DNA of 64,000 bases, taken from positions 1 through 64,000 of the forward strand of contig JAERTK010000108.1 in the NCBI GenBank assembly GCA_016844935.1, read 5' to 3'. The stretch is from Desulfobacteraceae bacterium (GTDB lineage Bacteria > Desulfobacterota > DSM-4660 > Desulfatiglandales > Desulfatiglandaceae). Shown piece after piece: positions 1-64,000 of the stretch (positions within the stretch are counted from its first letter, which is position 1; each line of letters begins with the position of its first letter). The notes under the pieces are model-generated. The model made no database searches, was not told the origin of the DNA, and was given only the letters and a program-made list of their open reading frames with translations. Both the position numbers and the translations under genes were made by a program.

Positions 1-69
1 CTACTGACGCCCCTGGCCATCGCGTCTCTGCCGAGACCCTTACCTCTTTATAAACCAATCAAGTGACGC

Positions 70-246
70 CTATTCCGTCACAGGGGGATCCTGGCAAAAG
101 CCTTTTTCCAGGGCCCCTTCCAGCATTCCGCATTCTCCCAGGTCACAGGCCTTTTTCAGGTCCGCACATCCCTGGTCTGTCCTGCCGATTCTGATCTTGG
201 CAAGACCCCGCCATGCGTAAGTTCCCCATTCTAATCCGTTCCTGTT
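70..246 (-). pseudogene. 3' fragment of a tetratricopeptide-type protein
   Basis: Reading the minus strand from 246 to a TAG at 70-72 gives about 58 open codons with TPR-like spacing: an AWRGLAKIRIGRTDQG helix pair, then ADLKKACDLGECGMLEGA. This resembles the last repeat of TPR or Sel1-like proteins. An in-frame TAA lies just upstream (247-249) and no good start codon follows, so I read it as a remnant left downstream of the fabF-like gene. A real gene with an unusual start or a frameshift is possible. Bases 1-69 show nothing recognisable. Confidence 0.4.
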
Positions 247-260
247 TTATTTACATGGGT

Positions 261-1556
261 TCATGCATCGTATCGGTTGAGCAGAAGGGAGGCATTCTGA
301 CCGCCGAATCCAAAACTGTTGTTGATGGCCTTTGAAATGTCTTTGCGGATGGCCTTTCGGGGCACATAGAAGAGATCGCAGCCTTCTCCGGGGGTATCCA
401 GGTTGATGGTGGCATGAATTCCCCCGTTTTTGATCATCAGGGCCGTGGCGATGGTCTCGATGCCACCTGAAGCGCCGATCAAATGCCCTGTCATGGACTT
501 GGTGGAGCTGATGGGGACACCCTGTGCCGCATTGCCAAGCACCATTTTAATAGCAAGGGTTTCGGCAGGGTCGTTCAGGGCGGTGGAGGTGCCGTGGGCA
601 TTGATATAGTCAATTTCTTCAGGTGCCACCCGGGCTCTTTTTATGGCGTCTTTCATGGCTTGCGCCTGCCGGTCGGGTTCCGGGTCGGGAGCGGCAATGT
701 GGTAGGCGTCCGATGTGGCACCATAGCCCGAAAGTTCACAGTATATGTGTGCGCCACGGTCAAGCGCATGGTTCAGTTCTTCCAAAATGATGATGCCGGA
801 CCCTTCACCCATGACAAAGCCGTCCCGGTCTCTATCAAAAGGTCTCGACGCTTTTTCGGGTTCATTATTCCTTTTGCTCATGGCGTTCATGGATACGAAA
901 CCGCCGAATACAAAGGGGGTAATGCACGCATCTGCGCCCCCTGTGACCATAACTTTCTCTTCCCCCAGAAGGATCTGCTTGTAGGCTTCTATAATGGCAT
1001 GGTTCGCAGATGCACAGGCGGTGGATACGCTGCAGGCAATCCCTTTAATGCCGAATGCCATGGTAACATTGACCGGTACGGAACAAATCTGCACATGGGG
1101 CAGTGCAAAGGGGGAAACCCTATTGGGACCGTTGTGCTTAAGAAATTGTCGATACCATTTTTCGCAGAGATCCATGTTCTGAGCCCCGATACCCAGTATG
1201 GCCCCCATACGGCCCGGATCCACATCCTTGACCCCATAGGTGCGACGCCCTTTTTCCAGCTCGATGGTATCAAGATCAAAACCCGCATCTTGAAGGGCCA
1301 GTTTGGTTCCGGCCATGGCGAATTCGGAAGTCCTGCCAAGATACCGGAAGTCTTTATTTCTGTGCAGGTAATCGGTCAGGGAAAAACCGTCAACGGGGCA
1401 GGCGACCTGGCATGGATATTGATCCATTTCCCATCCATCAAAATGAATGTTTTTAGCGCCTGATTTGCCTGCCATGAGAGATTTCCAGTAGGCCTTCTTG
1501 CCGATGCCGATCGGTGTTACGGGCCCCAGACCGGTGATGACCGCTCTTTTTCGCAT
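261..1556 (-). CDS. fabF: Beta-ketoacyl-ACP synthase II-like protein (FabF family)
   Basis: This is a condensing enzyme that would join malonyl-ACP to an acyl chain, in the cytoplasm. At 431 residues it is slightly longer than usual FabF (about 412). The Cys-His-His triad is visible: Cys181 in VSTACASANH, His321 in NAHGTSTALND and His358 in KSMTGHLIGASGG. Thiolase-fold landmarks such as GFVMGEGSG and the C-terminal NNSFGFGGQNASL are present. It starts two bases after the CHASE2 kinase stop, with an AGAGGA-type ribosome site inside the kinase 3' end, so it is probably co-translated as the last gene of that operon. No acyl carrier protein or other fab gene is adjacent. It may therefore be a specialised ketosynthase rather than the housekeeping enzyme; substrate unknown. 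Confidence 0.85.
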   Translation of the reverse strand: MRKRAVITGLGPVTPIGIGKKAYWKSLMAGKSGAKNIHFDGWEMDQYPCQVACPVDGFSLTDYLHRNKDFRYLGRTSEFAMAGTKLALQDAGFDLDTIELEKGRRTYGVKDVDPGRMGAILGIGAQNMDLCEKWYRQFLKHNGPNRVSPFALPHVQICSVPVNVTMAFGIKGIACSVSTACASANHAIIEAYKQILLGEEKVMVTGGADACITPFVFGGFVSMNAMSKRNNEPEKASRPFDRDRDGFVMGEGSGIIILEELNHALDRGAHIYCELSGYGATSDAYHIAAPDPEPDRQAQAMKDAIKRARVAPEEIDYINAHGTSTALNDPAETLAIKMVLGNAAQGVPISSTKSMTGHLIGASGGIETIATALMIKNGGIHATINLDTPGEGCDLFYVPRKAIRKDISKAINNSFGFGGQNASLLLNRYDA

Positions 1557-1558
1557 TT

Positions 1559-4500
1559 TCAGTTCCTCTCACCAATTTTGATGCCGAGCGCATCAGCCAG
1601 TTGCATCAGGTCTGACAACGCCTTTTCATAGTCAAAATCACTTATGCTGCTTTCAAGGGATTTAATGTAGATTTGAAAGCGGGTTCCATCCAGCCGGTCT
1701 TTAATCCCTGAAAGGGCCTGGTCTGCATCGAGACTGGATTCCTCAAGCAGGTCCTTCAACTCATTTATCAGCGGTTCCACCCCTTTGACATCAGGCGCCC
1801 GGTTATTCAGGGGTGATGCACCTGAACCGCCTTTGTGTGTGGATCCATTGAGTGAAACATTATTAATGGAATGAAGAACGGTTTTCAACTCTTTTTCAAA
1901 CCGGTCAATCTGATTTTTTATGGGAACAGGATCCCCGTTTTGGATGGCCTTTTCCAAAGTGGCGGCAGCCGCATTCAATCCATTGGCCCCCAGATTGCCC
2001 GAAACCCCTTTGGCCCCATGCACCAGCGCCGCCATTTCATCAAGTCTATTGTCATCCATAAGCTGGTGGAGCTTCGATCCCATGGCGCTGAATTCTTCGG
2101 CAAAATCCCCAAGCAGCTTCCCGTAAAGTACCTGGTTCCCCGCAACCCGTGCCAGGCCTTCGCTGATTTTCAGCCCGGGTGCGTCTTTGATTTCAGGGCC
2201 TTCCACGGCTGAGGTCTTTTCCGCCGAAGGCGGGGACGTTCCGGGTCTTTTCTTCGGCTTGATCCATTTCACAAGCGCGTTGAAGAGCCGATCCGGATCA
2301 ATGGGTTTGGTGATGTGGTCGTTCATACCGGCTTCCAGGCTCTTCTCCCGGTCCCCGGTCAAGGCCTGGGCCGTCATGGCCACGATGGGAAGATCTTTAA
2401 AGCGGGGGTTTTCGCGAATTAGGGCGGTTGCCTGGAACCCGTCCATGACCGGCATTTGAATATCTGTCAAGACCAGATCAAATGCGCCATTTTCCACACC
2501 CGAAACGGCCTCCTGACCATTGGCGGCGATGGAAACCGAAAGACCTGCCTGTTCCAATAGCTCTTGGGCCACCTGCTGGTTGATGACATTGTCGTCAACC
2601 AGCAGTACCCGGGCGCCTCTGATGCCATCAAGCATCTTTTTAACGGCGGGCTTAATCCCTCTTGTTACCGGCTTTTTAACTGTTTCCAGACCAAAGGTTT
2701 CCATGCTTACAGGGATCAGGGATTTTTCAGGTTGCAAACCAAATTGGGCTGTAAAGAGAAAGGTGCTCCCCCGGCCCGGTTGACTTTCCACGCGGATGTC
2801 ACCCCCCATCATGCCAACCAGCCGCTTGGAGATGCTCAGGCCCAGACCCGTTCCCCCATACTGGCGGGTTGTGCCGCGATCGGCCTGGGTGAAGGGTTGA
2901 AACAATTTTTCGCTCTGCTCCCGGCTCAAACCGATTCCGGTGTCCCGAACGGAAAACTCAAGGGTGATCCCGTTTCCATTTTTTTCGAGGACCTGGAGTT
3001 CCACCATCACTTCTCCCTGGTCCGTAAATTTCATGGCGTTATTGCAGAGATTGGTTAAGATCTGCCCCAGCCGAAGGGGATCGCCCAACAGGTGGCTGGG
3101 TGTCCGGGGGTCAATTTTAAAGAGGAACGCCAGCCCCTTTTCTTTTGCTTTGAAGGCCATGAGGCTGTTCAGGTTATCTAAAACATCCTCCAGCCGGAAA
3201 TCCACGGTCTCCATGTCCAATTTTCCGGCTTCGATTTTGGAAAAGTCGAGTACATCATTGATGATCCCCAAAAGGGAGTTGGAAGAATTCTGAATTTTAT
3301 TCAAATAATCCGCCTGCTTGGGGGTGAGATCAGTCTGGAGGGCCAGGTGGCTCAATCCCATGACGGCATTCATGGGTGTTCTGATTTCGTGACTCATGTT
3401 GGCCAGAAATTCGCTTTTGAAGCGACTGACTTCATCGGCTTTCAATTTAGACAGGCGCAGACCTTTGGCCCTTGAGAGTGCTCGCATGAGGCTCGAAAAG
3501 TTCAACAGCAAAAAGACGGCGCCCACTGTCAGAAGCGGCATTAAAGGGGAAATAAAAATGCCCCGGGTGGAAAAGACCCATAACGATCCCCACCACAGGG
3601 TCAGGGATAGAATGGCAACTCCCAGGACACTCCAGAGGGGATTTCGAGGAAAGAAGGTAAAAGAGAGTAAAAGACCGCTAAAAACAACGAGCATCAATCG
3701 GGTGATGTCGGGCCATGCCGGTCGGGTTATGAACTGCCCCGTTACCATGTTGTCGAGAATGGCGGCTTGAATCTCAACACCGGGGAAGCTGCTGCGCATG
3801 GGTGTTGTGTGCTGGTCACCGATTCCGGCGGCGGTGGTCCCCACAAAGACGATTTTATCTTTCAACCGTTCGGCGGGGATTTTATCGTTTAGAATATCGC
3901 CTGCTGAAATCCGGTCAATGGTTGTGCCCTGCGCCCTGAAACTAATCCACAGGCACCCGTATCTGTCGAGGGGTATGACCCTTTGGCCCAGACGCATCAG
4001 TATGCTCCCGTCGGCTTCGATCCTGAGGGTCATATTCTGGAGGTTCATGGCCCGCATGAGATTGGCCACAGCCAGGCTGGGATAGAGTTTTCCCTCGTAC
4101 GACACCAGCAGGGGGCTGCGCCTGATGACGCCGTCATCATCCGGCAGGGTGTTTACAAACCCCGAGCTCCCGGCGGCTTCACTCAATACCTTGAGGGTGC
4201 AGATAACGCCGTCACCTGAAAGCAGGTGATCGGCTGGATCCCATCCCCCTGGAGGTTTGATGATTGCTGCTTTCAGTGGATTGAGATGACAAAATTCAGA
4301 TGGCGGCGGTGGTGAGTGGTTCTGAAAAAGGAAGGCGTAACTCAATACAAACGGCCCGTGACGAAGAACGCGTGCCAGGACCTGGTCATGGTCTTTGAGC
4401 TCATGGGGGAGGCCCGTTACCCGCACCTGGACTTTCAGGTCCCGCAGGAGCTCTTTCTGCAAAACCACCGGGGACGTTCGATCCGGTTCGGGGAACATGA

Positions 4501-4786
4501 TGTCCAGCCCAATACTGGCTGCGCCCAACCGTCTGATCTTTTCCGCCAGCAACGCCATGCGATAGCGCGGCCATGGCCATTGGCCGAAGTTACGGATGGT
4601 TTCTTCATCCAGGGTTACCACCACGGGCAAATCCGATGTTTTTTCCTGAGGGTGGGTCCTCAGAAAAAAATCATAGACTTTAAACTGCAGTGACTTCATA
4701 AAGTCAGGCTGAATGAAGGCAAGGACTGCCATCAACAGGGTCATGAAGAGGCCCGGGACCAGGCTTCTGAGACCACTTCCCATCAT
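1559..4786 (-). CDS. CHASE2-domain hybrid histidine kinase with receiver and Hpt domains
   Basis: This is a 1075-residue membrane sensor kinase. An N-terminal membrane helix (about 8-28) precedes an extracytoplasmic CHASE2 domain (about 33-355, including GQWPWPR and [11 protein letters not shown]). Three further helices follow (about 363-435). The cytoplasmic part has HisKA with phospho-acceptor His466 in SHEIRTPMN, a HATPase with the N box and GTGLGLSI motif (about 570-685), a receiver with Asp775 in [10 protein letters not shown], and an Hpt domain with His923 in [11 protein letters not shown]. It therefore holds a whole phosphorelay in one chain. It sits between an OmpA lipoprotein gene and a FabF-like gene, downstream of a FecR-domain gene. 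CHASE2 proteins are often encoded with FecR-domain proteins. The ligand and output are unknown. Confidence 0.9.
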
Positions 4787-4833
4787 GGGTTTTGCATCCG
4801 GAACGGCATCTCTTTTTTGAAGAACGGCACCAA

Positions 4834-5451
4834 TTACCTGACGGTGACGTCTACCCTGCGATTCCTGGGTTCGGCCACCTCATCCGCAGTGGGGACAAGG
4901 GGGTTGTTTTCTCCGTGGGCGTCTATGTGGATGAGATTCGATTCGACCCCTTCGGAAGCGAGCAGTGATTTAATGGCAACGGCGCGTTTTCGGGAGAGGC
5001 GGAAATTGAGGTCTTCGGCGCCCACCCGGTCCGTATGTCCCACCACGCTGATGTCCTGTGATTTTCTGGAGGAAATGGCTGTAAGGATGTCGGGGATAAG
5101 AGCCTTTGATTCCGCTGTCAACCGGTTCGTGCCGCTTTCGAAATAGAGACTGAAGGTGACGGGTTGGCCGGGATCCGCTGCCAGCGCCATACCGAATTTT
5201 TCCTGGATGTCTTTCTGGGCCATTTTTTCCGGTTGGCTGGGCAGTTCCTGTGCGGAGGATACCTGGGTGGCGTGTTCTGCACGGGACACAACCCGGGTGC
5301 CCTTTTGGGTGGTTACGGCCAGTTCACCGACACTTCCATCGGGATCGGGCAGGAGAACAAAGGTGGTTTTTTTCGCACAACCCGTAAAGGAAAATGTGAA
5401 CAACAGCGCCACCACCGAAAAAATTGCCACGATCAGATCCCGCATTCTCAA
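4834..5451 (-). CDS. OmpA-family lipoprotein
   Basis: The 205-residue protein has a lipoprotein signal peptide ending in FTGC (lipobox at about residues 22-25). A short linker contains [14 protein letters not shown], and the C-terminal OmpA peptidoglycan-binding domain (about 95-205) carries [25 protein letters not shown] and NRRVDVTV. It should be anchored in the outer membrane and bind peptidoglycan. The linker closely matches the one before the OmpA domain of the larger lipoprotein at 7855-9864, so the two are paralogues. It lies between the FecR-domain gene and the CHASE2 kinase on the same strand, suggesting an envelope role tied to the kinase. Start at 5451 or 5445 (MRM) cannot be decided. 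Confidence 0.85.
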
Positions 5452-5473
5452 TCCTCCTGTTTTTCAAAACATC

Positions 5474-5914
5474 CTACTCAACCTCGATCAGGAACCGGGT
5501 CCCCCTGATGCCGAGTACGGCCAGGGGCGTTTCGACACGGGTGGCCCCGGGTGACAGTTTGTTGATCTTCCCAGACAGGTAGGCCGCTGTACCCTTTGAT
5601 ATCCTGGAAACGAAGCCCAGTTTCCCTTCAGCCGGTGAAAAAAGAAACTCATCAATGACGATGCGGGTATCAGGACCCAGAGAGAGGGTGGTGTCATCCC
5701 TGAAAATGACCCCCATGGTCCCCGCGGGGCCGGTCTTAAGCACATCTTTTACATGGATTTTCATCCCGGCATTTGCGGTTTGGACGTTTGTGCCGCTTTC
5801 AATGGAGGCTTTTCCAGTGGTATTTTTTATGACGCCGGCGACCGGTTCCTCGGCGGAAGCAGGTGCATGGACGAGGAAAAAGAGCAAAGCGGATAACAGG
5901 ATGGCAGGTTTCAT
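5474..5914 (-). CDS. Exported FecR-domain protein
   Basis: A periplasmic protein of about 146 residues starts at MKPAILLS (5914), where a GGAGGA ribosome site lies about seven bases upstream; the longer reading from 5935 lacks this. A cleavable signal peptide ends near APASA. The rest is a compact FecR domain: GVIKNTTGKASI, then MGVIFRDDTTLSLGPDT, and a C-terminal TPLAVLGIRGTRF. It lacks the membrane helix and long C-terminus of classical FecR anti-sigma regulators, and no FecI-type sigma factor is nearby. It is the first gene of an operon with an OmpA lipoprotein, CHASE2 kinase and FabF-like enzyme, so it may act as an envelope partner of the kinase. That role is inferred from context. Confidence 0.8.
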   Translation of the reverse strand: MKPAILLSALLFFLVHAPASAEEPVAGVIKNTTGKASIESGTNVQTANAGMKIHVKDVLKTGPAGTMGVIFRDDTTLSLGPDTRIVIDEFLFSPAEGKLGFVSRISKGTAAYLSGKINKLSPGATRVETPLAVLGIRGTRFLIEVE

Positions 5915-6198
5915 GATGGTTCCTCCATGGATCAATTTTGAACGAACACTGGATGCTGTTTAACGAAACCGCATTGAAGGAAATCTCAATTACATTTTTC
6001 CCGATCTTAGAAGAAAGGTCGTTTCCCGTCAAGCCATAAACTGAAAGGTGCACCATCCCCATGGGACGGCCCGCTGCTTTTGAACAGTCTGAGTTTTGTG
6101 AGGTTTTTTTCAAATACTTGTAACCTCAAATGGAATTTGCTAATTTCTACCAGGCGCAAGATTTGATCCGGCAGATTCTTTTTGTAAGGGGACCTTTC

Positions 6199-7827
6199 AT
6201 GAAAAATTCTGAAAACGGTCGGGACGAAATTCTTATAGTGGACGATATGCCGGCCAACATCAGGATTCTGGGGCAGTTGTTGCGGTCGCAGTATCAAATC
6301 CGCATCGCCACCAGCGGGGAACAGGCCCTCTCCATTGCCGCTTCCGAAAACCCGCCGGATCTAATCCTTCTGGATGTCATGATGCCGGGGATGGACGGTT
6401 ATGAAGTGTGCCGACGGTTAAAAAAAGATACACGATTAAGCAATATCCCGGTGATTTTCATTACCGCCAAAGGAGAGGCGGAAGATGAAACCAAAGGGCT
6501 TGAAATGGGCGCTGTGGATTATATCGTCAAGCCTTTCAGTCCTTCCATCACCCTGGCGCGGGTCAAGACCCATCTCGAGTTAAAAAGACAGCGCGATGAG
6601 CTGGCGCAAATGACCCTTGATCTCACGGAACTCAACCACATGAAGGACAACCTGCTGGCGGTCTGTTCCCATGATCTGCGGTCGCCCTTAAACGGTATCC
6701 TGGGGTTTGCGGACCTGCTTCTGGAAAAGGAATATCTGGATCCTGAAGACAGGGAAGGGCTCACGCACATAAAAGCCTCCGGAAACGTCCTGCTGGGCCT
6801 CATCAATGATATCCTGGACCTCAGCAAAGCCAGGGCGGAACAGGTTGAGTTGAAAATGGAACCCGTTTCCCTTGTTGCCGTGATCAAGACCAGCATCAGC
6901 GCCCTGAAACATCTGGCCGTGGGTAAGGGGCAGGCCCTTGATTTTGAGGATCAATCGGATGATGCGGCCATACTGGGGAATGCCAGCACTTTGGGACGGG
7001 TTTTTAACAATTTGTTGTCCAATGCCATTAAGTTTACCCCGGAAAAGGGGACGATTCGCATAACCGTTGAACCGGGACCGGAAGGGAAAGTGCGGGCGAG
7101 GGTCATTGATTCGGGCATCGGTATTCCAGACGAGAAGATCCCCTATCTGTTTGACCAGTTCACCCAAACCTCCCAGAGTGGCACCAGCGGGGAGCAGGGA
7201 ACCGGTCTGGGGATGTCCATTGTCAAAGAGATCCTCGAAAAACATAAAGTGCCCATATCGGTCGAAAGTGAGTCGGGGAAGGGGACCTGTTTCAAGTTGA
7301 CTTTTTCCCTGAGTCAGCAGCTCCCAGCACCCGCTTCCGGCACTGGCTCTGGCTCTGGCCGGTTGTCCGTTGAACCCGAACCGGTGTGGGTGGAGAAAAA
7401 AAAGCATTTAAAAATCCTTCTGGCGGAGGACAACCCGGTCAACCAGAAACTTGGGAAAAAAATGCTCTCAAAGGGAGGGCATACGGTGGTTGTGGCGAAA
7501 GACGGCGAGGAAGCACTCACGCGATATACCACATCCCCAGGGGGGTTTGACCTCATCTTTATGGACATTCAAATGCCCCGCATGAACGGGTTTGAAGGGA
7601 CAAAAGCGATCCGGGATTTTGAAGCCCAAAAACCGGATGGCGTGGATAACGGGGCGTTTGTGCCTCAATCATCCAGCAAAAGGATTCCCATTGTGGCCAT
7701 GACTGGCAACGCCTTGGAAGGGGACCGGGAAAAGTGCCTGGGAGCCGGTATGGACGACTATATGATAAAGCCCATCAACAAGAAGCGGATACTTGAAATG
7801 GTTCAAAAATGGGCGCCGGAGCTGTAA
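6199..7827 (+). CDS. Soluble hybrid histidine kinase (REC-HisKA-HATPase-REC)
   Basis: This cytoplasmic signalling protein is about 542 residues long from ATG 6199, preceded by AAGGGGAC (6186-6193); an upstream start at 6130 has no comparable ribosome site. Domain order: a receiver (about 12-130) with the acceptor Asp in LILLDVMMPGMDG; HisKA with His in CSHDLRSPLNG; HATPase with VIDSGIGIPDEKI and GTGLGMSIVKEI; then a second receiver near the C-terminus (KILLAEDNPVNQK, LIFMDIQMPRMNG). There is no membrane segment, so input probably comes through the N-terminal receiver. It is divergent from the FecR-OmpA-CHASE2 operon and convergent with the large OmpA lipoprotein, which makes it a candidate partner of the CHASE2 kinase (inference). 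Confidence 0.9.
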   Translation: MKNSENGRDEILIVDDMPANIRILGQLLRSQYQIRIATSGEQALSIAASENPPDLILLDVMMPGMDGYEVCRRLKKDTRLSNIPVIFITAKGEAEDETKGLEMGAVDYIVKPFSPSITLARVKTHLELKRQRDELAQMTLDLTELNHMKDNLLAVCSHDLRSPLNGILGFADLLLEKEYLDPEDREGLTHIKASGNVLLGLINDILDLSKARAEQVELKMEPVSLVAVIKTSISALKHLAVGKGQALDFEDQSDDAAILGNASTLGRVFNNLLSNAIKFTPEKGTIRITVEPGPEGKVRARVIDSGIGIPDEKIPYLFDQFTQTSQSGTSGEQGTGLGMSIVKEILEKHKVPISVESESGKGTCFKLTFSLSQQLPAPASGTGSGSGRLSVEPEPVWVEKKKHLKILLAEDNPVNQKLGKKMLSKGGHTVVVAKDGEEALTRYTTSPGGFDLIFMDIQMPRMNGFEGTKAIRDFEAQKPDGVDNGAFVPQSSSKRIPIVAMTGNALEGDREKCLGAGMDDYMIKPINKKRILEMVQKWAPEL

Positions 7828-7854
7828 AATTGCGGATTACGGAATTTTGCATGA

Positions 7855-9864
7855 TCATCTGACCACGATTTCAACCCGACGGTTTTTCGGTTCCGCCGCA
7901 CCATCGGGTGTTTTGACCAGGGGATTTCCTTCACCATGGCTCGTGATTTCAATGATGTTGGGATCAACCCCTTTGGAAATGAGGAATTCAGCTACTTTTC
8001 GGGCGCGATCAAGGGAAAGTCTGCGATTGAAGCCTTTTGATCCCGCCCGGTCCGTATGGCCGGAAACCGTCAAATCAACTGAGTTCCGGTCCTGAATGGT
8101 TCTGAGCACCTGTGGCATCTGGCCCATGGATTTGGGTGTAAGGTCCGTGGTTCCGGTTATAAAATAGAGGAGAAAGTGAACCGGGGGCGTGGGCTGGGCA
8201 GCCAGCGCGTCCTTGAAAATCCTTCGCACTTCCGCCTCATCCATGATTTTGGGGGTGCTGGGAACCTCATCGGCCCGGTTCAATCCGGTGGCTTCGAAGG
8301 CTTTGTCCAGCACCTGTGCGCCTTTTTCACTGGAGACCTCCAGTTTTCCCACCTTCCCATCCAGATCCGGTATGAGGACATACCGGTTTTTGGGATTTTT
8401 GCGGCAGCCCTTACTGTTGACGGGGATCCCTTTTTCCGTGTTGGGACACTGGTCCACATGGTCGGGGACCCCGTCTTCATCCGCGTCCAGGGGGCAACCC
8501 TGCCGGTCCACTGCCACACCTTTGGGGGTTTCGGCGCATTCGTCCCGGTAATCGGACACGCCGTCAACGTCCGTATCCAGCGGGCAGCCCTTGGCATCCA
8601 CTGCCACGCCTTCGGGTGTATGGCTGCATTTGTCCAGGAAATCCGGTATTCCATCTTGATCCCCGTCCAGAGGGCACCCGGCTTTGTCCACTGTGACGCC
8701 TTTCGGGGTGTCGGGACATTCATCCCGGGTGTCAGGAACCATGTCGATATCAGTATCTACAATGATTCTTTCTTTCATGAACATGCCGGAAACAGCCTTT
8801 GAAACCGCTTCATCGCAGGCCACATAGAGCTCCGGGGAAAGTGTGGACACCTTGTAATTCCGCAGCCGGTTATCTCCTGTTTCAACGGCCAGATTAAGCC
8901 GGCATCCCACGTCATGAAATGTCCAGAACAGTTCCACAAAGGTAACGGAAAGCCTTAGGATCCGGGGCGGGCCGTCTATCACCCTGACGCCTCTCTTGCC
9001 CAGTTCCAATTCCAGGTAAGGCATGATTTCTTTCCATTGTTCCCGGGTGGCGGAGAAGGTAAAGGTGTTCTGGGTCGTTTCTGACATCACGATTTGATTC
9101 TTTTCGAGCTGCTGCCTGATCAGTTGAACCACCGCATCCGGTGGCACGGGACCTGTCACCGTAAAACGATTCGTTTCCGCCATACAACTCTTTGAAACAG
9201 GTATTCCCGGAGAGGGAGCCGCTTTCTTTTTTACCGGCGCTTTGTTTCCTTTGGGCTCTTTTTTTTCAACGGGTGGCCCCGGACAATTGTCTTTGGTGTC
9301 GGGGGAACCGTCACCATCCGTATCCAGCGGACAACCCCGGTGGTTCACCGGTACATCCTGAGGGGTTCCGAGGCATCGATCCAGCAAATCCGGCACACCG
9401 TCGTGGTCCGTGTCCAGGGGGCATCCCATCCCTTTCACATCCGTGAAAAGGGTGCCTTTTACGCCGGTTTCCTCATCTTCGCACAGGATCAGTTCAAAAA
9501 CAGTGGGTGTATTCACGGTGGCCAAAATGCCCCGCTTGCCAATCTCCGTTTTCAGCAGATTCGTGGCCGTGTCCGTCCAGCGGTTCAGGTTTGCCAGCCA
9601 GTCGTGAGTTTCCGAGCCGATTTGAATCCAGTTGTCATCGGTCTGTGCGTTTTCGATGTCCACAAAGTTGTCTACTTTAAATGTCGGATTCAAAACCGTC
9701 CCGGAGTGAATGGGAATTTCTTTCGGGATATAATAACGGTCCGGGGTTCCCGCGCAGCCGGATAAAATGGCCAGGGCCCACAGCAGGGAAATCAGACCGA
9801 GGAATCCTGCGAACCGGTCTTTGACATGTCCTATGGAAAATCCTTTTTGGCTGGTCAAAAACAT
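7855..9864 (-). CDS. Large OmpA-family lipoprotein with thrombospondin type 3-like repeats
   Basis: This outer-membrane lipoprotein is about 669 residues long from the Met at 9864; reading from 9891 adds nine residues. The signal peptide ends in AILSGC. An N-terminal region of unknown fold is followed by two Asp-rich repeats (DTDHDGVPDLLDRC type), then a Lys/Pro-rich linker. A second globular region, and four more repeats (such as DGDQDGIPDFLDKC) follow. These are calcium-binding type 3 repeats and form a rigid stalk. The C-terminus has an OmpA domain (LYFITGTTDLTP, VSGHTDRAGSKGFN, NRRVEIVV). The segment before it, YVLIPDLDGKVGKL, matches the smaller OmpA lipoprotein at 4834-5451. Codon-level repetition in 8400-8750 reflects the repeats. 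Confidence 0.85.
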   Translation of the reverse strand: MFLTSQKGFSIGHVKDRFAGFLGLISLLWALAILSGCAGTPDRYYIPKEIPIHSGTVLNPTFKVDNFVDIENAQTDDNWIQIGSETHDWLANLNRWTDTATNLLKTEIGKRGILATVNTPTVFELILCEDEETGVKGTLFTDVKGMGCPLDTDHDGVPDLLDRCLGTPQDVPVNHRGCPLDTDGDGSPDTKDNCPGPPVEKKEPKGNKAPVKKKAAPSPGIPVSKSCMAETNRFTVTGPVPPDAVVQLIRQQLEKNQIVMSETTQNTFTFSATREQWKEIMPYLELELGKRGVRVIDGPPRILRLSVTFVELFWTFHDVGCRLNLAVETGDNRLRNYKVSTLSPELYVACDEAVSKAVSGMFMKERIIVDTDIDMVPDTRDECPDTPKGVTVDKAGCPLDGDQDGIPDFLDKCSHTPEGVAVDAKGCPLDTDVDGVSDYRDECAETPKGVAVDRQGCPLDADEDGVPDHVDQCPNTEKGIPVNSKGCRKNPKNRYVLIPDLDGKVGKLEVSSEKGAQVLDKAFEATGLNRADEVPSTPKIMDEAEVRRIFKDALAAQPTPPVHFLLYFITGTTDLTPKSMGQMPQVLRTIQDRNSVDLTVSGHTDRAGSKGFNRRLSLDRARKVAEFLISKGVDPNIIEITSHGEGNPLVKTPDGAAEPKNRRVEIVVR

Positions 9865-9928
9865 TAAAAAATACCCCTTTGAAAATTCCATTCCCGGGTT
9901 AACGGATAACCGGTGTACATGAGTGGAC

Positions 9929-10549
9929 TCAGTCTCTTGAGGATATCAAAAGCCACAGCCCGCCTTCGTCAATGATGGCGCTTTGGGTCTCAATTCCCGC
10001 TTCCGAGGCCATTTTTTCCAGATTGCTGCGGGAGAGTCTCTTTTTCCCCAATCGGTAGTTGAGGTCTTTTGATTCTTCAGCAATGGGTGAAATAATGTGC
10101 TTCGGCGTATCCGGGCCGTATCCTCCCCCCAGAAGCGCGCAGCCGCCGGATTTCAGGATGCGCCTGCTTTCTTTGATGATTTCAGGGGTAAGGAAGAAAA
10201 AGGCCCCCCTGCAGACCACCAGGTCAAACGTCGGCAACAGGGGCAGATGCGCCAGCGGTGAAATCAGCATGGGGCAAAAAAGGCCGAAGGATTTTCGGAC
10301 ACTCTGTGCCACGTCCTCTTCCTCCAAGGCGATTAACCCCTGGACTGTCGGATGGTGTTGGAGCAGAGAAGCAATGATTCCCCCGGAAAACGGACCGATT
10401 TCCAGAATGTGGCCGGTGTTCTCCGGCATCCAGGGTTTAATCCATTGGGCCAGATGTGGATAGACCGGTTCCCAGAGCGTGTTTAACCGGGAAATGAGTT
10501 CGGGATCCATCATTGGGGAGTTTTCTGAAACAGACATATTGTCTTGCAT
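9929..10549 (-). CDS. Class I SAM-dependent methyltransferase-like protein
   Basis: The 206-residue cytoplasmic protein has a Rossmann methyltransferase core. Motif I is HILEIGPFSGGIIAS (about residues 47-61), an acidic loop is LIALEEED, motif IV is DLVVCRGAFFFL, and ESRRILKSGGCALLGGG matches the post-II strand. The C-terminal part (YGPDTPKHIISPIAEES, RLGKKRLS) is conserved-looking but I cannot assign a substrate. It starts 37 bases upstream of the large OmpA gene on the same strand and diverges from the hexokinase. MQDN (10549) or the nearby MSVS could be the start; neither has a clear ribosome site. Confidence 0.7.
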   Translation of the reverse strand: MQDNMSVSENSPMMDPELISRLNTLWEPVYPHLAQWIKPWMPENTGHILEIGPFSGGIIASLLQHHPTVQGLIALEEEDVAQSVRKSFGLFCPMLISPLAHLPLLPTFDLVVCRGAFFFLTPEIIKESRRILKSGGCALLGGGYGPDTPKHIISPIAEESKDLNYRLGKKRLSRSNLEKMASEAGIETQSAIIDEGGLWLLISSRD

Positions 10550-10572
10550 ATTCCAGCTATAGAAGATATGTA
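10544..10572 (+). promoter_or_regulatory. Candidate sigma-70 promoter for hexokinase
   Basis: TTGCAT (10544-10549) and TATGTA (10567-10572) are separated by 17 bases in the AT-rich gap between the divergent methyltransferase and hexokinase genes. The -10 box is a moderate match, so this is tentative. Confidence 0.3.
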
Positions 10573-10713
10573 TTTTTTCGCTGGATTATACGGGTTTTGG
10601 CTTTGAAAGGCCAGAACTTGTTGAATTTTATTTTCAGCTCGATTCTTTCGGGCTTTGATGAAATTGAAACGATTCATCCCCATCCTGATGGTAGCCATTG
10701 TATGGAGCAAGCC

Positions 10714-12087
10714 ATGATCAGTGCCCCGCCTGGTGACGGTGAAGATTTTTTTTCATCCTTAGAAAAAGTATTTTCAATTTCAGAAAATGATATCAGAGTG
10801 ATGATCGAGGATTTCCACGTTGAAATGGGGAAAGGTCTATTCGGTGATAAAAGTTCCCTCAAGATGATCCCTTCGTTCATCGACAAACCCAAGGGAAATG
10901 AAAAAGGTGAGTTTGTGGCCCTTGATCTCGGGGGAACAAATTTCAGAGTGCTTACCGTAATACTGGACGGGAAGGGGAATGTCACGGTTCCGGCTGCCAG
11001 CGAATTCGCTATTCCTCGAAAGCATATGCGGGGAACAGGGGTTTCGCTTTTTGATTTTATTGCCGGCTGTGTTGATACCTTCCTGACGGAAAACCATATT
11101 GACAGAAACAAAACCCATGATCTTGCCTTCACGTTTTCTTTTCCGGTAGAACAAACAAGCATTGCCGCCGGTAAACTGATTGCCTGGACAAAAGGGTTTA
11201 CGGCAACAGGTGTTCAGGGACGGGATGTCATGGTACTCCTAAATGAAGCGTTAAAACGGATTGATATCAGATGTATTCATATCACAGCCCTTGTCAACGA
11301 TACGGTGGGTACCCTGGCTGCCGGGAGCTATTCCGATCCTGCCTGTGATCTGGGGGTTATTATGGGTACGGGGACCAATGCCTGTTACCGGGAAGCGCTT
11401 TCCAACATGGAGAAATTGAATGTGGCGGATAGAAATGGGCATATGATTGTCAATATTGAATGGGGTAATTTCGATAAAGTAAAGCCCAACGCTTACGACA
11501 GGTCCCTGGACAAAACGTCTGTTAATCCGGGAGCTATGTATCTGGAAAAGATGGTATCTGGGATGTACCTGGGGGAGATTGCCAGACTTGTTTTGATGGA
11601 TTTGATCGGAAGAGAGCTCATATTGGTAAATAAACCCCATGCGGCCCAATATTTTCAGGAAAGAGGTTCTTTCAAAACAGAAGATATGTCCCTGATTGAA
11701 GGTGATAAAACGGGTCGCCTTGAAGGCGTGACATTATTTCTTGAACGAAATGGCATTTTAAATATATCCCTTCGCGATAAAACCCAATTTAAACGTTTGT
11801 GCGGGATTGTTTCGTCCAGGGCAGCCAGGCTCGGTGCGGCGGCCATATCCGCTGTACTGACATGGATGGATCCAAACCTCAAAGATAGGCACACGGTGGG
11901 GATTGATGGTTCACTTTTTGAGAAACACCCCGGATTCAGCACCAAAATGACGGATGTATTCAAAGAACTGTATGGCCAAAAATCTGAAAAAATAGCCCTG
12001 GTACATTCAAAAGATGGGTCCGGAAGGGGTGCCGCTGTCATCGCTGCGGTTGCTGCGTCGTCTGAAAGAAACACGAAAATTAACTGA
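10714..12087 (+). CDS. Eukaryotic-type hexokinase
   Basis: This enzyme phosphorylates glucose or another hexose with ATP. It belongs to the hexokinase family of eukaryotes, not the short bacterial ROK or Glk families. From ATG 10714 (GGAG six bases upstream) it has about 457 residues, the size of one eukaryotic hexokinase half. Visible motifs are the ATP phosphate loop VALDLGGTNFRVLTV, the sugar-binding FTFSFPVEQTS, the catalytic Asp196 in ALVNDTVGTL, the second phosphate motif LGVIMGTGTNACY, and VNIEWGNF. A start at 10702 is also possible. The gene looks AT-richer than its neighbours, which with its family suggests transfer. Phosphoglucomutase follows 113 bases later, so glucose could be taken to glucose 1-phosphate. 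Confidence 0.85.
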   Translation: MISAPPGDGEDFFSSLEKVFSISENDIRVMIEDFHVEMGKGLFGDKSSLKMIPSFIDKPKGNEKGEFVALDLGGTNFRVLTVILDGKGNVTVPAASEFAIPRKHMRGTGVSLFDFIAGCVDTFLTENHIDRNKTHDLAFTFSFPVEQTSIAAGKLIAWTKGFTATGVQGRDVMVLLNEALKRIDIRCIHITALVNDTVGTLAAGSYSDPACDLGVIMGTGTNACYREALSNMEKLNVADRNGHMIVNIEWGNFDKVKPNAYDRSLDKTSVNPGAMYLEKMVSGMYLGEIARLVLMDLIGRELILVNKPHAAQYFQERGSFKTEDMSLIEGDKTGRLEGVTLFLERNGILNISLRDKTQFKRLCGIVSSRAARLGAAAISAVLTWMDPNLKDRHTVGIDGSLFEKHPGFSTKMTDVFKELYGQKSEKIALVHSKDGSGRGAAVIAAVAASSERNTKIN

Positions 12088-12200
12088 AAACTATTAAAGC
12101 AGACGATTCATTCCAGATTCAGGTTGTCAAAAGCGCTGAAAAGAGTCTATTCTAAAACCCGTAAACTGTCTGTCGGGATAACTTTTGAAAGGGGTAGACA

Positions 12201-13823
12201 ATGACGCATCATCAGTTGGCTGGAAAACCGGCGCCGGAGTCCATGCTGGAGAATATTCCTGAACTGGTATCCGCTTATTACACCTGCCATGCAACGGGAC
12301 CGGTCTCTTTTGGTACCTCCGGGCACCGGGGGTCGGCTTTGAGGGGAACCTTCAACGAAATGCATGTGGCGGCCATGTCCCAGGCCATCTGTGATTTTCG
12401 ATCTGAAAAAGGACCAAAGGGACCGCTTTTCATGGGATTTGATACCCACGCCCTTTCCATTCCCGCATTCCGGACCGCGCTCGAGGTGTTTGCTGCCAAC
12501 GGGGTTGAAACGGTCATTCACGACAAAGATGAGTATACGCCCACTCCGGTGATTTCTTTTTTAATTGTGAGGCATAACCGGGACAATTCAAAGGGAATGG
12601 CCGACGGGGTGGTCATTACCCCCTCCCACAACCCCCCCCGGGACGGGGGATTCAAGTACAATCCTCCCCATGGGGGCCCTGCGGATGTGACGGAAACCCG
12701 CTGGATTGAGGACCGGGCAAATCTCCTGATGGGAGCGGCGCATCACCATATCAAAAGGATCCCCTATGAAAAGGCCCGAATTGCTTCAACAACCCATAGC
12801 GAGGATTTCATCACGCCGTTTGTCAAGGCGCTCGACCAGGTGGTCGATATGGGGGCTATCCGGGAAGCGGGGATAAAAATGGGCGTGGACCCCATGGGGG
12901 GATCAGGAGTTCATTTCTGGCATGTGATCGCTGATATCTACCGGTTGAATATGGAGGTCGTAAACCCTCGTGTGGATCCGGCTTTCGGGTTTATGACACT
13001 GGATTGGGACGGGGAAATCCGTATGGACTGTTCGTCCCCCTACGCCATGGAAAACCTTATCGCCCATGCGGATCGCTTTGATGTGGCCTGGGGAAACGAT
13101 CCGGATTTTGATCGTCACGGCATCGTGTGTCCCACGGGGCTCATGAACCCCAATCAATACCTCTCCGTGGCCATCTGGTATTTGCTTCAGCATCGACCAT
13201 CATGGCGTTCAGATCTCAAAATCGGCAAGACCCTGGTGAGCAGCACCATGATCGATCGGGTGGTTAAGGATATGGGGCGGGATCTCTATGAAGTGCCGGT
13301 GGGGTTCAAATGGTTTGTGGAGGGGCTTTTAAAAGGTGATCTGGCTTTTGGGGGTGAGGAGAGTGCGGGGGCGTCTTTTCTGAGGATGGACGGCCTTCCG
13401 TGGTGCACGGACAAGGACGGTTTTGCGGCGGGCCTTTTATCGGGGGAAATCATTGCAAAAACAGGGAAAACCCCGGCTGAGATCTATAATGACGTCCTGG
13501 TGCCGGAACATGGTGCACCTTTTTACAAAAGAGCCGATGGCCCCATTTCCCAGGATCAACGGGAGATTTTAAAGCAACTTACCCCGGAGTCCATTGACGC
13601 TCCTTCCGTGGCGGGGCTGTCCATTGCTTCTGTTGCCACGACGGCTGCTGGAAACGGCGCATCCATCGGCGGTGTCAAGGTCACCCTGGAAGAGGGGTCG
13701 TGGTTTGCGGTTCGGCCGTCCGGGACCGAGCCCAAAATGAAGGTTTATGTGGAGAGTTTTGGTGGAGAAGGCCTCTGGCAGAAGATCTATGACGAGGTTC
13801 AGGGTTGTATCTTCTACCAGTAG
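12201..13823 (+). CDS. pgm: Alpha-D-glucose phosphate-specific phosphoglucomutase
   Basis: This enzyme interconverts glucose 1-phosphate and glucose 6-phosphate in the cytoplasm. Its 540 residues match the length of E. coli Pgm (about 546). The phosphoserine loop is Ser142 in TPSHNPPRDGG. The metal loop is DPDFDRHG, the sugar-binding loop is FGGEESAGASFLR, and the C-terminal phosphate site is RPSGTEPKMKVY. The start ATG is preceded by GAAAGGGG. It follows the hexokinase on the same strand, so the pair probably serves glycogen, trehalose or nucleotide-sugar synthesis. Confidence 0.92.
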   Translation: MTHHQLAGKPAPESMLENIPELVSAYYTCHATGPVSFGTSGHRGSALRGTFNEMHVAAMSQAICDFRSEKGPKGPLFMGFDTHALSIPAFRTALEVFAANGVETVIHDKDEYTPTPVISFLIVRHNRDNSKGMADGVVITPSHNPPRDGGFKYNPPHGGPADVTETRWIEDRANLLMGAAHHHIKRIPYEKARIASTTHSEDFITPFVKALDQVVDMGAIREAGIKMGVDPMGGSGVHFWHVIADIYRLNMEVVNPRVDPAFGFMTLDWDGEIRMDCSSPYAMENLIAHADRFDVAWGNDPDFDRHGIVCPTGLMNPNQYLSVAIWYLLQHRPSWRSDLKIGKTLVSSTMIDRVVKDMGRDLYEVPVGFKWFVEGLLKGDLAFGGEESAGASFLRMDGLPWCTDKDGFAAGLLSGEIIAKTGKTPAEIYNDVLVPEHGAPFYKRADGPISQDQREILKQLTPESIDAPSVAGLSIASVATTAAGNGASIGGVKVTLEEGSWFAVRPSGTEPKMKVYVESFGGEGLWQKIYDEVQGCIFYQ

Positions 13824-13891
13824 ACGGCATGATTTGACCATGCTTTACCATTTGTAAGCACTGAAAAATAGAGAACCAGCGGAAAAGTAAC

Positions 13892-14161
13892 TTGCCTTAC
13901 ATTACCTGTAGACAGAAAAAAACCAGACACAAGGTCCATGTATCTGTGTGTGAAAGCTGCAGAGGCATGAATTGCCCTGACTATTACAATTACCTGCAGC
14001 TTTCCCTGTTCCCCGGCTTGATTCCGGATGAAAAGATCCGACGAAAATTCCAACCGAAACGGGAGCCGGGCGACCATCGGGTCCCTTCAAAACCACCCCA
14101 ACAAATGTCATGGCTGGAAAAGTCAGGACCCCTGGACGATTACCCTGTCCTGCCAAAATAA
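13892..14161 (+). CDS. Small cysteine-rich protein of unknown function
   Basis: An 89-residue reading frame starts at TTG 13892, with GGAAAAG about five bases upstream. Its N-terminal half contains HVSVCESCRGMNCPDYYNY, a CxxC-x3-C arrangement plus a nearby Cys6 and His that could bind zinc or an iron-sulfur cluster. The C-terminal half is basic and proline-rich. The 3' end overlaps the convergent VanZ-like gene by 22 bases. I do not recognise the family. The clustered metal-ligand residues argue it is real, but translation is unproven. Confidence 0.5.
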   Translation: MPYITCRQKKTRHKVHVSVCESCRGMNCPDYYNYLQLSLFPGLIPDEKIRRKFQPKREPGDHRVPSKPPQQMSWLEKSGPLDDYPVLPK

Positions 14162-14538
14162 AAGCGCTTGACTGAACGGGCCAGCCATATTCCCATCATC
14201 ACACCAAGGCAGTTGGCCACCAGGTCTGCCACCGAAAAGCATCTTCCCGGTACATAGGCTTGGGCAAATTCCAAACCGATGCTCAGGGGAACCATGCTTA
14301 AGGCGCCGGCAAGAGCCGCCTTTGGAACCGGGAAGGCAAAAAAGGGCAGGGCGGAAAGCCAGAGATAAGCCAGAAGATGAACTATTTTATCTGCATCTAT
14401 GAAATCATAAGGAATTTCAAGGCTGGGGCAGAGGGAAAGGTAAATGACCACAGCCACGGATGCAATCCACAGCGCCAGAACCGATCGCCGTATGGGGTGT
14501 TTCGGAGGGCTCAAGGGGACTTTTGGAGGTTTTTTCAA
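14140..14538 (-). CDS. VanZ-like membrane protein
   Basis: The 132-residue inner-membrane protein has three to four hydrophobic helices. Typical VanZ-family features are an N-terminal helix followed by YLSLCPSLEIP, then DADKIVHLLAYLWLSALPFF, an acidic LEFAQAYVPGRCFSVADLVAN, and a final Gly-rich helix. VanZ in enterococci affects teicoplanin resistance; the role in other bacteria is not settled. Its start overlaps the cobU stop by four bases (ATGA), so the two are translationally coupled. Confidence 0.8.
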   Translation of the reverse strand: MKKPPKVPLSPPKHPIRRSVLALWIASVAVVIYLSLCPSLEIPYDFIDADKIVHLLAYLWLSALPFFAFPVPKAALAGALSMVPLSIGLEFAQAYVPGRCFSVADLVANCLGVMMGIWLARSVKRFYFGRTG

Positions 14539-15077
14539 GATGTGGGCTGCTTTAAATAGATGGGGAGCCCTGCCACGATCATGACCACTTTGTCGGCTGC
14601 GGCCGCCAACTTCTGGTTCAGGGAGCCCGCCATATCGCGGTAGAGCCTCCCTAAGGGGTGTTCCGGAACAATGCCGGTTCCCACTTCGTTGCTGACGATA
14701 ACAACCGACTGATCGCTTCGGGCCAGGGCTTCAAGGAGTGCATTCTGGTATGAGGGGACCATCTCTTCTCCCTTTTGCAATAGGACATTGCTCAACCAGA
14801 TGGTCATGCAGTCGATGAGAACCGCTTCCACGTGGCAAACACCTGTTTCCAGGATTCCGGCGATCTCAAGGGGTTCTTCCTTCAATTGCCATTTGGGGCC
14901 CCGGACTTCCTTGTGCAGTCGCACCCGGTCCGCCATTTCTTCATCCATCACTTCAGCAGTTGCCAGGAAAGCGTATGAATCATATAGCGTTTCAACGTGT
15001 TCCAGTGCCCATGAACTCTTTCCGCTTCGGGCGCCGCCCAGAACCAGTACAATCTCTTTTTTATCCGGTCGAGTCAT
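14535..15077 (-). CDS. cobU: Adenosylcobinamide kinase / adenosylcobinamide-phosphate guanylyltransferase
   Basis: This bifunctional enzyme of late cobalamin synthesis phosphorylates adenosylcobinamide and then transfers GMP to it. Its 180 residues match CobU/CobP. It shows the P-loop VLGGARSGKSSWALE near the N-terminus, the VEAVLIDCMTIWLSN strand, VVIVSNEVGTGIVPEHPLGR and the end motif VVMIVAGLPIYLK. No other cobalamin gene is in the window. It overlaps the VanZ-like gene by four bases. Confidence 0.93.
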   Translation of the reverse strand: MTRPDKKEIVLVLGGARSGKSSWALEHVETLYDSYAFLATAEVMDEEMADRVRLHKEVRGPKWQLKEEPLEIAGILETGVCHVEAVLIDCMTIWLSNVLLQKGEEMVPSYQNALLEALARSDQSVVIVSNEVGTGIVPEHPLGRLYRDMAGSLNQKLAAAADKVVMIVAGLPIYLKQPTS

Positions 15078-15126
15078 CTGTAATCCACAAGAACCATCCC
15101 CGCTTTTCAGGGTTCGGCATATATTG

Positions 15127-15972
15127 TTAAAGTGTCAGTTCACTGCCTTCTCTGGCAGCTTCGATTTTGATATGCGCCCCTTGTTCGCCAGCCAGCTCCC
15201 GGCATTTTTTTTCGATCAGGGCTTCATCACGGTCCGTCCTGGAAGGCTCATGGTGAAACAGCACCAGATGTTTCACCTCGGCCTTCAAAGCCAGTTCCAG
15301 GGCAGTGCTGTAGTCCGAATGTCCCCAGCCCCGGTATAATTCGATGTCCTCCGGAAGAAACTGAGCATCGTGGACCAGGATATCGGCATCCCGGCAGAAA
15401 GGAGCGAAATCTTCAATGCGTTTTCCCCGCCAGATTTTCCGGGTCAGTTCATTGTCCGTGATGAATACGAAGGAGTTGCCATCCTCCTCAAAACGGAATC
15501 CGAAACCTCCCTGGGGATGGTGAAGGGGAACGGTGGTGATGGTGGTATTCTGAATTTTCAGGGGGCCGTAGCGAAGCTCATCCAGGTAATGAATATCGGC
15601 CCTTAAATCTTCGAAACGAATGGGAAAAAACCCGTCTCCGATTCCGGAATCAAAAATGGCACGCAACCCCTTGATACATCTGGGTGCACCGTCTATGGCG
15701 ATTTGCGTGGTGGGTTTGAAAACCGGGTCAAAGAAAGGAAACCCTTGCACGTGGTCCCAGTGCACGTGGGTCATCAACAGGTGAACATTCACTCTTTCCC
15801 GGGTGGCCATCAGGTGGTCTCCCAGAGGCCGAATGCCGGATCCCGCATCGATGATGACTGTTTCGCCGCAATTCAGTAAAATTTCGACGCAGCAGGTATT
15901 TCCGCCATAAACAACGGTGTCCCTCCCCGGAGCTGCGATGGAGCCTCTTGTTCCCCAGAATTTCACCTTCAT
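15127..15972 (-). CDS. MBL-fold metallohydrolase
   Basis: This is a 281-residue cytoplasmic metallo-beta-lactamase-fold protein. It begins with VKFWGTRGSIAAPG, a signature of a broad RNase Z-like group. The metal motif is MTHVHWDHVQGFPFF (HxHxDH with Trp inside), and further ligands are likely in ITDNE and DILVHDAQF, plus HLVLFHHEPS near the C-terminus. Several relatives are fused to or regulated with signalling domains, but no substrate can be assigned. It is 49 bases upstream of cobU on the same strand. Confidence 0.8.
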   Translation of the reverse strand: MKVKFWGTRGSIAAPGRDTVVYGGNTCCVEILLNCGETVIIDAGSGIRPLGDHLMATRERVNVHLLMTHVHWDHVQGFPFFDPVFKPTTQIAIDGAPRCIKGLRAIFDSGIGDGFFPIRFEDLRADIHYLDELRYGPLKIQNTTITTVPLHHPQGGFGFRFEEDGNSFVFITDNELTRKIWRGKRIEDFAPFCRDADILVHDAQFLPEDIELYRGWGHSDYSTALELALKAEVKHLVLFHHEPSRTDRDEALIEKKCRELAGEQGAHIKIEAAREGSELTL

Positions 15973-16031
15973 AAAATATTACCTGACTGCCACATGTTGA
16001 AAAAGGGCTTCTGAGTATTCCCGAAAACCAC

Positions 16032-16058
16032 GGTATATTTTTGTCGAGACAGTGTCAA
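16032..16058 (-). promoter_or_regulatory. Candidate promoter for the MBL hydrolase gene
   Basis: On the minus strand TTGACA (16058-16053) is followed after 15 bases by TATACC (16037-16032), about 60 bases upstream of the MBL start. The -35 is perfect, but the spacing is short and the -10 is weak. Confidence 0.3.
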
Positions 16059-16101
16059 TTCAAAAAAACCTGAGTTTTGGGTGTTCCGGGGTGGGTGTTA
16101 C

Positions 16102-17340
16102 TCACCCTTCATCATCCTGACAGATGGCGGCAAATACCTTGGCGTCGGATATTACCTGGGAAATCAGACAGTATTCATTGGGCTGGTGCGCCGTATCCGG
16201 ACAGGTGGACCATACCGCCGCGGGCAATCCCGCTTCCCTGAAAAAGGCCGCCACCGTGCCGCCGCCGATACCCATGGGTTTGGCCGCCTGCCCCGTGATT
16301 TTCAAAACAGCCTTTTTTAAGGCCTTCACCACTTGCGCGTCTGATGGGGTCGGCAGGGCCGCATCATGGCGGTGGGCGGTTTCCACCTCAATTTTGAACC
16401 CTGTTCTGGCACCTACGGATTTGGCGATCTCCCGGGCTGTGGCTATGACCTCGTCCACGGGATAGTCGGGCAGGATCCGGCAGTCGGCGTAAAAAACATC
16501 TCTCCCGGGAATGGTGTTCACGTTGGAGACATTGGCCTCTATTTTTGTGGGTTCAAAAGTGGAGACGGGCGGACTGAAAAGGGGATTTGAAAGGGGGAAT
16601 TTCTTTTTCAGCTCCGCCAGAGCCAGGATCAGTTCAGCGGCTCCCACCAGGCTGTTTTGACCTTTCTGCGGCGTGCTCGCGTGGCACTGCCGGCCCGTTA
16701 TGGTGAATTTCAGCCATAGCATGGATTTTTCGGCGATTTCAATCATGGTGCCGTTTTCATTGCCCGCATCGGGCACAATGATCAGGTCGCTGGGGGTGAA
16801 GAGTTGGCCGTGATGTTTCAGAACGTAACTGAGCCCGTATTGGCTGCCCGTTTCTTCATCCGCCACAATGATCAATCCAAAGGACCGTTTTAATGGTTCC
16901 CCCGAATCGAGTATGGCTTTGAGCGCAAGGTAGGCGCTGACAAAACCATGTTGGTTGTCTTCGACACCCCTGCCGTAAACGCGGTCCCCGTCCACCTTGA
17001 TATGGTAGGGGTCGCATTCCCAGAGAGAAAGGTTCCCCGGCGGAACAATGTCCGCATGGGCCAGAACCCACACCGCCGGATCTTTTTGAAGACCTTCCCA
17101 CCTGGCCACCAGGTTGGGGCGGTAACCGTCCCGGGCCTTTTCATCGGGCGCGTGGATTTCCTGAATGAGGTCGGGTTTCATGCGGCGCAACAGTTGATGG
17201 ATAAAATCCACCTTCTCATGCTCGCCTGTCCCCCCGTTCAGCGGACCCAGCGCCACCCGTGCCGTCAAATCTCGTTGCAGCTGTATGACTTCATCCCGGT
17301 AAGCGTCAATCATTTCATATATATGATTCATTTTATTCAT
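16102..17340 (-). CDS. M20-family metallopeptidase / deacylase
   Basis: The 412-residue zinc hydrolase is of the DapE/ArgE/carboxypeptidase G2 type. Metal and catalytic residues are visible in WVLAHADIVPPG (His-x-Asp), GRGVEDNQHG, IVADEETGSQYG (Glu-Glu) and the late CPDTAHQPNEYCLI (His). A dimerisation lid lies in the middle (about 190-300). Its start overlaps the PlsC stop by four bases (ATGA), so it is the third gene of a coupled DUF202-PlsC-M20 operon. Substrate is likely a dipeptide or N-acyl amino acid, not determined. Confidence 0.87.
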   Translation of the reverse strand: MNKMNHIYEMIDAYRDEVIQLQRDLTARVALGPLNGGTGEHEKVDFIHQLLRRMKPDLIQEIHAPDEKARDGYRPNLVARWEGLQKDPAVWVLAHADIVPPGNLSLWECDPYHIKVDGDRVYGRGVEDNQHGFVSAYLALKAILDSGEPLKRSFGLIIVADEETGSQYGLSYVLKHHGQLFTPSDLIIVPDAGNENGTMIEIAEKSMLWLKFTITGRQCHASTPQKGQNSLVGAAELILALAELKKKFPLSNPLFSPPVSTFEPTKIEANVSNVNTIPGRDVFYADCRILPDYPVDEVIATAREIAKSVGARTGFKIEVETAHRHDAALPTPSDAQVVKALKKAVLKITGQAAKPMGIGGGTVAAFFREAGLPAAVWSTCPDTAHQPNEYCLISQVISDAKVFAAICQDDEG

Positions 17341-17993
17341 GTGTTTGTTTCCTTGTTTCGGGTTTTCAGGCCTGAGAGTTCCCCGATGGCTTCCATGAGC
17401 AGTTCAAAGGTTTCATCGGTGGACGTCTGGTTCTTGTGATAAATGGGTTGGCCGAAAGAGACCGTTACGTGGGTCCAGATCCCTTCCCTGCGGTAGCGGA
17501 TCCCCACGGGGATGAGCGGCAGTGCCAATCGCGAAATGATGAGCTTTAAAATCCCTCCCTTTCCGGGGCCCATCCGGCCTCGATAATAGGTGCCTTCGGG
17601 GAAAACCACCACCCCTTCGCCCTGGTTCAGGAAGTGGATTATGGCCCTGATGGAATTCCTGCTTTTGAGCGGTTTTTCCCGGTTAAGGGGGACCCCCCCC
17701 TGGGATTTCAAGAGTCGGCTGATAACCCTGTTTTCAAAAAGCTCATGTTTGGCCACGTAATAAAGGGGTTCGGGGGTGGCAATGGCCATCAGGGGGATGT
17801 CCTGCCAGCATTGGTGTTTGGGGAGCAGCAGAAAGGCTTTATTTCGGGGCAGGTGTTCGTTTCCCCTGGTTTCCAAGCGGAAAAAAGGGAAAAAGGTGAG
17901 GCGGATAAGGAATTTTGTGACCTCGCACACCCATTTTTTCCTTTCCGGCCTTTCCAGTCCGGAGACCTTTCCATTGGATTGCAACCCGGTCAC
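17337..17993 (-). CDS. plsC: 1-acyl-sn-glycerol-3-phosphate acyltransferase (PlsC-like)
   Basis: The 218-residue acyltransferase is probably membrane-associated and would acylate lysophosphatidic acid in phospholipid synthesis. Motif I is LPKHQCWQDIP (HxxxxD), and motif III is VVFPEGTYYRGR (the FPEGT signature). Motif II-like GVPLNREKP and IV-like LPLIPVGIRY are also present. A hydrophobic stretch is near residues 28-40. It is joined by ATGA overlaps to the DUF202 gene upstream and the M20 gene downstream. Confidence 0.87.
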   Translation of the reverse strand: MTGLQSNGKVSGLERPERKKWVCEVTKFLIRLTFFPFFRLETRGNEHLPRNKAFLLLPKHQCWQDIPLMAIATPEPLYYVAKHELFENRVISRLLKSQGGVPLNREKPLKSRNSIRAIIHFLNQGEGVVVFPEGTYYRGRMGPGKGGILKLIISRLALPLIPVGIRYRREGIWTHVTVSFGQPIYHKNQTSTDETFELLMEAIGELSGLKTRNKETNT

Positions 17994-18331
17994 CTTCCCC
18001 TCTGGTTTGGGGGGTGGGCGAAGGGCCCGTCGGATTCCCCTGTTTTTTCCTCTTCCCGATGAACAAACCGGTTAACTCTTCTGTAGATAAGCAGTCCCCG
18101 GACCAGAAAGAAGGCGGCGAGGGGCAGAAGCGCCCATCCCAGAGCGATCACGATGGGGTGCTCCCAGAATTTAATAAAGACCAGAGCGGCCGCAACCAGA
18201 GACAGAACGGTGCGGATATAGGCCAAAAGCGTCCTGCGGTTGGCCAGTTCCGTACGGAATCCCGCCAGGTGGTCACGAATAAACAACTCGGATTCCGGTG
18301 GGGGATGGGTTTTATCAGTCTCCAACGGCAT
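17990..18331 (-). CDS. DUF202 (YidH-type) small membrane protein
   Basis: The 113-residue inner-membrane protein has the DUF202 signature ELANRRTLLAYIRTVLSLVA followed by three hydrophobic segments and a basic cytoplasmic tail ending near residue 113. Function of the family is not well defined. It is the first gene of an operon with PlsC and an M20 peptidase; the PlsC junction is a four-base overlap. Confidence 0.82.
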   Translation of the reverse strand: MPLETDKTHPPPESELFIRDHLAGFRTELANRRTLLAYIRTVLSLVAAALVFIKFWEHPIVIALGWALLPLAAFFLVRGLLIYRRVNRFVHREEEKTGESDGPFAHPPNQRGR

Positions 18332-18647
18332 GGGACCTCAAATAAGAGATTTGTGAAAATTAAGAAAGTGCCAAAAAATGATTTTTCGTTTCTGCCAAGA
18401 AAAATATGAAAATTGAGATGTTGTGTCAAGGAGATATGAACCGGGGCAATGGCGCGAAAACCATTCAATTCTTGGAATCTTCGGCAGATACCCGTTATCT
18501 CGTCCGCCGCTTCTCCGTCTGTCCTGGAAAATGAAGCGATTTACTAGATTTTTCTCGCATTGAAGGCAGGTTGCGATTATAACTGGGCAGCATCTTATCC
18601 GTGGAAGAGACCCGGACCATGACGAAACCCTATAACCTTTTAATAAT
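18332..18647. other. Intergenic region between divergent DUF202 and GT39 genes
   Basis: These 316 bases must hold the promoters for the DUF202 operon and the glycosyltransferase, but I see no convincing -35/-10 pair. A 32-codon reading frame on the plus strand (18436-18534) starts two bases after AAGGAGAT, too close for a normal ribosome site. Its product is unlike anything I know, so I do not call it. Confidence 0.5.
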
Positions 18648-20624
18648 ATGAAAAAGACGACTGAAAGTCTGAATCTTGAAAGGAATTCCCGCCCCCTAAT
18701 TCCTTCCTTCGGAGGGGCCCTGGTTCTGGGGCCGCTCATGGATGTTACCCTCTGGTATTTTCTGGATCGGGCCGGTATGGCGCTGTGCCTTTCCCATATG
18801 GCCAGTCTGCTGGTTTCAGCTGCAGCGGCGTATCTCTTTGGCTGGAGAAAATGGGGTGCGGAAGAAGCCGGTTCCCCCCTGGGAAGAGCCTGCGCTTTCG
18901 GGGTGGTGATTCTTCTGGCGGCGTTTCTGAGAGGCGCCATCCTCGGCTGGATGACAAAGATTGATGAATGCCCCCCGTTGCTGATGATGACCGTGGGGTC
19001 TGCGGCGGCCTACCTGGTATTGGGAGCGTGGATGGCCCTTCGTTCCAGTGTGAGCCCCGGATCTTCGGAAAGAGAACCGGATTTCTGGGCCCGCTGGGCC
19101 CTGGTGATGGTTGCTTACGCGGTGGCCCTCCGCGTGATTTACCTGGGCCTGCCGGAGCTTCTTCACGAGGAAACCTACTATTGGAACTACTCCAGGCATC
19201 CGTCGCTGGGATATCTCGATCATCCTCCCATGGTTGGATGGATTATCTGGATATTTACGACCCTTTTGGGCCACAATGAACTGGCGGTTCGAATGGGCGC
19301 TTTTTCCACCTGGCTCGTGGGGGCCTTTTACGTGTTTCAGCTGTCCAAGACCCTCTTTGATAAGACTGCCGGGACCGTGGCCGTTTTATTGTTCGCCGTT
19401 CTGCCCGCCTATTACATGTTTGGTTTCGTGATGCTGCCGGATGCGCCGTTGACGGCCTGCTGGGCCGGCGCTCTCTACTACTTTTTCAGGGTCTTCGTTC
19501 TGGAAAAACGATCCGCTTGGTTTGGAGCGGGCCTTTTCATTGGCCTGGGAATGCTTTCCAAGTACACCATAGCGTTACTGGGTATGGCTGCCTTCGTTTT
19601 CCTGATCTCCGATCGAAGGGCGCTGAAATGGCTTAAAACGCCGTTTCCCTACTTATCGGTTCTCCTGGCGCTGTTTATCTGCAGCCCCGTTCTTATCTGG
19701 AACGCGCAAAATGAATGGGCATCTTTTATGTTTCAGGGACCCAAGCGGGTGTTTTCCGCTTCTGATTTTGACATTATAGGGCTTTTGGGCAGCATTATGG
19801 TTCTCATAACGCCCGTTGGTTTGCTGTCTGTTTCAGCTGTCTGTATCAGCCGAAAAACCTGGGCCTTAGGGGAAGAGTCCAGTAAAAATCATGTTATATC
19901 AAAGGCTTATCGCTTGCTCCTGCTGTTGACATTGATCCCCTTTTCCGTGTTTTTTTTCTTCAGTTTTTTCCATTCGGTCAAATTGAACTGGACAGGTCCC
20001 CTGTGGCTGGGGGTTCTCCCCTTTCTCGCCCGGCTCATCACCAAACCCCTTCCCTCCAAAGCATCCCGGCTGCACCGGTGGGCCAGAGCTCCCTGGCGGA
20101 TCACCATTATTTTTCTGCTGGTTTTTCTGGGGGTGGCCATGCACTACATGGTTTTGGGATTGCCGAAGGTGCCATATCCGCAGAACCAGATCGGGCTTGG
20201 CTGGCCTGACCTGGGGGTCCGGTTCCAGAAAATCACAAGGGAAGTGGAGAAGGAAACCGGGCGGGCTCCCCTTGTGGTGGGCATGGACAGGCTTTTCTTG
20301 AGCGGATGGCTTGCTTTTTACCGCAGCCGCGCCATGGGACTGGAAACCGGCAGAAATACCGGAGCCGGATCCCTCGATACCGGTGGCCGGCACCTTTTTG
20401 GATATGATAGTAACATGTTCCGTTTCTGGTTCCCCCCAGAAGCCCAAGCGCAAAAGACCATGATCCTGGTGTCGGAGAAACCGCACGATATCAACAATGA
20501 GGTGATTGATGGGTTTTTTGAAAGCGGTGGACCGGTAAAGGAAATCTGTTCCTTCAAGAACGGCCATTTAACCGGTCGTTTTTATTACCGGGTGCTACAC
20601 GGATACCACCCCCCCCGCTCTTGA
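18648..20624 (+). CDS. Glycosyltransferase family 39 (ArnT/PMT-like) membrane protein
   Basis: The 658-residue inner-membrane protein has more than ten hydrophobic helices. The first long periplasmic loop carries PELLHEETYYWNYSRH then LGYLDHPPMVGWIIW, the diagnostic acidic/aromatic motif of ArnT-type transferases, which use a polyprenyl-phosphate sugar donor. Other landmarks are LFAVLPAYYMFGFVMLPD and GLGMLSKYTIALL. The C-terminal periplasmic tail is about 130 residues. It would decorate lipid A, another glycolipid or a protein; the acceptor is unknown. Translation start is uncertain because no clear ribosome site precedes 18648. Confidence 0.85.
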   Translation: MKKTTESLNLERNSRPLIPSFGGALVLGPLMDVTLWYFLDRAGMALCLSHMASLLVSAAAAYLFGWRKWGAEEAGSPLGRACAFGVVILLAAFLRGAILGWMTKIDECPPLLMMTVGSAAAYLVLGAWMALRSSVSPGSSEREPDFWARWALVMVAYAVALRVIYLGLPELLHEETYYWNYSRHPSLGYLDHPPMVGWIIWIFTTLLGHNELAVRMGAFSTWLVGAFYVFQLSKTLFDKTAGTVAVLLFAVLPAYYMFGFVMLPDAPLTACWAGALYYFFRVFVLEKRSAWFGAGLFIGLGMLSKYTIALLGMAAFVFLISDRRALKWLKTPFPYLSVLLALFICSPVLIWNAQNEWASFMFQGPKRVFSASDFDIIGLLGSIMVLITPVGLLSVSAVCISRKTWALGEESSKNHVISKAYRLLLLLTLIPFSVFFFFSFFHSVKLNWTGPLWLGVLPFLARLITKPLPSKASRLHRWARAPWRITIIFLLVFLGVAMHYMVLGLPKVPYPQNQIGLGWPDLGVRFQKITREVEKETGRAPLVVGMDRLFLSGWLAFYRSRAMGLETGRNTGAGSLDTGGRHLFGYDSNMFRFWFPPEAQAQKTMILVSEKPHDINNEVIDGFFESGGPVKEICSFKNGHLTGRFYYRVLHGYHPPRS

Positions 20625-20916
20625 AAGAGGGAATGGAAGGGTTCACCCCCGGAAAAGCCTTAAGGGGACCGGTGAAGACGCCTGGAAAGTTCTTTGAAGG
20701 TTGGCATTGAATTGCTGATTCTCAGTTGCCTCTTTAGAAGAACGTCCTTTCCGCGATCCGGTAAGCCGCCGTATTCTCACATATATCAAATTCGATGTTC
20801 GGCCTTTTTTCAAGCGGTTCCCCTCGCATATGAACCTTGACAGATTGCGCACGCATCTTTTAGAGTGCCGACTATGTGTCTGTTTCAATGGTGAGCGGTC
20901 CTGAAGGGAAACATTT

Positions 20917-21987
20917 ATGAATCGAAGTGCGTATTTGCGGCGGCAGAAACAGATGGGAAGACGCCTTTTCGGTGTTTTCCCGGCCCAATACCCCCGGGAA
21001 ATTTTCTGGGCCATGAACACCGTTCCCGTGGAAATCTGGGATCCGCCGCTTTTAACAGCGAATGCCAACGCGCATCTTCAGCCTTATATCTGCTCAGTGG
21101 TCAGGTCCGGTCTGGAACTGATCCTTCAGGATAAAACCAGGCTATTGGATGGATTTCTGTTTCCCCACACCTGCGATTCCATTCAGAACCTGGCCTCCAT
21201 CGTCAATGATTACCTGGGACTCGAAATTCCCTGCTGCTTTTTTTACCATCCGAAAGCCCCCTTTGATAAAGGGGCCCGCGATTACTATCTCAGTCAGCTA
21301 AAATCCCTCACGGCTGAACTGGAAAATCATTTTGGACCCATGGATCCTGATGCGTTTAAACAGCGGGTGGATCAGGGTCTGGATATGCAGGAACGACTTG
21401 GCAATGCCTATGAAATGAGACGCCTGGGCGAACTGGCTGTTTCCAACACGTCCTTTTATCGGAATATCCGTCTGGCGGAATACCTGCACCCGGACGATTT
21501 TATTTCCGGCTTTGAGACCTTCCTGGCGGTTTCGAAGAACGAGAATTTAAAAGGTCCCGCAGTCATTTTGAGCGGCATTCTTCCCCACCCGGAAATTTTG
21601 CGCCTTCTGGATCAGCAGGGGGTTCGAGTGGTAGACGATGACCTGCTGAACTGCAACAGGCGGATGCCGTTGCGCCTTTTGAAAGATCAGGATCCTTATG
21701 AAATCCTGGTTGAAAACTATTTCGCCATGCCGCCCTGTCCCACCCGGGGGTCACCCATTCAGGAACGACTTGATTTTATGAAGGATAAAATTCGTAATAC
21801 CCACGTACAGGGGGTCATCTTCTGCGGCATCAAATTCTGTGAACCGGAATGGTTTGATGTGCCCCAGATGGTGGCGGCATTGAAAGATGCGGGTTTAAAA
21901 ACGCTGCTGCTGGATCTGGAAATTAACGAGCCCCTGAGTGGTCAACTGGCCACGCGGGTGGAAGCGTTTGTTGAGATGATAAGCTGA
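20917..21987 (+). CDS. 2-hydroxyacyl-CoA dehydratase / benzoyl-CoA reductase family small subunit (BcrC/HgdB-like)
   Basis: This 356-residue protein is of the family that binds [4Fe-4S] clusters and carries out radical dehydration or ring reduction on CoA esters. Conserved pieces are PREIFWAMNTVPVEIWDPP, LDGFLFPHTCDSIQNL (probable cluster Cys), PCCFFYHPKAP, GILPHPEILRLLDQQGV, and VQGVIFCGIKFCEPEW. Its size fits BcrC (about 386) or HgdB. It is 13 bases upstream of a 440-residue partner of the same family, the same small-then-large order as bcrC-bcrB. The ATPase activator needed by this class is not in the window. The substrate cannot be told from sequence. Confidence 0.85.
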   Translation: MNRSAYLRRQKQMGRRLFGVFPAQYPREIFWAMNTVPVEIWDPPLLTANANAHLQPYICSVVRSGLELILQDKTRLLDGFLFPHTCDSIQNLASIVNDYLGLEIPCCFFYHPKAPFDKGARDYYLSQLKSLTAELENHFGPMDPDAFKQRVDQGLDMQERLGNAYEMRRLGELAVSNTSFYRNIRLAEYLHPDDFISGFETFLAVSKNENLKGPAVILSGILPHPEILRLLDQQGVRVVDDDLLNCNRRMPLRLLKDQDPYEILVENYFAMPPCPTRGSPIQERLDFMKDKIRNTHVQGVIFCGIKFCEPEWFDVPQMVAALKDAGLKTLLLDLEINEPLSGQLATRVEAFVEMIS

Positions 21988-22000
21988 GGAATTAAAACCC

Positions 22001-23323
22001 ATGCCTTGGGCAAAACGTCTATCTTACAATATCATGAAAGACCTGGGAGCCCCCATGGTGATGGGGCTCGCCGCAAAGGGGAAGAAGAAACGTCCTGCAC
22101 CCGCCAGCAGTACCCCCTTTGGCCCGCGGTTGAAATGCGCCACCCGCCTGAAGGAAATCATGACCCGTCATTATTTTCTGGGCCGGTACGCAGAAGGGGC
22201 CAAGCCTGTGGCCTGGGTTACCAGCGGTGCGCCGGTGGAATTGCTTCGGGCTTTTGGCTTTTACACCATCTATCCTGAGAATCACGGGGCATTGTGCGGT
22301 GCGCAGCGGCTGGGGCCCGAGTACTGCGGCATTGCGGAAGACCATGGATATCACCAGGATCTTTGTTCGTACGCCCGCATTGATCTGGGGCACATGCTTT
22401 CCGGGAAAACCCCCGTGGGAAAACTGCCCCGGCCGGATCTCTTGTTTGCCTCCAACAACATCTGTCAAACGGTTTTATACTGGTATCGGGTACTGGCCCA
22501 CCATTTGAAAGTTCCGCTGCTGCTCTTTGACACCCCTTATAATTTTAAGGACATCCAGGCAGAAGACATCCGTTATATGGTGGGTCAGTTGAAAGGGATG
22601 ATTCCCCTGCTGGAGAAAGTGAGCGGAAACAAGTTCAAAGAAGAAACTTTCAGCCGGGTGATTCACTCGGCAAAGGACGCGTCGCTCTGCTGGGGACAGG
22701 TTCTTAAAACCATGCGGCACAGGCCCGCACCCATGACCATTTTTGACGCCTTTGTTCACCTGGCGCCCATTGTTTCTTTGAGAGGTCTCCCCGTGACCCT
22801 ACAGTACTACCGGATCCTGCTGGCCGAACTGGAGGAGCGGATCGATCGGGGTATGGGCGCCATTCGGGATGAACGGAAAAGGCTCATGTGGGACAATATC
22901 GCCATCTGGTATAAGGTGCGAGATTTTTCCACACTTTTTGCCGAAAGAGGGATGAATTTTGTGACCGCCACCTACACCAATGCCTGGGCCGAAACCTCCG
23001 CCCATATGGATGAGGAAAAGCCTTTTGAGTCCATGGCCCGAACCTATGCCCAGGTGATTTTGAACAACAACCTCAACCACCGGCTGTTTTTGATGGAGCG
23101 TCTCATCAAGGATTACCATGTGGATGGCCTGGTCATTCATTCAGCCAAAAGCTGCAAACCCTATTCCGTGGGTCAGTATGACCTCAAGCGGATCCTCATG
23201 GATCGTCTGGAGGTCCCTTCCGTTGTTATCGAAGCGGATATCACCGATTTCAGGGCCTTTTCCGAGGAGCAGACCCGCACGCGGCTGGAAGCTTTTTTTG
23301 AGACGCTTGAAACGCCCCAATGA
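22001..23323 (+). CDS. 2-hydroxyacyl-CoA dehydratase / benzoyl-CoA reductase family large subunit (BcrB/HgdA-like)
   Basis: The 440-residue partner of the preceding gene has a length close to BcrB (about 435). Likely cluster and active-site residues include GALCGAQRLGPEYCGIAEDHG, HQDLCSYARIDLG, LLFASNNICQTVLYWY and the late VIHSAKSCKPYSVGQYD. Together with the smaller subunit it would form the catalytic heterodimer. In fermenters such enzymes dehydrate 2-hydroxyacyl-CoA from amino acids; in facultative aromatic degraders the relatives reduce benzoyl-CoA. The following aminotransferase gene favours an amino-acid route, but this is inference. Confidence 0.86.
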   Translation: MPWAKRLSYNIMKDLGAPMVMGLAAKGKKKRPAPASSTPFGPRLKCATRLKEIMTRHYFLGRYAEGAKPVAWVTSGAPVELLRAFGFYTIYPENHGALCGAQRLGPEYCGIAEDHGYHQDLCSYARIDLGHMLSGKTPVGKLPRPDLLFASNNICQTVLYWYRVLAHHLKVPLLLFDTPYNFKDIQAEDIRYMVGQLKGMIPLLEKVSGNKFKEETFSRVIHSAKDASLCWGQVLKTMRHRPAPMTIFDAFVHLAPIVSLRGLPVTLQYYRILLAELEERIDRGMGAIRDERKRLMWDNIAIWYKVRDFSTLFAERGMNFVTATYTNAWAETSAHMDEEKPFESMARTYAQVILNNNLNHRLFLMERLIKDYHVDGLVIHSAKSCKPYSVGQYDLKRILMDRLEVPSVVIEADITDFRAFSEEQTRTRLEAFFETLETPQ

Positions 23324-23338
23324 CGGAATATATTTTTT

Positions 23339-23396
23339 TATAATAATTTCAGGATAATTTACTGTATTTTTGAAGATGAAGGCTAACGTTTAGCCT
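23339..23396 (+). promoter_or_regulatory. Possible promoter and dyad upstream of the aminotransferase
   Basis: A perfect -10 hexamer TATAAT (23339-23344) without an obvious -35 is followed by a perfect seven-base inverted repeat, AGGCTAA/TTAGCCT (23380-23396, loop CGT). The dyad is 30 bases before the start and has no U-run, so an operator or leader hairpin is more likely than a terminator. Confidence 0.35.
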
Positions 23397-23426
23397 CTGA
23401 CGGTTATTTAGGTAGGAGGGTATGAA

Positions 23427-24614
23427 TTGAACAACGAAGGTCAAAATGAAACAAACCAGGTCGTGGCAGAGGCGCTTCGGCCTTATGGAACGTCGATTTT
23501 TACGGAAATGAGCGTGTTGGCAAACGCCCACGGAGCCGTTAACCTTTCCCAGGGATTCCCGGACTTTGACGGGCCTGAGGCCATTCGGAACAAAGCAGCT
23601 GAAGCCATCAAAAGGGGTCCGAACCAATACGTTTTGTCGTATGGCATTCCGGCGCTTCGGGAAGCTTTGGCGCGGAAGATGGAGCGGTTTTATGGGATTT
23701 CTGTGGATCCCGAAACCGAAATCACCGTGACCGGCGGTGCCACGGAAGGGTTGTGCGCCACGCTCCTGGGTATTCTGGAACCGGGGGATGAAGTGATTTT
23801 GCTGGAACCCAGCTATGAGACCTATGCGCCGGTGTCTGCTATGGCCGGAGCAAAAATCCGATATGTGTCGCTGGAAGGTCCGGAATTTGCGTTGCCCAAG
23901 GAGAAACTGGCCGAAGCATTCAACCCCCGGACCAAAGCCATTATGATCAACAACCCGCAAAATCCCTGCTGCAAGACCTTTACCCGGGAAGAACTTTCTT
24001 ACATTGGTGAATTGTGCATTCAATATGGCGCCTATGCCATTGGCGATGAAGTCTACGAGCACCTGGTCTACGATGGCCGGGAACACGCCACGCTTTTGAC
24101 AATCCCTGAACTCAAGGACCGCTGTTTTGTCATTTCCTCCACGGCCAAAACCTTTTCCATGACCGGGTGGAAGATTGGTTATGTGATCGCAGCACCCGCT
24201 TTGTCCCGAGCCGTCCGCATGAGCCACCAGTTCATCATCTTTTGCGGACAGGGTCCCTTGCAGGAGGCCATGGCCTTTGCCATCGATTTCCCCGACGGTT
24301 ACTACCGTGAACTTCTGGCCGACTATACGAAGAAACGGAACCGTCTGTCCGATGCGCTGGCAAGCCTTGGGTTTCAGGTTTTTCCCACCGCCGGCACCTA
24401 TTATCTCCTGGTGGACATTCGAAGCCTGGGGTTTGATGATGATGTGTCATTCTGCCGGATGCTGACTGAAAAAGCGGGCGTGGCGGCCATCCCCTGTTCC
24501 TGCTTCTGGAATAACCGGAGCCGGGGGAGAGAATTGGTCCGGTTCTGCTTTTGTAAAAAAGATGAAACTCTCGATGAAGCCATCAAGCGGTTGACGGCTT
24601 TCCTGGGGAACTGA
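23427..24614 (+). CDS. Class I/II PLP-dependent aminotransferase
   Basis: The 395-residue aminotransferase is of the kynurenine/glutamine/methionine aminotransferase (YbdL-like) branch. The substrate-binding start is NLSQGFPDFDGP, the cofactor pocket includes TGGATEGL, and NPQNPCCKTFTREEL contains the conserved Asn. GDEVYEHLVYDG follows, and the PLP lysine is in SSTAKTFSMTGWKIGY. The start is TTG 23427, because AGGAGG (23414-23419) sits seven bases upstream; an ATG at 23422 is out of frame and stops after two codons. Such enzymes convert methionine or aromatic amino acids to 2-oxo acids. It follows the dehydratase pair by 103 bases. Confidence 0.88.
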   Translation: MNNEGQNETNQVVAEALRPYGTSIFTEMSVLANAHGAVNLSQGFPDFDGPEAIRNKAAEAIKRGPNQYVLSYGIPALREALARKMERFYGISVDPETEITVTGGATEGLCATLLGILEPGDEVILLEPSYETYAPVSAMAGAKIRYVSLEGPEFALPKEKLAEAFNPRTKAIMINNPQNPCCKTFTREELSYIGELCIQYGAYAIGDEVYEHLVYDGREHATLLTIPELKDRCFVISSTAKTFSMTGWKIGYVIAAPALSRAVRMSHQFIIFCGQGPLQEAMAFAIDFPDGYYRELLADYTKKRNRLSDALASLGFQVFPTAGTYYLLVDIRSLGFDDDVSFCRMLTEKAGVAAIPCSCFWNNRSRGRELVRFCFCKKDETLDEAIKRLTAFLGN

Positions 24615-24687
24615 ATTCCAGTTTGAACATATTCAGAAAATTCGCTATAAACGTAGACTGGACCCCAGTCGCCGGTTAAGGAAAAAC

Positions 24688-25119
24688 ATGACAACCAAGG
24701 ATAAAGATCGAACGCCTGTGGCTCAGATACTGGTGACACAGTGTACAAGATGTAAGTTGCCTTTGACCCACATGGTGGTGTTACATAACAGTGAGGGTAT
24801 TGTGGAACGGGTTCAGTGCCGTACCTGCGGCAGTGAACACAAATACAAGCCGGAGAAGAAAAAGATGGTTAAGAAAGCTGCAAAAAAGACCAAAGCGAGA
24901 GCGAAAAGCCGGAAACCGGATCCTGCAGCGATTTTTGAGCAGCTGGTCGGTAAGTTTCAGGACAAAGACCCAGTGCCCTACACCATGCAGGGGTCTTACA
25001 AAACCGATGACGTGATCGACCACAAGACCTTCGGCAAGGGGTTTGTGAGCGAGGTCTCTTACCAGAAGATGGAAGTCACCTTTGTCGATGGGCCCCGCAT
25101 CCTGGTTTGTGATCGTTGA
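24688..25119 (+). CDS. Zinc-ribbon protein with Tudor-like C-terminal domain, function unknown
   Basis: The 143-residue protein has a two-CxxC zinc ribbon at the N-terminus (VTQCTRCKLPL ... VQCRTCGSEH), a very basic linker (KKKMVKKAAKKTKARAKSR), and a C-terminal segment DVIDHKTFGKGFVSEVS with VTFVDGPRILVC. That segment resembles the small beta-barrel found at the end of UvrD/PcrA-type helicases. The combination suggests a nucleic-acid or RNA-polymerase binding protein. No specific function is known to me. It is convergent with the MscS gene. Confidence 0.65.
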   Translation: MTTKDKDRTPVAQILVTQCTRCKLPLTHMVVLHNSEGIVERVQCRTCGSEHKYKPEKKKMVKKAAKKTKARAKSRKPDPAAIFEQLVGKFQDKDPVPYTMQGSYKTDDVIDHKTFGKGFVSEVSYQKMEVTFVDGPRILVCDR

Positions 25120-25135
25120 TTCGGGTGGTTTGATG

Positions 25136-26902
25136 TCAGCCGTTCGTTCCGGGTTTCCCCTTCTGATTTTCCCCCTCGTCCGAAGGCTTGATCAGGTGTA
25201 CGTCCCGTTGCGGAAACGGAATACAAATGCCGGCTTCATTCAGCGCATTGTAGATTTCTTTGTTCAATGAATGGATCAGCCGGCCTTTTTCCTCGGGACG
25301 TCGCGCCCAGCAGAGCAGTTCAAAATCAAGAGAAGAGTCCCCGAAAGCGCGGAAGCGTACGCGGGGTGCCGGATTGTTTGCCACCAGTTCATTTTTCTGG
25401 GCCAGCTCCATCAGAATTTCTTCCACCTGCTCCACGTCCGTCCCATAGGCCACGCCGATCTTGATCCGTATCCTGAACCGGGGTGCCGGAGCGCTTTCGT
25501 TGACGATTTTGACGTTGGTGATGACAGAATTGGGGATGCAGATGAGGATTTCATCCCGTGTCAATATGCGGGTACTGCGGAGGCCGATGTCCACCACTTC
25601 CCCCCTCTCTCCCGAATCCAGTATGATGTAATTTCCCGTGGTAAAGGGTCGGTCAAGCAGGATGCTGATGCCGCCGAAAAAGTTGGCCAGGGTTTCCCGG
25701 GCCGCCATGGCAATGGCCAGGCCCGCGATTCCGGCGGAGGCAAATACCGCTGTGACGGACAGACCAAAATAGTTGGCCGCGTACCAGAACAGGGCAAAGA
25801 GCATCACCAGCGTGAGCACCCTCAGGCTGAGCCGCACCAGGTTGTTGTCGATGCTTCTCTTCTGAAGGCGTTCGGATGATGTGATGCCGTTGACCAGGAT
25901 ATTGCCCAGTATGACGATGGCAACGCCCGCAAAGATGAAAAAGATCAGCCGCAGACCCACTTTGCTGATGAGAAGCGTCATTCCGGTGATATTCAGCTGG
26001 AAGTCAATGAATTCTTCAACGATCCAGGCCAGGGCCATGCCGCTGGCGGGAAAAAGGAGCTTTCCGAAACGCCAGCGGGTTTCGGATTTATTGGCGAAAG
26101 CCTTTCGGCGGTACTCCAAACGGTAAATGATCCAGACAATGAGGCTTGCTGAGAGAAGTACCAGAGCCAGTCCGATCCATTGCCACAGCGTCTGTTCCAA
26201 GTAAGGCGTTTTGGCCCATTTGGGCAGACTTTCGATCCACTGGTGAGGGATCAGGGTTCCCGGTGAGTATATATATTTTTCGTAGGGCCTTTTCCATGTG
26301 TCCGGTTTATAGGGGAGGTGTTTGGACCGTTCATAATACTCATCCAGCTTATCGACGGTCCGGCTTGAAAAAAGGTACTCTCCCTTGTGGGGGCCTTCCA
26401 GGACCTTTGAGATGGTAATTCCCGTATGGGGAACAGTCCACTTTGTCCACCCTTCCTGTTGCATCATTTTTTTATCGGGTATGGAATTGTAGGTGGGAAG
26501 ATCAATACGGTTGAAGATTTCCATGAGCAGAAAGGTGGACTCAATACGTACCGCCTCTTTCATGGTGGGGGGCACTTTGCTTAAGTTTAGGCATTTGGAG
26601 GCGCGTTTGACGAAAGCCTGCGCTTTCCGACTTCTGGCACCCGATTCAAGGGAAGCTGCGAAGGCCCGGTTCATGTTGCTCCAGAAGGCCCGGGCGGTTT
26701 CGCGCGGACTTTCAAGGTTCAGCCCGGCCAATGGATAGCGGTCCACTTCCACCGGCGTGTACCGGACGGTTTTCAGACGGGTGCCCGCTTCCCGGGGGGA
26801 ATATTGGGCTTCTTCCGCGCCCAGGGAAAAACCCATATTCCAGAAAAACATAAAGAAAAGCAGCAGGAATACTGCCGAGATTTTCAAGTGTTCTGGCCTC
26901 AT
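25136..26902 (-). CDS. MscS-family mechanosensitive channel with periplasmic N-terminal domain
   Basis: The 588-residue inner-membrane channel opens under membrane tension to release small solutes. A signal-like N-terminus (residues 1-30) is followed by a periplasmic domain of about 200 residues. Four or five membrane helices lie between about 240 and 410. The pore helix is Gly/Ala rich (FASAGIAGLAIAMAARETLANFFGG), and the MscS beta domain follows with FTTGNYIILDSGERGEVVDIGLRSTRI. The C-terminal domain ends FPQRDVHLI. It is longer than E. coli MscS (286) because of the N-terminal domain. A second, related channel is at 63221. Confidence 0.87.
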   Translation of the reverse strand: MRPEHLKISAVFLLLFFMFFWNMGFSLGAEEAQYSPREAGTRLKTVRYTPVEVDRYPLAGLNLESPRETARAFWSNMNRAFAASLESGARSRKAQAFVKRASKCLNLSKVPPTMKEAVRIESTFLLMEIFNRIDLPTYNSIPDKKMMQQEGWTKWTVPHTGITISKVLEGPHKGEYLFSSRTVDKLDEYYERSKHLPYKPDTWKRPYEKYIYSPGTLIPHQWIESLPKWAKTPYLEQTLWQWIGLALVLLSASLIVWIIYRLEYRRKAFANKSETRWRFGKLLFPASGMALAWIVEEFIDFQLNITGMTLLISKVGLRLIFFIFAGVAIVILGNILVNGITSSERLQKRSIDNNLVRLSLRVLTLVMLFALFWYAANYFGLSVTAVFASAGIAGLAIAMAARETLANFFGGISILLDRPFTTGNYIILDSGERGEVVDIGLRSTRILTRDEILICIPNSVITNVKIVNESAPAPRFRIRIKIGVAYGTDVEQVEEILMELAQKNELVANNPAPRVRFRAFGDSSLDFELLCWARRPEEKGRLIHSLNKEIYNALNEAGICIPFPQRDVHLIKPSDEGENQKGKPGTNG

Positions 26903-26951
26903 AAGCCGTTCCCCCCACAGTCACTTTTGTGAATCACCCTTTTCTACCCGA

Positions 26952-28802
26952 TTATTTTTTCTCTGTCTGCTCTTTTATTTTGGCGGCCCTTGAGAGATGC
27001 CTTTTCTGGCTGGACAGTACGGCCTTTCGCATGCGGATGGACATGGGTGTCACCTCAACCAGTTCATCTTCACGTATGAAACTGATGGTTTGTTCCAGGG
27101 TCAAGGGTTTGATGGGAGAGAGGAGTACGTTATCGTCTTTCCCGGCCGCGCGCATGTTGGTGAGTTTCTTTTCTTTGGTGGCGTTTACCCCAATATCCTG
27201 GCTTCGGTTGTGTTCTCCGATAATCATCCCTTCATAAACCGGTTCCCCGGGGGTGATGAAGAGCCGGCCACGGGGCTCCAGGTTAAAGAGGGCGTACGGC
27301 ACGGCATGACCTGAACGGTCCGCCACGATGGATCCGGTAAACCGGCTGGGGCAGTCCCCCCGATACGGTTCATACCCATCAAACAGGGAATTCATGATGC
27401 CGGTGCCTCGGGTGTCGGTCAAAAATTCGTCCCGATAGCCGATGAGGGAACGGGTGGGCACCGAAAATTCAATGTGAACACGCCCCATGCCGTTGTTGAC
27501 CAGGTTGGTCATGCGCCCTTTGCGTAACGACAGCTTTTCCGTCACCAGCCCCATGAACTGCTCTTCACAATCCACCATGAGCCGTTCCATGGGTTCGGTT
27601 TTCCGACCGTTTTCATGACGAAAGATCACTTCAGGCCGACCCACGGAAAATTCGTACCCTTCCCGCCGCATGGTCTCCACCAGGATGGCCAGTTGAAATT
27701 CTCCTCTGCCCTTTACCAGTATCCCTTCCTGTTTTCCGTTCTCTTCCATCTCAATGGCCACATTGAGGAGCGTCTCCTTAAACAAGCGTTCCCGGATACG
27801 GCTCAACTGCACATATTTCCCTTCGGTTCCCCCCAGGGGCGAGTCATTGATGAGAAATTTCATGCTCACCGTGGGCTTATCCACACTGATCCGGGGGAGC
27901 GCCCGGGGGCTCTCCCGATTACAGATGGTGTCACCGATTTTTACATTTTCAATGCCGGCCAGAACCACGATATCCCCCGCATTGACACCGTTTGCGTCCT
28001 TGAGGGTGATGCCGTCATAGGTCTGGAGTTTGCTCACCTTGAGGTCCATGGTTTCGCCGTTTTCCCCGAGACATACCAGGCTGTCCCTTGATTGGGCGGC
28101 ACCGTTAAAGATTTTTCCAATGGCCAGACGGCCCATGTAATCCGAATACCCCAGATCGGAGACCAGCATCTGAAAAGGTGCGTCGGCGGTGTATGAGGGT
28201 CCGGGGATTTCCCGAATGATGATGTTCAGCAAACCGTGGAGGTTTTCGCCTTTTTCTTCCAGGCTGGTCTGGGCGATACCGTCGCGGCCTATGGCATAAA
28301 GCAGGGGAAACTCAAGCTGATCTTCATTGGCCCCCAGGTCGATCAACAGATCATATATTTCGTCCAGCACTTCATAGGGTCTGGCATCTTTCCGATCGAT
28401 TTTGTTGATGACCACCAGGATTTTAAGTTGAGCGTCCAGGGCTTTTTTCAGCACAAAACGGGTCTGGGGTAGCGGCCCTTCGGATGCGTCCACCAGCAGG
28501 ATGGCACCGTCCGCCATGCTGAGAGCACGTTCCACTTCTCCGCCGAAGTCCGCGTGTCCGGGTGTATCGATAATATTGATCCGAACCCCCTTCCATTTGA
28601 CCGAACAGTTTTTGGCGGCAATGGTGATGCCACGCTCTTTTTCCAACTCCATGGTGTCCATGAGCCGTTCTTCCACCTTCTGGTTGCTTCGGAAGAGGCC
28701 GCTCTGGCGGAACAGACCATCCACAAGGGTGGTTTTTCCATGGTCCACGTGGGCGATGATGGCAACATTTCTGAGGTTCTCATTGATTAATTTTTGCGAC
28801 AT
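26952..28802 (-). CDS. typA: Ribosome-binding GTPase TypA/BipA
   Basis: This translational GTPase acts in ribosome assembly and stress adaptation. From the Met at 28802 ([12 protein letters not shown]) it has about 616 residues, the usual length; the reading from 28853 adds 17 unlikely residues. G1 is [11 protein letters not shown]2 lies around RGITI, G3 is [12 protein letters not shown] and G4 is NKIDR. EF-G-like domains and the BipA-specific C-terminus follow ([27 protein letters not shown]). It is divergent from the GAF-domain gene. Confidence 0.95.
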
Positions 28803-28842
28803 GGTTTTACGGGCTCCAGTGTGGTCATTTGAACAAGCCGGT

Positions 28843-28870
28843 ATTGTAAGCATCTTGAATGCATTTACAA
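28843..28870 (-). promoter_or_regulatory. Candidate sigma-70 promoter of typA
   Basis: On the minus strand TTGTAA (28870-28865) and TACAAT (28848-28843) are 16 bases apart, giving a leader of about 34 bases to the ATG at 28802. Confidence 0.45.
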
Positions 28871-28906
28871 GCGTCTGAACCGGGTCTTTCGGATTGTTAA
28901 ACTTCC

Positions 28907-28935
28907 TTGACCTTCAGGCGATGGGTGGATATCTT
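28907..28935 (+). promoter_or_regulatory. Candidate sigma-70 promoter of the GAF-domain gene
   Basis: TTGACC (28907-28912) and TATCTT (28930-28935) have the ideal 17-base spacing, about 50 bases before the ATG at 28985. This supports 28985 as the start, since transcription would begin near 28942. Confidence 0.5.
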
Positions 28936-28984
28936 TCACTTTAAGCTGTTTCTGGCTTTTTCTTCCAAAAGAAAGGAAACCGAC

Positions 28985-31366
28985 ATGTTTGACAAGGTGG
29001 GTAATTTCCCGTTTAGGAGCGTTCTCAGTTTTTCCGGCCTCATCGATTTCTGGCGGCAGCTTTTGACGAAGGATGGCGGTGTGGATGAAGCCATCCTGAA
29101 AGCCGTGGAAAAAGAATTGAAAAATGCGCCGGAAATGTTTGAGCCCATTGTGGATATGCAGGTGCTGGAAAAAAATAGAAGCCTCATTGATATGCTCATG
29201 AGCCTGGTGTTTCCCCCTGCGTTCAGTGATCAGGACTACGCGGCGGCATTTGTCCCTTTTCAGAATGAGACCGTTTTTGTGAGTCCCAGTTTCAAGCGGC
29301 TGTGGCCTTCACAGAATTGTGTGGATTTTGGAAATCTGACAAACCTGGATCCTGAGCAATGGGCTATGGGCCGGATTGTAAAGGGTTGTTCCCTGATTCT
29401 CGAAACCTTTTATGACATGGCGTTTTCCCTCGATTATCCGCTGATTGTTACCGTTCAGGATCCCGGCACCCATTTGAATCGATTCTTGAACATCTCTTTT
29501 GATCCCCGGTTTGTGGAGATTCGGAAGACCGGGAAATTGAAACCGTTATCTGATGCGGATAGAGAATGGATCCTGTCAGATGGTCACGACCCCGCCCGTT
29601 GGATGGAAATTCTACCGCCCGACCGTTTTCTTTTTCAGGGATTCGGCGTGTGTCGGGCCGTGGATGTGACGGACCAGGAAGTCTTGTCATCCCTTAAACG
29701 GGATTTGATTGAAAAGGAGTCTATCTTTTCTTCAGAAGGATTTTCAAAACTTCATGAGAAACTTTGTATTTATCTGGGTCAACCGGATTTGATTATGGAT
29801 CTGGCCGCCTTTCAGGGTGAAGAAGTGTTGATTTTAAATCCCGACCACCAAATGGACCATGAATGCGAGAAAGGCTGTATTTATGCGGACTCGGAGCATC
29901 ACATGAAGGAAGACTTTAAGGGGTCACTTTTTTCTGAAGTGGTTGAAAAAGGGCAACGACAGATTATTCGGGATTTGCATCAGTATCCTGGGAAAACCCC
30001 GTTGGAAGAGCATATGATCGAAAAGGGCGTAAGAAGTCTTTTTGTAGCCCCCCTTTTTTATCAGGACCGGCTTCTGGGAACTTTTTCGGTCAAATCTCCG
30101 CACCCGGATGCGTTCAGCATGCTGGACGTCATGAAGCTTCAGGAGATTACCCCGCTTTTTTCAATGGCCATCAACCGGGGCATGGAAGAATTGAACCACC
30201 GGGTGCAGGCTATTATCAAAGAGAAATGCACGGCCATTCATCCTTCGGTGGAATGGCGTTTTCACCAGGCCGCGATTAATTTCATGGGCCAGGACCGGGA
30301 AATGGTGACGGAACTGGAACCGATCCTGTTCCCCAATGTGTACCCCCTCTACGGGGTTTCCGACATCAGGGATTCCAGCGATTACCGCAACACGGCCCTT
30401 CAGTCGGATCTGGTGGAACAGTTTGAAATGGTTCAGGAGATTATTCTGCTGGCTCAGGAGAAGAAGCCTCTCCCAATTCTGGATGCCCTGAACCACCAGA
30501 TTCAGAGGAACATTGAGGAGGTTAAAGATAGCCTCAATTCCGGGGATGAGGTGGCCAAGGCCGATTTTATTCGCAAAGAAATCGAACCGGTATTGGACCA
30601 CCTGATGGAAGCTGACTCCGGTATTCGGGAACCGATTGAGACCTATCGCGCGGCTCTTGAGCCGTCAATGGGCGCACTCTACAAGAAGCGGAAGGATTTC
30701 GAGGAGAGCATTTTCAGGATCAATGAAGCCATCAGCGTGTACCTGGATGAGGAGGAAGAGACCGCCCAGTCTTTTTTCCCCCATTATTTTGAAAAGATGA
30801 AAACCGACGGGGTGGATCACACCATCTACATCGGCGCCTCCATGGTGGAGGACCTGAAATTTGATATGCTTTATCTCAAAAACCTGCGGCTGTGGCAGCT
30901 CATGGTCATGTGCGGTGTGGCATGGCGGACGGAGGACCTGAAGGCCACTTCCAAAATGCCCCTTGAGGCTGCGCATTTAATTCTGGTCCAGGACACCCCT
31001 CTTTCCATCCGCTTTCGTCCTGACGAGAGACGTTTTGATGTGGACGGGGCCTATGACATTCGCCACGAAATCATCAAGAAGCGCATCGACAAAGCGGTGA
31101 TCAAAGGGAGCGGTGAGCGTTTAACCCAGCCCGGAAAAATCGCCATCGTTTATTCCCATGGGCGGGAAATGCGAGAATATCTAAAATATATCGATTACCT
31201 GCAGGAGGAAAACTACCTGGAGAAAGAAATCGAAAAACTGGAATTACAGAACCTTCAGGGTGTATACGGCCTGCACGCCCTCCGGGTGACGGTCAATATG
31301 GCGGCGGCGAGGAAACGACCGTTTGTGGCGCCTGAATCCGTGAGGGAGGGTGTTAAGACCCTTTAG
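28985..31366 (+). CDS. Large GAF-domain protein of unknown function
   Basis: The soluble protein has about 793 residues from ATG 28985, which has AAGGA seven bases upstream. The only domain I can name is a GAF-like sensor module in the middle (about 275-410, including VRSLFVAPLFYQDRLLG). After it come conserved-looking pieces IHPSVEWRFHQAA and PNVYPLYGVSDIRDSSDYRN. The C-terminal third is rich in charged helices (YLEKEIEKLELQNLQ). No kinase, cyclase or nuclease motif is present. It is followed immediately by the YgiQ-type gene. Confidence 0.7.
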   Translation: MFDKVGNFPFRSVLSFSGLIDFWRQLLTKDGGVDEAILKAVEKELKNAPEMFEPIVDMQVLEKNRSLIDMLMSLVFPPAFSDQDYAAAFVPFQNETVFVSPSFKRLWPSQNCVDFGNLTNLDPEQWAMGRIVKGCSLILETFYDMAFSLDYPLIVTVQDPGTHLNRFLNISFDPRFVEIRKTGKLKPLSDADREWILSDGHDPARWMEILPPDRFLFQGFGVCRAVDVTDQEVLSSLKRDLIEKESIFSSEGFSKLHEKLCIYLGQPDLIMDLAAFQGEEVLILNPDHQMDHECEKGCIYADSEHHMKEDFKGSLFSEVVEKGQRQIIRDLHQYPGKTPLEEHMIEKGVRSLFVAPLFYQDRLLGTFSVKSPHPDAFSMLDVMKLQEITPLFSMAINRGMEELNHRVQAIIKEKCTAIHPSVEWRFHQAAINFMGQDREMVTELEPILFPNVYPLYGVSDIRDSSDYRNTALQSDLVEQFEMVQEIILLAQEKKPLPILDALNHQIQRNIEEVKDSLNSGDEVAKADFIRKEIEPVLDHLMEADSGIREPIETYRAALEPSMGALYKKRKDFEESIFRINEAISVYLDEEEETAQSFFPHYFEKMKTDGVDHTIYIGASMVEDLKFDMLYLKNLRLWQLMVMCGVAWRTEDLKATSKMPLEAAHLILVQDTPLSIRFRPDERRFDVDGAYDIRHEIIKKRIDKAVIKGSGERLTQPGKIAIVYSHGREMREYLKYIDYLQEENYLEKEIEKLELQNLQGVYGLHALRVTVNMAAARKRPFVAPESVREGVKTL

Positions 31367-31376
31367 ATCCCCAACC

Positions 31377-33128
31377 ATGAACGCTGATAATAATACCACT
31401 CCCCAAATCCCGCCATTCATCCCGACCACCCGAAAAGAGGTGTCCGATCTAGGTTGGCGCTCTTTGGATGTGATCCTGGTGACCGGGGATACTTACGTGG
31501 ATTCCCCTCACATGGGGGTAGCCGTCATCGGACGGGTGCTGATGGATGAAGGTTATCGGGTCGGTATCATCGCCCAGCCGGATATTCACAGCCATGGGGA
31601 TATTACGCGATTGGGTGCGCCGGAACTTTTTTGGGGGGTGACCGCCGGAGCCGTGGATTCCCTTGTTGCCAACTATACGGCTTCGGGAAAACGTCGTAAA
31701 CGGGACGACCTGACGCCGGGGGGGGTAAACTCTCAACGTCCTGACCGGGCTGTCATCATCTACAGCAACCTCATCCGTCGGTATTTCAAGAATCAGCCCT
31801 ATATTATCTTAGGGGGGATTGAGGCCAGTCTGAGGCGCATATCCCATTATGATGCCGGGTCGAACCGAGTGAGACGATCAATTCTGTTTGATGCCAAAGC
31901 CGATGTGCTGGTGTATGGCATGGGTGAGAGCAGCGTGGTGGCGCTGGCTCAAAAACGTCGGGAGGGTTTGTCCCTGAGGGGAATTCGCGGTATCTGTTAC
32001 ATCAGCCGGGATATTCCCACGCCCGATTCTCAATTCCCGTCTCCGGACCTGGTACTTCCCCCACACGATGACGTGTTGAAAGACCTGGGACAATTTGCCC
32101 GCATGTTCAAGGCTTTTTACGAAAATGCGGACCCTATCACCAGCAAACGGCTTTATCAGAAACAGGATACACGCTACCTGGTGCAGAACCCTCCCGCGTT
32201 GCCCCTTTCCCAGCAGGCCCTTGACCGGGTTTACGAACTCCCCTACGCCAGGGATATCCACCCCTTTTACGGAAAAAAGGGAAAGGTTCTGGCCCTGGAT
32301 ACCATTCGGTTTTCCCTGACCACCCACCGGGGGTGTTATGGAGAGTGCCGGTTCTGCGCCATTACGGTTCACCAGGGTCGGCATGTTTCGTCCCGCAGCG
32401 AGGCGTCTATTCTGCGTGAAGCGCGTGGATTTTTGAAGCATCCCCGTTTTAAGGGGATTATTTCCAATGTGGGCGGAGCAACGGCCAATATGTACGGCTT
32501 TGAGTGCGGGCTTAAAAAGAAACAAGGGGCGTGCAAGGACAAGGGATGTCTTTTTCCCGAACCGTGCAAAGATCTGCCGGTCCATCATGGCCGACAGATG
32601 CATCTGTTAAAAGCCCTGTCTCAATTGGATGGCGTGCGAAAGGTTTTTGTGGGGTCGGGTATCCGGTACGATTTGATTCTTGGGGACCGTAAGATGGGCA
32701 GGAAATATCTGGAAGAGATTTTGCGGCATCATGTATCCGGGCAGCTTAAAATTGCACCGGAGCATGTTTCCGGTGCGGTGTTGAATCTCATGGGAAAACC
32801 GGGGGGGCAAGGCCTTGAAAAATTTGTCGGGCTCTTCGACGGGCTGAAACGAAAAATCGGCGGAAAATTCTTTCTGACCTACTATCTCATGGCGGCTCAC
32901 CCCGGATGTACCATGGGGCACATGCATGCCCTTCGAAAGTTCGCCACGAAAACCTTACACCTCCTGCCCGAGCAGGTGCAGATTTTTACGCCCACACCCG
33001 CCACCTATTCAACCCTTATGTATTATACCAAGCGGGATCCTTTTACAGGGCAAAAGATTTTTGTTGAAAAGAACCTCAAAGGAAAAGAAGCCCAGAAGCG
33101 GGTCATTACCGGTCAGCGTCACCCATAG
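31377..33128 (+). CDS. YgiQ-family radical SAM protein
   Basis: The protein of about 583 residues has an N-terminal YgiQ domain (DVILVTGDTYVDSPHMG, then VIIYSNLIRRYFK and ILGGIEASLRRISHYD). The radical SAM cluster motif is GCYGECRFCAIT, CxxxCxxC. A second group of cysteines (CKDKGCLFPEPCKD) is typical of the family, and LKIAPEHVSGAVL follows. The reaction is unknown. The start is uncertain: ATG 31377 lacks a clear ribosome site, and a GTG at 31350 overlaps the end of the upstream gene. Confidence 0.88.
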   Translation: MNADNNTTPQIPPFIPTTRKEVSDLGWRSLDVILVTGDTYVDSPHMGVAVIGRVLMDEGYRVGIIAQPDIHSHGDITRLGAPELFWGVTAGAVDSLVANYTASGKRRKRDDLTPGGVNSQRPDRAVIIYSNLIRRYFKNQPYIILGGIEASLRRISHYDAGSNRVRRSILFDAKADVLVYGMGESSVVALAQKRREGLSLRGIRGICYISRDIPTPDSQFPSPDLVLPPHDDVLKDLGQFARMFKAFYENADPITSKRLYQKQDTRYLVQNPPALPLSQQALDRVYELPYARDIHPFYGKKGKVLALDTIRFSLTTHRGCYGECRFCAITVHQGRHVSSRSEASILREARGFLKHPRFKGIISNVGGATANMYGFECGLKKKQGACKDKGCLFPEPCKDLPVHHGRQMHLLKALSQLDGVRKVFVGSGIRYDLILGDRKMGRKYLEEILRHHVSGQLKIAPEHVSGAVLNLMGKPGGQGLEKFVGLFDGLKRKIGGKFFLTYYLMAAHPGCTMGHMHALRKFATKTLHLLPEQVQIFTPTPATYSTLMYYTKRDPFTGQKIFVEKNLKGKEAQKRVITGQRHP

Positions 33129-33198
33129 AAAAGATACTTCGTCATGAACGCCTTTTGCTAAAAAATGCTAAAATACGGGAATTTGGAAGGAGAAAAAA

Positions 33199-34806
33199 AT
33201 GGTTGATTTCAGTTACCAGGAGATGTTTCCCCTGGGAGAGGATACCACCCGGTATCGTCTCCTAAGTCAAGATCATGTTTCCACAACCTCTTTTGAAGGA
33301 AAAGAGATCCTCAAAATTGAACCCCGGGCGCTGACGCTTTTGACGGAAACGGCGTTTCGGGACGTCGCCCATTTATTGCGGCCGGCGCACCTTGAAAAAC
33401 TGGCCGCCATTTTAGACGACCCGGAAGCCTCCAAGAATGACCGGCTGGTTGCCCTGGAGCTGGTCAAAAATGCCGTCATTTCAGCGGAGATGGAATTTCC
33501 CATGTGCCAGGATACCGGAACGGCCGTTATCATGGGCAAAAAAGGCCAGCAGGTGTGGGCTGATTTCGATGAAAGCGAGGCCATTAGCAAAGGGGTGTTC
33601 AACGCCTATGTCAAAAACAATCTGCGGTATTCCCAGAACGCTCCTTTGAGCATGTTTGAGGAAAAAAACACCGGCTGCAATCTTCCGGCCCAGATCGATT
33701 TGTATGCCACAACGGGTGATAGCTATAACTTTCTGTTTGTGGCCAAGGGCGGTGGAAGCGCCAATAAAGTCTACCTCTACCAGGAAACCAAGGCTGTTTT
33801 AAATCCGGATACGCTCAATAAATATCTGTTGGAAAAAATGAAAACCCTGGGTACGGCAGCCTGTCCGCCCTATCATCTGGCGTTTGCCATCGGCGGGACG
33901 TCGGCGGAATTGAACCTGAAAACCGTCAAGCTGGCCAGTACCGGTTATCTGGATAACCTGCCGACCAGCGGGTCACCGGGCGGCCGCGCTTTCAGAGACA
34001 TTGAATTGGAAGAGGAGATTCTGGAAATGTCCCGGGAGACCGGCATCGGCGCTCAGTTCGGCGGCAAGTATTTCTGTCTGGATGTTCGGGTCATTCGAAT
34101 GCCCCGCCACGGGGCTTCCTGCCCCATCGGAATGGGCGTCAGTTGCAGTGCGGACCGCAACGTCAAAGGGAAAATCGACCGGAACGGGATTTTCCTGGAG
34201 CAGCTTGAAACCGAGCCCGCCAAATATCTGCCCTCCCTTGATGGCGCCTTTGAAGATGCCGTGCGGATTGATCTGAACCGGCCCATGGATGAGATACGGG
34301 CCATCGTGGCGCAATACCCTGTGGCCACTCCCCTGTTGCTCACCGGAAAAATTGTGGTGGGCCGGGATATCGCCCATGCCAAGCTCAAGGAGCGCCTGGA
34401 TGCCGGTGAAGATTTACCGCAGTATATCAAAGACCACATCATTTACTATGCGGGGCCGGCCAAAACGCCCGAAGGATATGCGTCCGGTTCTTTCGGCCCC
34501 ACAACGGCTGCGCGCATGGATCCCTATGTTCCCGTTTTCCAGAAACGGGGCGGATCCATGGTGATGCTGGCCAAAGGGAATCGTTCCCGGCAGGTGACCG
34601 ATGCGTGCAAGGAGTATGGCGGATTCTATCTGGGATCCATCGGTGGACCTGCTGCGCGTCTCGGGAAAGAGTGCATCACCCATGTGAAAGTGCTTGAATA
34701 TCCGGAACTGGGCATGGAAGCCATCTTTGAGATCACGGTCAAGGATTTTCCCGCTTTTATCCTGGTTGATGACAAGGGTAACGATTTTTTTGAAAACCTT
34801 TTGTAA
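33199..34806 (+). CDS. Class I (iron-sulfur) fumarate hydratase, fused alpha/beta form
   Basis: This enzyme catalyses fumarate + water to malate with an oxygen-sensitive [4Fe-4S] cluster. The 535-residue single chain is like FumA/FumB (about 548). Cluster and active-site regions are [39 protein letters not shown] and, in the C-terminal beta part, [19 protein letters not shown]. The ATG has AAGGAGA seven bases upstream. Its 3' end (34615-34825) is repeated at 35688-35898 beyond a HigBA module. It would serve the citric acid cycle in an anaerobe. Confidence 0.93.
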
Positions 34807-34825
34807 ACCTTTTGCGGAGGAGGAG
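34615..34825 (+). repeat. Direct repeat, copy 1 (fumarase 3' end)
   Basis: This segment aligns without gaps to 35688-35898 (offset 1073). I count 11 mismatches, about 95% identity. Six of them fall in the first 50 bases, and most are synonymous third-position changes. Confidence 0.9.
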
Positions 34826-34964
34826 AGGGAAAATCCCGAAAAGACCTGGGTGTCATCCAGGATGCGGTCGAAATGTTCGGTTCCGGGCGGCAACGGACTG
34901 GAATGAAGTGGTGCTGAGCTATTGGGTGGGACAGGGGTGTAATTGAAGGATTGATACCCACAGG

Positions 34965-34998
34965 TTGCTTTTTGTAACCATGGGTGTTACAATGTAAC
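34965..34998 (+). promoter_or_regulatory. HigBA promoter and operator
   Basis: TTGCTT (34965-34970), a 17-base spacer and TACAAT (34988-34993) form a strong sigma-70 promoter. The palindrome GTTACAATGTAAC (34986-34998) covers the -10 box, and a GGTT...AACC dyad lies just upstream (34963-34979). These are likely operator sites for HigA. Predicted transcription begins at about 35000, the first base of the toxin ATG. Confidence 0.55.
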
Positions 34999-34999
34999 C

Positions 35000-35296
35000 A
35001 TGATAAAGAGTTTCCGCGATAATTGGCCGCGAGATTTTTTCTTGAACGACATTCAGTCCAAGAAAATATCGGCTGTCATCCGTTCCCGAGTATTCAGGAA
35101 GTTACAGTTGCTGGATGATGCAACGTGTGACGCTGATTTGAGGAGCCCGCCCGGCAATCATTTTGAAAAGTTATCAGGACAGCTAAAGGGGAAATGCGCC
35201 ATACGCGTCAATAATCAATGGCGTGCAGTTTTTGTTTGGGATGATAAACGGGGTGAGGCGGATGGCATTTATCTTGATAATCATACCTACAAATGA
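35000..35296 (+). CDS. higB: HigB/RelE-family toxin
   Basis: The 98-residue mRNA interferase-type toxin of the RelE superfamily begins MIKSFRDNWPRDFF, as HigB proteins do. It carries the core GKCAIRVNNQWRAVFVW and ends DNHTYK. No Shine-Dalgarno sequence precedes the ATG, and the predicted transcription start coincides with it, so the message may be leaderless. The stop overlaps the ATG at 35293 ahead of the antitoxin. It is encoded before its antitoxin, the usual hig order. Confidence 0.88.
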   Translation: MIKSFRDNWPRDFFLNDIQSKKISAVIRSRVFRKLQLLDDATCDADLRSPPGNHFEKLSGQLKGKCAIRVNNQWRAVFVWDDKRGEADGIYLDNHTYK

Positions 35297-35304
35297 GGTG
35301 TAAA

Positions 35305-35616
35305 ATGATTTTAACCAAGCGTCAACCTGTCAGTGTTGGTGAAATGATCATTGAGGAATTTATAGCGCCTTTGGGGATTACGCAGGGGCAACTGGCTTCT
35401 GCGATGGGCGTTAGTCGAAGGACTGTCAATGAACTTTGCACCGGTAAGAGATCCGTCACCGTTGACACTGCATTAATGTTGTCGAAAGTATTTGGCAATA
35501 CGCCGAATTTTTGGCTAAACCTGCAGCAGCGAAACGATATATGGGCTGCATTGCATTCTCCGAAGCGAATGGCAAGAATCGAAAACGCTATGCCGATCCG
35601 TGAAGCGGTAGCGTAA
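35305..35616 (+). CDS. higA: HigA-family antitoxin with Xre-type helix-turn-helix
   Basis: The antitoxin of about 103 residues starts at ATG 35305, with AGG six bases upstream; an in-frame ATG at 35293 overlaps the toxin stop. The helix-turn-helix is [22 protein letters not shown] (shown by ITQGQLA and SRRTVNE). The downstream [17 protein letters not shown] is the HigA signature. It should neutralise HigB and repress the operon through the dyads at 34963-34998. Confidence 0.9.
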
Positions 35617-35659
35617 GTGGGAGGGTCGGGATCGATGCCCCTTGTGCCACGCCCCCCTC

Positions 35660-35682
35660 GTTCCCACGCTCTGCGTGGGAAC
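35660..35682. repeat. Perfect hairpin repeat at the edge of the fumarase fragment
   Basis: Arms GTTCCCACGC (35660-35669) and GCGTGGGAAC (35673-35682) pair perfectly around a three-base loop. Palindromes of this form occur as dispersed repeats in many bacterial genomes. It ends six bases before the second fumarase copy begins, so it marks a rearrangement edge. Confidence 0.75.
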
Positions 35683-35687
35683 AAGCG

Positions 35688-35879
35688 TACGGCGGATTCT
35701 ATTTGGGATCCATCGGCGGTCCCGCGGCGCGTCTCGGGAAAGAGTGCATCACCCATGTGAAAGTGCTTGAATATCCGGAACTGGGCATGGAAGCCATCTA
35801 TGAGATCACGGTCAAGGATTTTCCCGCTTTTATCCTGGTTGATGACAAGGGCAACGATTTTTTTGAAGACCTCTTGTAA
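35688..35879 (+). pseudogene. Fumarase C-terminal fragment (direct repeat copy 2)
   Basis: The 63 codons match the last 63 codons of the fumarase gene, with only Phe to Tyr and Asn to Asp changes, ending in the same TAA. Homology continues to about 35898. No start codon or ribosome site serves it. It is a duplicated or foreign 3' end left after the HigBA segment entered or recombined at this locus. Confidence 0.85.
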
Positions 35880-35898
35880 ACCTTTTGCGGAAGAGGAG

Positions 35899-35959
35899 GG
35901 GGGCAGGTCTTCATTCTTGACAGAGTATATTCGTGAGCGAAGAATCAAGACCTGACCCC
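35899..35959. repeat. REP-type inverted pair (REPIN-like), family 1
   Basis: Arm 35899-35918 and the reverse complement of 35940-35959 share CAGGTCTT(C/G)ATTCTT with a GGGG start, differing at two positions, around a 21-base loop. The left 23 bases match the inverted repeat of the transposase at 57062 at 18 of 23 positions. It begins exactly where the fumarase homology ends. Confidence 0.65.
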
Positions 35960-36037
35960 GGATTTCTATGTACGTCCCGATCTATGGGAATATTAGACTA
36001 AATCAACGATAGATTTTCGTACCACCAGGTGGCTACA

Positions 36038-36319
36038 ATGAATGATGAAAAATATCAAGCGGCAAAAAGCAGAGTGAAAGAATTAAAAGACTTCTATAGA
36101 AATTTGCTTACCTACGCTGGCGTCAATATCCTCCTTATAATTATCAATCTAGTTACAAGCCCTGGAAGTTTATGGTTTTATTGGGTAACTATTTTCTGGG
36201 GGATTGGGATTGTTCTTCATGGCTCAAAAGTTTTTTTAATTAAGGATAAATTCTTTGGTAAAGAATGGGAGGAAAAAAAGATAAAGGAAATGATGAAAAA
36301 AGAAAACAATTCCAAATGA
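36038..36319 (+). CDS. Small 2TM-domain membrane protein
   Basis: The protein of about 93 residues starts at ATG 36038, with AGGTGG five bases upstream. It has two hydrophobic helices (LLTYAGVNILLIIINLV and FYWVTIFWGIGIVLHG) between charged ends, matching the 2TM domain found alone or in some sensor kinases. The gene is clearly AT-richer than the core genes around it. It lies in the patch with HigBA and the VapC remnant and is probably acquired. Function unknown. Confidence 0.65.
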   Translation: MNDEKYQAAKSRVKELKDFYRNLLTYAGVNILLIIINLVTSPGSLWFYWVTIFWGIGIVLHGSKVFLIKDKFFGKEWEEKKIKEMMKKENNSK

Positions 36320-36350
36320 TAAAATCAACACCTTATATCATGACCCCTGT

Positions 36351-36432
36351 ATTCCGGGGACAGTATATGTATTTTTTTTGTCAACTATTTTTTGTGGAGA
36401 AAAAACATTAATAGATATACTGTCCCCCGAAT
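36351..36432. repeat. REP-type inverted pair, family 2
   Basis: The arm ATTCCGGGGACAGTATAT (36351-36368) is matched at 17 of 18 positions by the reverse complement of 36415-36432, with 46 AT-rich bases between. The left arm matches 59311-59328 at 17 of 18 positions, so it is a dispersed repeat. Confidence 0.7.
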
Positions 36433-36617
36433 TAACCGAAGAGATATCTGCCAAAGCAATGTTTTACGTCGAGCAACATTTTCTAAGTCATTCAATGCAA
36501 TTGGCAGATGCGCTCATCGGAGCCACGGCAATTGCTTATGGTAATCCTGTTCTCACGGGGAACGATAAACATTACAAAGTTTTGAAAGACTTGAAAATCA
36601 AAAGATTCAGGCCATAA
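36430..36617 (+). pseudogene. VapC-type PIN-domain toxin, 5'-truncated
   Basis: The reading frame encodes only the C-terminal half of a PIN domain: MQLADALIGATAIAYG with a conserved Asp, then the late metal-site motif VLTGNDKHYKVL, ending KIKRFRP. The N-terminal half with the first catalytic Asp is missing. The recognisable part begins at the right arm of a REP pair (36415-36432), which has replaced the 5' end. No VapB antitoxin is nearby. The frame is open back to 36378 but that part is repeat sequence. Confidence 0.7.
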
Positions 36618-36805
36618 TATCTTGTAATAAGGTAACAAAACAGCGAACAAAGCGCTGGAGATGGACAGGGCAGGTCGTGCTGCTTTTGGAAGGCGGTATT
36701 TGACCGGTAGTTTTTACCTTTATCATAGTTGTGAGGCCATCGATGCCTTTTCTCTTGTTCCCCTGTTCTTGGCACCAGTCGTTCCCATACAAAAATGGGT
36801 AATGA

Positions 36806-37933
36806 ATGAGAAAGGTTTTCAGAAGGATGACCCCTTTGAAACCAACAACGAGAAGGGAGTTCATGATTGCGGCAGCCAGACGGGGTATGGACCTGGCAAT
36901 ATTGAGTATGATACCCTTGACGGGGTGTGCCCATGCACAAACGCCTCAGGAGAATTCTGCGGCCACAAACAATGATATGACCTTAGAACAGATTGCCCGG
37001 CAAAAACGCCACCACGGAAAGGACCGTTTCATCAATCCTTTCACTCCTTCGGGTAAAAAAGGGTTTTCGGATTTCTTGAAATGGAAACTCTTTTCGGAAA
37101 ACCATTTCAGGGAGCAGTATGCGGATGAACCGGTAACCCCGGTCAAAATTGACTGGAAACCCATTATGGCCCACAAAGGGCTTTCCGTCACCTTCATCAA
37201 TCACGCTTCCGTACTCATACGGGATGCGGGTGTGTCGATTCTGGTGGACCCGGTATTTTTCGGTCTGTTCCCCATTTTTAAAAATTTCACGCCCATTGAA
37301 TTTGAAATCGACACCATGCCGCAGCCCGACCATGTGTTGATCACCCACGGCCATTATGACCATCTGGATAAGGATACCCTGTCTGTTTTTGATCCAAAGA
37401 CCCATGTGGTTTCACCTCTGGGCTATGATTCTGTCTTTTCATCCATCGGCATGAAAAATCGCACGAAGCTGGACTGGTTTGATGCCTTTGACGACGGAGA
37501 GCGTCAGATTATTCTGCTCCCCTGCAACCACTGGACCATGCGCAACCCCATCGTTGGGCCGAATCGCAACCTGTGGGGAAGCTATCTCATCAAGACCGCA
37601 TCAGGTCCCACCATCTTCATCAGCGGGGATACCGCCTATTTCCAAGGGTTCAAGGAGATTGGCGAGCAATATGACATCGACCTGGCTATTTTAAGTGTGG
37701 GGGCCTATGAGCCGCGCTGGTTCATGAATCAAAGCCATATGAACCCGGCCGAAACGGTTCAAGCCATGCAGGATCTAAAGGCGAAAAAGATGTTTATCGT
37801 CCATTGGGGGACTTTCCGGCTGGGAGATGAACCGGTGCATGTACCGCCTGTAGATGTAAGGCGTGAGTTTCAAAAGGCAAATATGACGGAGAGATTCCTG
37901 GATCTGAAGCACGGTGATACGCTTTATTTCTAA
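36806..37933 (+). CDS. Exported MBL-fold hydrolase (NAPE-PLD/UlaG-like)
   Basis: The 375-residue metallo-beta-lactamase-fold protein has metal motif VLITHGHYDHLDKDT (HxHxDH), GDTAYFQGF and a late MFIVHWGTF. This arrangement is seen in NAPE-phospholipase D-like and L-ascorbate-lactonase-like enzymes. The N-terminus TRREFMIAAARRG followed by a hydrophobic run and LTGC looks like a Tat signal with a lipobox, so the folded metalloenzyme may be exported and lipidated. The start could be 36806 or 36827. It overlaps the convergent kinase gene by four bases. Substrate unknown. Confidence 0.78.
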   Translation: MRKVFRRMTPLKPTTRREFMIAAARRGMDLAILSMIPLTGCAHAQTPQENSAATNNDMTLEQIARQKRHHGKDRFINPFTPSGKKGFSDFLKWKLFSENHFREQYADEPVTPVKIDWKPIMAHKGLSVTFINHASVLIRDAGVSILVDPVFFGLFPIFKNFTPIEFEIDTMPQPDHVLITHGHYDHLDKDTLSVFDPKTHVVSPLGYDSVFSSIGMKNRTKLDWFDAFDDGERQIILLPCNHWTMRNPIVGPNRNLWGSYLIKTASGPTIFISGDTAYFQGFKEIGEQYDIDLAILSVGAYEPRWFMNQSHMNPAETVQAMQDLKAKKMFIVHWGTFRLGDEPVHVPPVDVRREFQKANMTERFLDLKHGDTLYF

Positions 37934-39015
37934 ATCCGGGAATTCCGTATGGCGCGACGTCTTTCGAGGGGAAACCTCAGGGTAAAGCTGGCCCCCCGGC
38001 CTTCTTCTGAACGAACTTTGATGCTTCCCCCGTGACGTTCCACGATCCGCTTGACAACCGAAAGGTCTATTCCCGCGCCGTCTGCTTTGGTGCTGAAAAA
38101 CGGATTAAAAATAAACGGAAGGTCCTCGGAAGAGATGCCCCGGCCGGTGTCGGAAAAAGCTATTTTATAGTGATTTTCATTTGTTACGCCATGAACCACA
38201 ATGCTTCCACCACCGGGCATTGCGTCCAGAGCGTTTTCAATTAAAATAGAAAAAATCCTGATAATGAGTTCCCCGTCGAGTTTCAAAGTGGCCCGGTCCA
38301 CAAGGGTCTTTAAATCAATTTTCCGTTTTTCAAGAACGGAGAGATAAGGTTGGACCCCCTTTTCGATGATGGCCCTCATATCTTCCATCCTGAAAGAGGG
38401 CTTTGGCAATTTCGCCAGAAGCTCAACCTTCCTGACGATGATTTCGATCTTTTTGACATTACGGATGATCCGATCATAATACTCGGCGTGTTCAGGGACG
38501 GCGTTACATTTATCAGACAGCCGTTTAACAAATCCGCCGATGCCCACCAATGGATTCCTGAGCTCATGGGCTACCCCGTTGGCCACCTTTACCAGATCTT
38601 CGTAATTGGTTTCGGCCGAGGTGATTTCAAGCTGTTTCTGAGCGTGAATGTCCCTGATACAAACAAAATTCAAGGATTTTCCCAGGCGGTGGTCATCAAA
38701 GGGTCGTAACGTAATGAAAGCGAAAAAACGGACCTTGTCATTTTTCACCAGAAGGACTTCCCCCTGAAACGACTCGCCTTTCCGGGTCAGTTCCAGTAAA
38801 TTTGGATAGAAATAGGTCAGATCTTCAGGGGTAAAGATAAGTGACAGATTTTTATTGTTAAGTTCATGGGGGGCATAGCCGAGGATCGCCTCAGCGGCCT
38901 CATTGGCCATCAAGATATTCCCCTCCCCGTCCGTGACGAGAATGACCTCTTGAAAGCAGGCCATCAGGTTTCGCAGAAAAAGTGGAGAATCGTGGCAGGC
39001 TTCCAGTAGTTCCAT
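37930..39015 (-). CDS. Soluble PAS-domain histidine kinase
   Basis: The 361-residue kinase is probably cytoplasmic because no membrane helix is visible. A PAS domain (about 10-130; EVILVTDGEGNILMANEAAEAILGY) is followed by HisKA with phospho-acceptor His in ANGVAHELRNPLVGIGG. A HATPase follows (ENALDAMPGGG, FSDTGRGISSEDLP). The layout is NtrB-like. No response regulator gene is adjacent, so it is an orphan in this window. The two genes on either side are unrelated to it in strand or function. Confidence 0.88.
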   Translation of the reverse strand: MELLEACHDSPLFLRNLMACFQEVILVTDGEGNILMANEAAEAILGYAPHELNNKNLSLIFTPEDLTYFYPNLLELTRKGESFQGEVLLVKNDKVRFFAFITLRPFDDHRLGKSLNFVCIRDIHAQKQLEITSAETNYEDLVKVANGVAHELRNPLVGIGGFVKRLSDKCNAVPEHAEYYDRIIRNVKKIEIIVRKVELLAKLPKPSFRMEDMRAIIEKGVQPYLSVLEKRKIDLKTLVDRATLKLDGELIIRIFSILIENALDAMPGGGSIVVHGVTNENHYKIAFSDTGRGISSEDLPFIFNPFFSTKADGAGIDLSVVKRIVERHGGSIKVRSEEGRGASFTLRFPLERRRAIRNSRI

Positions 39016-39290
39016 GGCTCAAAACCTCCTGGTCGGTTCCCCTTACGTGGGTATAAAATCTATCCTTCCGGACGAGCGGGTCGTCTTTCTGAAACCGCTG
39101 TTCATTATAACGGCATTTATGTCCGCTCAGCAATATTTTTTTCACGAACGGAAAAAAGGGTTTACGGTTGCGTTCGACGGCAAGTGTGAATAATATATCA
39201 TTTCGTGTCCACCCGGGGGGTGCTTTTTTCGAACCGGAGGTTGTACGCGGACGGTGATTCCGGCTTCGGGCGGGAAAAGAGGGCACTTTC

Positions 39291-40052
39291 TTGACAGAAC
39301 ATATCCAAAACTGGGTGCAGTTAACGTCCATGCAGATGGTGGTCTTTGCCGGAGTCGTTTTCGTGGCCGGTATGGTGCGCGGATTTTCGGGGTTTGCGCT
39401 TTCCGCCCTTATTATGGCGAGTGTGGCGCTGATCCTTTCACCCTTGGAGTTGATCCCCATCTGCTGTATTCTTGAAACCACCGCCAGTCTCATCATGTTT
39501 CGCGGCGGCCTTCGGGATGCGGATATGAAAATTGTCTGGGGGCTGTCAATCGGTTCCGTGATTGGTTTTCCCATGGGCCTGTACGCCACTACAGCGCTTC
39601 CGGTTGAAACCTCCAAGCTTGTGGTTCTGTGCATCATTCTCGGTCTGGCAATTGCGCTGCTGCTCCGCGCAAGCCCCAGGTTTTTGGCCCGCACATCCGG
39701 TCTGTATGCATCCGGCGTCACCGCAGGGGTTGTTACGGGTCTCGCCCACGTGGGCGGTATGGTGGTGGCCCTGTATGTGCTGGCGCGAGAAGCACCGGTC
39801 AGGACAATGCGTGCGTCGTTGGTGATGTTTCTGGTGATCACCACGGTCACGACCCTGGTGTATCTGTTTGGTTTTGGGGTGATGAATAAACTTGCCATCA
39901 TCCGTGCCTTGCTTCTGACACCTTTTGTGACGGCCGGTGTGCTGGTTGGGAGCGCCATGTTCCGGCCTTCCCTTGAGGCCGCGTATAAGAAATTCTGTCT
40001 CGGACTGCTGATCTTCCTGGCATTTTCCGGGTTGTTACGGCTGTTGTTTTAA
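39291..40052 (+). CDS. TauE/SafE-family sulfite/organosulfur exporter-like permease
   Basis: The 253-residue inner-membrane protein has about eight hydrophobic helices and the family pattern. An early Gly-rich segment FVAGMVRGFSGFALSAL is repeated in the second half as ASGVTAGVVTGLAHVGG. The start is TTG 39291; the ribosome site is weak. TauE/SafE proteins move sulfite, sulfoacetate or related anions. In a sulfate reducer this could matter for sulfur anions, but the substrate is not shown by the sequence. Confidence 0.85.
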   Translation: MTEHIQNWVQLTSMQMVVFAGVVFVAGMVRGFSGFALSALIMASVALILSPLELIPICCILETTASLIMFRGGLRDADMKIVWGLSIGSVIGFPMGLYATTALPVETSKLVVLCIILGLAIALLLRASPRFLARTSGLYASGVTAGVVTGLAHVGGMVVALYVLAREAPVRTMRASLVMFLVITTVTTLVYLFGFGVMNKLAIIRALLLTPFVTAGVLVGSAMFRPSLEAAYKKFCLGLLIFLAFSGLLRLLF

Positions 40053-40144
40053 AGGCCTGCGCGGCGTATTGGCATTTTTGTTGTGCTTTGTCGCTGCCGG
40101 CGAGTTGCTTGTTGTGCATATGAGGGGATAGTGAGGACTTTTAT

Positions 40145-40609
40145 TTGTTACACATATTTATAGATGCCGATGCGTGCCCGGTGAAACAGGAGGTGTATCG
40201 CGTGGCAGGCCGATATGGCCTCCATGTCACATTGGTGGCCAACTCCTGGATGCGGGTTCCCAATGAACCATGGATAGCGCTTAAAGTTGTCGGTGACGGA
40301 TTGGACGCGGCCGATGATTGGATTGCTGAACATGCGCAACCCTTAGACATCGTGATTACCGCTGATGTTCCCCTTGCGAGCCGCTGTGTGAAGGCAGGGG
40401 CACGTGTAATGGGTCCGACCGGAAAGCCTTTTACCCAAGACAACATCGGTCAGGCTGTTGCGACCCGGGACCTGTTGTCGGAACTCCGTTCCATGGGAGA
40501 AATAACAGGCGGGCCGCCACCGCTTAAAAAACGTGACAAATCAAATTTTCTTCAAAGGCTCGACGATGTGATTCAATCAATCCATCGTGAGCATCGGTCC
40601 AATTCCTGA
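40145..40609 (+). CDS. YaiI/YqxD family (UPF0178) protein
   Basis: The 154-residue protein has the PIN/NYN-like signature MLHIFIDADACPVKQEVYR and later DIVITADVPLASRCVKAGA, VMGPTGKPFT and DNIGQAVATRDL, all typical of UPF0178. A nuclease-like fold is suspected for the family, but the function is unknown. It starts at TTG 40145, with GAGG about ten bases upstream. Confidence 0.88.
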   Translation: MLHIFIDADACPVKQEVYRVAGRYGLHVTLVANSWMRVPNEPWIALKVVGDGLDAADDWIAEHAQPLDIVITADVPLASRCVKAGARVMGPTGKPFTQDNIGQAVATRDLLSELRSMGEITGGPPPLKKRDKSNFLQRLDDVIQSIHREHRSNS

Positions 40610-40638
40610 TTCTTGACATTGACTAAAGGTGCAAGGAA

Positions 40639-41664
40639 ATGAACGGAAAAAAATGCAAACCTCTGTCTTGTTTTGTGAAAATGTTTCTATGGGCAATTCT
40701 CTTGGGTTTTTCTTTTTCCGGGGTCGCTTTTTCAAAAGGCCCCGCATTACCTGGAAACACCACCATTACCCCCGCCTTCGCACCCCCTTGCAGTTCAAAC
40801 GGCACCTGCCGGGAATTGGATACTTGTGCGGATGTGGACTTTGGGCAGTGTAAAGCCTTTAAAGGGATTCCGGGTTTGCAGCGGGTGCTTTCGGGTTCCT
40901 TCGGTTCTTTAGGTTTTCGTGCCCAGACCGTGAACAGCAAAGATAAAAAGCCGGTTTCCCTGTGGCACCATGTGCCGCTGATCATATCCGACGATGAAAA
41001 GGGTTTTGTGGTGAACGCATTTTTTGAAATCAGCCGCGGTACCCAAGCCAAGGTTGAATTGAACAAATGGGAGCCCCACAACCCCATGTGGCAGGACCGC
41101 AAAAAGGTCAAAGATCAGAACTTCAAGCGGCCCCGGTACTATGCCTGGTCTCCTGCGCCGGGAAATTACGGGGCATTGCCGCGAACCTGGGAAAACGTCC
41201 TTGAAGAGGATCCCATCACCGGATTCCCGGGAGATGCGGATCCCATTGATGTCATCGATGTGGGGTCCGCGCCATCCCCTCTGGGATTGGTGTATCAGGT
41301 GAGAGTGATCGGTGCTCTGGGGATGATTGACGGTACCGATCTTGAGACCGACTGGAAAATCTATGTGATCAATATCAAAGATCCAAGGGCTGAAAAAATA
41401 AAAGATATTTCGGATGTGCCTCAGGAAATCAAAAATCGATGGGGGATCTTCTGGCGGTTTTACAAAACCGCAAAGGGCCTGGATGAGAATTTTTTTTACG
41501 ATCCCGAATCCGTCAGGAAAGTCAATGCCGATCCGGTGTGGCTGGGGGCAAAGGAAGCACGGAAAATTGTGTTGGACTCTGCCGCCGCATACCGGAAGCT
41601 CGTTTTAAAGTGCCTCAACCGGAAGGTCAAAAAACCGTACTGGGTACCCGGATGTTCTCCATAA
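40639..41664 (+). CDS. Exported eukaryotic-type family I inorganic pyrophosphatase
   Basis: This enzyme hydrolyses pyrophosphate to two phosphates with magnesium. The 341-residue chain has a signal peptide (about 1-32, FLWAILLGFSFSGVAFS), so it should act outside the cytoplasm. An N-terminal Cys-containing insert follows (CSSNGTCRELDTCADVDFGQC). The catalytic domain has VVNAFFEISRGTQAKVEL, NPMWQDRKKVK, GNYGALPRTWENV and the metal motif GDADPIDVIDVG. The spacing is of the eukaryotic type rather than the short (about 175-residue) bacterial type. Two more Cys lie near the C-terminus, so disulfides are possible. AAAGGT is eight bases before the ATG. Confidence 0.85.
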   Translation: MNGKKCKPLSCFVKMFLWAILLGFSFSGVAFSKGPALPGNTTITPAFAPPCSSNGTCRELDTCADVDFGQCKAFKGIPGLQRVLSGSFGSLGFRAQTVNSKDKKPVSLWHHVPLIISDDEKGFVVNAFFEISRGTQAKVELNKWEPHNPMWQDRKKVKDQNFKRPRYYAWSPAPGNYGALPRTWENVLEEDPITGFPGDADPIDVIDVGSAPSPLGLVYQVRVIGALGMIDGTDLETDWKIYVINIKDPRAEKIKDISDVPQEIKNRWGIFWRFYKTAKGLDENFFYDPESVRKVNADPVWLGAKEARKIVLDSAAAYRKLVLKCLNRKVKKPYWVPGCSP

Positions 41665-41770
41665 ATTCTCTCCCAGGGAACGGAAACAGGTTGCAGGTTT
41701 GACAATACCGTTATTTCAGTGAATCCAATCAATGAGTCAATTGGAATGATTCTGGTTTCTCCTCTTTTGC

Positions 41771-41799
41771 TTGACACCCAACAGCTAAACAGATAAACC
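41771..41799 (+). promoter_or_regulatory. Candidate promoter of the liv operon
   Basis: A perfect TTGACA (41771-41776) is followed by a weak AT-rich -10 region (GATAAA or TAAACC, spacing 15-17) about 120 bases before livK. Confidence 0.3.
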
Positions 41800-41917
41800 T
41801 GTCCCTAAATTTTCTCGAACAGCCGGCAGCTGGCGGTCAACGTTTTGCCAGTTGTGGAAGCAGCTTTTCGAGGCGCCAGGAGTTCAGTATCCACATGAAA
41901 AGGAGGAGAAAATTGCT

Positions 41918-43078
41918 ATGAAATTGAAAAGGTTAATCAGCTTCGCCCTCGGTTTACTTCTGATAATGGCAGCAGGTCCGGTTCTGGCAAAGAAGACCGT
42001 TGAAGTGGCTTTTATCGGCCCTTTGACTGGCGGTGTCTCCGCCATCGGCGTGGGGGGAAGGAACTCGGCTGACCTTGCGGTAAAGCTGAGAAATGCAGAC
42101 CCCAAAGCCAAGTACCATTATGAGCTGGTGGTCCTGGATGATGAGTGTAAGCCTAACGCAGGTGTTCAAGTGGCTACCAAGGCGGCCGCCAACAAAAAGA
42201 TCATTGCCGCCGCGACCCAATATTGCTCCGTGGTGGCGCTGGCCTCCGTGGATGTTTACCACAAATTCGGTCTGCCGGTTGTGGTCTGGGGGGCAGTCCA
42301 TCCGGACATTACCTACGGAAACAACTACAAAGAGGTTCACCGGATCAACGGTACCATGATCAATCAGAATGAAGTTGCCGCGAAGTTCATCACGGGCCTG
42401 GGATATAAGACCTGGGTGACGCTCTATGATACCACTGACTACGGCAAGGGTATGAACGAATACTTCACCAAATACCTCAAAGAGAACGGCGGAAAAATTC
42501 TGGGCAGCTTTGGTGTAACTTCCGATCAACAGGACTTTACCGCTGAACTCACCCAGGCCAAGAAGCTCAACCCGGACATTATCTGGTTTGGCGGGCTGAC
42601 GCCCTTGGGCGTGCGGATTCGATTGCAGATGGAGAAACTGGGGCTCACCAGCCAGTTTCAGAGCTGTTCAGGTATTATTTCCGATGCGTTTATCACGGGA
42701 ACAGGCAACCTGGGTGAAGGGACCATCGCTTTCAGGGAAGGTGAGCCTGTAGAGAATCTTCCGGGCGGAAAATGGTTTCTGGAGGAATACGGCAAGGCTG
42801 GATATAAAGAGGCGCCGGACGCATTTGGTCCCTTTGCCTTTGCCGCCATGAACCTGATCCTGGATGTTATTGAAGAGGTCGGCCCCAGCCGAAAGGCGGT
42901 GGTGAAGCGAATGGAAAACATCAAGGGTTATGAGGCCATTGTGGGTTCCGTGACCTTCGATGAACACGGTCAGAACACTTCTCCCGCCATTACCAAATAT
43001 GTGGTCCAGGACGGAAAGTGGGTGCCGTGGCAGAATTCCGAATACGCAAGCGGCAAACGCAAACTGAAAAGACGCTAA
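41918..43078 (+). CDS. livK: Branched-chain amino acid-type ABC transporter substrate-binding protein
   Basis: The periplasmic binding protein has about 386 residues from ATG 41918, preceded by AGGAGG (41901-41906). The longer reading from 41852 adds a non-signal segment. The signal peptide is MKLKRLISFALGLLLIM ending VLAKK. The mature part is a type I periplasmic fold with FIGPLTGGVSAIGVGGRN and VVLDDECKPNAGVQVATK. GVTSDQQDFTAELTQAK is the usual central motif. It heads a complete transporter operon. Ligand is likely a branched-chain or other amino acid. Confidence 0.9.
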   Translation: MKLKRLISFALGLLLIMAAGPVLAKKTVEVAFIGPLTGGVSAIGVGGRNSADLAVKLRNADPKAKYHYELVVLDDECKPNAGVQVATKAAANKKIIAAATQYCSVVALASVDVYHKFGLPVVVWGAVHPDITYGNNYKEVHRINGTMINQNEVAAKFITGLGYKTWVTLYDTTDYGKGMNEYFTKYLKENGGKILGSFGVTSDQQDFTAELTQAKKLNPDIIWFGGLTPLGVRIRLQMEKLGLTSQFQSCSGIISDAFITGTGNLGEGTIAFREGEPVENLPGGKWFLEEYGKAGYKEAPDAFGPFAFAAMNLILDVIEEVGPSRKAVVKRMENIKGYEAIVGSVTFDEHGQNTSPAITKYVVQDGKWVPWQNSEYASGKRKLKRR

Positions 43079-43163
43079 CCTAGCCTGAACCAACCGGTGG
43101 AGCGGGAAAACCAACCCGCTCCACACAGCCGGTTTTCTATCTGAATATATGGACTAATCCCTG

Positions 43164-44084
43164 ATGGACATTGGACTGATCGCCCAGCATATTGTGAATG
43201 GACTGATGCTGGGGTTGATATACTCGTTGGTGGCGGTGGGGTTCACCCTTTTTTTCGGTGTGCTGGACGTCATCAAGTTTTCCCACGGAGATATGCTGAC
43301 TTGGGGTGTTTTCACGGCATTTTCAGCCTATCTCGGTTTAGCACTGGTGGGTTTTTCCTCTCCCTGGTTCATTCTCGCCATCGTGGCCCTGTTTGCCATG
43401 GCGGCCATCGGTTTCTTAGGAGCGGTCATTGCCAAAGTCTTGATCATCCCTTTGAAGGGGGCGCCGCCGCTTAACACCCTGTTGATTACCCTCATGCTGG
43501 GGACCGTGCTCAGGGAGTCCATCCGCCTGTTCTACCCCGACGGCGCCAACCCCAAACATTTCCCGGCCCTCTTGCCCGATTGGAGTCATTCCTGGGGACA
43601 TTTCACATTACGGTTTGACAACGCCGCCATGTTCATTGCCGGCATCTTGATGATCATGCTGGTGCAAATCATCATCAAACGCACCAAACTGGGGATGGCC
43701 ATTCGTGCGGTGAGTCAGGACGAGGAAACAGCCCGAATCATGGGGATCAATTTCAACATGGTCGTGTATGTTACCTTTGCCATCGGAAGCGGCCTGGCGG
43801 CCTTTGCCGGCGTTATCTATGGTCTGTATTATAATGAATTGAGTTTTAATATGGGGTTGCTCCTGGGGGCCATCGGCTTTTCCGCTGCCGCCGTTGGCGG
43901 TTTTGGAAACATTTATGGCGCCATCGTAGGGGGATTCCTGTTTGCCCTGTTGCAGACCATTGGCGCTGCGGCATTGCCTTTCGCCAGTGCATACAAGGAT
44001 GTTTTTGCCTTTGGTGTGGTTATTGTCCTGATCGCTATCAAACCCACTGGTCTTCTGGGCGAAAAAGAAACGGAAAGAGTCTAA
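43164..44084 (+). CDS. livH: Branched-chain amino acid ABC transporter permease LivH
   Basis: The 306-residue inner-membrane permease of the LivH type has about eight helices. Landmarks are NGLMLGLIYSLVAVGFTLFFG, then DVIKFSHGDMLTWG and the coupling segment MAIRAVSQDEETARIMGIN, which contacts the ATPases. A Gly-rich GAIGFSAAAVGGFGNIYGA closes the pore region. It pairs with LivM, four bases downstream. No strong ribosome site precedes its ATG, so translation may depend on the operon. Confidence 0.92.
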   Translation: MDIGLIAQHIVNGLMLGLIYSLVAVGFTLFFGVLDVIKFSHGDMLTWGVFTAFSAYLGLALVGFSSPWFILAIVALFAMAAIGFLGAVIAKVLIIPLKGAPPLNTLLITLMLGTVLRESIRLFYPDGANPKHFPALLPDWSHSWGHFTLRFDNAAMFIAGILMIMLVQIIIKRTKLGMAIRAVSQDEETARIMGINFNMVVYVTFAIGSGLAAFAGVIYGLYYNELSFNMGLLLGAIGFSAAAVGGFGNIYGAIVGGFLFALLQTIGAAALPFASAYKDVFAFGVVIVLIAIKPTGLLGEKETERV

Positions 44085-44088
44085 ACGA

Positions 44089-45243
44089 ATGTCTGAGTCA
44101 ATAAGGAAACGAACTTCCTTTTTCCCCGCTCTCCTTGCGGTGCTGGCGGGCGCCGTCTATATGGTGTTTTTCCTGGCGGGCGAATCGCAGATGGTGATTT
44201 TCGGGCTCCTTCTGGGAGCGGGGCTCGTTGTGACGGCGTTTAAGTATCTGCGGGTCCTGGACGTTGTGGGAGAGAGCGCAAAGGACCACCAGCGTGCTTT
44301 TTCCATCGCTGTGATTGCCGGGGTTATGGCCGTAAGCCTTTATTTCTACGATGATCCCTTTGTACTCTTTTTAGTGGGTACGGTCCTGGTCTACGTCCTC
44401 ACCTGCCTGGGTCTGAATATCCAATTCGGATTCGTGGGGGTATTGAATTTCGCGGGTGCCTCCTTTTTCGGGGTCGGGTGTTATACGGCGGCCATTCTGA
44501 CCAAAAATACGGGCGTACCCCATCTGGCGGTTATCTTTTTGGGCGGCTTGATGGCGGCGCTTCTGGGCTTCGTCGTCCTGATCCCGGTTCTAAAGACAAG
44601 GGGGCACTACGCGGCGCTGGTGACCATCGCGTTCGCGCTGTTGTTCAAGACGTTTCTCGAGGTGAACGATACCCTTGGCGGGCCACAGGGGTTGAAATGC
44701 GGCGCGTTGAACCTGTTCGGCTGGGATTTCAACCGGGATATTGTGATCGGTTCCTTTGAGGGGTGCTTTTATCTGGGGTATATTGCTGTTATCTTGCTGC
44801 TGCTTATTTTTGGCTTTATTCTGGCACGCCGCATGGAAGACTCCTGGGTAGGGCTCAACATGGACGCGGTACGTCTGGACGAAACGGTGAGTGCCTGTTT
44901 TGGGCAATCCATCCCCCGGTGGAAGATTACGGCCTTTACCATCGGAAATTTCTACTGCGGGGTGGCGGGTGCTTTTTACGCCATGATGCTCGGGTACATT
45001 GCGCCAACCAACTTTACCTTCGGAGACTCGCTGATCCTTTTGTCCATCGTGATTCTGGGAGGACTGGGCTCCATGTGGGGGACAGTGGTAGCGACGGTCA
45101 TCGTGATCCTCATTCCGGAAAAATTCCAGGTCCTGCAGGAGTATCGCTTTTTGCTGTTCTCTGCTCTGGTGATCGCCATCCTGCTATTCCGACCCCAGGG
45201 TCTGCTGCCGCGTCCCTTGCGCAGCTATATTACGCTGAAATAA
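44089..45243 (+). CDS. livM: Branched-chain amino acid ABC transporter permease LivM
   Basis: The 384-residue permease has extra N-terminal helices, as in LivM. Landmarks are LGLNIQFGFVGVLNFAGASF, the ATPase-coupling segment SWVGLNMDAVRLDETVSACFG and GGLGSMWGTVVATVIVILIPE. The final helix ends in LFRPQGLLPR, another family mark. With LivH it forms the membrane pore of the transporter. Confidence 0.92.
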   Translation: MSESIRKRTSFFPALLAVLAGAVYMVFFLAGESQMVIFGLLLGAGLVVTAFKYLRVLDVVGESAKDHQRAFSIAVIAGVMAVSLYFYDDPFVLFLVGTVLVYVLTCLGLNIQFGFVGVLNFAGASFFGVGCYTAAILTKNTGVPHLAVIFLGGLMAALLGFVVLIPVLKTRGHYAALVTIAFALLFKTFLEVNDTLGGPQGLKCGALNLFGWDFNRDIVIGSFEGCFYLGYIAVILLLLIFGFILARRMEDSWVGLNMDAVRLDETVSACFGQSIPRWKITAFTIGNFYCGVAGAFYAMMLGYIAPTNFTFGDSLILLSIVILGGLGSMWGTVVATVIVILIPEKFQVLQEYRFLLFSALVIAILLFRPQGLLPRPLRSYITLK

Positions 45244-45279
45244 GACATGGTCAAATCGTTGAGACGGTAAGGATTCACA

Positions 45280-46056
45280 TTGCAGAACGTATTGTTGAAT
45301 ATCTCAAAGCTTGGAAAAAATTTTGGTGGCGTAACGGCCCTGGTCGATCTGGACCTGGATGTGGCGCGGAATCGGATCCTCGGCCTCATTGGACCCAACG
45401 GAAGCGGTAAAACCACTTTTTTCAATGTGGTGACCGGCATTTATCCCACCACGTCCGGAAAGGTGGCCTTTGAGGGTGAGGACATTACCAACTTTTCCCC
45501 CCAGAAAGTTTATAGAGCAGGCGTTGCCCGAACATTTCAACGATCCCGTCTCCTTCTGCCGCTCTCCATCATGGACAACATCACCCTGGGTGATCACAAC
45601 CAGCTTGAAAACGGCCTCTTTTTCAACCTTTACAGAAGGCGGGCGCTGGCTGCCCAGTACCGGGAGATCCGGGACAAAAGCCGGGATCTCATTACCATCT
45701 TCGACCCCGATCTGGCCGATAAACTTTTTGAGCCGGTGGTCAACCTGCCCATGATTTCCCGTCGTCGCATCGAGATCTGCAGAGCTCTGATCTCCAATCC
45801 GAAACTGCTGCTGTTGGATGAACCGTCAGCGGGCATGACCCATGAGGAAACCTTCCGTTTGATTGATGATATCCTTCATATCAAGGAAAAAATTGAAGAC
45901 CTCACCGTCATCATTATTGAACATGAGATGTCGGTTATGGAGCGCATTACCGATTACTGTGCGGTGCTCAATTTTGGCAAGAAAATATGTGAGGGAACCT
46001 ACCAGGAGATTGCCTCCGATGCGGAGGTTCAACAGGCTTATCTGGGGGTGGACTGA
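45280..46056 (+). CDS. livG: Branched-chain amino acid ABC transporter ATPase LivG
   Basis: The 258-residue ABC ATPase starts at TTG 45280 (AAGGA seven bases upstream). Walker A is GPNGSGKTTFFN, the LivG-type VARTFQRSRLLLPLS follows, and Walker B is LLLLDEPSAGMT. The signature motif is unusual: PMISRRRIEICRAL stands where LSGGQ-R is expected, so the canonical LSGGQ is degenerate. The switch His is in IIIEHEM. The stop shares one base with the livF start. Confidence 0.9.
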   Translation: MQNVLLNISKLGKNFGGVTALVDLDLDVARNRILGLIGPNGSGKTTFFNVVTGIYPTTSGKVAFEGEDITNFSPQKVYRAGVARTFQRSRLLLPLSIMDNITLGDHNQLENGLFFNLYRRRALAAQYREIRDKSRDLITIFDPDLADKLFEPVVNLPMISRRRIEICRALISNPKLLLLDEPSAGMTHEETFRLIDDILHIKEKIEDLTVIIIEHEMSVMERITDYCAVLNFGKKICEGTYQEIASDAEVQQAYLGVD

Positions 46057-46775
46057 TGGAAGGACAGGTTTTATCATTGAGTGTCCAGGGTATTTATACC
46101 GCCTATGACCGGGCAGATGTGCTGGAGGACCTTTCCCTGGAAGTGCTTGAGGGTACCATTACGTGTCTTTTGGGGAACAATGGCTCTGGAAAGACCACCG
46201 TCATCCGTTCCATCCTGGGGTTGACCCCTCCCAGAACCGGGCGCATTGTTTTCGAGGGCGCCGATATTACGCATCTTCCCACCCACAAGATTATTCGCCA
46301 GGGGCTTGCATCCATACCGGAAGGGCGTAAGGTCTTTCCAGGTCTCACGGTGGAAGAAAATCTTCTGCTGGGGGGATATCAGGAAGATGATAAACAGGTT
46401 CTGCTTCGGCGCATGAGAAAGGTCTACCGGATCTTTCCCCTTCTCGAGAAGCGTTCCTCCCAGCTGGCCGGCACCATGAGCGGCGGTGAACAGGCCATGG
46501 TGTCCATCGGTCGGGGTTTGATGGGGGCGCCGAAATTATTGATTATTGATGAGCCTTCCCTGGGACTCTCCCCCCTGTTGGTGAAGGAAAACTTCCGTAT
46601 CATTCAGGACATCCGGCAACAGAACGTTACGGTTTTTCTGGTGGAACAGAACGTGCGGCAGACCCTTGGCATTTCAGATTACGGGTACGTGCTCTCCAAA
46701 GGGGGCGTGGTGGCCGAAGGTGATGCCAAATACCTGCGCGACAACAAAGAGGTCCAGGCGGCCTATTTCGGATAG
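46056..46775 (+). CDS. livF: Branched-chain amino acid ABC transporter ATPase LivF
   Basis: The 239-residue ABC ATPase has Walker A GNNGSGKTTVIRS, the LivF-type GLASIPEGRKVFPGLTVEENL, a near-canonical signature MSGGEQAMVSIGRGLM and Walker B LLIIDEPSLGLSP. The switch region is FLVEQNVRQTL. It overlaps livG by one base (TGATG). Together with LivG it powers uptake. Confidence 0.92.
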   Translation: MEGQVLSLSVQGIYTAYDRADVLEDLSLEVLEGTITCLLGNNGSGKTTVIRSILGLTPPRTGRIVFEGADITHLPTHKIIRQGLASIPEGRKVFPGLTVEENLLLGGYQEDDKQVLLRRMRKVYRIFPLLEKRSSQLAGTMSGGEQAMVSIGRGLMGAPKLLIIDEPSLGLSPLLVKENFRIIQDIRQQNVTVFLVEQNVRQTLGISDYGYVLSKGGVVAEGDAKYLRDNKEVQAAYFG

Positions 46776-46796
46776 AAAATCACAAGAGGTGAAAAA

Positions 46797-47927
46797 ATGA
46801 CCCGCATCCCCGATCCCGTTGAACTGACCCAAACCCTTATCCGGATGGATACCATCAACCCTCCCGGTAACGAAGAACCCGCGGCCCGATATTTAGGTGA
46901 GCTTCTGGCCGAAGCCGGACTTGAAGTCAGCTATCCCAGACTGGGTGAAAACAGGACGGGGCTCATCGCCGTCGTGCCCGGAGAATCCTCGAAATTGCCG
47001 TTGGTGTTCACCGGTCATCTGGACACGGTTCCTATCGGCGCCGCCCCATGGGAGAGCCCTCCCCACGGCGCGGAGATTCAAAACGGCCGTCTCATGGGAC
47101 GTGGATCCAGCGACATGAAGAGCGGGGTCGCGGCCATGGCCGTCACCGCCCTTCAACTGGCCCGGGAACCCAAAGGGGAGGGCGGTGTTGTTTTTGTATT
47201 CACCGCCGGGGAGGAGACGGGCAGTGAAGGCGCGTTTCAGATGAAACAAAGCGGGGTCCTGCCCGATGAAGCCGGCGCCCTTGTGGTGGCGGAACCCTCT
47301 GGCAATATCCCCCTTCTGGGCCATAAAGGGGCACTCTGGCTGGAGTGCATTGCAAAAGGAAAATCAGCACACGGTTCCATGCCGGATCTGGGAGATAATG
47401 CCATCTACAAGGCGGCGCGTGCCGCCGCCAGTCTCGAGGATTTCTTTTCTTCCGCCGAAATTCATCCACAATTGGGTAAACCCACGGTGAACGTGGGGAC
47501 CTTTGCGGGCGGCAGTAAGATCAACATGGTCCCGGATTCCGCGCGCTTTCGGGTGGATCTGCGCAGCGTACCGGGTGTGGAACATGCCCGCCTGTTTGAA
47601 GATATAAAGGCGCATCTGGGTCCGGATATTAAAATTGAACGTCTCATTGATCTGCCCGGTATTTTGACGCCGTCAGATGATCCCTGGATCAAACAGGTCC
47701 TGGATATTATGGCCCGTGTTCAGGGCAGCCGGCCGGAACCGGGATATGTCAATTTTTTCACCGATGCCTCTGTTCTGACCTATGCCTTAAACACCCCCCC
47801 CACCCTGATACTGGGTCCGGGGGAACCGTCACAGGCCCACCAGACCAATGAGTACTGTGTGGTGGAAAAAATCGGCCGGGCCGTTGAATTTTACCTGGCA
47901 ATCGCCAGGGATTGGGTCGGGGCTTGA
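46797..47927 (+). CDS. M20-family peptidase/deacylase (ArgE/DapE type)
   Basis: The 376-residue zinc hydrolase has metal motif VFTGHLDTVPIG, bridging Asp in GRGSSDMKSGVAAM, catalytic Glu-Glu in TAGEETGSEGA and a final PGEPSQAHQTNEYC. It begins 21 bases after livF with a good AGAGGTG site, so it is probably the last gene of the liv operon. It may release amino acids from N-acyl amino acids or dipeptides taken up by the transporter. It is not a close copy of the M20 protein at 16102. Confidence 0.88.
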   Translation: MTRIPDPVELTQTLIRMDTINPPGNEEPAARYLGELLAEAGLEVSYPRLGENRTGLIAVVPGESSKLPLVFTGHLDTVPIGAAPWESPPHGAEIQNGRLMGRGSSDMKSGVAAMAVTALQLAREPKGEGGVVFVFTAGEETGSEGAFQMKQSGVLPDEAGALVVAEPSGNIPLLGHKGALWLECIAKGKSAHGSMPDLGDNAIYKAARAAASLEDFFSSAEIHPQLGKPTVNVGTFAGGSKINMVPDSARFRVDLRSVPGVEHARLFEDIKAHLGPDIKIERLIDLPGILTPSDDPWIKQVLDIMARVQGSRPEPGYVNFFTDASVLTYALNTPPTLILGPGEPSQAHQTNEYCVVEKIGRAVEFYLAIARDWVGA

Positions 47928-48141
47928 AATATGAAAATGGTATTTTTTGAATTATCCCTTCCTGAGCCTGAACATCAATTCTAAGCGTTTATTCTTTTCC
48001 GATACCCTAACTTCTGATATCATTAACGAAATCTTGCACTCTGCATCCTGATTTGTGTATCCTGTGAATCGTCGCGTGTCCGAGATTCCCAGGTGGGTCT
48101 TTTCAGTCAACCATCTTCAATCCAATGGGAGAGAAGAAGCG

Positions 48142-51100
48142 ATGGAAAAGAAAAAATTGCGAATAAGGCTACAGTATAAGATCGCAGCCCTGATGTTGTT
48201 CTTCAGCTTCCTATGTGTGGGTACCATGGGGACTTTCATGTTCATGCATGCTAAAGATCATGTTCACCAAATGGGGGAGATCATATATTCCAGTACCGTT
48301 ACGGAGTGGCGAAATCACATAGAGAATTTTCTGAATCAAATTGATCATGAAATCACCCTTATTACCCATTCACCGGATATTGTAAATGTCCTCAGCACCA
48401 GGGACGGCAACGGGATTGCCCCTGAGGAAAAAAAGAGATACCGCAGGTCCATTTTAAGACTGCAGCAATCGTTCAAGAATATAGCGGAATACGACAAACA
48501 GTATATGCAAATCCGTCTCATGGATGCCTCCGGACTGGAGGTTGTCCGCGTAAATTTTGACGGTCGTAATGCCCGTATCGTTCCGAAGAATGAACTTCAG
48601 GATAAATCTAGCAGGTATTATTTTAAGGAGGCCATGAAACTGGGCCCAGGGAGAATATTCATCTCCAGGGTGGATCTCAACCGGGAGCATGGGAAAATCG
48701 AAGTCCCGTATAAACCGACCATACGGTATGCAGCCCCTGTTTATAATGAGGGCGGAAAACGCCTGGGGTTGGTGGTACTGAATGTAACGGCCTCTCTCTT
48801 TATGGGATCAAGGCCCGAGATACTGGAAAAAAAGGATATCAATGTATTCATAACGGACAGTGAGGGCTATTACCTATACAACAGCAAGAATCGCTCCAGC
48901 GAATGGGGGAGTCGGCACAATCTTGATACGGGAGAAAGCCTTTTTAAAGACTATCCCCATGCAGCAAAAAAAATGCTCTCACATGAAAAGAGTGAAATAT
49001 ACCTGGATCAAAGCGAGATTTTTACTTCCGTTCTGAAGTTCTCCGACAAACTTTCCTTACTGATCGGCGTTAACATACCGTTCAGTACGATCCAATCCCC
49101 CATTCATGAATTCAGAATATTTCTTCTCTATCTGATGATCGGTTCGGTGATCATCACCTGGCTGTTTACAATTGTTTTTGTGCATTTTCTGTTGAAGCCG
49201 GTCAACGCACTCAGAAAAGCCGCGAAAAGGGTGTCTGAGGGGCATTTTGAAGGGGAATTGGTAATCACAAGCCGGGATGAAATGCAGGAGCTATCCGAGG
49301 ATTTCAACCGGATGCTGGAAGCCCTGAGAAAGGAAAAGCAACGGCTGGAAAGTCTCAACAGGATCGCCTATTCCCTGTCCCAATCCATTGAACTGAAAGA
49401 TCTGCTGGAACAGTCAATAGATGCCGTCCTGGGACTCGACTTGTTAGATCTGAAAAATGAGGCCATGATTTTCCTCATGGACGATGTCGCTCAGGAACTT
49501 GTTCTGGTGGCATATCGGGGGCTTTCAGAAGAGCAGGCCCGATATGAGCGGAAAGTTGGCTTAAACGTCTGCCTGTGTGGCCGGGCTGCACAAGAGGGTG
49601 AAATCATTTTTTCCCCCAATTCCAAAAAAAATCCCGACCATACACAATGTTTGCCCCACATGACGGCCCACGCGGACATTGTGGTGCCGCTGATGTCCAA
49701 GAAAGCCGTGAAGGGTATCATGGTGCTCCACAAAGAAGCGGATAGGGGTTTTTCCAACCGGGACAGGGACATCCTCAAAAACATCGGGAATCAGCTGGGG
49801 ATGGCCATAGAAAACGCCGCCTTGTTTAAACAGGTCCAGGATTATGGCCGTGAACTGGCAAAAAAGGTGGAGGAGCGCACCAATCAGCTGGAGACAGCCA
49901 ACAGTCAACTTGAAAATGAAATCCTGGTGCGCCGACAGACCGAGGAGGAACTTGAAAAGGTATTTCACGCGACTTCCGACGGACTCATCCTGGTGGATGT
50001 GGAGTTCAATATTGTAAAGGTCAATGACACATTTCTTCACCTGTGGCAGGTTGACAGAAAATCTTTGATCGGCAAGCGATGCTGCGATTTTTTCGATGCT
50101 TCCATTTGCCATTTGAAGGCCGGGGGAGATGACACATGCAATTTAAAAAGAGCCCTTAAGGGAAAAGACTTTCTTGTGGAGGAAGTGAACGTCACATTGA
50201 AAGACGGCTCCAGAAAGGACTTCATTGAATCGGCCGCGCCCCTATACGCCGAGGACGGGTCGTTGGTGGGCATTCTGAAAGATTACAGGGATATCACGGA
50301 TCAAAAACAGAAAGAGAATGCCATCCAGGACCGGCGGCGGCTTTCGGAAATGTCCGCGCGCATCGGAACCGCCCTGAACCAGAACGAAGAAAACGAGGCA
50401 ATCCTCAACCATTGCTGCCGAATCCTGGTTGACGGGGTCAATGCAGCGTTTGCCCGGATCTGGACCGTGGATGACACGCAGAAGATATTGATCCTCAAAG
50501 CCAGCGCGGGGATCTACTCCCACACAGACGGAGATCACGGGCGCGTCCCCATCGGAAAATTCAAGATCGGGCGCATTGCCGGTGAGCAAAAGGAGTTGAC
50601 CACCAACGACGTTTTGAACGATCCCAACATCGGGGATCCTGAATGGGCCGAAAAAGAGGGGATGGTTGCCTTTGCGGGGTACCCCCTGGTGGTGAACGAC
50701 AAACTACTGGGGGTGATGGCCCTTTTCTCAAGGGAGACCTTCTCTTCATACGAGTTTTATGCGCTCTCCCTGGCAGCCGATAACATTGCCCTGGGGCTCT
50801 ATCGCAAACAGTCGGAAGATCAGCTTCGCCAGTTATCCCTTGCCACCCGTCACAGTCCCGCATCCGTATTGGTAACCGACCGGGAGGGAACCATTGAATA
50901 TGTGAACGCGAAATTCACGGAAATATCGGGATACAGTACGGAAGAGGCCATGGGGCGGAATCCCAGGTTGTTGAGTTCCGACACACATCCTCCGGAATTT
51001 TACAAAGAGATGTGGGATGCTATCTCTTCGGGAAAGGACTGGCACGGCGAGTTTTACAACCGAAAAAAAAGCGGAGAGTTCTATTGGGAATCGGCTTCCA

Positions 51101-51942
51101 TTTCCCCCATTCTGAATGAAAAGGGCGAAATTACCCATTTTGTGGGGGTCAAGGAGGATATTACCGAAAAAAAGCGCATGGAGGCGGCATTAAAGAAAGC
51201 CAAAGAAGAGGCTGAAGTTGCCAACCGGGCCAAATCCGATTTTCTGGCTAACATGAGCCATGAAATCCGCACCCCCATGAATGCGGTGATGGGGATGGCT
51301 TATCTCTTGAAGAACACGGCTTTGACACCCAAACAGGAAGATTATGTTCGCAAAATCGATTTTTCTTCCAAAAACCTGTTGGAGATTATCAACGACATCC
51401 TTGATTTCTCCAAGATCGAAGCAGGGAAACTGGTGATTGAGTCTGTCAACTTTGACCTGGAGGAAGTCCTGGATAACATTGCCGGTCTGGTGGCCATCAA
51501 GGCGGAGAAAAAGGGAACCGAGATTCTCCTTTCCATCAACCACGATGTTCCGCTTTCCCTCATAGGCGATCCCATACGGCTCGGCCAGGTCCTCACCAAT
51601 CTGGTGGACAATGCCATAAAGTTCACTGAAAAAGGGGAAGTCACGGTAACCGTAGAGAAAGTGGAGACCACAAGGGATCGTGTGAAACTCAGGTTTTCCG
51701 TTCAGGACACGGGTATCGGCCTCACCCGGGAAGAGATTTCCCGACTGTTTGAAGCTTTCACACAGGCCGATACGTCCACCACCCGAAAATACGGGGGCAC
51801 GGGCTTGGGGTTATCCATCTGCAGACGGCTGGTTGAAATGCAGGGGGGGAAATCTCAGTTGAAAGCGATCCGGGAAAGGGGAGCACCTTCTTTTTTACCA
51901 TTGCTTTCGACCTTCAAGCCAGCACCGAAACCGATCACATGA
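48142..51942 (+). CDS. Large multi-sensor histidine kinase (dCache-HAMP-GAF-PAS-GAF-PAS-HisKA-HATPase), frameshifted 3' end
   Basis: The protein starts at ATG 48142 (GGGAGAG eight bases upstream). A membrane helix (about 13-33), a Cache-type extracytoplasmic domain (about 40-320) and a second helix (about 330-355) are followed by HAMP. Then come GAF (about 430-580), PAS, a second GAF, PAS ([14 protein letters not shown]) and HisKA with His1040 in SHEIRTPMN, then HATPase ending [18 protein letters not shown]. At a run of seven G (51843-51849) the frame leaves the HATPase end: the last 30 residues are out of frame. The -1 frame continues the HATPase ([18 protein letters not shown]) straight into the receivers of the next entry. 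So this was or is one protein of about 1800 residues. Confidence 0.85.
51843..51849 (+). other. Seven-G slippery tract at a -1 frameshift
   Basis: In the upstream frame it reads caG GGG GGG aaa, the X XXY YYZ form. A -1 slip, or one extra G in the transcript, restores the kinase-receiver fusion exactly. A sequencing deletion or true mutation gives the same picture. Confidence 0.75.
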
Positions 51943-53531
51943 AGCTCCCGGTGGATCTCCAGGGAATACGGGCCATGGTGGTGGACGATAACCTGTCCAC
52001 ACGGCGTGTTTTTCAGAAATTCCTGGAAAAGCTGACTCTGGAGGTAACCTCCGTGGGTTCCGGTTCCGAAGCCCTTCGAGAACTGGAAAGGGCGGCCCGT
52101 CAAGGCGGGGAAAAACCGTATGAACTGGTACTGGTGGACTGGAAAATGCCAGGGATGGATGGGGTTGAGACGGTTATACGGATCAAAGAGAGCTGCCGTG
52201 TGGCCGGTGAAAAGGCACCGGCGATTCTCTTCGTCACCGGTTTCGGCAGGCTGGGAGCAACCCGGGAGGCGGAGCAACATGTGGATGTACTTCTGCTGAA
52301 GCCGGTGACATATTCCGCCATGTTCAGGGCCATCATGGAAGCCTTTGGCAGGGATATTACCGAAAAATCCCGTATGATAAAACCTGCAGACGTCGACATC
52401 AAAGGATTGGATCAGATCAGGGGTGCCAGGATTCTTCTGGTGGACGATCAGGAGATCAACCGGCAGGTGGCCGGAGAGATATTGGAAGATGCCGGTCTGG
52501 TTGTTTCAACCGCCAATAACGGTAGCGAAGCCGTGGAGATGATTTTCGCTCTGGGTTCCAGTGGCCGGGAGCAGAAGCCGTTTGATGCCATTCTTATGGA
52601 TATTCAGATGCCGGTGATGGATGGCTATGAAGCCACGAAACAGATCCGAAAGCTGGAACAGGATCCCCTATCTCCCATTTCCCATCTTCAATCTTCACTC
52701 CCCATCATCGCCATGACCGGGCATGCCATGGGGGGGGATCGGGAGAAAAGTCTGGCTTCAGGCCTTAATGACCATGTGACCAAACCCATTGATCCCGACT
52801 TCCTTTTCCTCACCCTGGTCAAGTGGATTAAACCCGGGGAAAGGGAAGTTCCAAAGGGTACAAAGGGGCAAAAAGAGACTGAAAAGAGAACTGTTGAAGG
52901 GGATCTTCCCCATATACCCGGGATTGATGTGGCATCGGCCCTGGCCAGAGTGGGAGGAAAGAAAAAAGTCTTCGAAAATACGTTGCGGAAGTTTTCTGCG
53001 GACTTTTCCGATTCGCCTTCGCGGATAGGGTCAGCCATAGAAGACAATGACATGGAGCTGGCAAAACATCTGGTACACGCCCTCAAAGGGGTATCGGGCA
53101 ACATCGGCGCCAATGGATTGTTTGAAATCGCTCAGGATTTTGAAAAAAGCATCATTGAAGGTCAAATTGATGGATTGGGAGGTTTGTTAAGCAGGCTGTC
53201 CAGCTCCCTGGAGCAGGTCCTGGATTCCATCGATTCAGTCGCATGGGCAGGGGATGAAAGCGAGGGTTCCGGCCCTGCGGTCGCTGGGGAGGCAGGGTTA
53301 GTGAACCTGAAAGAAATTACCTCCCGCATCAAGGACCTCAGGGCTTTTCTGGAAGATGATGACACCCGGGCCATGGATTGCCTTTCCGAACTCAAGGAAT
53401 ATCTGGGGGGTTACGGCCGTGGCCGGGAAGAGCTGAGCAAGCTGACGGACTTGATCAGCAATTACGAATTCGAGGCGGCACTGTCGCTGTTGGTTGAAAT
53501 AGAAAAAGAGCTGGGGATTGGCTCGCTTTAA
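51939..53531 (+). CDS. Double receiver and Hpt protein (C-terminal part of the frameshifted hybrid kinase)
   Basis: The 530-residue frame is open from its ATG (51939), which overlaps the kinase stop as ATGA. It has no ribosome site of its own, and in the -1 frame it is continuous with the HATPase. It contains receiver 1 (AMVVDDNLSTRRVF; Asp in VLVDWKMPGMDG), receiver 2 (ARILLVDDQEINRQVA; Asp in [12 protein letters not shown]) and an Hpt domain with His in LVHALKGVSGNIGANG. The C-terminal 100 residues are helical and resemble the end of the CHASE2 kinase. It may be made by reinitiation, by slippage as a fusion, or not at all. Confidence 0.8.
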   Translation: MKLPVDLQGIRAMVVDDNLSTRRVFQKFLEKLTLEVTSVGSGSEALRELERAARQGGEKPYELVLVDWKMPGMDGVETVIRIKESCRVAGEKAPAILFVTGFGRLGATREAEQHVDVLLLKPVTYSAMFRAIMEAFGRDITEKSRMIKPADVDIKGLDQIRGARILLVDDQEINRQVAGEILEDAGLVVSTANNGSEAVEMIFALGSSGREQKPFDAILMDIQMPVMDGYEATKQIRKLEQDPLSPISHLQSSLPIIAMTGHAMGGDREKSLASGLNDHVTKPIDPDFLFLTLVKWIKPGEREVPKGTKGQKETEKRTVEGDLPHIPGIDVASALARVGGKKKVFENTLRKFSADFSDSPSRIGSAIEDNDMELAKHLVHALKGVSGNIGANGLFEIAQDFEKSIIEGQIDGLGGLLSRLSSSLEQVLDSIDSVAWAGDESEGSGPAVAGEAGLVNLKEITSRIKDLRAFLEDDDTRAMDCLSELKEYLGGYGRGREELSKLTDLISNYEFEAALSLLVEIEKELGIGSL

Positions 53532-53567
53532 GGGCTTTTTCGGTTTATCCGAGTCGGGAGGTAAAAA

Positions 53568-54623
53568 ATGGAAAACGGTCTTGGCAAGCAGACCATCCTG
53601 GTGGTGGATGACATGTCGGAAAACATTGATGTCTTAGACGGGATATTACGGGATGATTACAACATCAAGGTTGCCCTCAACGGGGAAAAGGCACTCAGGA
53701 TTGCCTTGTCGAAAAGCCCCCCTGATTTGATCCTCCTCGATATTATGATGCCGGATATGGACGGATATGAGGTATGCAGGCGTTTGAAAGAGAATCGTGA
53801 CACCCGAAAAATTCCCATTATTTTTGTAACGGCCATGGGGGAGGTGGAGAACGAGACCGAAGGATTCAGACTGGGAGCGGTAGATTATATTACAAAACCG
53901 GTGAATCGACACGTTGTTCAGGCAAGGGTGAAAACCCAACTCGCCTTATATGACCAGAACCGGGTCCTTGAAGAAAAGGTTCAAGAACGAACAATACAGC
54001 TAAAAAAGGCGCTGGACAGGATCAGCGAAGCGTCCCTCGATACCATCTATCGCCTTTCCACCGCCGCTGAATATAAAGATGAAGACACAGGCGCCCATGT
54101 GAAGCGCATGAGCCATTATGCCCAAGCCGTGACCAGTTGTATGGGGTTAGGTGAAAATGTAGCCCTACGGATTCTCTATGCAGCGCCTATGCACGACGTG
54201 GGTAAGATCGGCATTCCGGATCGCATAATCTTAAAACCGGGAAAACTGGATGAAGAAGAATGGAAGATCATAAAACAACATACCACTATCGGCGGCCGGA
54301 TACTGAAAGGGGCTGAGGCCGGATACCTGAAACTGGCGGAAATCGTCGCCCTCACGCACCACGAAAAATGGGACGGTTCAGGTTATCCCAATGGGCTCAA
54401 GGGTAAGGAGATCCCCCTGGTGGGGCAGATTACAGCCATCGCCGATGTCTTTGATGCCCTCACCACAAAACGTCCTTACAAGGATCCTTTTTCTCTGGAA
54501 AAAGCTTTCGGTATTATCAAGGAGGGGAGGGGCGCCCATTTTAGCCCTGAAGTGGTGGATGCCTTCTTTTCCATCAAAGACGAAATATTGTCCATAAAGG
54601 AGAAATACCAGGATCCTGGGTAA
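53568..54623 (+). CDS. HD-GYP response regulator (cyclic di-GMP phosphodiesterase)
   Basis: The 351-residue protein has an N-terminal receiver (about 8-125, Asp58 in LILLDIMMPDMDG), a coiled linker (about 130-155) and an HD-GYP domain. Metal and signature residues are intact: AAPMHDVGKIGIPD with His209-Asp210, THHEKWDGSGYPNGLKG, and IADVFDALTTKRPYK. This predicts hydrolysis of cyclic di-GMP, controlled by phosphorylation. It starts 37 bases after the receiver/Hpt frame with GGGAGGT upstream, so the large kinase is the likely phosphodonor (inference). Confidence 0.93.
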   Translation: MENGLGKQTILVVDDMSENIDVLDGILRDDYNIKVALNGEKALRIALSKSPPDLILLDIMMPDMDGYEVCRRLKENRDTRKIPIIFVTAMGEVENETEGFRLGAVDYITKPVNRHVVQARVKTQLALYDQNRVLEEKVQERTIQLKKALDRISEASLDTIYRLSTAAEYKDEDTGAHVKRMSHYAQAVTSCMGLGENVALRILYAAPMHDVGKIGIPDRIILKPGKLDEEEWKIIKQHTTIGGRILKGAEAGYLKLAEIVALTHHEKWDGSGYPNGLKGKEIPLVGQITAIADVFDALTTKRPYKDPFSLEKAFGIIKEGRGAHFSPEVVDAFFSIKDEILSIKEKYQDPG

Positions 54624-54716
54624 CATCCAAACCCCATTGGGGGAAAAACGAGCCACCCCTTCTATTTTTCCGCTGCATTGGGAATCACTACGACAGACCA
54701 AACAGGAGATTGTCAT

Positions 54717-55580
54717 ATGAAAGATATGGTTAAAAAAATTTTCAGCAGGATCTCAGGGGAAAACACTTCATGCGACAGGAATGTGCAGGATGTTCGTGTG
54801 GCCACCTGCGCCCTTTTTCTGGAGATGGCCCACATTGACGACGCTTTTACGAAGGAAGAGACGGAAATTATTCTTTCTATTCTCAAAGAAAAATACCAGT
54901 TGTCAGGCGAGCATGCCGACCATCTGCTCGAGGAGGCGGGCAGGGAGTTGAAGGAGAGTGTCGATCTCTGGCAGTTTGCCAAGCTGATCAATGACAACTA
55001 TTCCACGGAAGAGAAGATGGAAGTGATCAAGATTCTATGGGAAATCGTTTTCGTGGATGGGAAGATGGACCGCTATGAGGACTACCTCATGCACAAAGTG
55101 GCCACATTACTGCGGCTTTCCAATGAAAAACTGATTGATGCGAAGCTGGCGGTCCTCCACGGGTCTTCGGAGGGTTCTCATGGCTGCAGGAAGGAGGAAC
55201 AAAAAATGGCAACAGAAAGCGCGGAGCGGAAAAGGACCCAAGTGGTATTTCATCTGGATTGGGATGAAGAGAAAAACCTGGTCATGGCGCTCAATAACAT
55301 CACCAATCTGTTGAAGGCGTTTCCCCCATCGGAAACCGCCATCTGCCTGGTGGCCAATGGGTCCGCGGTGAGACTTTTTCACCGGGAGCATGCCATTGCC
55401 TATGGTTCGCGTGTGGAAGACCTGTCGGCGAAAGGTGTCCGTTTTCTCATGTGCAACAATTCCCTAACGAATCTGAATATTGATCCCGGGGAATTGCTGG
55501 GCGGTTGTGAGGTGATCAAGGCGGGTATCGTGGCACTGATTGAGTTCCAGGCTGACGGGTATGCCTACATCAAGCCCTGA
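54717..55580 (+). CDS. TerB-DsrE domain fusion protein
   Basis: The protein of about 287 residues starts at ATG 54717 (AGGAG eight bases upstream). The N-terminal half (about 20-145) is TerB-like, with two acidic helical repeats: ALFLEMAHIDDAFTKEE and EIVFVDGKMDRYEDYLMHKV. A short hydrophilic linker follows. The C-terminal half (about 172-287) is of the DsrE/DsrF-like fold: TQVVFHLDWDEEKNLVMAL, AICLVANGSAVRLF, GVRFLMCNNSLTNLN. A single Cys in FLMCNNS is at the position used by some DsrE proteins. A second start with its own AAGGAGG lies at 55206, so the DsrE half may also be made alone. TerB is linked to tellurite and metal stress, DsrE to sulfur relay. Confidence 0.8.
   Translation: MKDMVKKIFSRISGENTSCDRNVQDVRVATCALFLEMAHIDDAFTKEETEIILSILKEKYQLSGEHADHLLEEAGRELKESVDLWQFAKLINDNYSTEEKMEVIKILWEIVFVDGKMDRYEDYLMHKVATLLRLSNEKLIDAKLAVLHGSSEGSHGCRKEEQKMATESAERKRTQVVFHLDWDEEKNLVMALNNITNLLKAFPPSETAICLVANGSAVRLFHREHAIAYGSRVEDLSAKGVRFLMCNNSLTNLNIDPGELLGGCEVIKAGIVALIEFQADGYAYIKP
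55191..55208 (+). promoter_or_regulatory. Internal ribosome binding site and start within the TerB-DsrE gene
   Basis: AAGGAGG (55191-55197) is eight bases before an in-frame ATG (55206) exactly at the domain boundary. It would yield a separate DsrE-like protein of about 124 residues. Confidence 0.55.
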
Positions 55581-55588
55581 GGGATGAC

Positions 55589-56962
55589 ATGTCATTTGAT
55601 CAACTTGGCCTTCGAATCGAGCTGCTTAAAGGCGTTAAAGCAAAGGGTTACACCACACCCACCCCCATTCAGATCAAAGCCATTCCCGTTATCCTCAAGG
55701 GACGGGACATCCTTGCCCGCGCCCAGACCGGAACGGGAAAAACAGACGCATTTGCACTTCCCTTGGTTGAAATCCTGAGCCACGAAAAAGGCGAAAGGCG
55801 CTCGCCCCGTGCGCTGGTCCTGACCCCCACCCGGGAGCTGGCGCTTCAGGTGGGGGAGAGCATCAAGGCCTATGCGAGGCGGGTCTCCATGAGATGCACC
55901 GTGGTTCACGGCGGCGTTCGCATCAATCCGCAGATCGATCGATTGCGGCGCGGCATCGATGTCCTTGTGGCCACACCGGGTCGCCTGCTGGATCTTGCCG
56001 GCCAGAAGCATCTGAATCTCTCCCGCATAGAGTTCCTGGTTTTCGACGAGGCGGACAGGATGCTGGACCTGGGATTCAGCGAGGAGATCTCCGAAATCCT
56101 CGATCTCGTTCCGGTTGAACGCAGGACCATGCTGTTTTCCGCCACCTACACCCGAGAGATCCGGGATCTTGCCGGAAGAATGCTTCGGGATCCGGAACAT
56201 ATCGAGGTGACGCCAAAGGTTACAGCGGCGGAATCGGTCGTCCAGAAGGTACACCTGGTGGACCGGATAAATAAACGCGCGCTTCTTATCCACCTGATTA
56301 CCCGGGAACGCTGGAGTCGTGTACTGGTCTTTACCCGCACAAAATACGGGGCAAACAAACTCACGGAGAAGCTTGCAGCACAACGGATCAATGCCGCTGC
56401 CCTGCACGGCAACAAGAGTCAGTCTTTCCGAACACGTACCCTAAAAGCGTTCAAGAACGGTGAGATCCGCATCCTCGTGGCAACGGATGTGGCCGCAAGG
56501 GGGCTTGACATCAGCAATCTGCCCTATGTGGTCAATTATGACATGCCGAGCATCCCCGAGGATTATGTCCACCGCACCGGTCGCACCGGCCGCGCGGGTG
56601 TCAGTGGCATTGCCGTCTCCCTGGTCAGTGATGATGAAAAGCCTTATCTACAAGCCATTGAAAAACTATTGAAGCAGAAGATCCCGGTGGAAGAAGTTGA
56701 CGGCTATACGGTGGATAGAGATGTTCCGGATTTTGTTCTTTTTCGCCCCAACAACCCAGCCAGCGAAAAAAAGGCAGACAAGGCCATAAAAGAGCTGGTT
56801 GCCAAAAGGAATGCTGCAAAACAGCGATCGCAAACCCGTAAGGCAAAAGCGACAGGTTCCGGCAAACGCCTGGGACCGGAATCGAAATCTCGATCCGGCA
56901 GGAGAAACCCTAAGGCGGGAAAAAAAGCGTCCCGATCAGGATCGCGTTCCCCACAACATTAA
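55589..56962 (+). CDS. rhlE: DEAD-box RNA helicase, RhlE type
   Basis: The 457-residue ATP-dependent RNA helicase shows all core motifs: the Q motif region (YTTPTPIQIKAIP), motif I AQTGTGKTDA, Ia PTRELALQ, Ib VATPGRLLD, II DEADRMLD, III SATY (for SAT) and VI HRTGRTGRAG. The last 70 residues are a basic Arg/Lys/Ser-rich tail typical of RhlE proteins. It begins eight bases after the TerB-DsrE stop. It probably acts on ribosome assembly or RNA decay. Confidence 0.92.
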   Translation: MSFDQLGLRIELLKGVKAKGYTTPTPIQIKAIPVILKGRDILARAQTGTGKTDAFALPLVEILSHEKGERRSPRALVLTPTRELALQVGESIKAYARRVSMRCTVVHGGVRINPQIDRLRRGIDVLVATPGRLLDLAGQKHLNLSRIEFLVFDEADRMLDLGFSEEISEILDLVPVERRTMLFSATYTREIRDLAGRMLRDPEHIEVTPKVTAAESVVQKVHLVDRINKRALLIHLITRERWSRVLVFTRTKYGANKLTEKLAAQRINAAALHGNKSQSFRTRTLKAFKNGEIRILVATDVAARGLDISNLPYVVNYDMPSIPEDYVHRTGRTGRAGVSGIAVSLVSDDEKPYLQAIEKLLKQKIPVEEVDGYTVDRDVPDFVLFRPNNPASEKKADKAIKELVAKRNAAKQRSQTRKAKATGSGKRLGPESKSRSGRRNPKAGKKASRSGSRSPQH

Positions 56963-57007
56963 TGCAGGCGAATTTTTCCGATCTTCCATTGGAGGATAAC
57001 CGCGAAA

Positions 57008-57030
57008 GGGGTCAAATCTTTATCCTTGAC
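57008..57030. repeat. Left inverted repeat of the RAYT element
   Basis: Starts GGGGTCAAATCTTT. The 23 bases are the exact reverse complement of 58036-58058. It lies 31 bases before the transposase ATG. Confidence 0.9.
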
Positions 57031-57061
57031 GCTCTTGCCAATATGATTTATAGAAAATGAC

Positions 57062-58054
57062 ATGGCAAGACCACTACGCATCCAATTTCCTGGCGCCCTG
57101 TACCATATCACCAATCGGGGGAACGAGAGGAAGCCAATTTTCAAGGACGACACGGATCGCCGCAAGTTCCTGGGAATCCTTTCGGAATCAAACGCCATTT
57201 ATTCGACGCGGTTATACTGTTATGTCTTTATGTCAAACCACTGGCACTTTCTTTTGGAAACCCCGCTTGGAAATCTTAGCGAATTCATGCGCCATTTCAA
57301 TATCACTTACACGTCCGCTTTCAATCGGAGGCATCATCGCGTCGGGCACCTGTTCCAAGGGAGATATAAAAGTGTATTGGTTGATAAGTCGGAATACTTG
57401 ACAATGGTTTCCAGGTACATCCACCTGAATCCCGTGAAAGTCAAAAGAGTCGTCAAATTGCCGATTAAACAACAGCTCGATTATCTCTGGGGCTATCCCT
57501 GGAGCAGTCTTGCGGGAACGGTGTCCCCGAACAACCGCCTGGCGTTTGTCGAGTACCAAGTTGTTTTGGAGGAATATGGCGGAGACACGGAAAACGGTCG
57601 ATGTCGATACAAGGAACAGATTGTGGCGGATCTGACCGGCGGATTGCCGTATAAAGACAAGATCATCGGCCAATGCCTGCTCGGAGGCGACAAATTCGTC
57701 AACAAGATAAAGGCCACTTACCTGAAGGATAAGGATTACGACCGGGAGCGACCGGCTGTCGGCGAAGTTCGAAAATATCTTGCCCGCGATACAGTGCTCG
57801 ACGAAATTTACCGCACGACCGGCACGGACCTAAATGAAATACTATTTCGGCCTGGCCCGTTGCGTCAAATGGCCATGGACTTACTGTATCGCAAGGCCGG
57901 ATTGAACAACCCTGAGATCGGCAGGCTGATGAATATCGATTATAGTACGGTGAGTCAAGGCAGGAAGCGGTTTCGACAGCGCGTCTCGAAAGACCAAAGC
58001 ATCCTTGAGCTGTGGGAAAGAATTGAAGCAGAGCTGTCAAGGATAAAGATTTGA
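57062..58054 (+). CDS. REP-associated tyrosine transposase (TnpA_REP/RAYT, Y1 family)
   Basis: The 330-residue single-strand DNA endonuclease is related to IS200/IS605 TnpA. It begins MARPLRIQFPGALYHITNRG, as such proteins do, then has the metal-binding HUH motif MSNHWHFLLETP. LFQGRYKSVLVDK follows, with the catalytic Tyr region SRYIHLNPVK. The C-terminal third carries a helix-turn-helix (NNPEIGRLMNIDYSTVSQGR) found in longer family members. The stop codon lies inside the right inverted repeat, so the last residues RIKI are encoded by the repeat. It seems intact. Confidence 0.92.
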   Translation: MARPLRIQFPGALYHITNRGNERKPIFKDDTDRRKFLGILSESNAIYSTRLYCYVFMSNHWHFLLETPLGNLSEFMRHFNITYTSAFNRRHHRVGHLFQGRYKSVLVDKSEYLTMVSRYIHLNPVKVKRVVKLPIKQQLDYLWGYPWSSLAGTVSPNNRLAFVEYQVVLEEYGGDTENGRCRYKEQIVADLTGGLPYKDKIIGQCLLGGDKFVNKIKATYLKDKDYDRERPAVGEVRKYLARDTVLDEIYRTTGTDLNEILFRPGPLRQMAMDLLYRKAGLNNPEIGRLMNIDYSTVSQGRKRFRQRVSKDQSILELWERIEAELSRIKI

Positions 58055-58058
58055 CCCC
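58036..58058. repeat. Right inverted repeat of the RAYT element
   Basis: The exact reverse complement of 57008-57030, overlapping the transposase stop codon at 58052-58054. Confidence 0.9.
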
Positions 58059-58081
58059 ATGTCCATCAGGAAATACTTGCC

Positions 58082-59242
58082 TCAAAATCCCTGAAACAGG
58101 GCCGACACGGGAATAACCGACACGTCATCCATATTAAGATATTCGTTGCCACGGTAGAATAGAAAGCTTTTCACGGGACGTGTCGATTGTTCTTTGAAGT
58201 GGTGGAGGTTTCGAATATCCCTTTGTTGAGGCTTTCGAGTGTTTTTGATTTCAATGGCATGGATAAACCCGTCTGTTTCAAAAACCAGATCAATTTCGCG
58301 ACCTGCTCCGGATTTGTAATAGAAAAACTGATCTGTATCGATCCACCCGATTTTTCGTCTCTTTTCGAATTCCGCAATGACGAAATTCTCCAGAAGCTGC
58401 CCATCATTCATACGGACGGTGAGGCTTTCGATGATGCCATTATCGGCAAAATAGGTCTTGGCGGCTTTGATATGTCTTTTCGCAGGGCCGTACTGATATC
58501 CGTAGAGTTTGAAGGTGAGTTGCGACTGATGAAGACAGTTCAGGTATTTTTTGGTGGTGATATGACTTAAACCGGCCTCCCGCGCAAAGTTAGAGATTTC
58601 CAGATGGGAGCCTATGGATCGGGCTAGGTTGTGAAATATGGCCAGCAGTCCTTCCAGGTTTTCAATATTGGACAGTTGCATGAGATCCCGCGTAAAATAG
58701 GTGTCCCGGTAGTTTTTGAGAAGTTTCCGCTTTTCTTCCGCCTGCCGCAGCATGATGACTTCCGGGAACTGTCCATAGACAATCGCATCATCCAGAGCCC
58801 GGGCGGCATCCCTGATCGCGGGGGGAGTCAGTCTTTCAGAAAGTACATGGTGAGTGGGTCGTTGAAGCGATTCGCCCCAACAGGCGGTGGGTAGAGAGTA
58901 AAGAGTAATACGTCCCGCAAGCGTGTCCGCCGCAGCGTCCAGAAGTCCCAGGGAACTGGAACCTGTCATAATAAAACGGCACCCGTGGTTATCGATGGCA
59001 TACTTGACGGCGATGGTAAGTTTCGGCGATCTTTGAATCTCATCGATAATGGCCCTGTTTCCGAGGCTTTTAATAAAACCCTTGGGGTCCCTTTTGGCCC
59101 AGTCGAGATAATCAAGGTCATCCAGCGTGGCATGGGACCAATCCGGGAATAGATCTTTGACCAGCGTGCTTTTTCCCGCACGTCTGGGCCCCAGGATCAA
59201 GCCGCTTTTTTGCCCGTCTATTTGCATCCATCGCTTAAACAT
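58082..59242 (-). CDS. AAA-family ATPase with DUF4143 domain
   Basis: The 386-residue protein has Walker A ILGPRRAGKSTLVKD, Walker B RAIIDEIQRSP and sensor region FIMTGSSSLGLLD. The C-terminal DUF4143 part includes DLMQLSNIENLEGLL, YFADNGIIESLT and a nuclease-like GAGREIDLVFETDGFIHAIEIKN. Such proteins are very common in anaerobes and archaea as accessory genes; their role is unknown. The E/D-x-K residues in the last motif resemble a PD-(D/E)xK site. It is convergent with the RAYT element. Confidence 0.85.
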   Translation of the reverse strand: MFKRWMQIDGQKSGLILGPRRAGKSTLVKDLFPDWSHATLDDLDYLDWAKRDPKGFIKSLGNRAIIDEIQRSPKLTIAVKYAIDNHGCRFIMTGSSSLGLLDAAADTLAGRITLYSLPTACWGESLQRPTHHVLSERLTPPAIRDAARALDDAIVYGQFPEVIMLRQAEEKRKLLKNYRDTYFTRDLMQLSNIENLEGLLAIFHNLARSIGSHLEISNFAREAGLSHITTKKYLNCLHQSQLTFKLYGYQYGPAKRHIKAAKTYFADNGIIESLTVRMNDGQLLENFVIAEFEKRRKIGWIDTDQFFYYKSGAGREIDLVFETDGFIHAIEIKNTRKPQQRDIRNLHHFKEQSTRPVKSFLFYRGNEYLNMDDVSVIPVSALFQGF

Positions 59243-59310
59243 TGTTTCAATTTAACATGGATAGATTGAAAGTCAAGTATTAAAATGACAGGGCTTGAAT
59301 GATATCTGCA

Positions 59311-59337
59311 ATTCCGGGAACAGTATATTCTGTCCCC
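59311..59337. repeat. REP-type palindrome, family 2
   Basis: ATTCCGGGAACAGTATAT (59311-59328) matches the arm at 36351-36368 at 17 of 18 positions. Its right side, TTCTGTCCCC, completes an imperfect short palindrome. It lies in the 161-base gap between iorB and the ATPase gene. Confidence 0.6.
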
Positions 59338-59403
59338 AGAACTGCAAGAATTAGCCCTAAAAGACAAGCATCTTCCCACCAATGCCGGGATATGAATCAA
59401 CTG

Positions 59404-59958
59404 CTATGGCTGACCTCCAAATCCCGCATCAAAGACCTTGAGGTTGTTTTCCCTGAAACGAGCAGGGCTCACGCTGACGATGGTCTGCCGCAATTCTTCA
59501 TAGGTAAAGGGCTTGTTTTCTAATGAAGCAAAGGACCCCATGAGCGCCAGATTGGTGCTCATGGGGTTCCCTAGCGCCATGGCTGTTTTCTGTGCAGGGA
59601 AGGCGTGGTAGGTGATCCCCTGCTTTTCAATATACGGGATGACATCCTTCCTGGGAAATTCATCTTCTTCCGCGTTGACGTATATGCTTCCGCCGGGTGC
59701 CAGAAAAGGGAGATTGCGATAGGCTTCATTTTCCTCCAGGGCCAGCAGAAAAGAGGCTGTCTGCTCCCGTACCAGGCTGCTGGCCGCTGTTCCCAACTTG
59801 AGATGGGACACCACCGATCCCCCCCTCTGGGCCATGCCGTGGGTTTCGGCTCCCAGGGTTTGTAGCCCCTTATCCAGGGCCGTGCGGGCAAAAATCTTGG
59901 TCATGAAAAGGATCCCCTGCCCACCCAGACCACAGAATATCATATTTACGTTTTCCAT
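59404..59958 (-). CDS. iorB: Indolepyruvate:ferredoxin oxidoreductase, beta subunit
   Basis: The 184-residue subunit pairs with IorA to oxidise aryl-pyruvates to aryl-acetyl-CoA and CO2, reducing ferredoxin. It has the gamma-domain signature NMIFCGLGGQGILFMTKIFA and LGAETHGMAQRGGSVVSHL, the family marks. Its length matches IorB (about 190-200). It lies 54 bases downstream of iorA. This supports anaerobic breakdown of aromatic amino acids. Confidence 0.92.
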   Translation of the reverse strand: MENVNMIFCGLGGQGILFMTKIFARTALDKGLQTLGAETHGMAQRGGSVVSHLKLGTAASSLVREQTASFLLALEENEAYRNLPFLAPGGSIYVNAEEDEFPRKDVIPYIEKQGITYHAFPAQKTAMALGNPMSTNLALMGSFASLENKPFTYEELRQTIVSVSPARFRENNLKVFDAGFGGQP

Positions 59959-60012
59959 TATATTCCTCTCATCTTGGTGCTTTTTTTTTACACATTCCGC
60001 AATCCGTAATCA

Positions 60013-61887
60013 TCATTCCGCAATTACAATAGCTCCCGTGGGGCAGACCTGCAGGCAAACGCCGCACTGAACACACAGGGCCTGGTTGATGCTGGTCCGG
60101 CCTAAATCTTCATCTTTGTACAGGGCGGGACACTCAAACCGGTCATGGCAGAAGTTGCATTCGGTGCAGTCATCGGTAACCTCCACCGGTATGCGTTCTG
60201 GAACCGCTTCCGCCCGGTATGCGATGACACAAGGGTGCCGGGCGATAATGACCGCAATACCGCCATCGGGGGATTCCACATACTGGGTCGCCTGTTTCAT
60301 GAGCGCGCCCATGGTTTTGGTATCGTAGGGGTCCACTTCCTCGATAAAATCGATGCCGCAACCTTTGACCACCCGCTCCAGGGAGATGGCGTTGCCTTTG
60401 CTGCCGTCGGCCCGGATGCCGATGCCAGGGGTTGGCTGCATGCCGGTCATGGCGGTGATGAGGTTATCCAGGATGACCAGGATGAACCGGGCGTCGTTGT
60501 AAACGGCGTTTAAGAGCCCCGCGGTGCCAGAGTGGTAAAAGGTGGAGTCCCCGATGGTGGCCACAACCGGCTGTTCCACCCCGTCCTGTTTGTAGGCGTG
60601 GTAAAATCCCGATGCCATGGTGATGGCGGCACCCATATCGATGACCGTGTCCACGGCCCCCAGGTTCAGCCCCAGGGTATAGCAGCCGATGTCGGATGTG
60701 AAAATGGCTTTGGGCCGGGTTTTCCGAATGGTGAAGAATGAGGCCCGGTGGGGGCACCCTGCACAGAGGGTCGGTTTTCGGATGGGGAGATCCAGGCTCT
60801 GGACCAGTTGACCTACCCCGGAAGCCTCTTTTCCGGGGAAAGGTTTAATGTTCAGTTCATCAAGGATCCCTTTCAGGCAATTAAAAATCACCTGGGGTAG
60901 CAGTTCCCCTTGCGAAGGGACGTGTCCCGAGATGCGGCCCAGGACTTTCCGGTTGTCGCCCAGCAGATATTCAATGAGGGTGTCCGTCTCCTCCAGCACC
61001 AGTACTTTTTCGCAAGCCCCCATGAATTCGTCGGTGAGCCGTTTGGGAAGGGGGTAGGGGGCCCCCAGTTTCAACAGGGGGATATCGTTTCTCTCTTCAT
61101 CGGCTAGGATGTCCGAAATGGCGGCGAAGGGTACGCCACCCGCGATGATCCCTAGTGGATACTGTTTTCCCGGTTCCAGATTGTGGTGATTGATTTCTGA
61201 AAGGGTTGAAAATCGTTCTCCGATGGCATCCAGTTTTTTGTTCAGCTCTCCATGGAGTATGAACCGGAACCGCGGGGTCGCCGCCCACCGGCCCGGGTCT
61301 TTTTCAAAAGAGGCTTTTCGGGCCCCATATTTAATATGTTTGGCCTTAAGTGCGTCCCAGGAAAGGTTCTGACGGGCGTGGCAGACGCGAATGGCGGGTC
61401 TCAGGATGAAGGGAATACGGAATTCCTCCGACAGGTCCATGGCAAGGGAGGCCATGAGCCGGGCTTCCTCGGGGGTTGCCGGATCCAGAATGGGGATTTT
61501 GGCAAGGCGCGCCATGAATCGCGTATCCTGCTCGGTCTGGGAAGAATGGGGCCCCGGGTCGTCACAGGAAACGATGACCAGCCCGCCGACGGTTCCCATA
61601 TAGACGGCGCTCATGAGTGTGTCTGCCGCCACGTTGAGCCCCACCTGTTTCATGCAGCAGGCGGCTCTTTTTCCTGAGATGGCGGCGGCAAAAGCGTTGT
61701 CCAGGGCCACCTTTTCATTGGTGGACCATTCCACATAGGTGTTCAATCCTTCAGATTTTACCAGGCGGATTGCTTCGGGCAGTATCTCGGAACTGGGGGT
61801 TCCCGGATAGGAGGTCATCACCTGACATCCGGCCTCCATTAGCCCCAGGGCAATGGCGCCGTTTCCTAAAAAAATCTCCTGTTTCAT
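60013..61887 (-). CDS. iorA: Indolepyruvate:ferredoxin oxidoreductase, alpha subunit
   Basis: The 624-residue thiamine diphosphate enzyme is the catalytic subunit. The N-terminal pyruvate-binding domain starts FLGNGAIALGLMEAGCQVMTSYPGTP. The TPP-binding domain has CAGCPHRASFF, TSDIGCYTLG and GDSTFYHSGTAGLLNAVYN. The C-terminus carries two [4Fe-4S] motifs, CTECNFC...C and CVQCGVCLQVCPTGAI. Length and order match archaeal and bacterial IorA. It is 12 bases after the LarA-like gene, suggesting one operon. Confidence 0.94.
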   Translation of the reverse strand: MKQEIFLGNGAIALGLMEAGCQVMTSYPGTPSSEILPEAIRLVKSEGLNTYVEWSTNEKVALDNAFAAAISGKRAACCMKQVGLNVAADTLMSAVYMGTVGGLVIVSCDDPGPHSSQTEQDTRFMARLAKIPILDPATPEEARLMASLAMDLSEEFRIPFILRPAIRVCHARQNLSWDALKAKHIKYGARKASFEKDPGRWAATPRFRFILHGELNKKLDAIGERFSTLSEINHHNLEPGKQYPLGIIAGGVPFAAISDILADEERNDIPLLKLGAPYPLPKRLTDEFMGACEKVLVLEETDTLIEYLLGDNRKVLGRISGHVPSQGELLPQVIFNCLKGILDELNIKPFPGKEASGVGQLVQSLDLPIRKPTLCAGCPHRASFFTIRKTRPKAIFTSDIGCYTLGLNLGAVDTVIDMGAAITMASGFYHAYKQDGVEQPVVATIGDSTFYHSGTAGLLNAVYNDARFILVILDNLITAMTGMQPTPGIGIRADGSKGNAISLERVVKGCGIDFIEEVDPYDTKTMGALMKQATQYVESPDGGIAVIIARHPCVIAYRAEAVPERIPVEVTDDCTECNFCHDRFECPALYKDEDLGRTSINQALCVQCGVCLQVCPTGAIVIAE

Positions 61888-61899
61888 GTTAACTCCTAT

Positions 61900-63216
61900 T
61901 TAGAATTCATATAAACGGGTTAAAGACGGCATAAGGGGCAGCAGAAGTCCGCCCAGGGGAAATATATTTGCCGTGGCTTCGGGTTGCTTTTCCTGCTCTT
62001 GATTAACGGCCGCTTGCAGAGAAGGGGCATATTGAAATCCCAGTCGGTTTACAGAAGTTTCATCCAGATCCTCCGATACTAGGGTGATGCGCGTTCTTGA
62101 AGCGCACACCAGGGCGAAGAAAATGGCGCAGTTGAAATCGATGGCACCTTCCACCATAAGCCGGGCGCTTTTAAAAGCGTTTACCGCATAACGCCCCGTA
62201 TGTTCCGGTTGGGTTTCAAGAATGTTGTCAAATGACTGCAACATGGCATCGGGCATGCCATCCGGGCACCGGGCAAGCACGATGACCGCGCCCCCGGGTT
62301 TCGTGGTCATGAGGGAAGCGGGAATGACGGGTTTCATGATCTGGGGACCCTCGATGTAAGGATCGGCCGACACAAGGGTGACATCCGCCGCATCCTTCAT
62401 GTGAAAACCATAGCGCCGTTTGCTTTTTTCGATTCCCGCCAGGTGCGCGTTCTCAAAATGGCCGGCCACCACATCCACCACCCGCTCACGGGCATCGAAG
62501 ACGCAGTTGACAATAAAATTCAGTCCCGCCGCTTCCGCCATGCGGCAGACCTCCCGGTAGAAGGGATTGGTCTCCGTGTGACCGAGGACGCACCCCGGTT
62601 CAGGCGTATAATGAAAGTGGTGTTCGCTGATGGATGCAAAATCGGCGACCCCCGGAAAGAGGATCTTGCCCCCGCCACCGAACCCGTTCATGGGATGGGG
62701 GAAGATACTTCCGATGCCGATTTTCATCTGAGCCCTTGCCACAAAGGGGTCAATGGCCACCGTACCCCCCGTCAAGAGCTTTCCCACGGGGACCAGATTG
62801 TCTGCATGGCTGTCATGTTGAACCACCCGGTATTCTTGAAGAACACCCTTTCCCACCTTGGCCTCAAGGTCTTTCCGGGAGGCGAAGCGGTGTGTTCCCA
62901 GGGCCACCACGATGGTGATCCGTTCATGCGCGACCCCCGCCTCAAGAAGTTCGCCGAGAACGGGTGGCAGTATCCGGGCAACGGGTGTTGCACGGGCCGG
63001 GTCGTCCACCAGGATGGCCACGTCCATATCCTTTTTCACCATTTCGGAAAGGGCCGGGGTGCCTTCGGGCCTGGCCAGGGCCCTTTTTGTGAGATCACCC
63101 ACGGGCGCACCGTGCATGTCCTTTGTAAACCGGGGCTGTTCCTGAACGGTCCAGTCAGGAGGCAGGGTAAAGGTCTGCTTTTTTTCACCGCAATAGAGGA
63201 AGTGATCTTCTTTCAA
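61900..63216 (-). CDS. LarA-like (DUF2088, nickel-pincer racemase family) protein
   Basis: The 438-residue protein resembles lactate racemase LarA. Visible pieces are ILVDDPARATPVA (for DDxTRPTP), VVALGTHR, QHDSHADN and PHPMNGFGGGGKILFPG, which holds the His and the Lys that binds the cofactor in LarA. Another His-rich stretch is SEHHFHYTPEPGCVLGH. LarA relatives epimerise or racemise 2-hydroxy acids and sugars. The cofactor genes larB, larC and larE are not in the window. Placement 12 bases before iorA hints at a 2-hydroxy or 2-oxo acid substrate linked to amino-acid breakdown. Confidence 0.83.
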   Translation of the reverse strand: MKEDHFLYCGEKKQTFTLPPDWTVQEQPRFTKDMHGAPVGDLTKRALARPEGTPALSEMVKKDMDVAILVDDPARATPVARILPPVLGELLEAGVAHERITIVVALGTHRFASRKDLEAKVGKGVLQEYRVVQHDSHADNLVPVGKLLTGGTVAIDPFVARAQMKIGIGSIFPHPMNGFGGGGKILFPGVADFASISEHHFHYTPEPGCVLGHTETNPFYREVCRMAEAAGLNFIVNCVFDARERVVDVVAGHFENAHLAGIEKSKRRYGFHMKDAADVTLVSADPYIEGPQIMKPVIPASLMTTKPGGAVIVLARCPDGMPDAMLQSFDNILETQPEHTGRYAVNAFKSARLMVEGAIDFNCAIFFALVCASRTRITLVSEDLDETSVNRLGFQYAPSLQAAVNQEQEKQPEATANIFPLGGLLLPLMPSLTRLYEF

Positions 63217-63220
63217 ACGT

Positions 63221-64000
63221 TTATTTCTCCTGCTGATATTCGGGGTCCGGAACGTGCGTCACCCGAATGGGCGTTTCAGCGTTCAAGTGCACATCCCTTT
63301 GCGGGAAAGGTATTTCAATTCCGTGTTCTTTCAGAATATCCCAGATGCTGAGCATGACCTTGCTGGTGATATTGGCGACCCCGTTCTGAGGATCCCGGAT
63401 CCAGAAGCGAAACTGCAGGTCAACGGAGTTGTCGCCGAAACCCACCATCAGGCATTTCGGTGCCGGGTTGGTCAGGACTCTCTCCATGCCTTTGGTGGCA
63501 TTTTCCATCAGGGCCATGGCTTTGTGGGGGTCCACGTTATAGGATATCCCCACTGGTACCTTGATTCGGATTTTCCGGGTGGAATAGGACCAGTTGATGA
63601 CCTGCTGGGTGATGAGATCCTCGTTGGGAATCAGGTATTCCTTTTCATCCCGGGTAACCACTGATACGCACCGTCCGCCCATGTGTTTCACATACCCATA
63701 TACGTCCTGCAGTTGCACCACATCGCCCGGTTTAACGGATTTGTCAGAGAGTAAAATGAGGCCGCTGATAAAATTTCCCACGATCTTCTGCAACCCGAAC
63801 CCGATGCCCACGCCGATGGCGCCGCTTAAAAGCGCCAGGGCCGACAGGTCAATCCCCACGCTGTTTAGCGCAACCAGCGTCACCATTACGATCATGGTAA
63901 TATTGATGCTCTTGGTGAGCATCAAACGGGTGGAAGGGGTTAGTTCCGAAACAGTGGCCAGTTTTTTTTGAAGGAGTCCACTGACCCAGTTGACGCCTCG
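63221..64000 (-). CDS. MscS-family mechanosensitive channel (5' end outside window)
   Basis: The frame is open to the window edge at 64000, so the N-terminal part is missing; 260 residues are seen. The pore helix is LLSGAIGVGIGFGLQKIVGNFISG, and the beta domain follows with VKPGDVVQLQDVYGYVKHMGGR and PNEDLITQQVINWSYS. The end is IPFPQRDVHLN, as in the channel at 25136. It stops four bases before the LarA-like gene, on the same strand, but a functional link is not obvious. Confidence 0.87.
   Translation of the reverse strand, partial: RGVNWVSGLLQKKLATVSELTPSTRLMLTKSINITMIVMVTLVALNSVGIDLSALALLSGAIGVGIGFGLQKIVGNFISGLILLSDKSVKPGDVVQLQDVYGYVKHMGGRCVSVVTRDEKEYLIPNEDLITQQVINWSYSTRKIRIKVPVGISYNVDPHKAMALMENATKGMERVLTNPAPKCLMVGFGDNSVDLQFRFWIRDPQNGVANITSKVMLSIWDILKEHGIEIPFPQRDVHLNAETPIRVTHVPDPEYQQEK

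Follow-up and report, generated by a model that had tools for sequence, protein, structure and literature searches.

Family I pyrophosphatases are textbook housekeeping enzymes of the cytoplasm, and the question raised by this locus is what use a bacterium might have for one that looks eukaryotic and begins with a signal peptide. In the window (the whole stretch of 64,000 nucleotides that was analysed), the gene runs on the + strand from an ATG at 40639 to a stop codon ending at 41664 and encodes 341 amino acids, with an AAAGG 9 nt upstream of the ATG that, by eye, resembles a ribosome-binding site. A first-pass annotation had described a pyrophosphatase (PPase) of eukaryotic type with a signal peptide at exactly these coordinates, and as an observation this was confirmed in the reading frame, the family, the N-terminal signal and the cysteines. 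Residues 128–283 match PF00719 (Pyrophosphatase) with 102.1 bits against a curated cut-off of 23.5 bits, which makes the protein a member of family I, and it is the sole PF00719 match in its genome; no NCBIfam equivalog scored above its own cut-off. AlphaFold models of four orthologs had a mean pLDDT of 31.8, too low to support claims on the fold or on disulfide geometry. The features of the gene are as follows.

40639..41664, + strand: family I inorganic pyrophosphatase of eukaryotic type (341 aa), predicted to be exported, from the reading frame, Pfam, PDB-chain scores and trees
40639..40734, + strand: predicted signal peptide with n-, h- and c-regions, ending near residue 32, from hydropathy and dN/dS, cleavage site placed by eye
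40789..40851, + strand: Cys-rich N-terminal segment, residues 51–71 (C51, C57, C63, C71), invariant in five orthologs
40933..41514, + strand: catalytic core, residues 99–292, aligned to residues 19–210 of yeast PPase
41611..41655, + strand: C-terminal Cys pair C325/C339, found in the genus only and absent from the Methylococcaceae relative

The eukaryotic character was borne out by two kinds of comparison. Against PDB chains, the window protein scored 112 bits with yeast PPase and 78–109 bits with the other eukaryotic enzymes among its matches, and at most 36.6 bits with chains of the short bacterial kind. Its relative from a Methylococcaceae MAG (L004) likewise matched eukaryotic chains best, with Schistosoma at the top with 113 bits. 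When trees were built from the core, the group of five (the window protein, its orthologs L002, L003 and L044 from the same genus, and L004) joined yeast and Schistosoma with 100/100 support, apart from the other, bacterial PPase loci found in the genome searches. The first tree held 20 of the 39 non-group PPase loci, the other 19 having been missed by the motif, and the second held 35, leaving out L022, L023, L062 and L065; the second carried a warning of long branches meeting, including the branch that connects the group to the remainder. With two eukaryotic rows, the trees reach as far as this association and neither place the group inside as opposed to beside the eukaryotes nor name a gene donor. 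Both lines of evidence support a group nearer to the eukaryotic (fungal and animal) than to the bacterial family I enzymes. Since Schistosoma PPase scores 135–277 bits with other eukaryotic chains, and the group only about 70–113 bits with eukaryotic chains, the group is no recent copy of any eukaryotic gene sampled.

The second part of the question is whether the protein leaves the cytoplasm. The N-terminus of the window protein, MNGKKCKPLSCFVKMFLWAILLGFSFSGVAFSKG, has by eye an n-region with a net charge of +3, a hydrophobic stretch and A-F-S preceding a probable cleavage site near residue 32, and this n-h-c architecture of a Sec signal is common to all four genus members. The best 15-residue Kyte–Doolittle mean near the N-terminus is 1.98 in the window protein and 2.2–2.7 in the four relatives. 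Residues 1–36 have a dN/dS of 0.21–0.68 (window, L002 and L044, with L003 left out) while hydropathy is conserved, so that the segment appears to evolve as signal peptides do, with fast sequence change around a hydrophobic stretch that is kept. The N-terminus of the Methylococcaceae relative, MNPLRYLVLSLSLVLVFGCSQ, reads by eye as a lipoprotein signal with the lipobox LVFGC. That a conserved enzyme should have had its export signal replaced by one of another kind is hard to account for unless the protein works beyond the cytoplasm, and this is the best evidence for an extracytoplasmic location. With a signal on every ortholog, the exported enzyme that the annotation had proposed is well sustained at the level of sequence, and export from the cytoplasm is very likely. 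The cysteines fit the same picture: the four of the N-terminal insert are invariant in all five group members and likely form two disulfides, and the C-terminal pair, which had also been pointed out, is present and limited to the genus (L003 stops at a contig end after the first cysteine of the pair).

The active site had been called intact, and this holds only in part. Fifteen active-site residues of yeast PPase were taken here as the reference, among them the metal ligands E48, E58, D115, D117, D120, D147 and D152. In a MAFFT alignment the window protein matches 13 of the 15 (E48, K56, E58, Y93, E101, D115, D117, D120, D147, D152, K154, Y192 and K193), and for R78 and Y89 the alignment, uncertain in this stretch, shows the equivalents to be either absent or shifted; these two, with K193, are the phosphate-binding residues. 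The core has a dN/dS of 0.08–0.11 in three comparisons, which argues that the enzyme is very probably catalytic. The unaligned R78 and Y89, together with the replacement of K193 by His in L004 (it is kept in the other four) and an insert of two residues in the D147–D152 metal-ligand loop of all five members, mean that the substrate could differ. An exported enzyme acting mainly on an organic pyrophosphate, polyphosphate or another phosphorylated periplasmic compound through an altered phosphate-binding site would also suit the purifying selection seen on the group-specific N- and C-terminal parts. Nevertheless, all seven metal ligands and K56, Y93, E101, K154 and Y192 are kept in all five orthologs, and two arginines invariant in the group, R154 and R166 of the window protein, could either of them stand in for R78, subject to the same uncertainty of alignment. 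We regard such a change of substrate as improbable, and inorganic pyrophosphate (PPi) as the likely substrate judging from the residues retained.

The distribution of the gene is patchy. Among 61 genomes (that of the window and 60 relatives), strong matches were found in four, all from one genus and covering four of its five genomes, and a fifth match, in G031, was weak. Across 395 genomes of the phylum, the only strong match was in the window's own genome, with nine weak ones, and across 369 genomes of the class to which the Methylococcaceae MAG belongs the only strong match was in that MAG, with 63 weak ones. A pattern scan over the genomes of 84,980 species, which needs exact short matches and so misses distant members, returned three relatives, namely two Deltaproteobacteria MAGs, which are G001 and G004 of the genus, and the Methylococcaceae MAG; the genus genome G003 was not among its matches. 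The genus orthologs are 73–81% identical, and the Methylococcaceae relative stands at 57–61%. The patchy distribution suggests horizontal transfer, with one or more moves of the gene between bacteria that are only distantly related. Most of the matches come from MAGs, the window's genome (G000) being rated 7.35% contaminated, and L004 lies on a 5.9-kb contig of a MAG whose host name is uncertain. In the fifth genus genome (G002) the PPase gene was not found, and there the ortholog of the M20 peptidase encoded after the PPase in L002 sits at a contig end, so that the stretch may be missing. A mobile origin was considered and set aside, as no viral contig matched and there were only weak partial matches in plasmids and one phage record.

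The surroundings of the gene differ from genome to genome. Two of the genes upstream in the window are the following.

36806..37933, + strand: metallo-beta-lactamase-fold (MBL) protein with a lipoprotein-like N-terminus; the G003 ortholog lies beside the PPase
40145..40609, + strand: DUF188 (YaiI/YqxD) protein, the upstream neighbour; absent beside the PPase in L002, L003 and L044

The order in the window is the MBL-fold protein (36806), a histidine kinase, TauE, the DUF188 protein (40145) and the PPase (40639), followed by branched-chain amino acid ABC genes at 41852–46775 (assigned by eye, the binding protein tested with Pfam) and an M20 peptidase at 46797. In G003 (L044) the MBL protein is followed 24 bases later by the PPase and then by dihydroorotate dehydrogenase genes, and upstream of the pair, at L044:6835-8247, is a protein with a signal-peptide-like N-terminus, TPRs and a caspase domain (Peptidase_C14). 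L002 and L003 have a biotin gene cluster, bioAFDB, before the PPase (by eye), and in L002 the gene next to the PPase on the other side encodes the M20 peptidase. The shared MBL and M20 peptidase neighbours speak for vertical inheritance within the genus rather than contamination. A conserved operon partner was sought among these neighbours and none emerged, with DUF188 in the window, bioAFDB in two genomes and the MBL protein in one. The MBL protein is a possible, weak candidate for a partner: it lies 2.7 kb from the PPase in the window, its ortholog at L044:8263-9369 adjoins the PPase, and it is also found in other genera of the family that have no strong PPase match. No PHO-box-like site was found in the window, and the scan for promoters and terminators gave no promoter-like site and terminators near chance level.

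A membrane PPase (PF03030) is present in all five genus genomes, the G003 copy in two pieces on two contigs, and the exported enzyme is thus unneeded for cytoplasmic PPi. A family II PPase was also considered for the housekeeping part and rejected in favour of the membrane enzyme, as its DHHA2 domain was found only as a fragment at a contig end in the window's genome (C292:11-334, L011) and not in the four other genus genomes; the fragment is possibly contamination of the MAG.

A clue to function came from the control set, in which the same N-terminal hydropathy measure was applied to 35 of the 39 other PPase loci with a threshold of 1.75 set after the values were known. Three of the 35 reached it, all from gammaproteobacterial genomes, and they form one clade within the bacterial type (100/98 on the branch, 100/100 as a group). 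Each of the three lies directly downstream of a same-strand gene of the purple-acid-phosphatase type (PF16656/PF00149), itself predicted to be exported; the two genes are 6 bases apart in L026 and, in L019, about 10.

L019:1405-3187, - strand: purple-acid-phosphatase-like gene and signal-peptide-bearing bacterial-type PPase
L026:25-1917, + strand: purple-acid-phosphatase-like gene and signal-peptide-bearing bacterial-type PPase
L033:89-1905, + strand: purple-acid-phosphatase-like gene and signal-peptide-bearing bacterial-type PPase

From their arrangement, these are likely gene pairs for extracytoplasmic release of phosphate. The separate clade implies that export of family I PPases probably arose on two occasions or more, and the premise that soluble PPases are normally cytoplasmic is, with another exported lineage in the control set, weaker than it had been put.

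The best explanation, and one we hold to be probable, is an exported eukaryotic-type family I PPase, disulfide-bearing, that would convert PPi to phosphate for uptake. The precursor would be made with its signal peptide and exported through Sec across the inner membrane; once the signal peptide was removed, the protein would fold outside the cytoplasm, where the four N-terminal cysteines and, in the genus, the C-terminal pair would form disulfides. Its metal-dependent centre would hydrolyse PPi, supplied by the environment, lysed cells or exported phosphohydrolases, to two phosphates, which the cell would then take up. Of the earlier interpretation, the eukaryotic type and export have thus stood; phosphate recovery is plausible by analogy with the gammaproteobacterial PPases beside an exported acid phosphatase, and as the simplest use of the enzyme it has about an even chance of being its role; no phosphate-starvation site was found in the window, and no partner gene is conserved. 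The absence of such a site, with the lack of a phosphatase neighbour here, could be read as pointing to a PPase that does not feed the cell and instead removes PPi as an inhibitor of mineral formation or a chelator of metals, or pulls a PPi-releasing periplasmic reaction; no exported partner releasing PPi was identified, and a search for nucleotide phosphodiesterases (PF01663) gave only scattered, uninformative matches. We hold this reading to be unlikely. That the protein is cytoplasmic or merely anchored in the inner membrane, through a later start codon or a retained hydrophobic segment, is very unlikely: in-frame GTG and TTG codons do occur 3' of the hydrophobic stretch and family I enzymes are mostly cytoplasmic, but codon 1 is the start with the ribosome-binding-like sequence, residues 33–79 hold no start-like codon position common to all five relatives, a late start would cut off the conserved cysteines, and the Methylococcaceae relative has its lipoprotein signal.

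A eukaryotic-type PPase kept for export in a genus that also has the membrane enzyme points to cells meeting PPi beyond the cytoplasm, where it would be either a source of phosphate or a by-product to be cleared. More tentatively, the group may be a distinct bacterial lineage of extracytoplasmic eukaryotic-type PPases, stabilised by disulfides and remodelled at the phosphate-binding site, which passed from one bacterium to a distant one and had its Sec signal swapped for a lipoprotein signal. If this is true, family I PPases were, counting the gammaproteobacterial lineage, externalised at least twice in bacteria, which would imply a periplasmic PPi economy that has hardly been described. Among the open-access papers searched, with few from subscription journals, no description of an exported or periplasmic bacterial family I PPase was found; in the available part of a PPase review (PMC11210485), the sole passage found with the word periplasm concerns membrane PPases.

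Compared with known systems, the window protein shares with the fungal and animal family I PPases (yeast, Schistosoma, human) a core of ~190 residues and the metal ligands, with 43% identity to the yeast enzyme (79/183 aligned positions), and differs from them in its bacterial host, its signal peptide, its Cys-rich N-terminal segment, its own C-terminal part and the unmatched R78 and Y89. With the gammaproteobacterial proteins it has in common family I membership and a signal-peptide-like N-terminus, whereas those are of the short bacterial type (about 203 aa), form a separate clade and have an acid-phosphatase-like neighbour. A third comparison is with the PPases of the house dust mite, for which one paper (PMC6064784) has the phrase "secreted inorganic pyrophosphatase", and of trypanosome acidocalcisomes, whose chains were among the PDB matches: these too are eukaryotic-type family I enzymes outside the cytosol, but they belong to eukaryotic hosts and carry other targeting domains.
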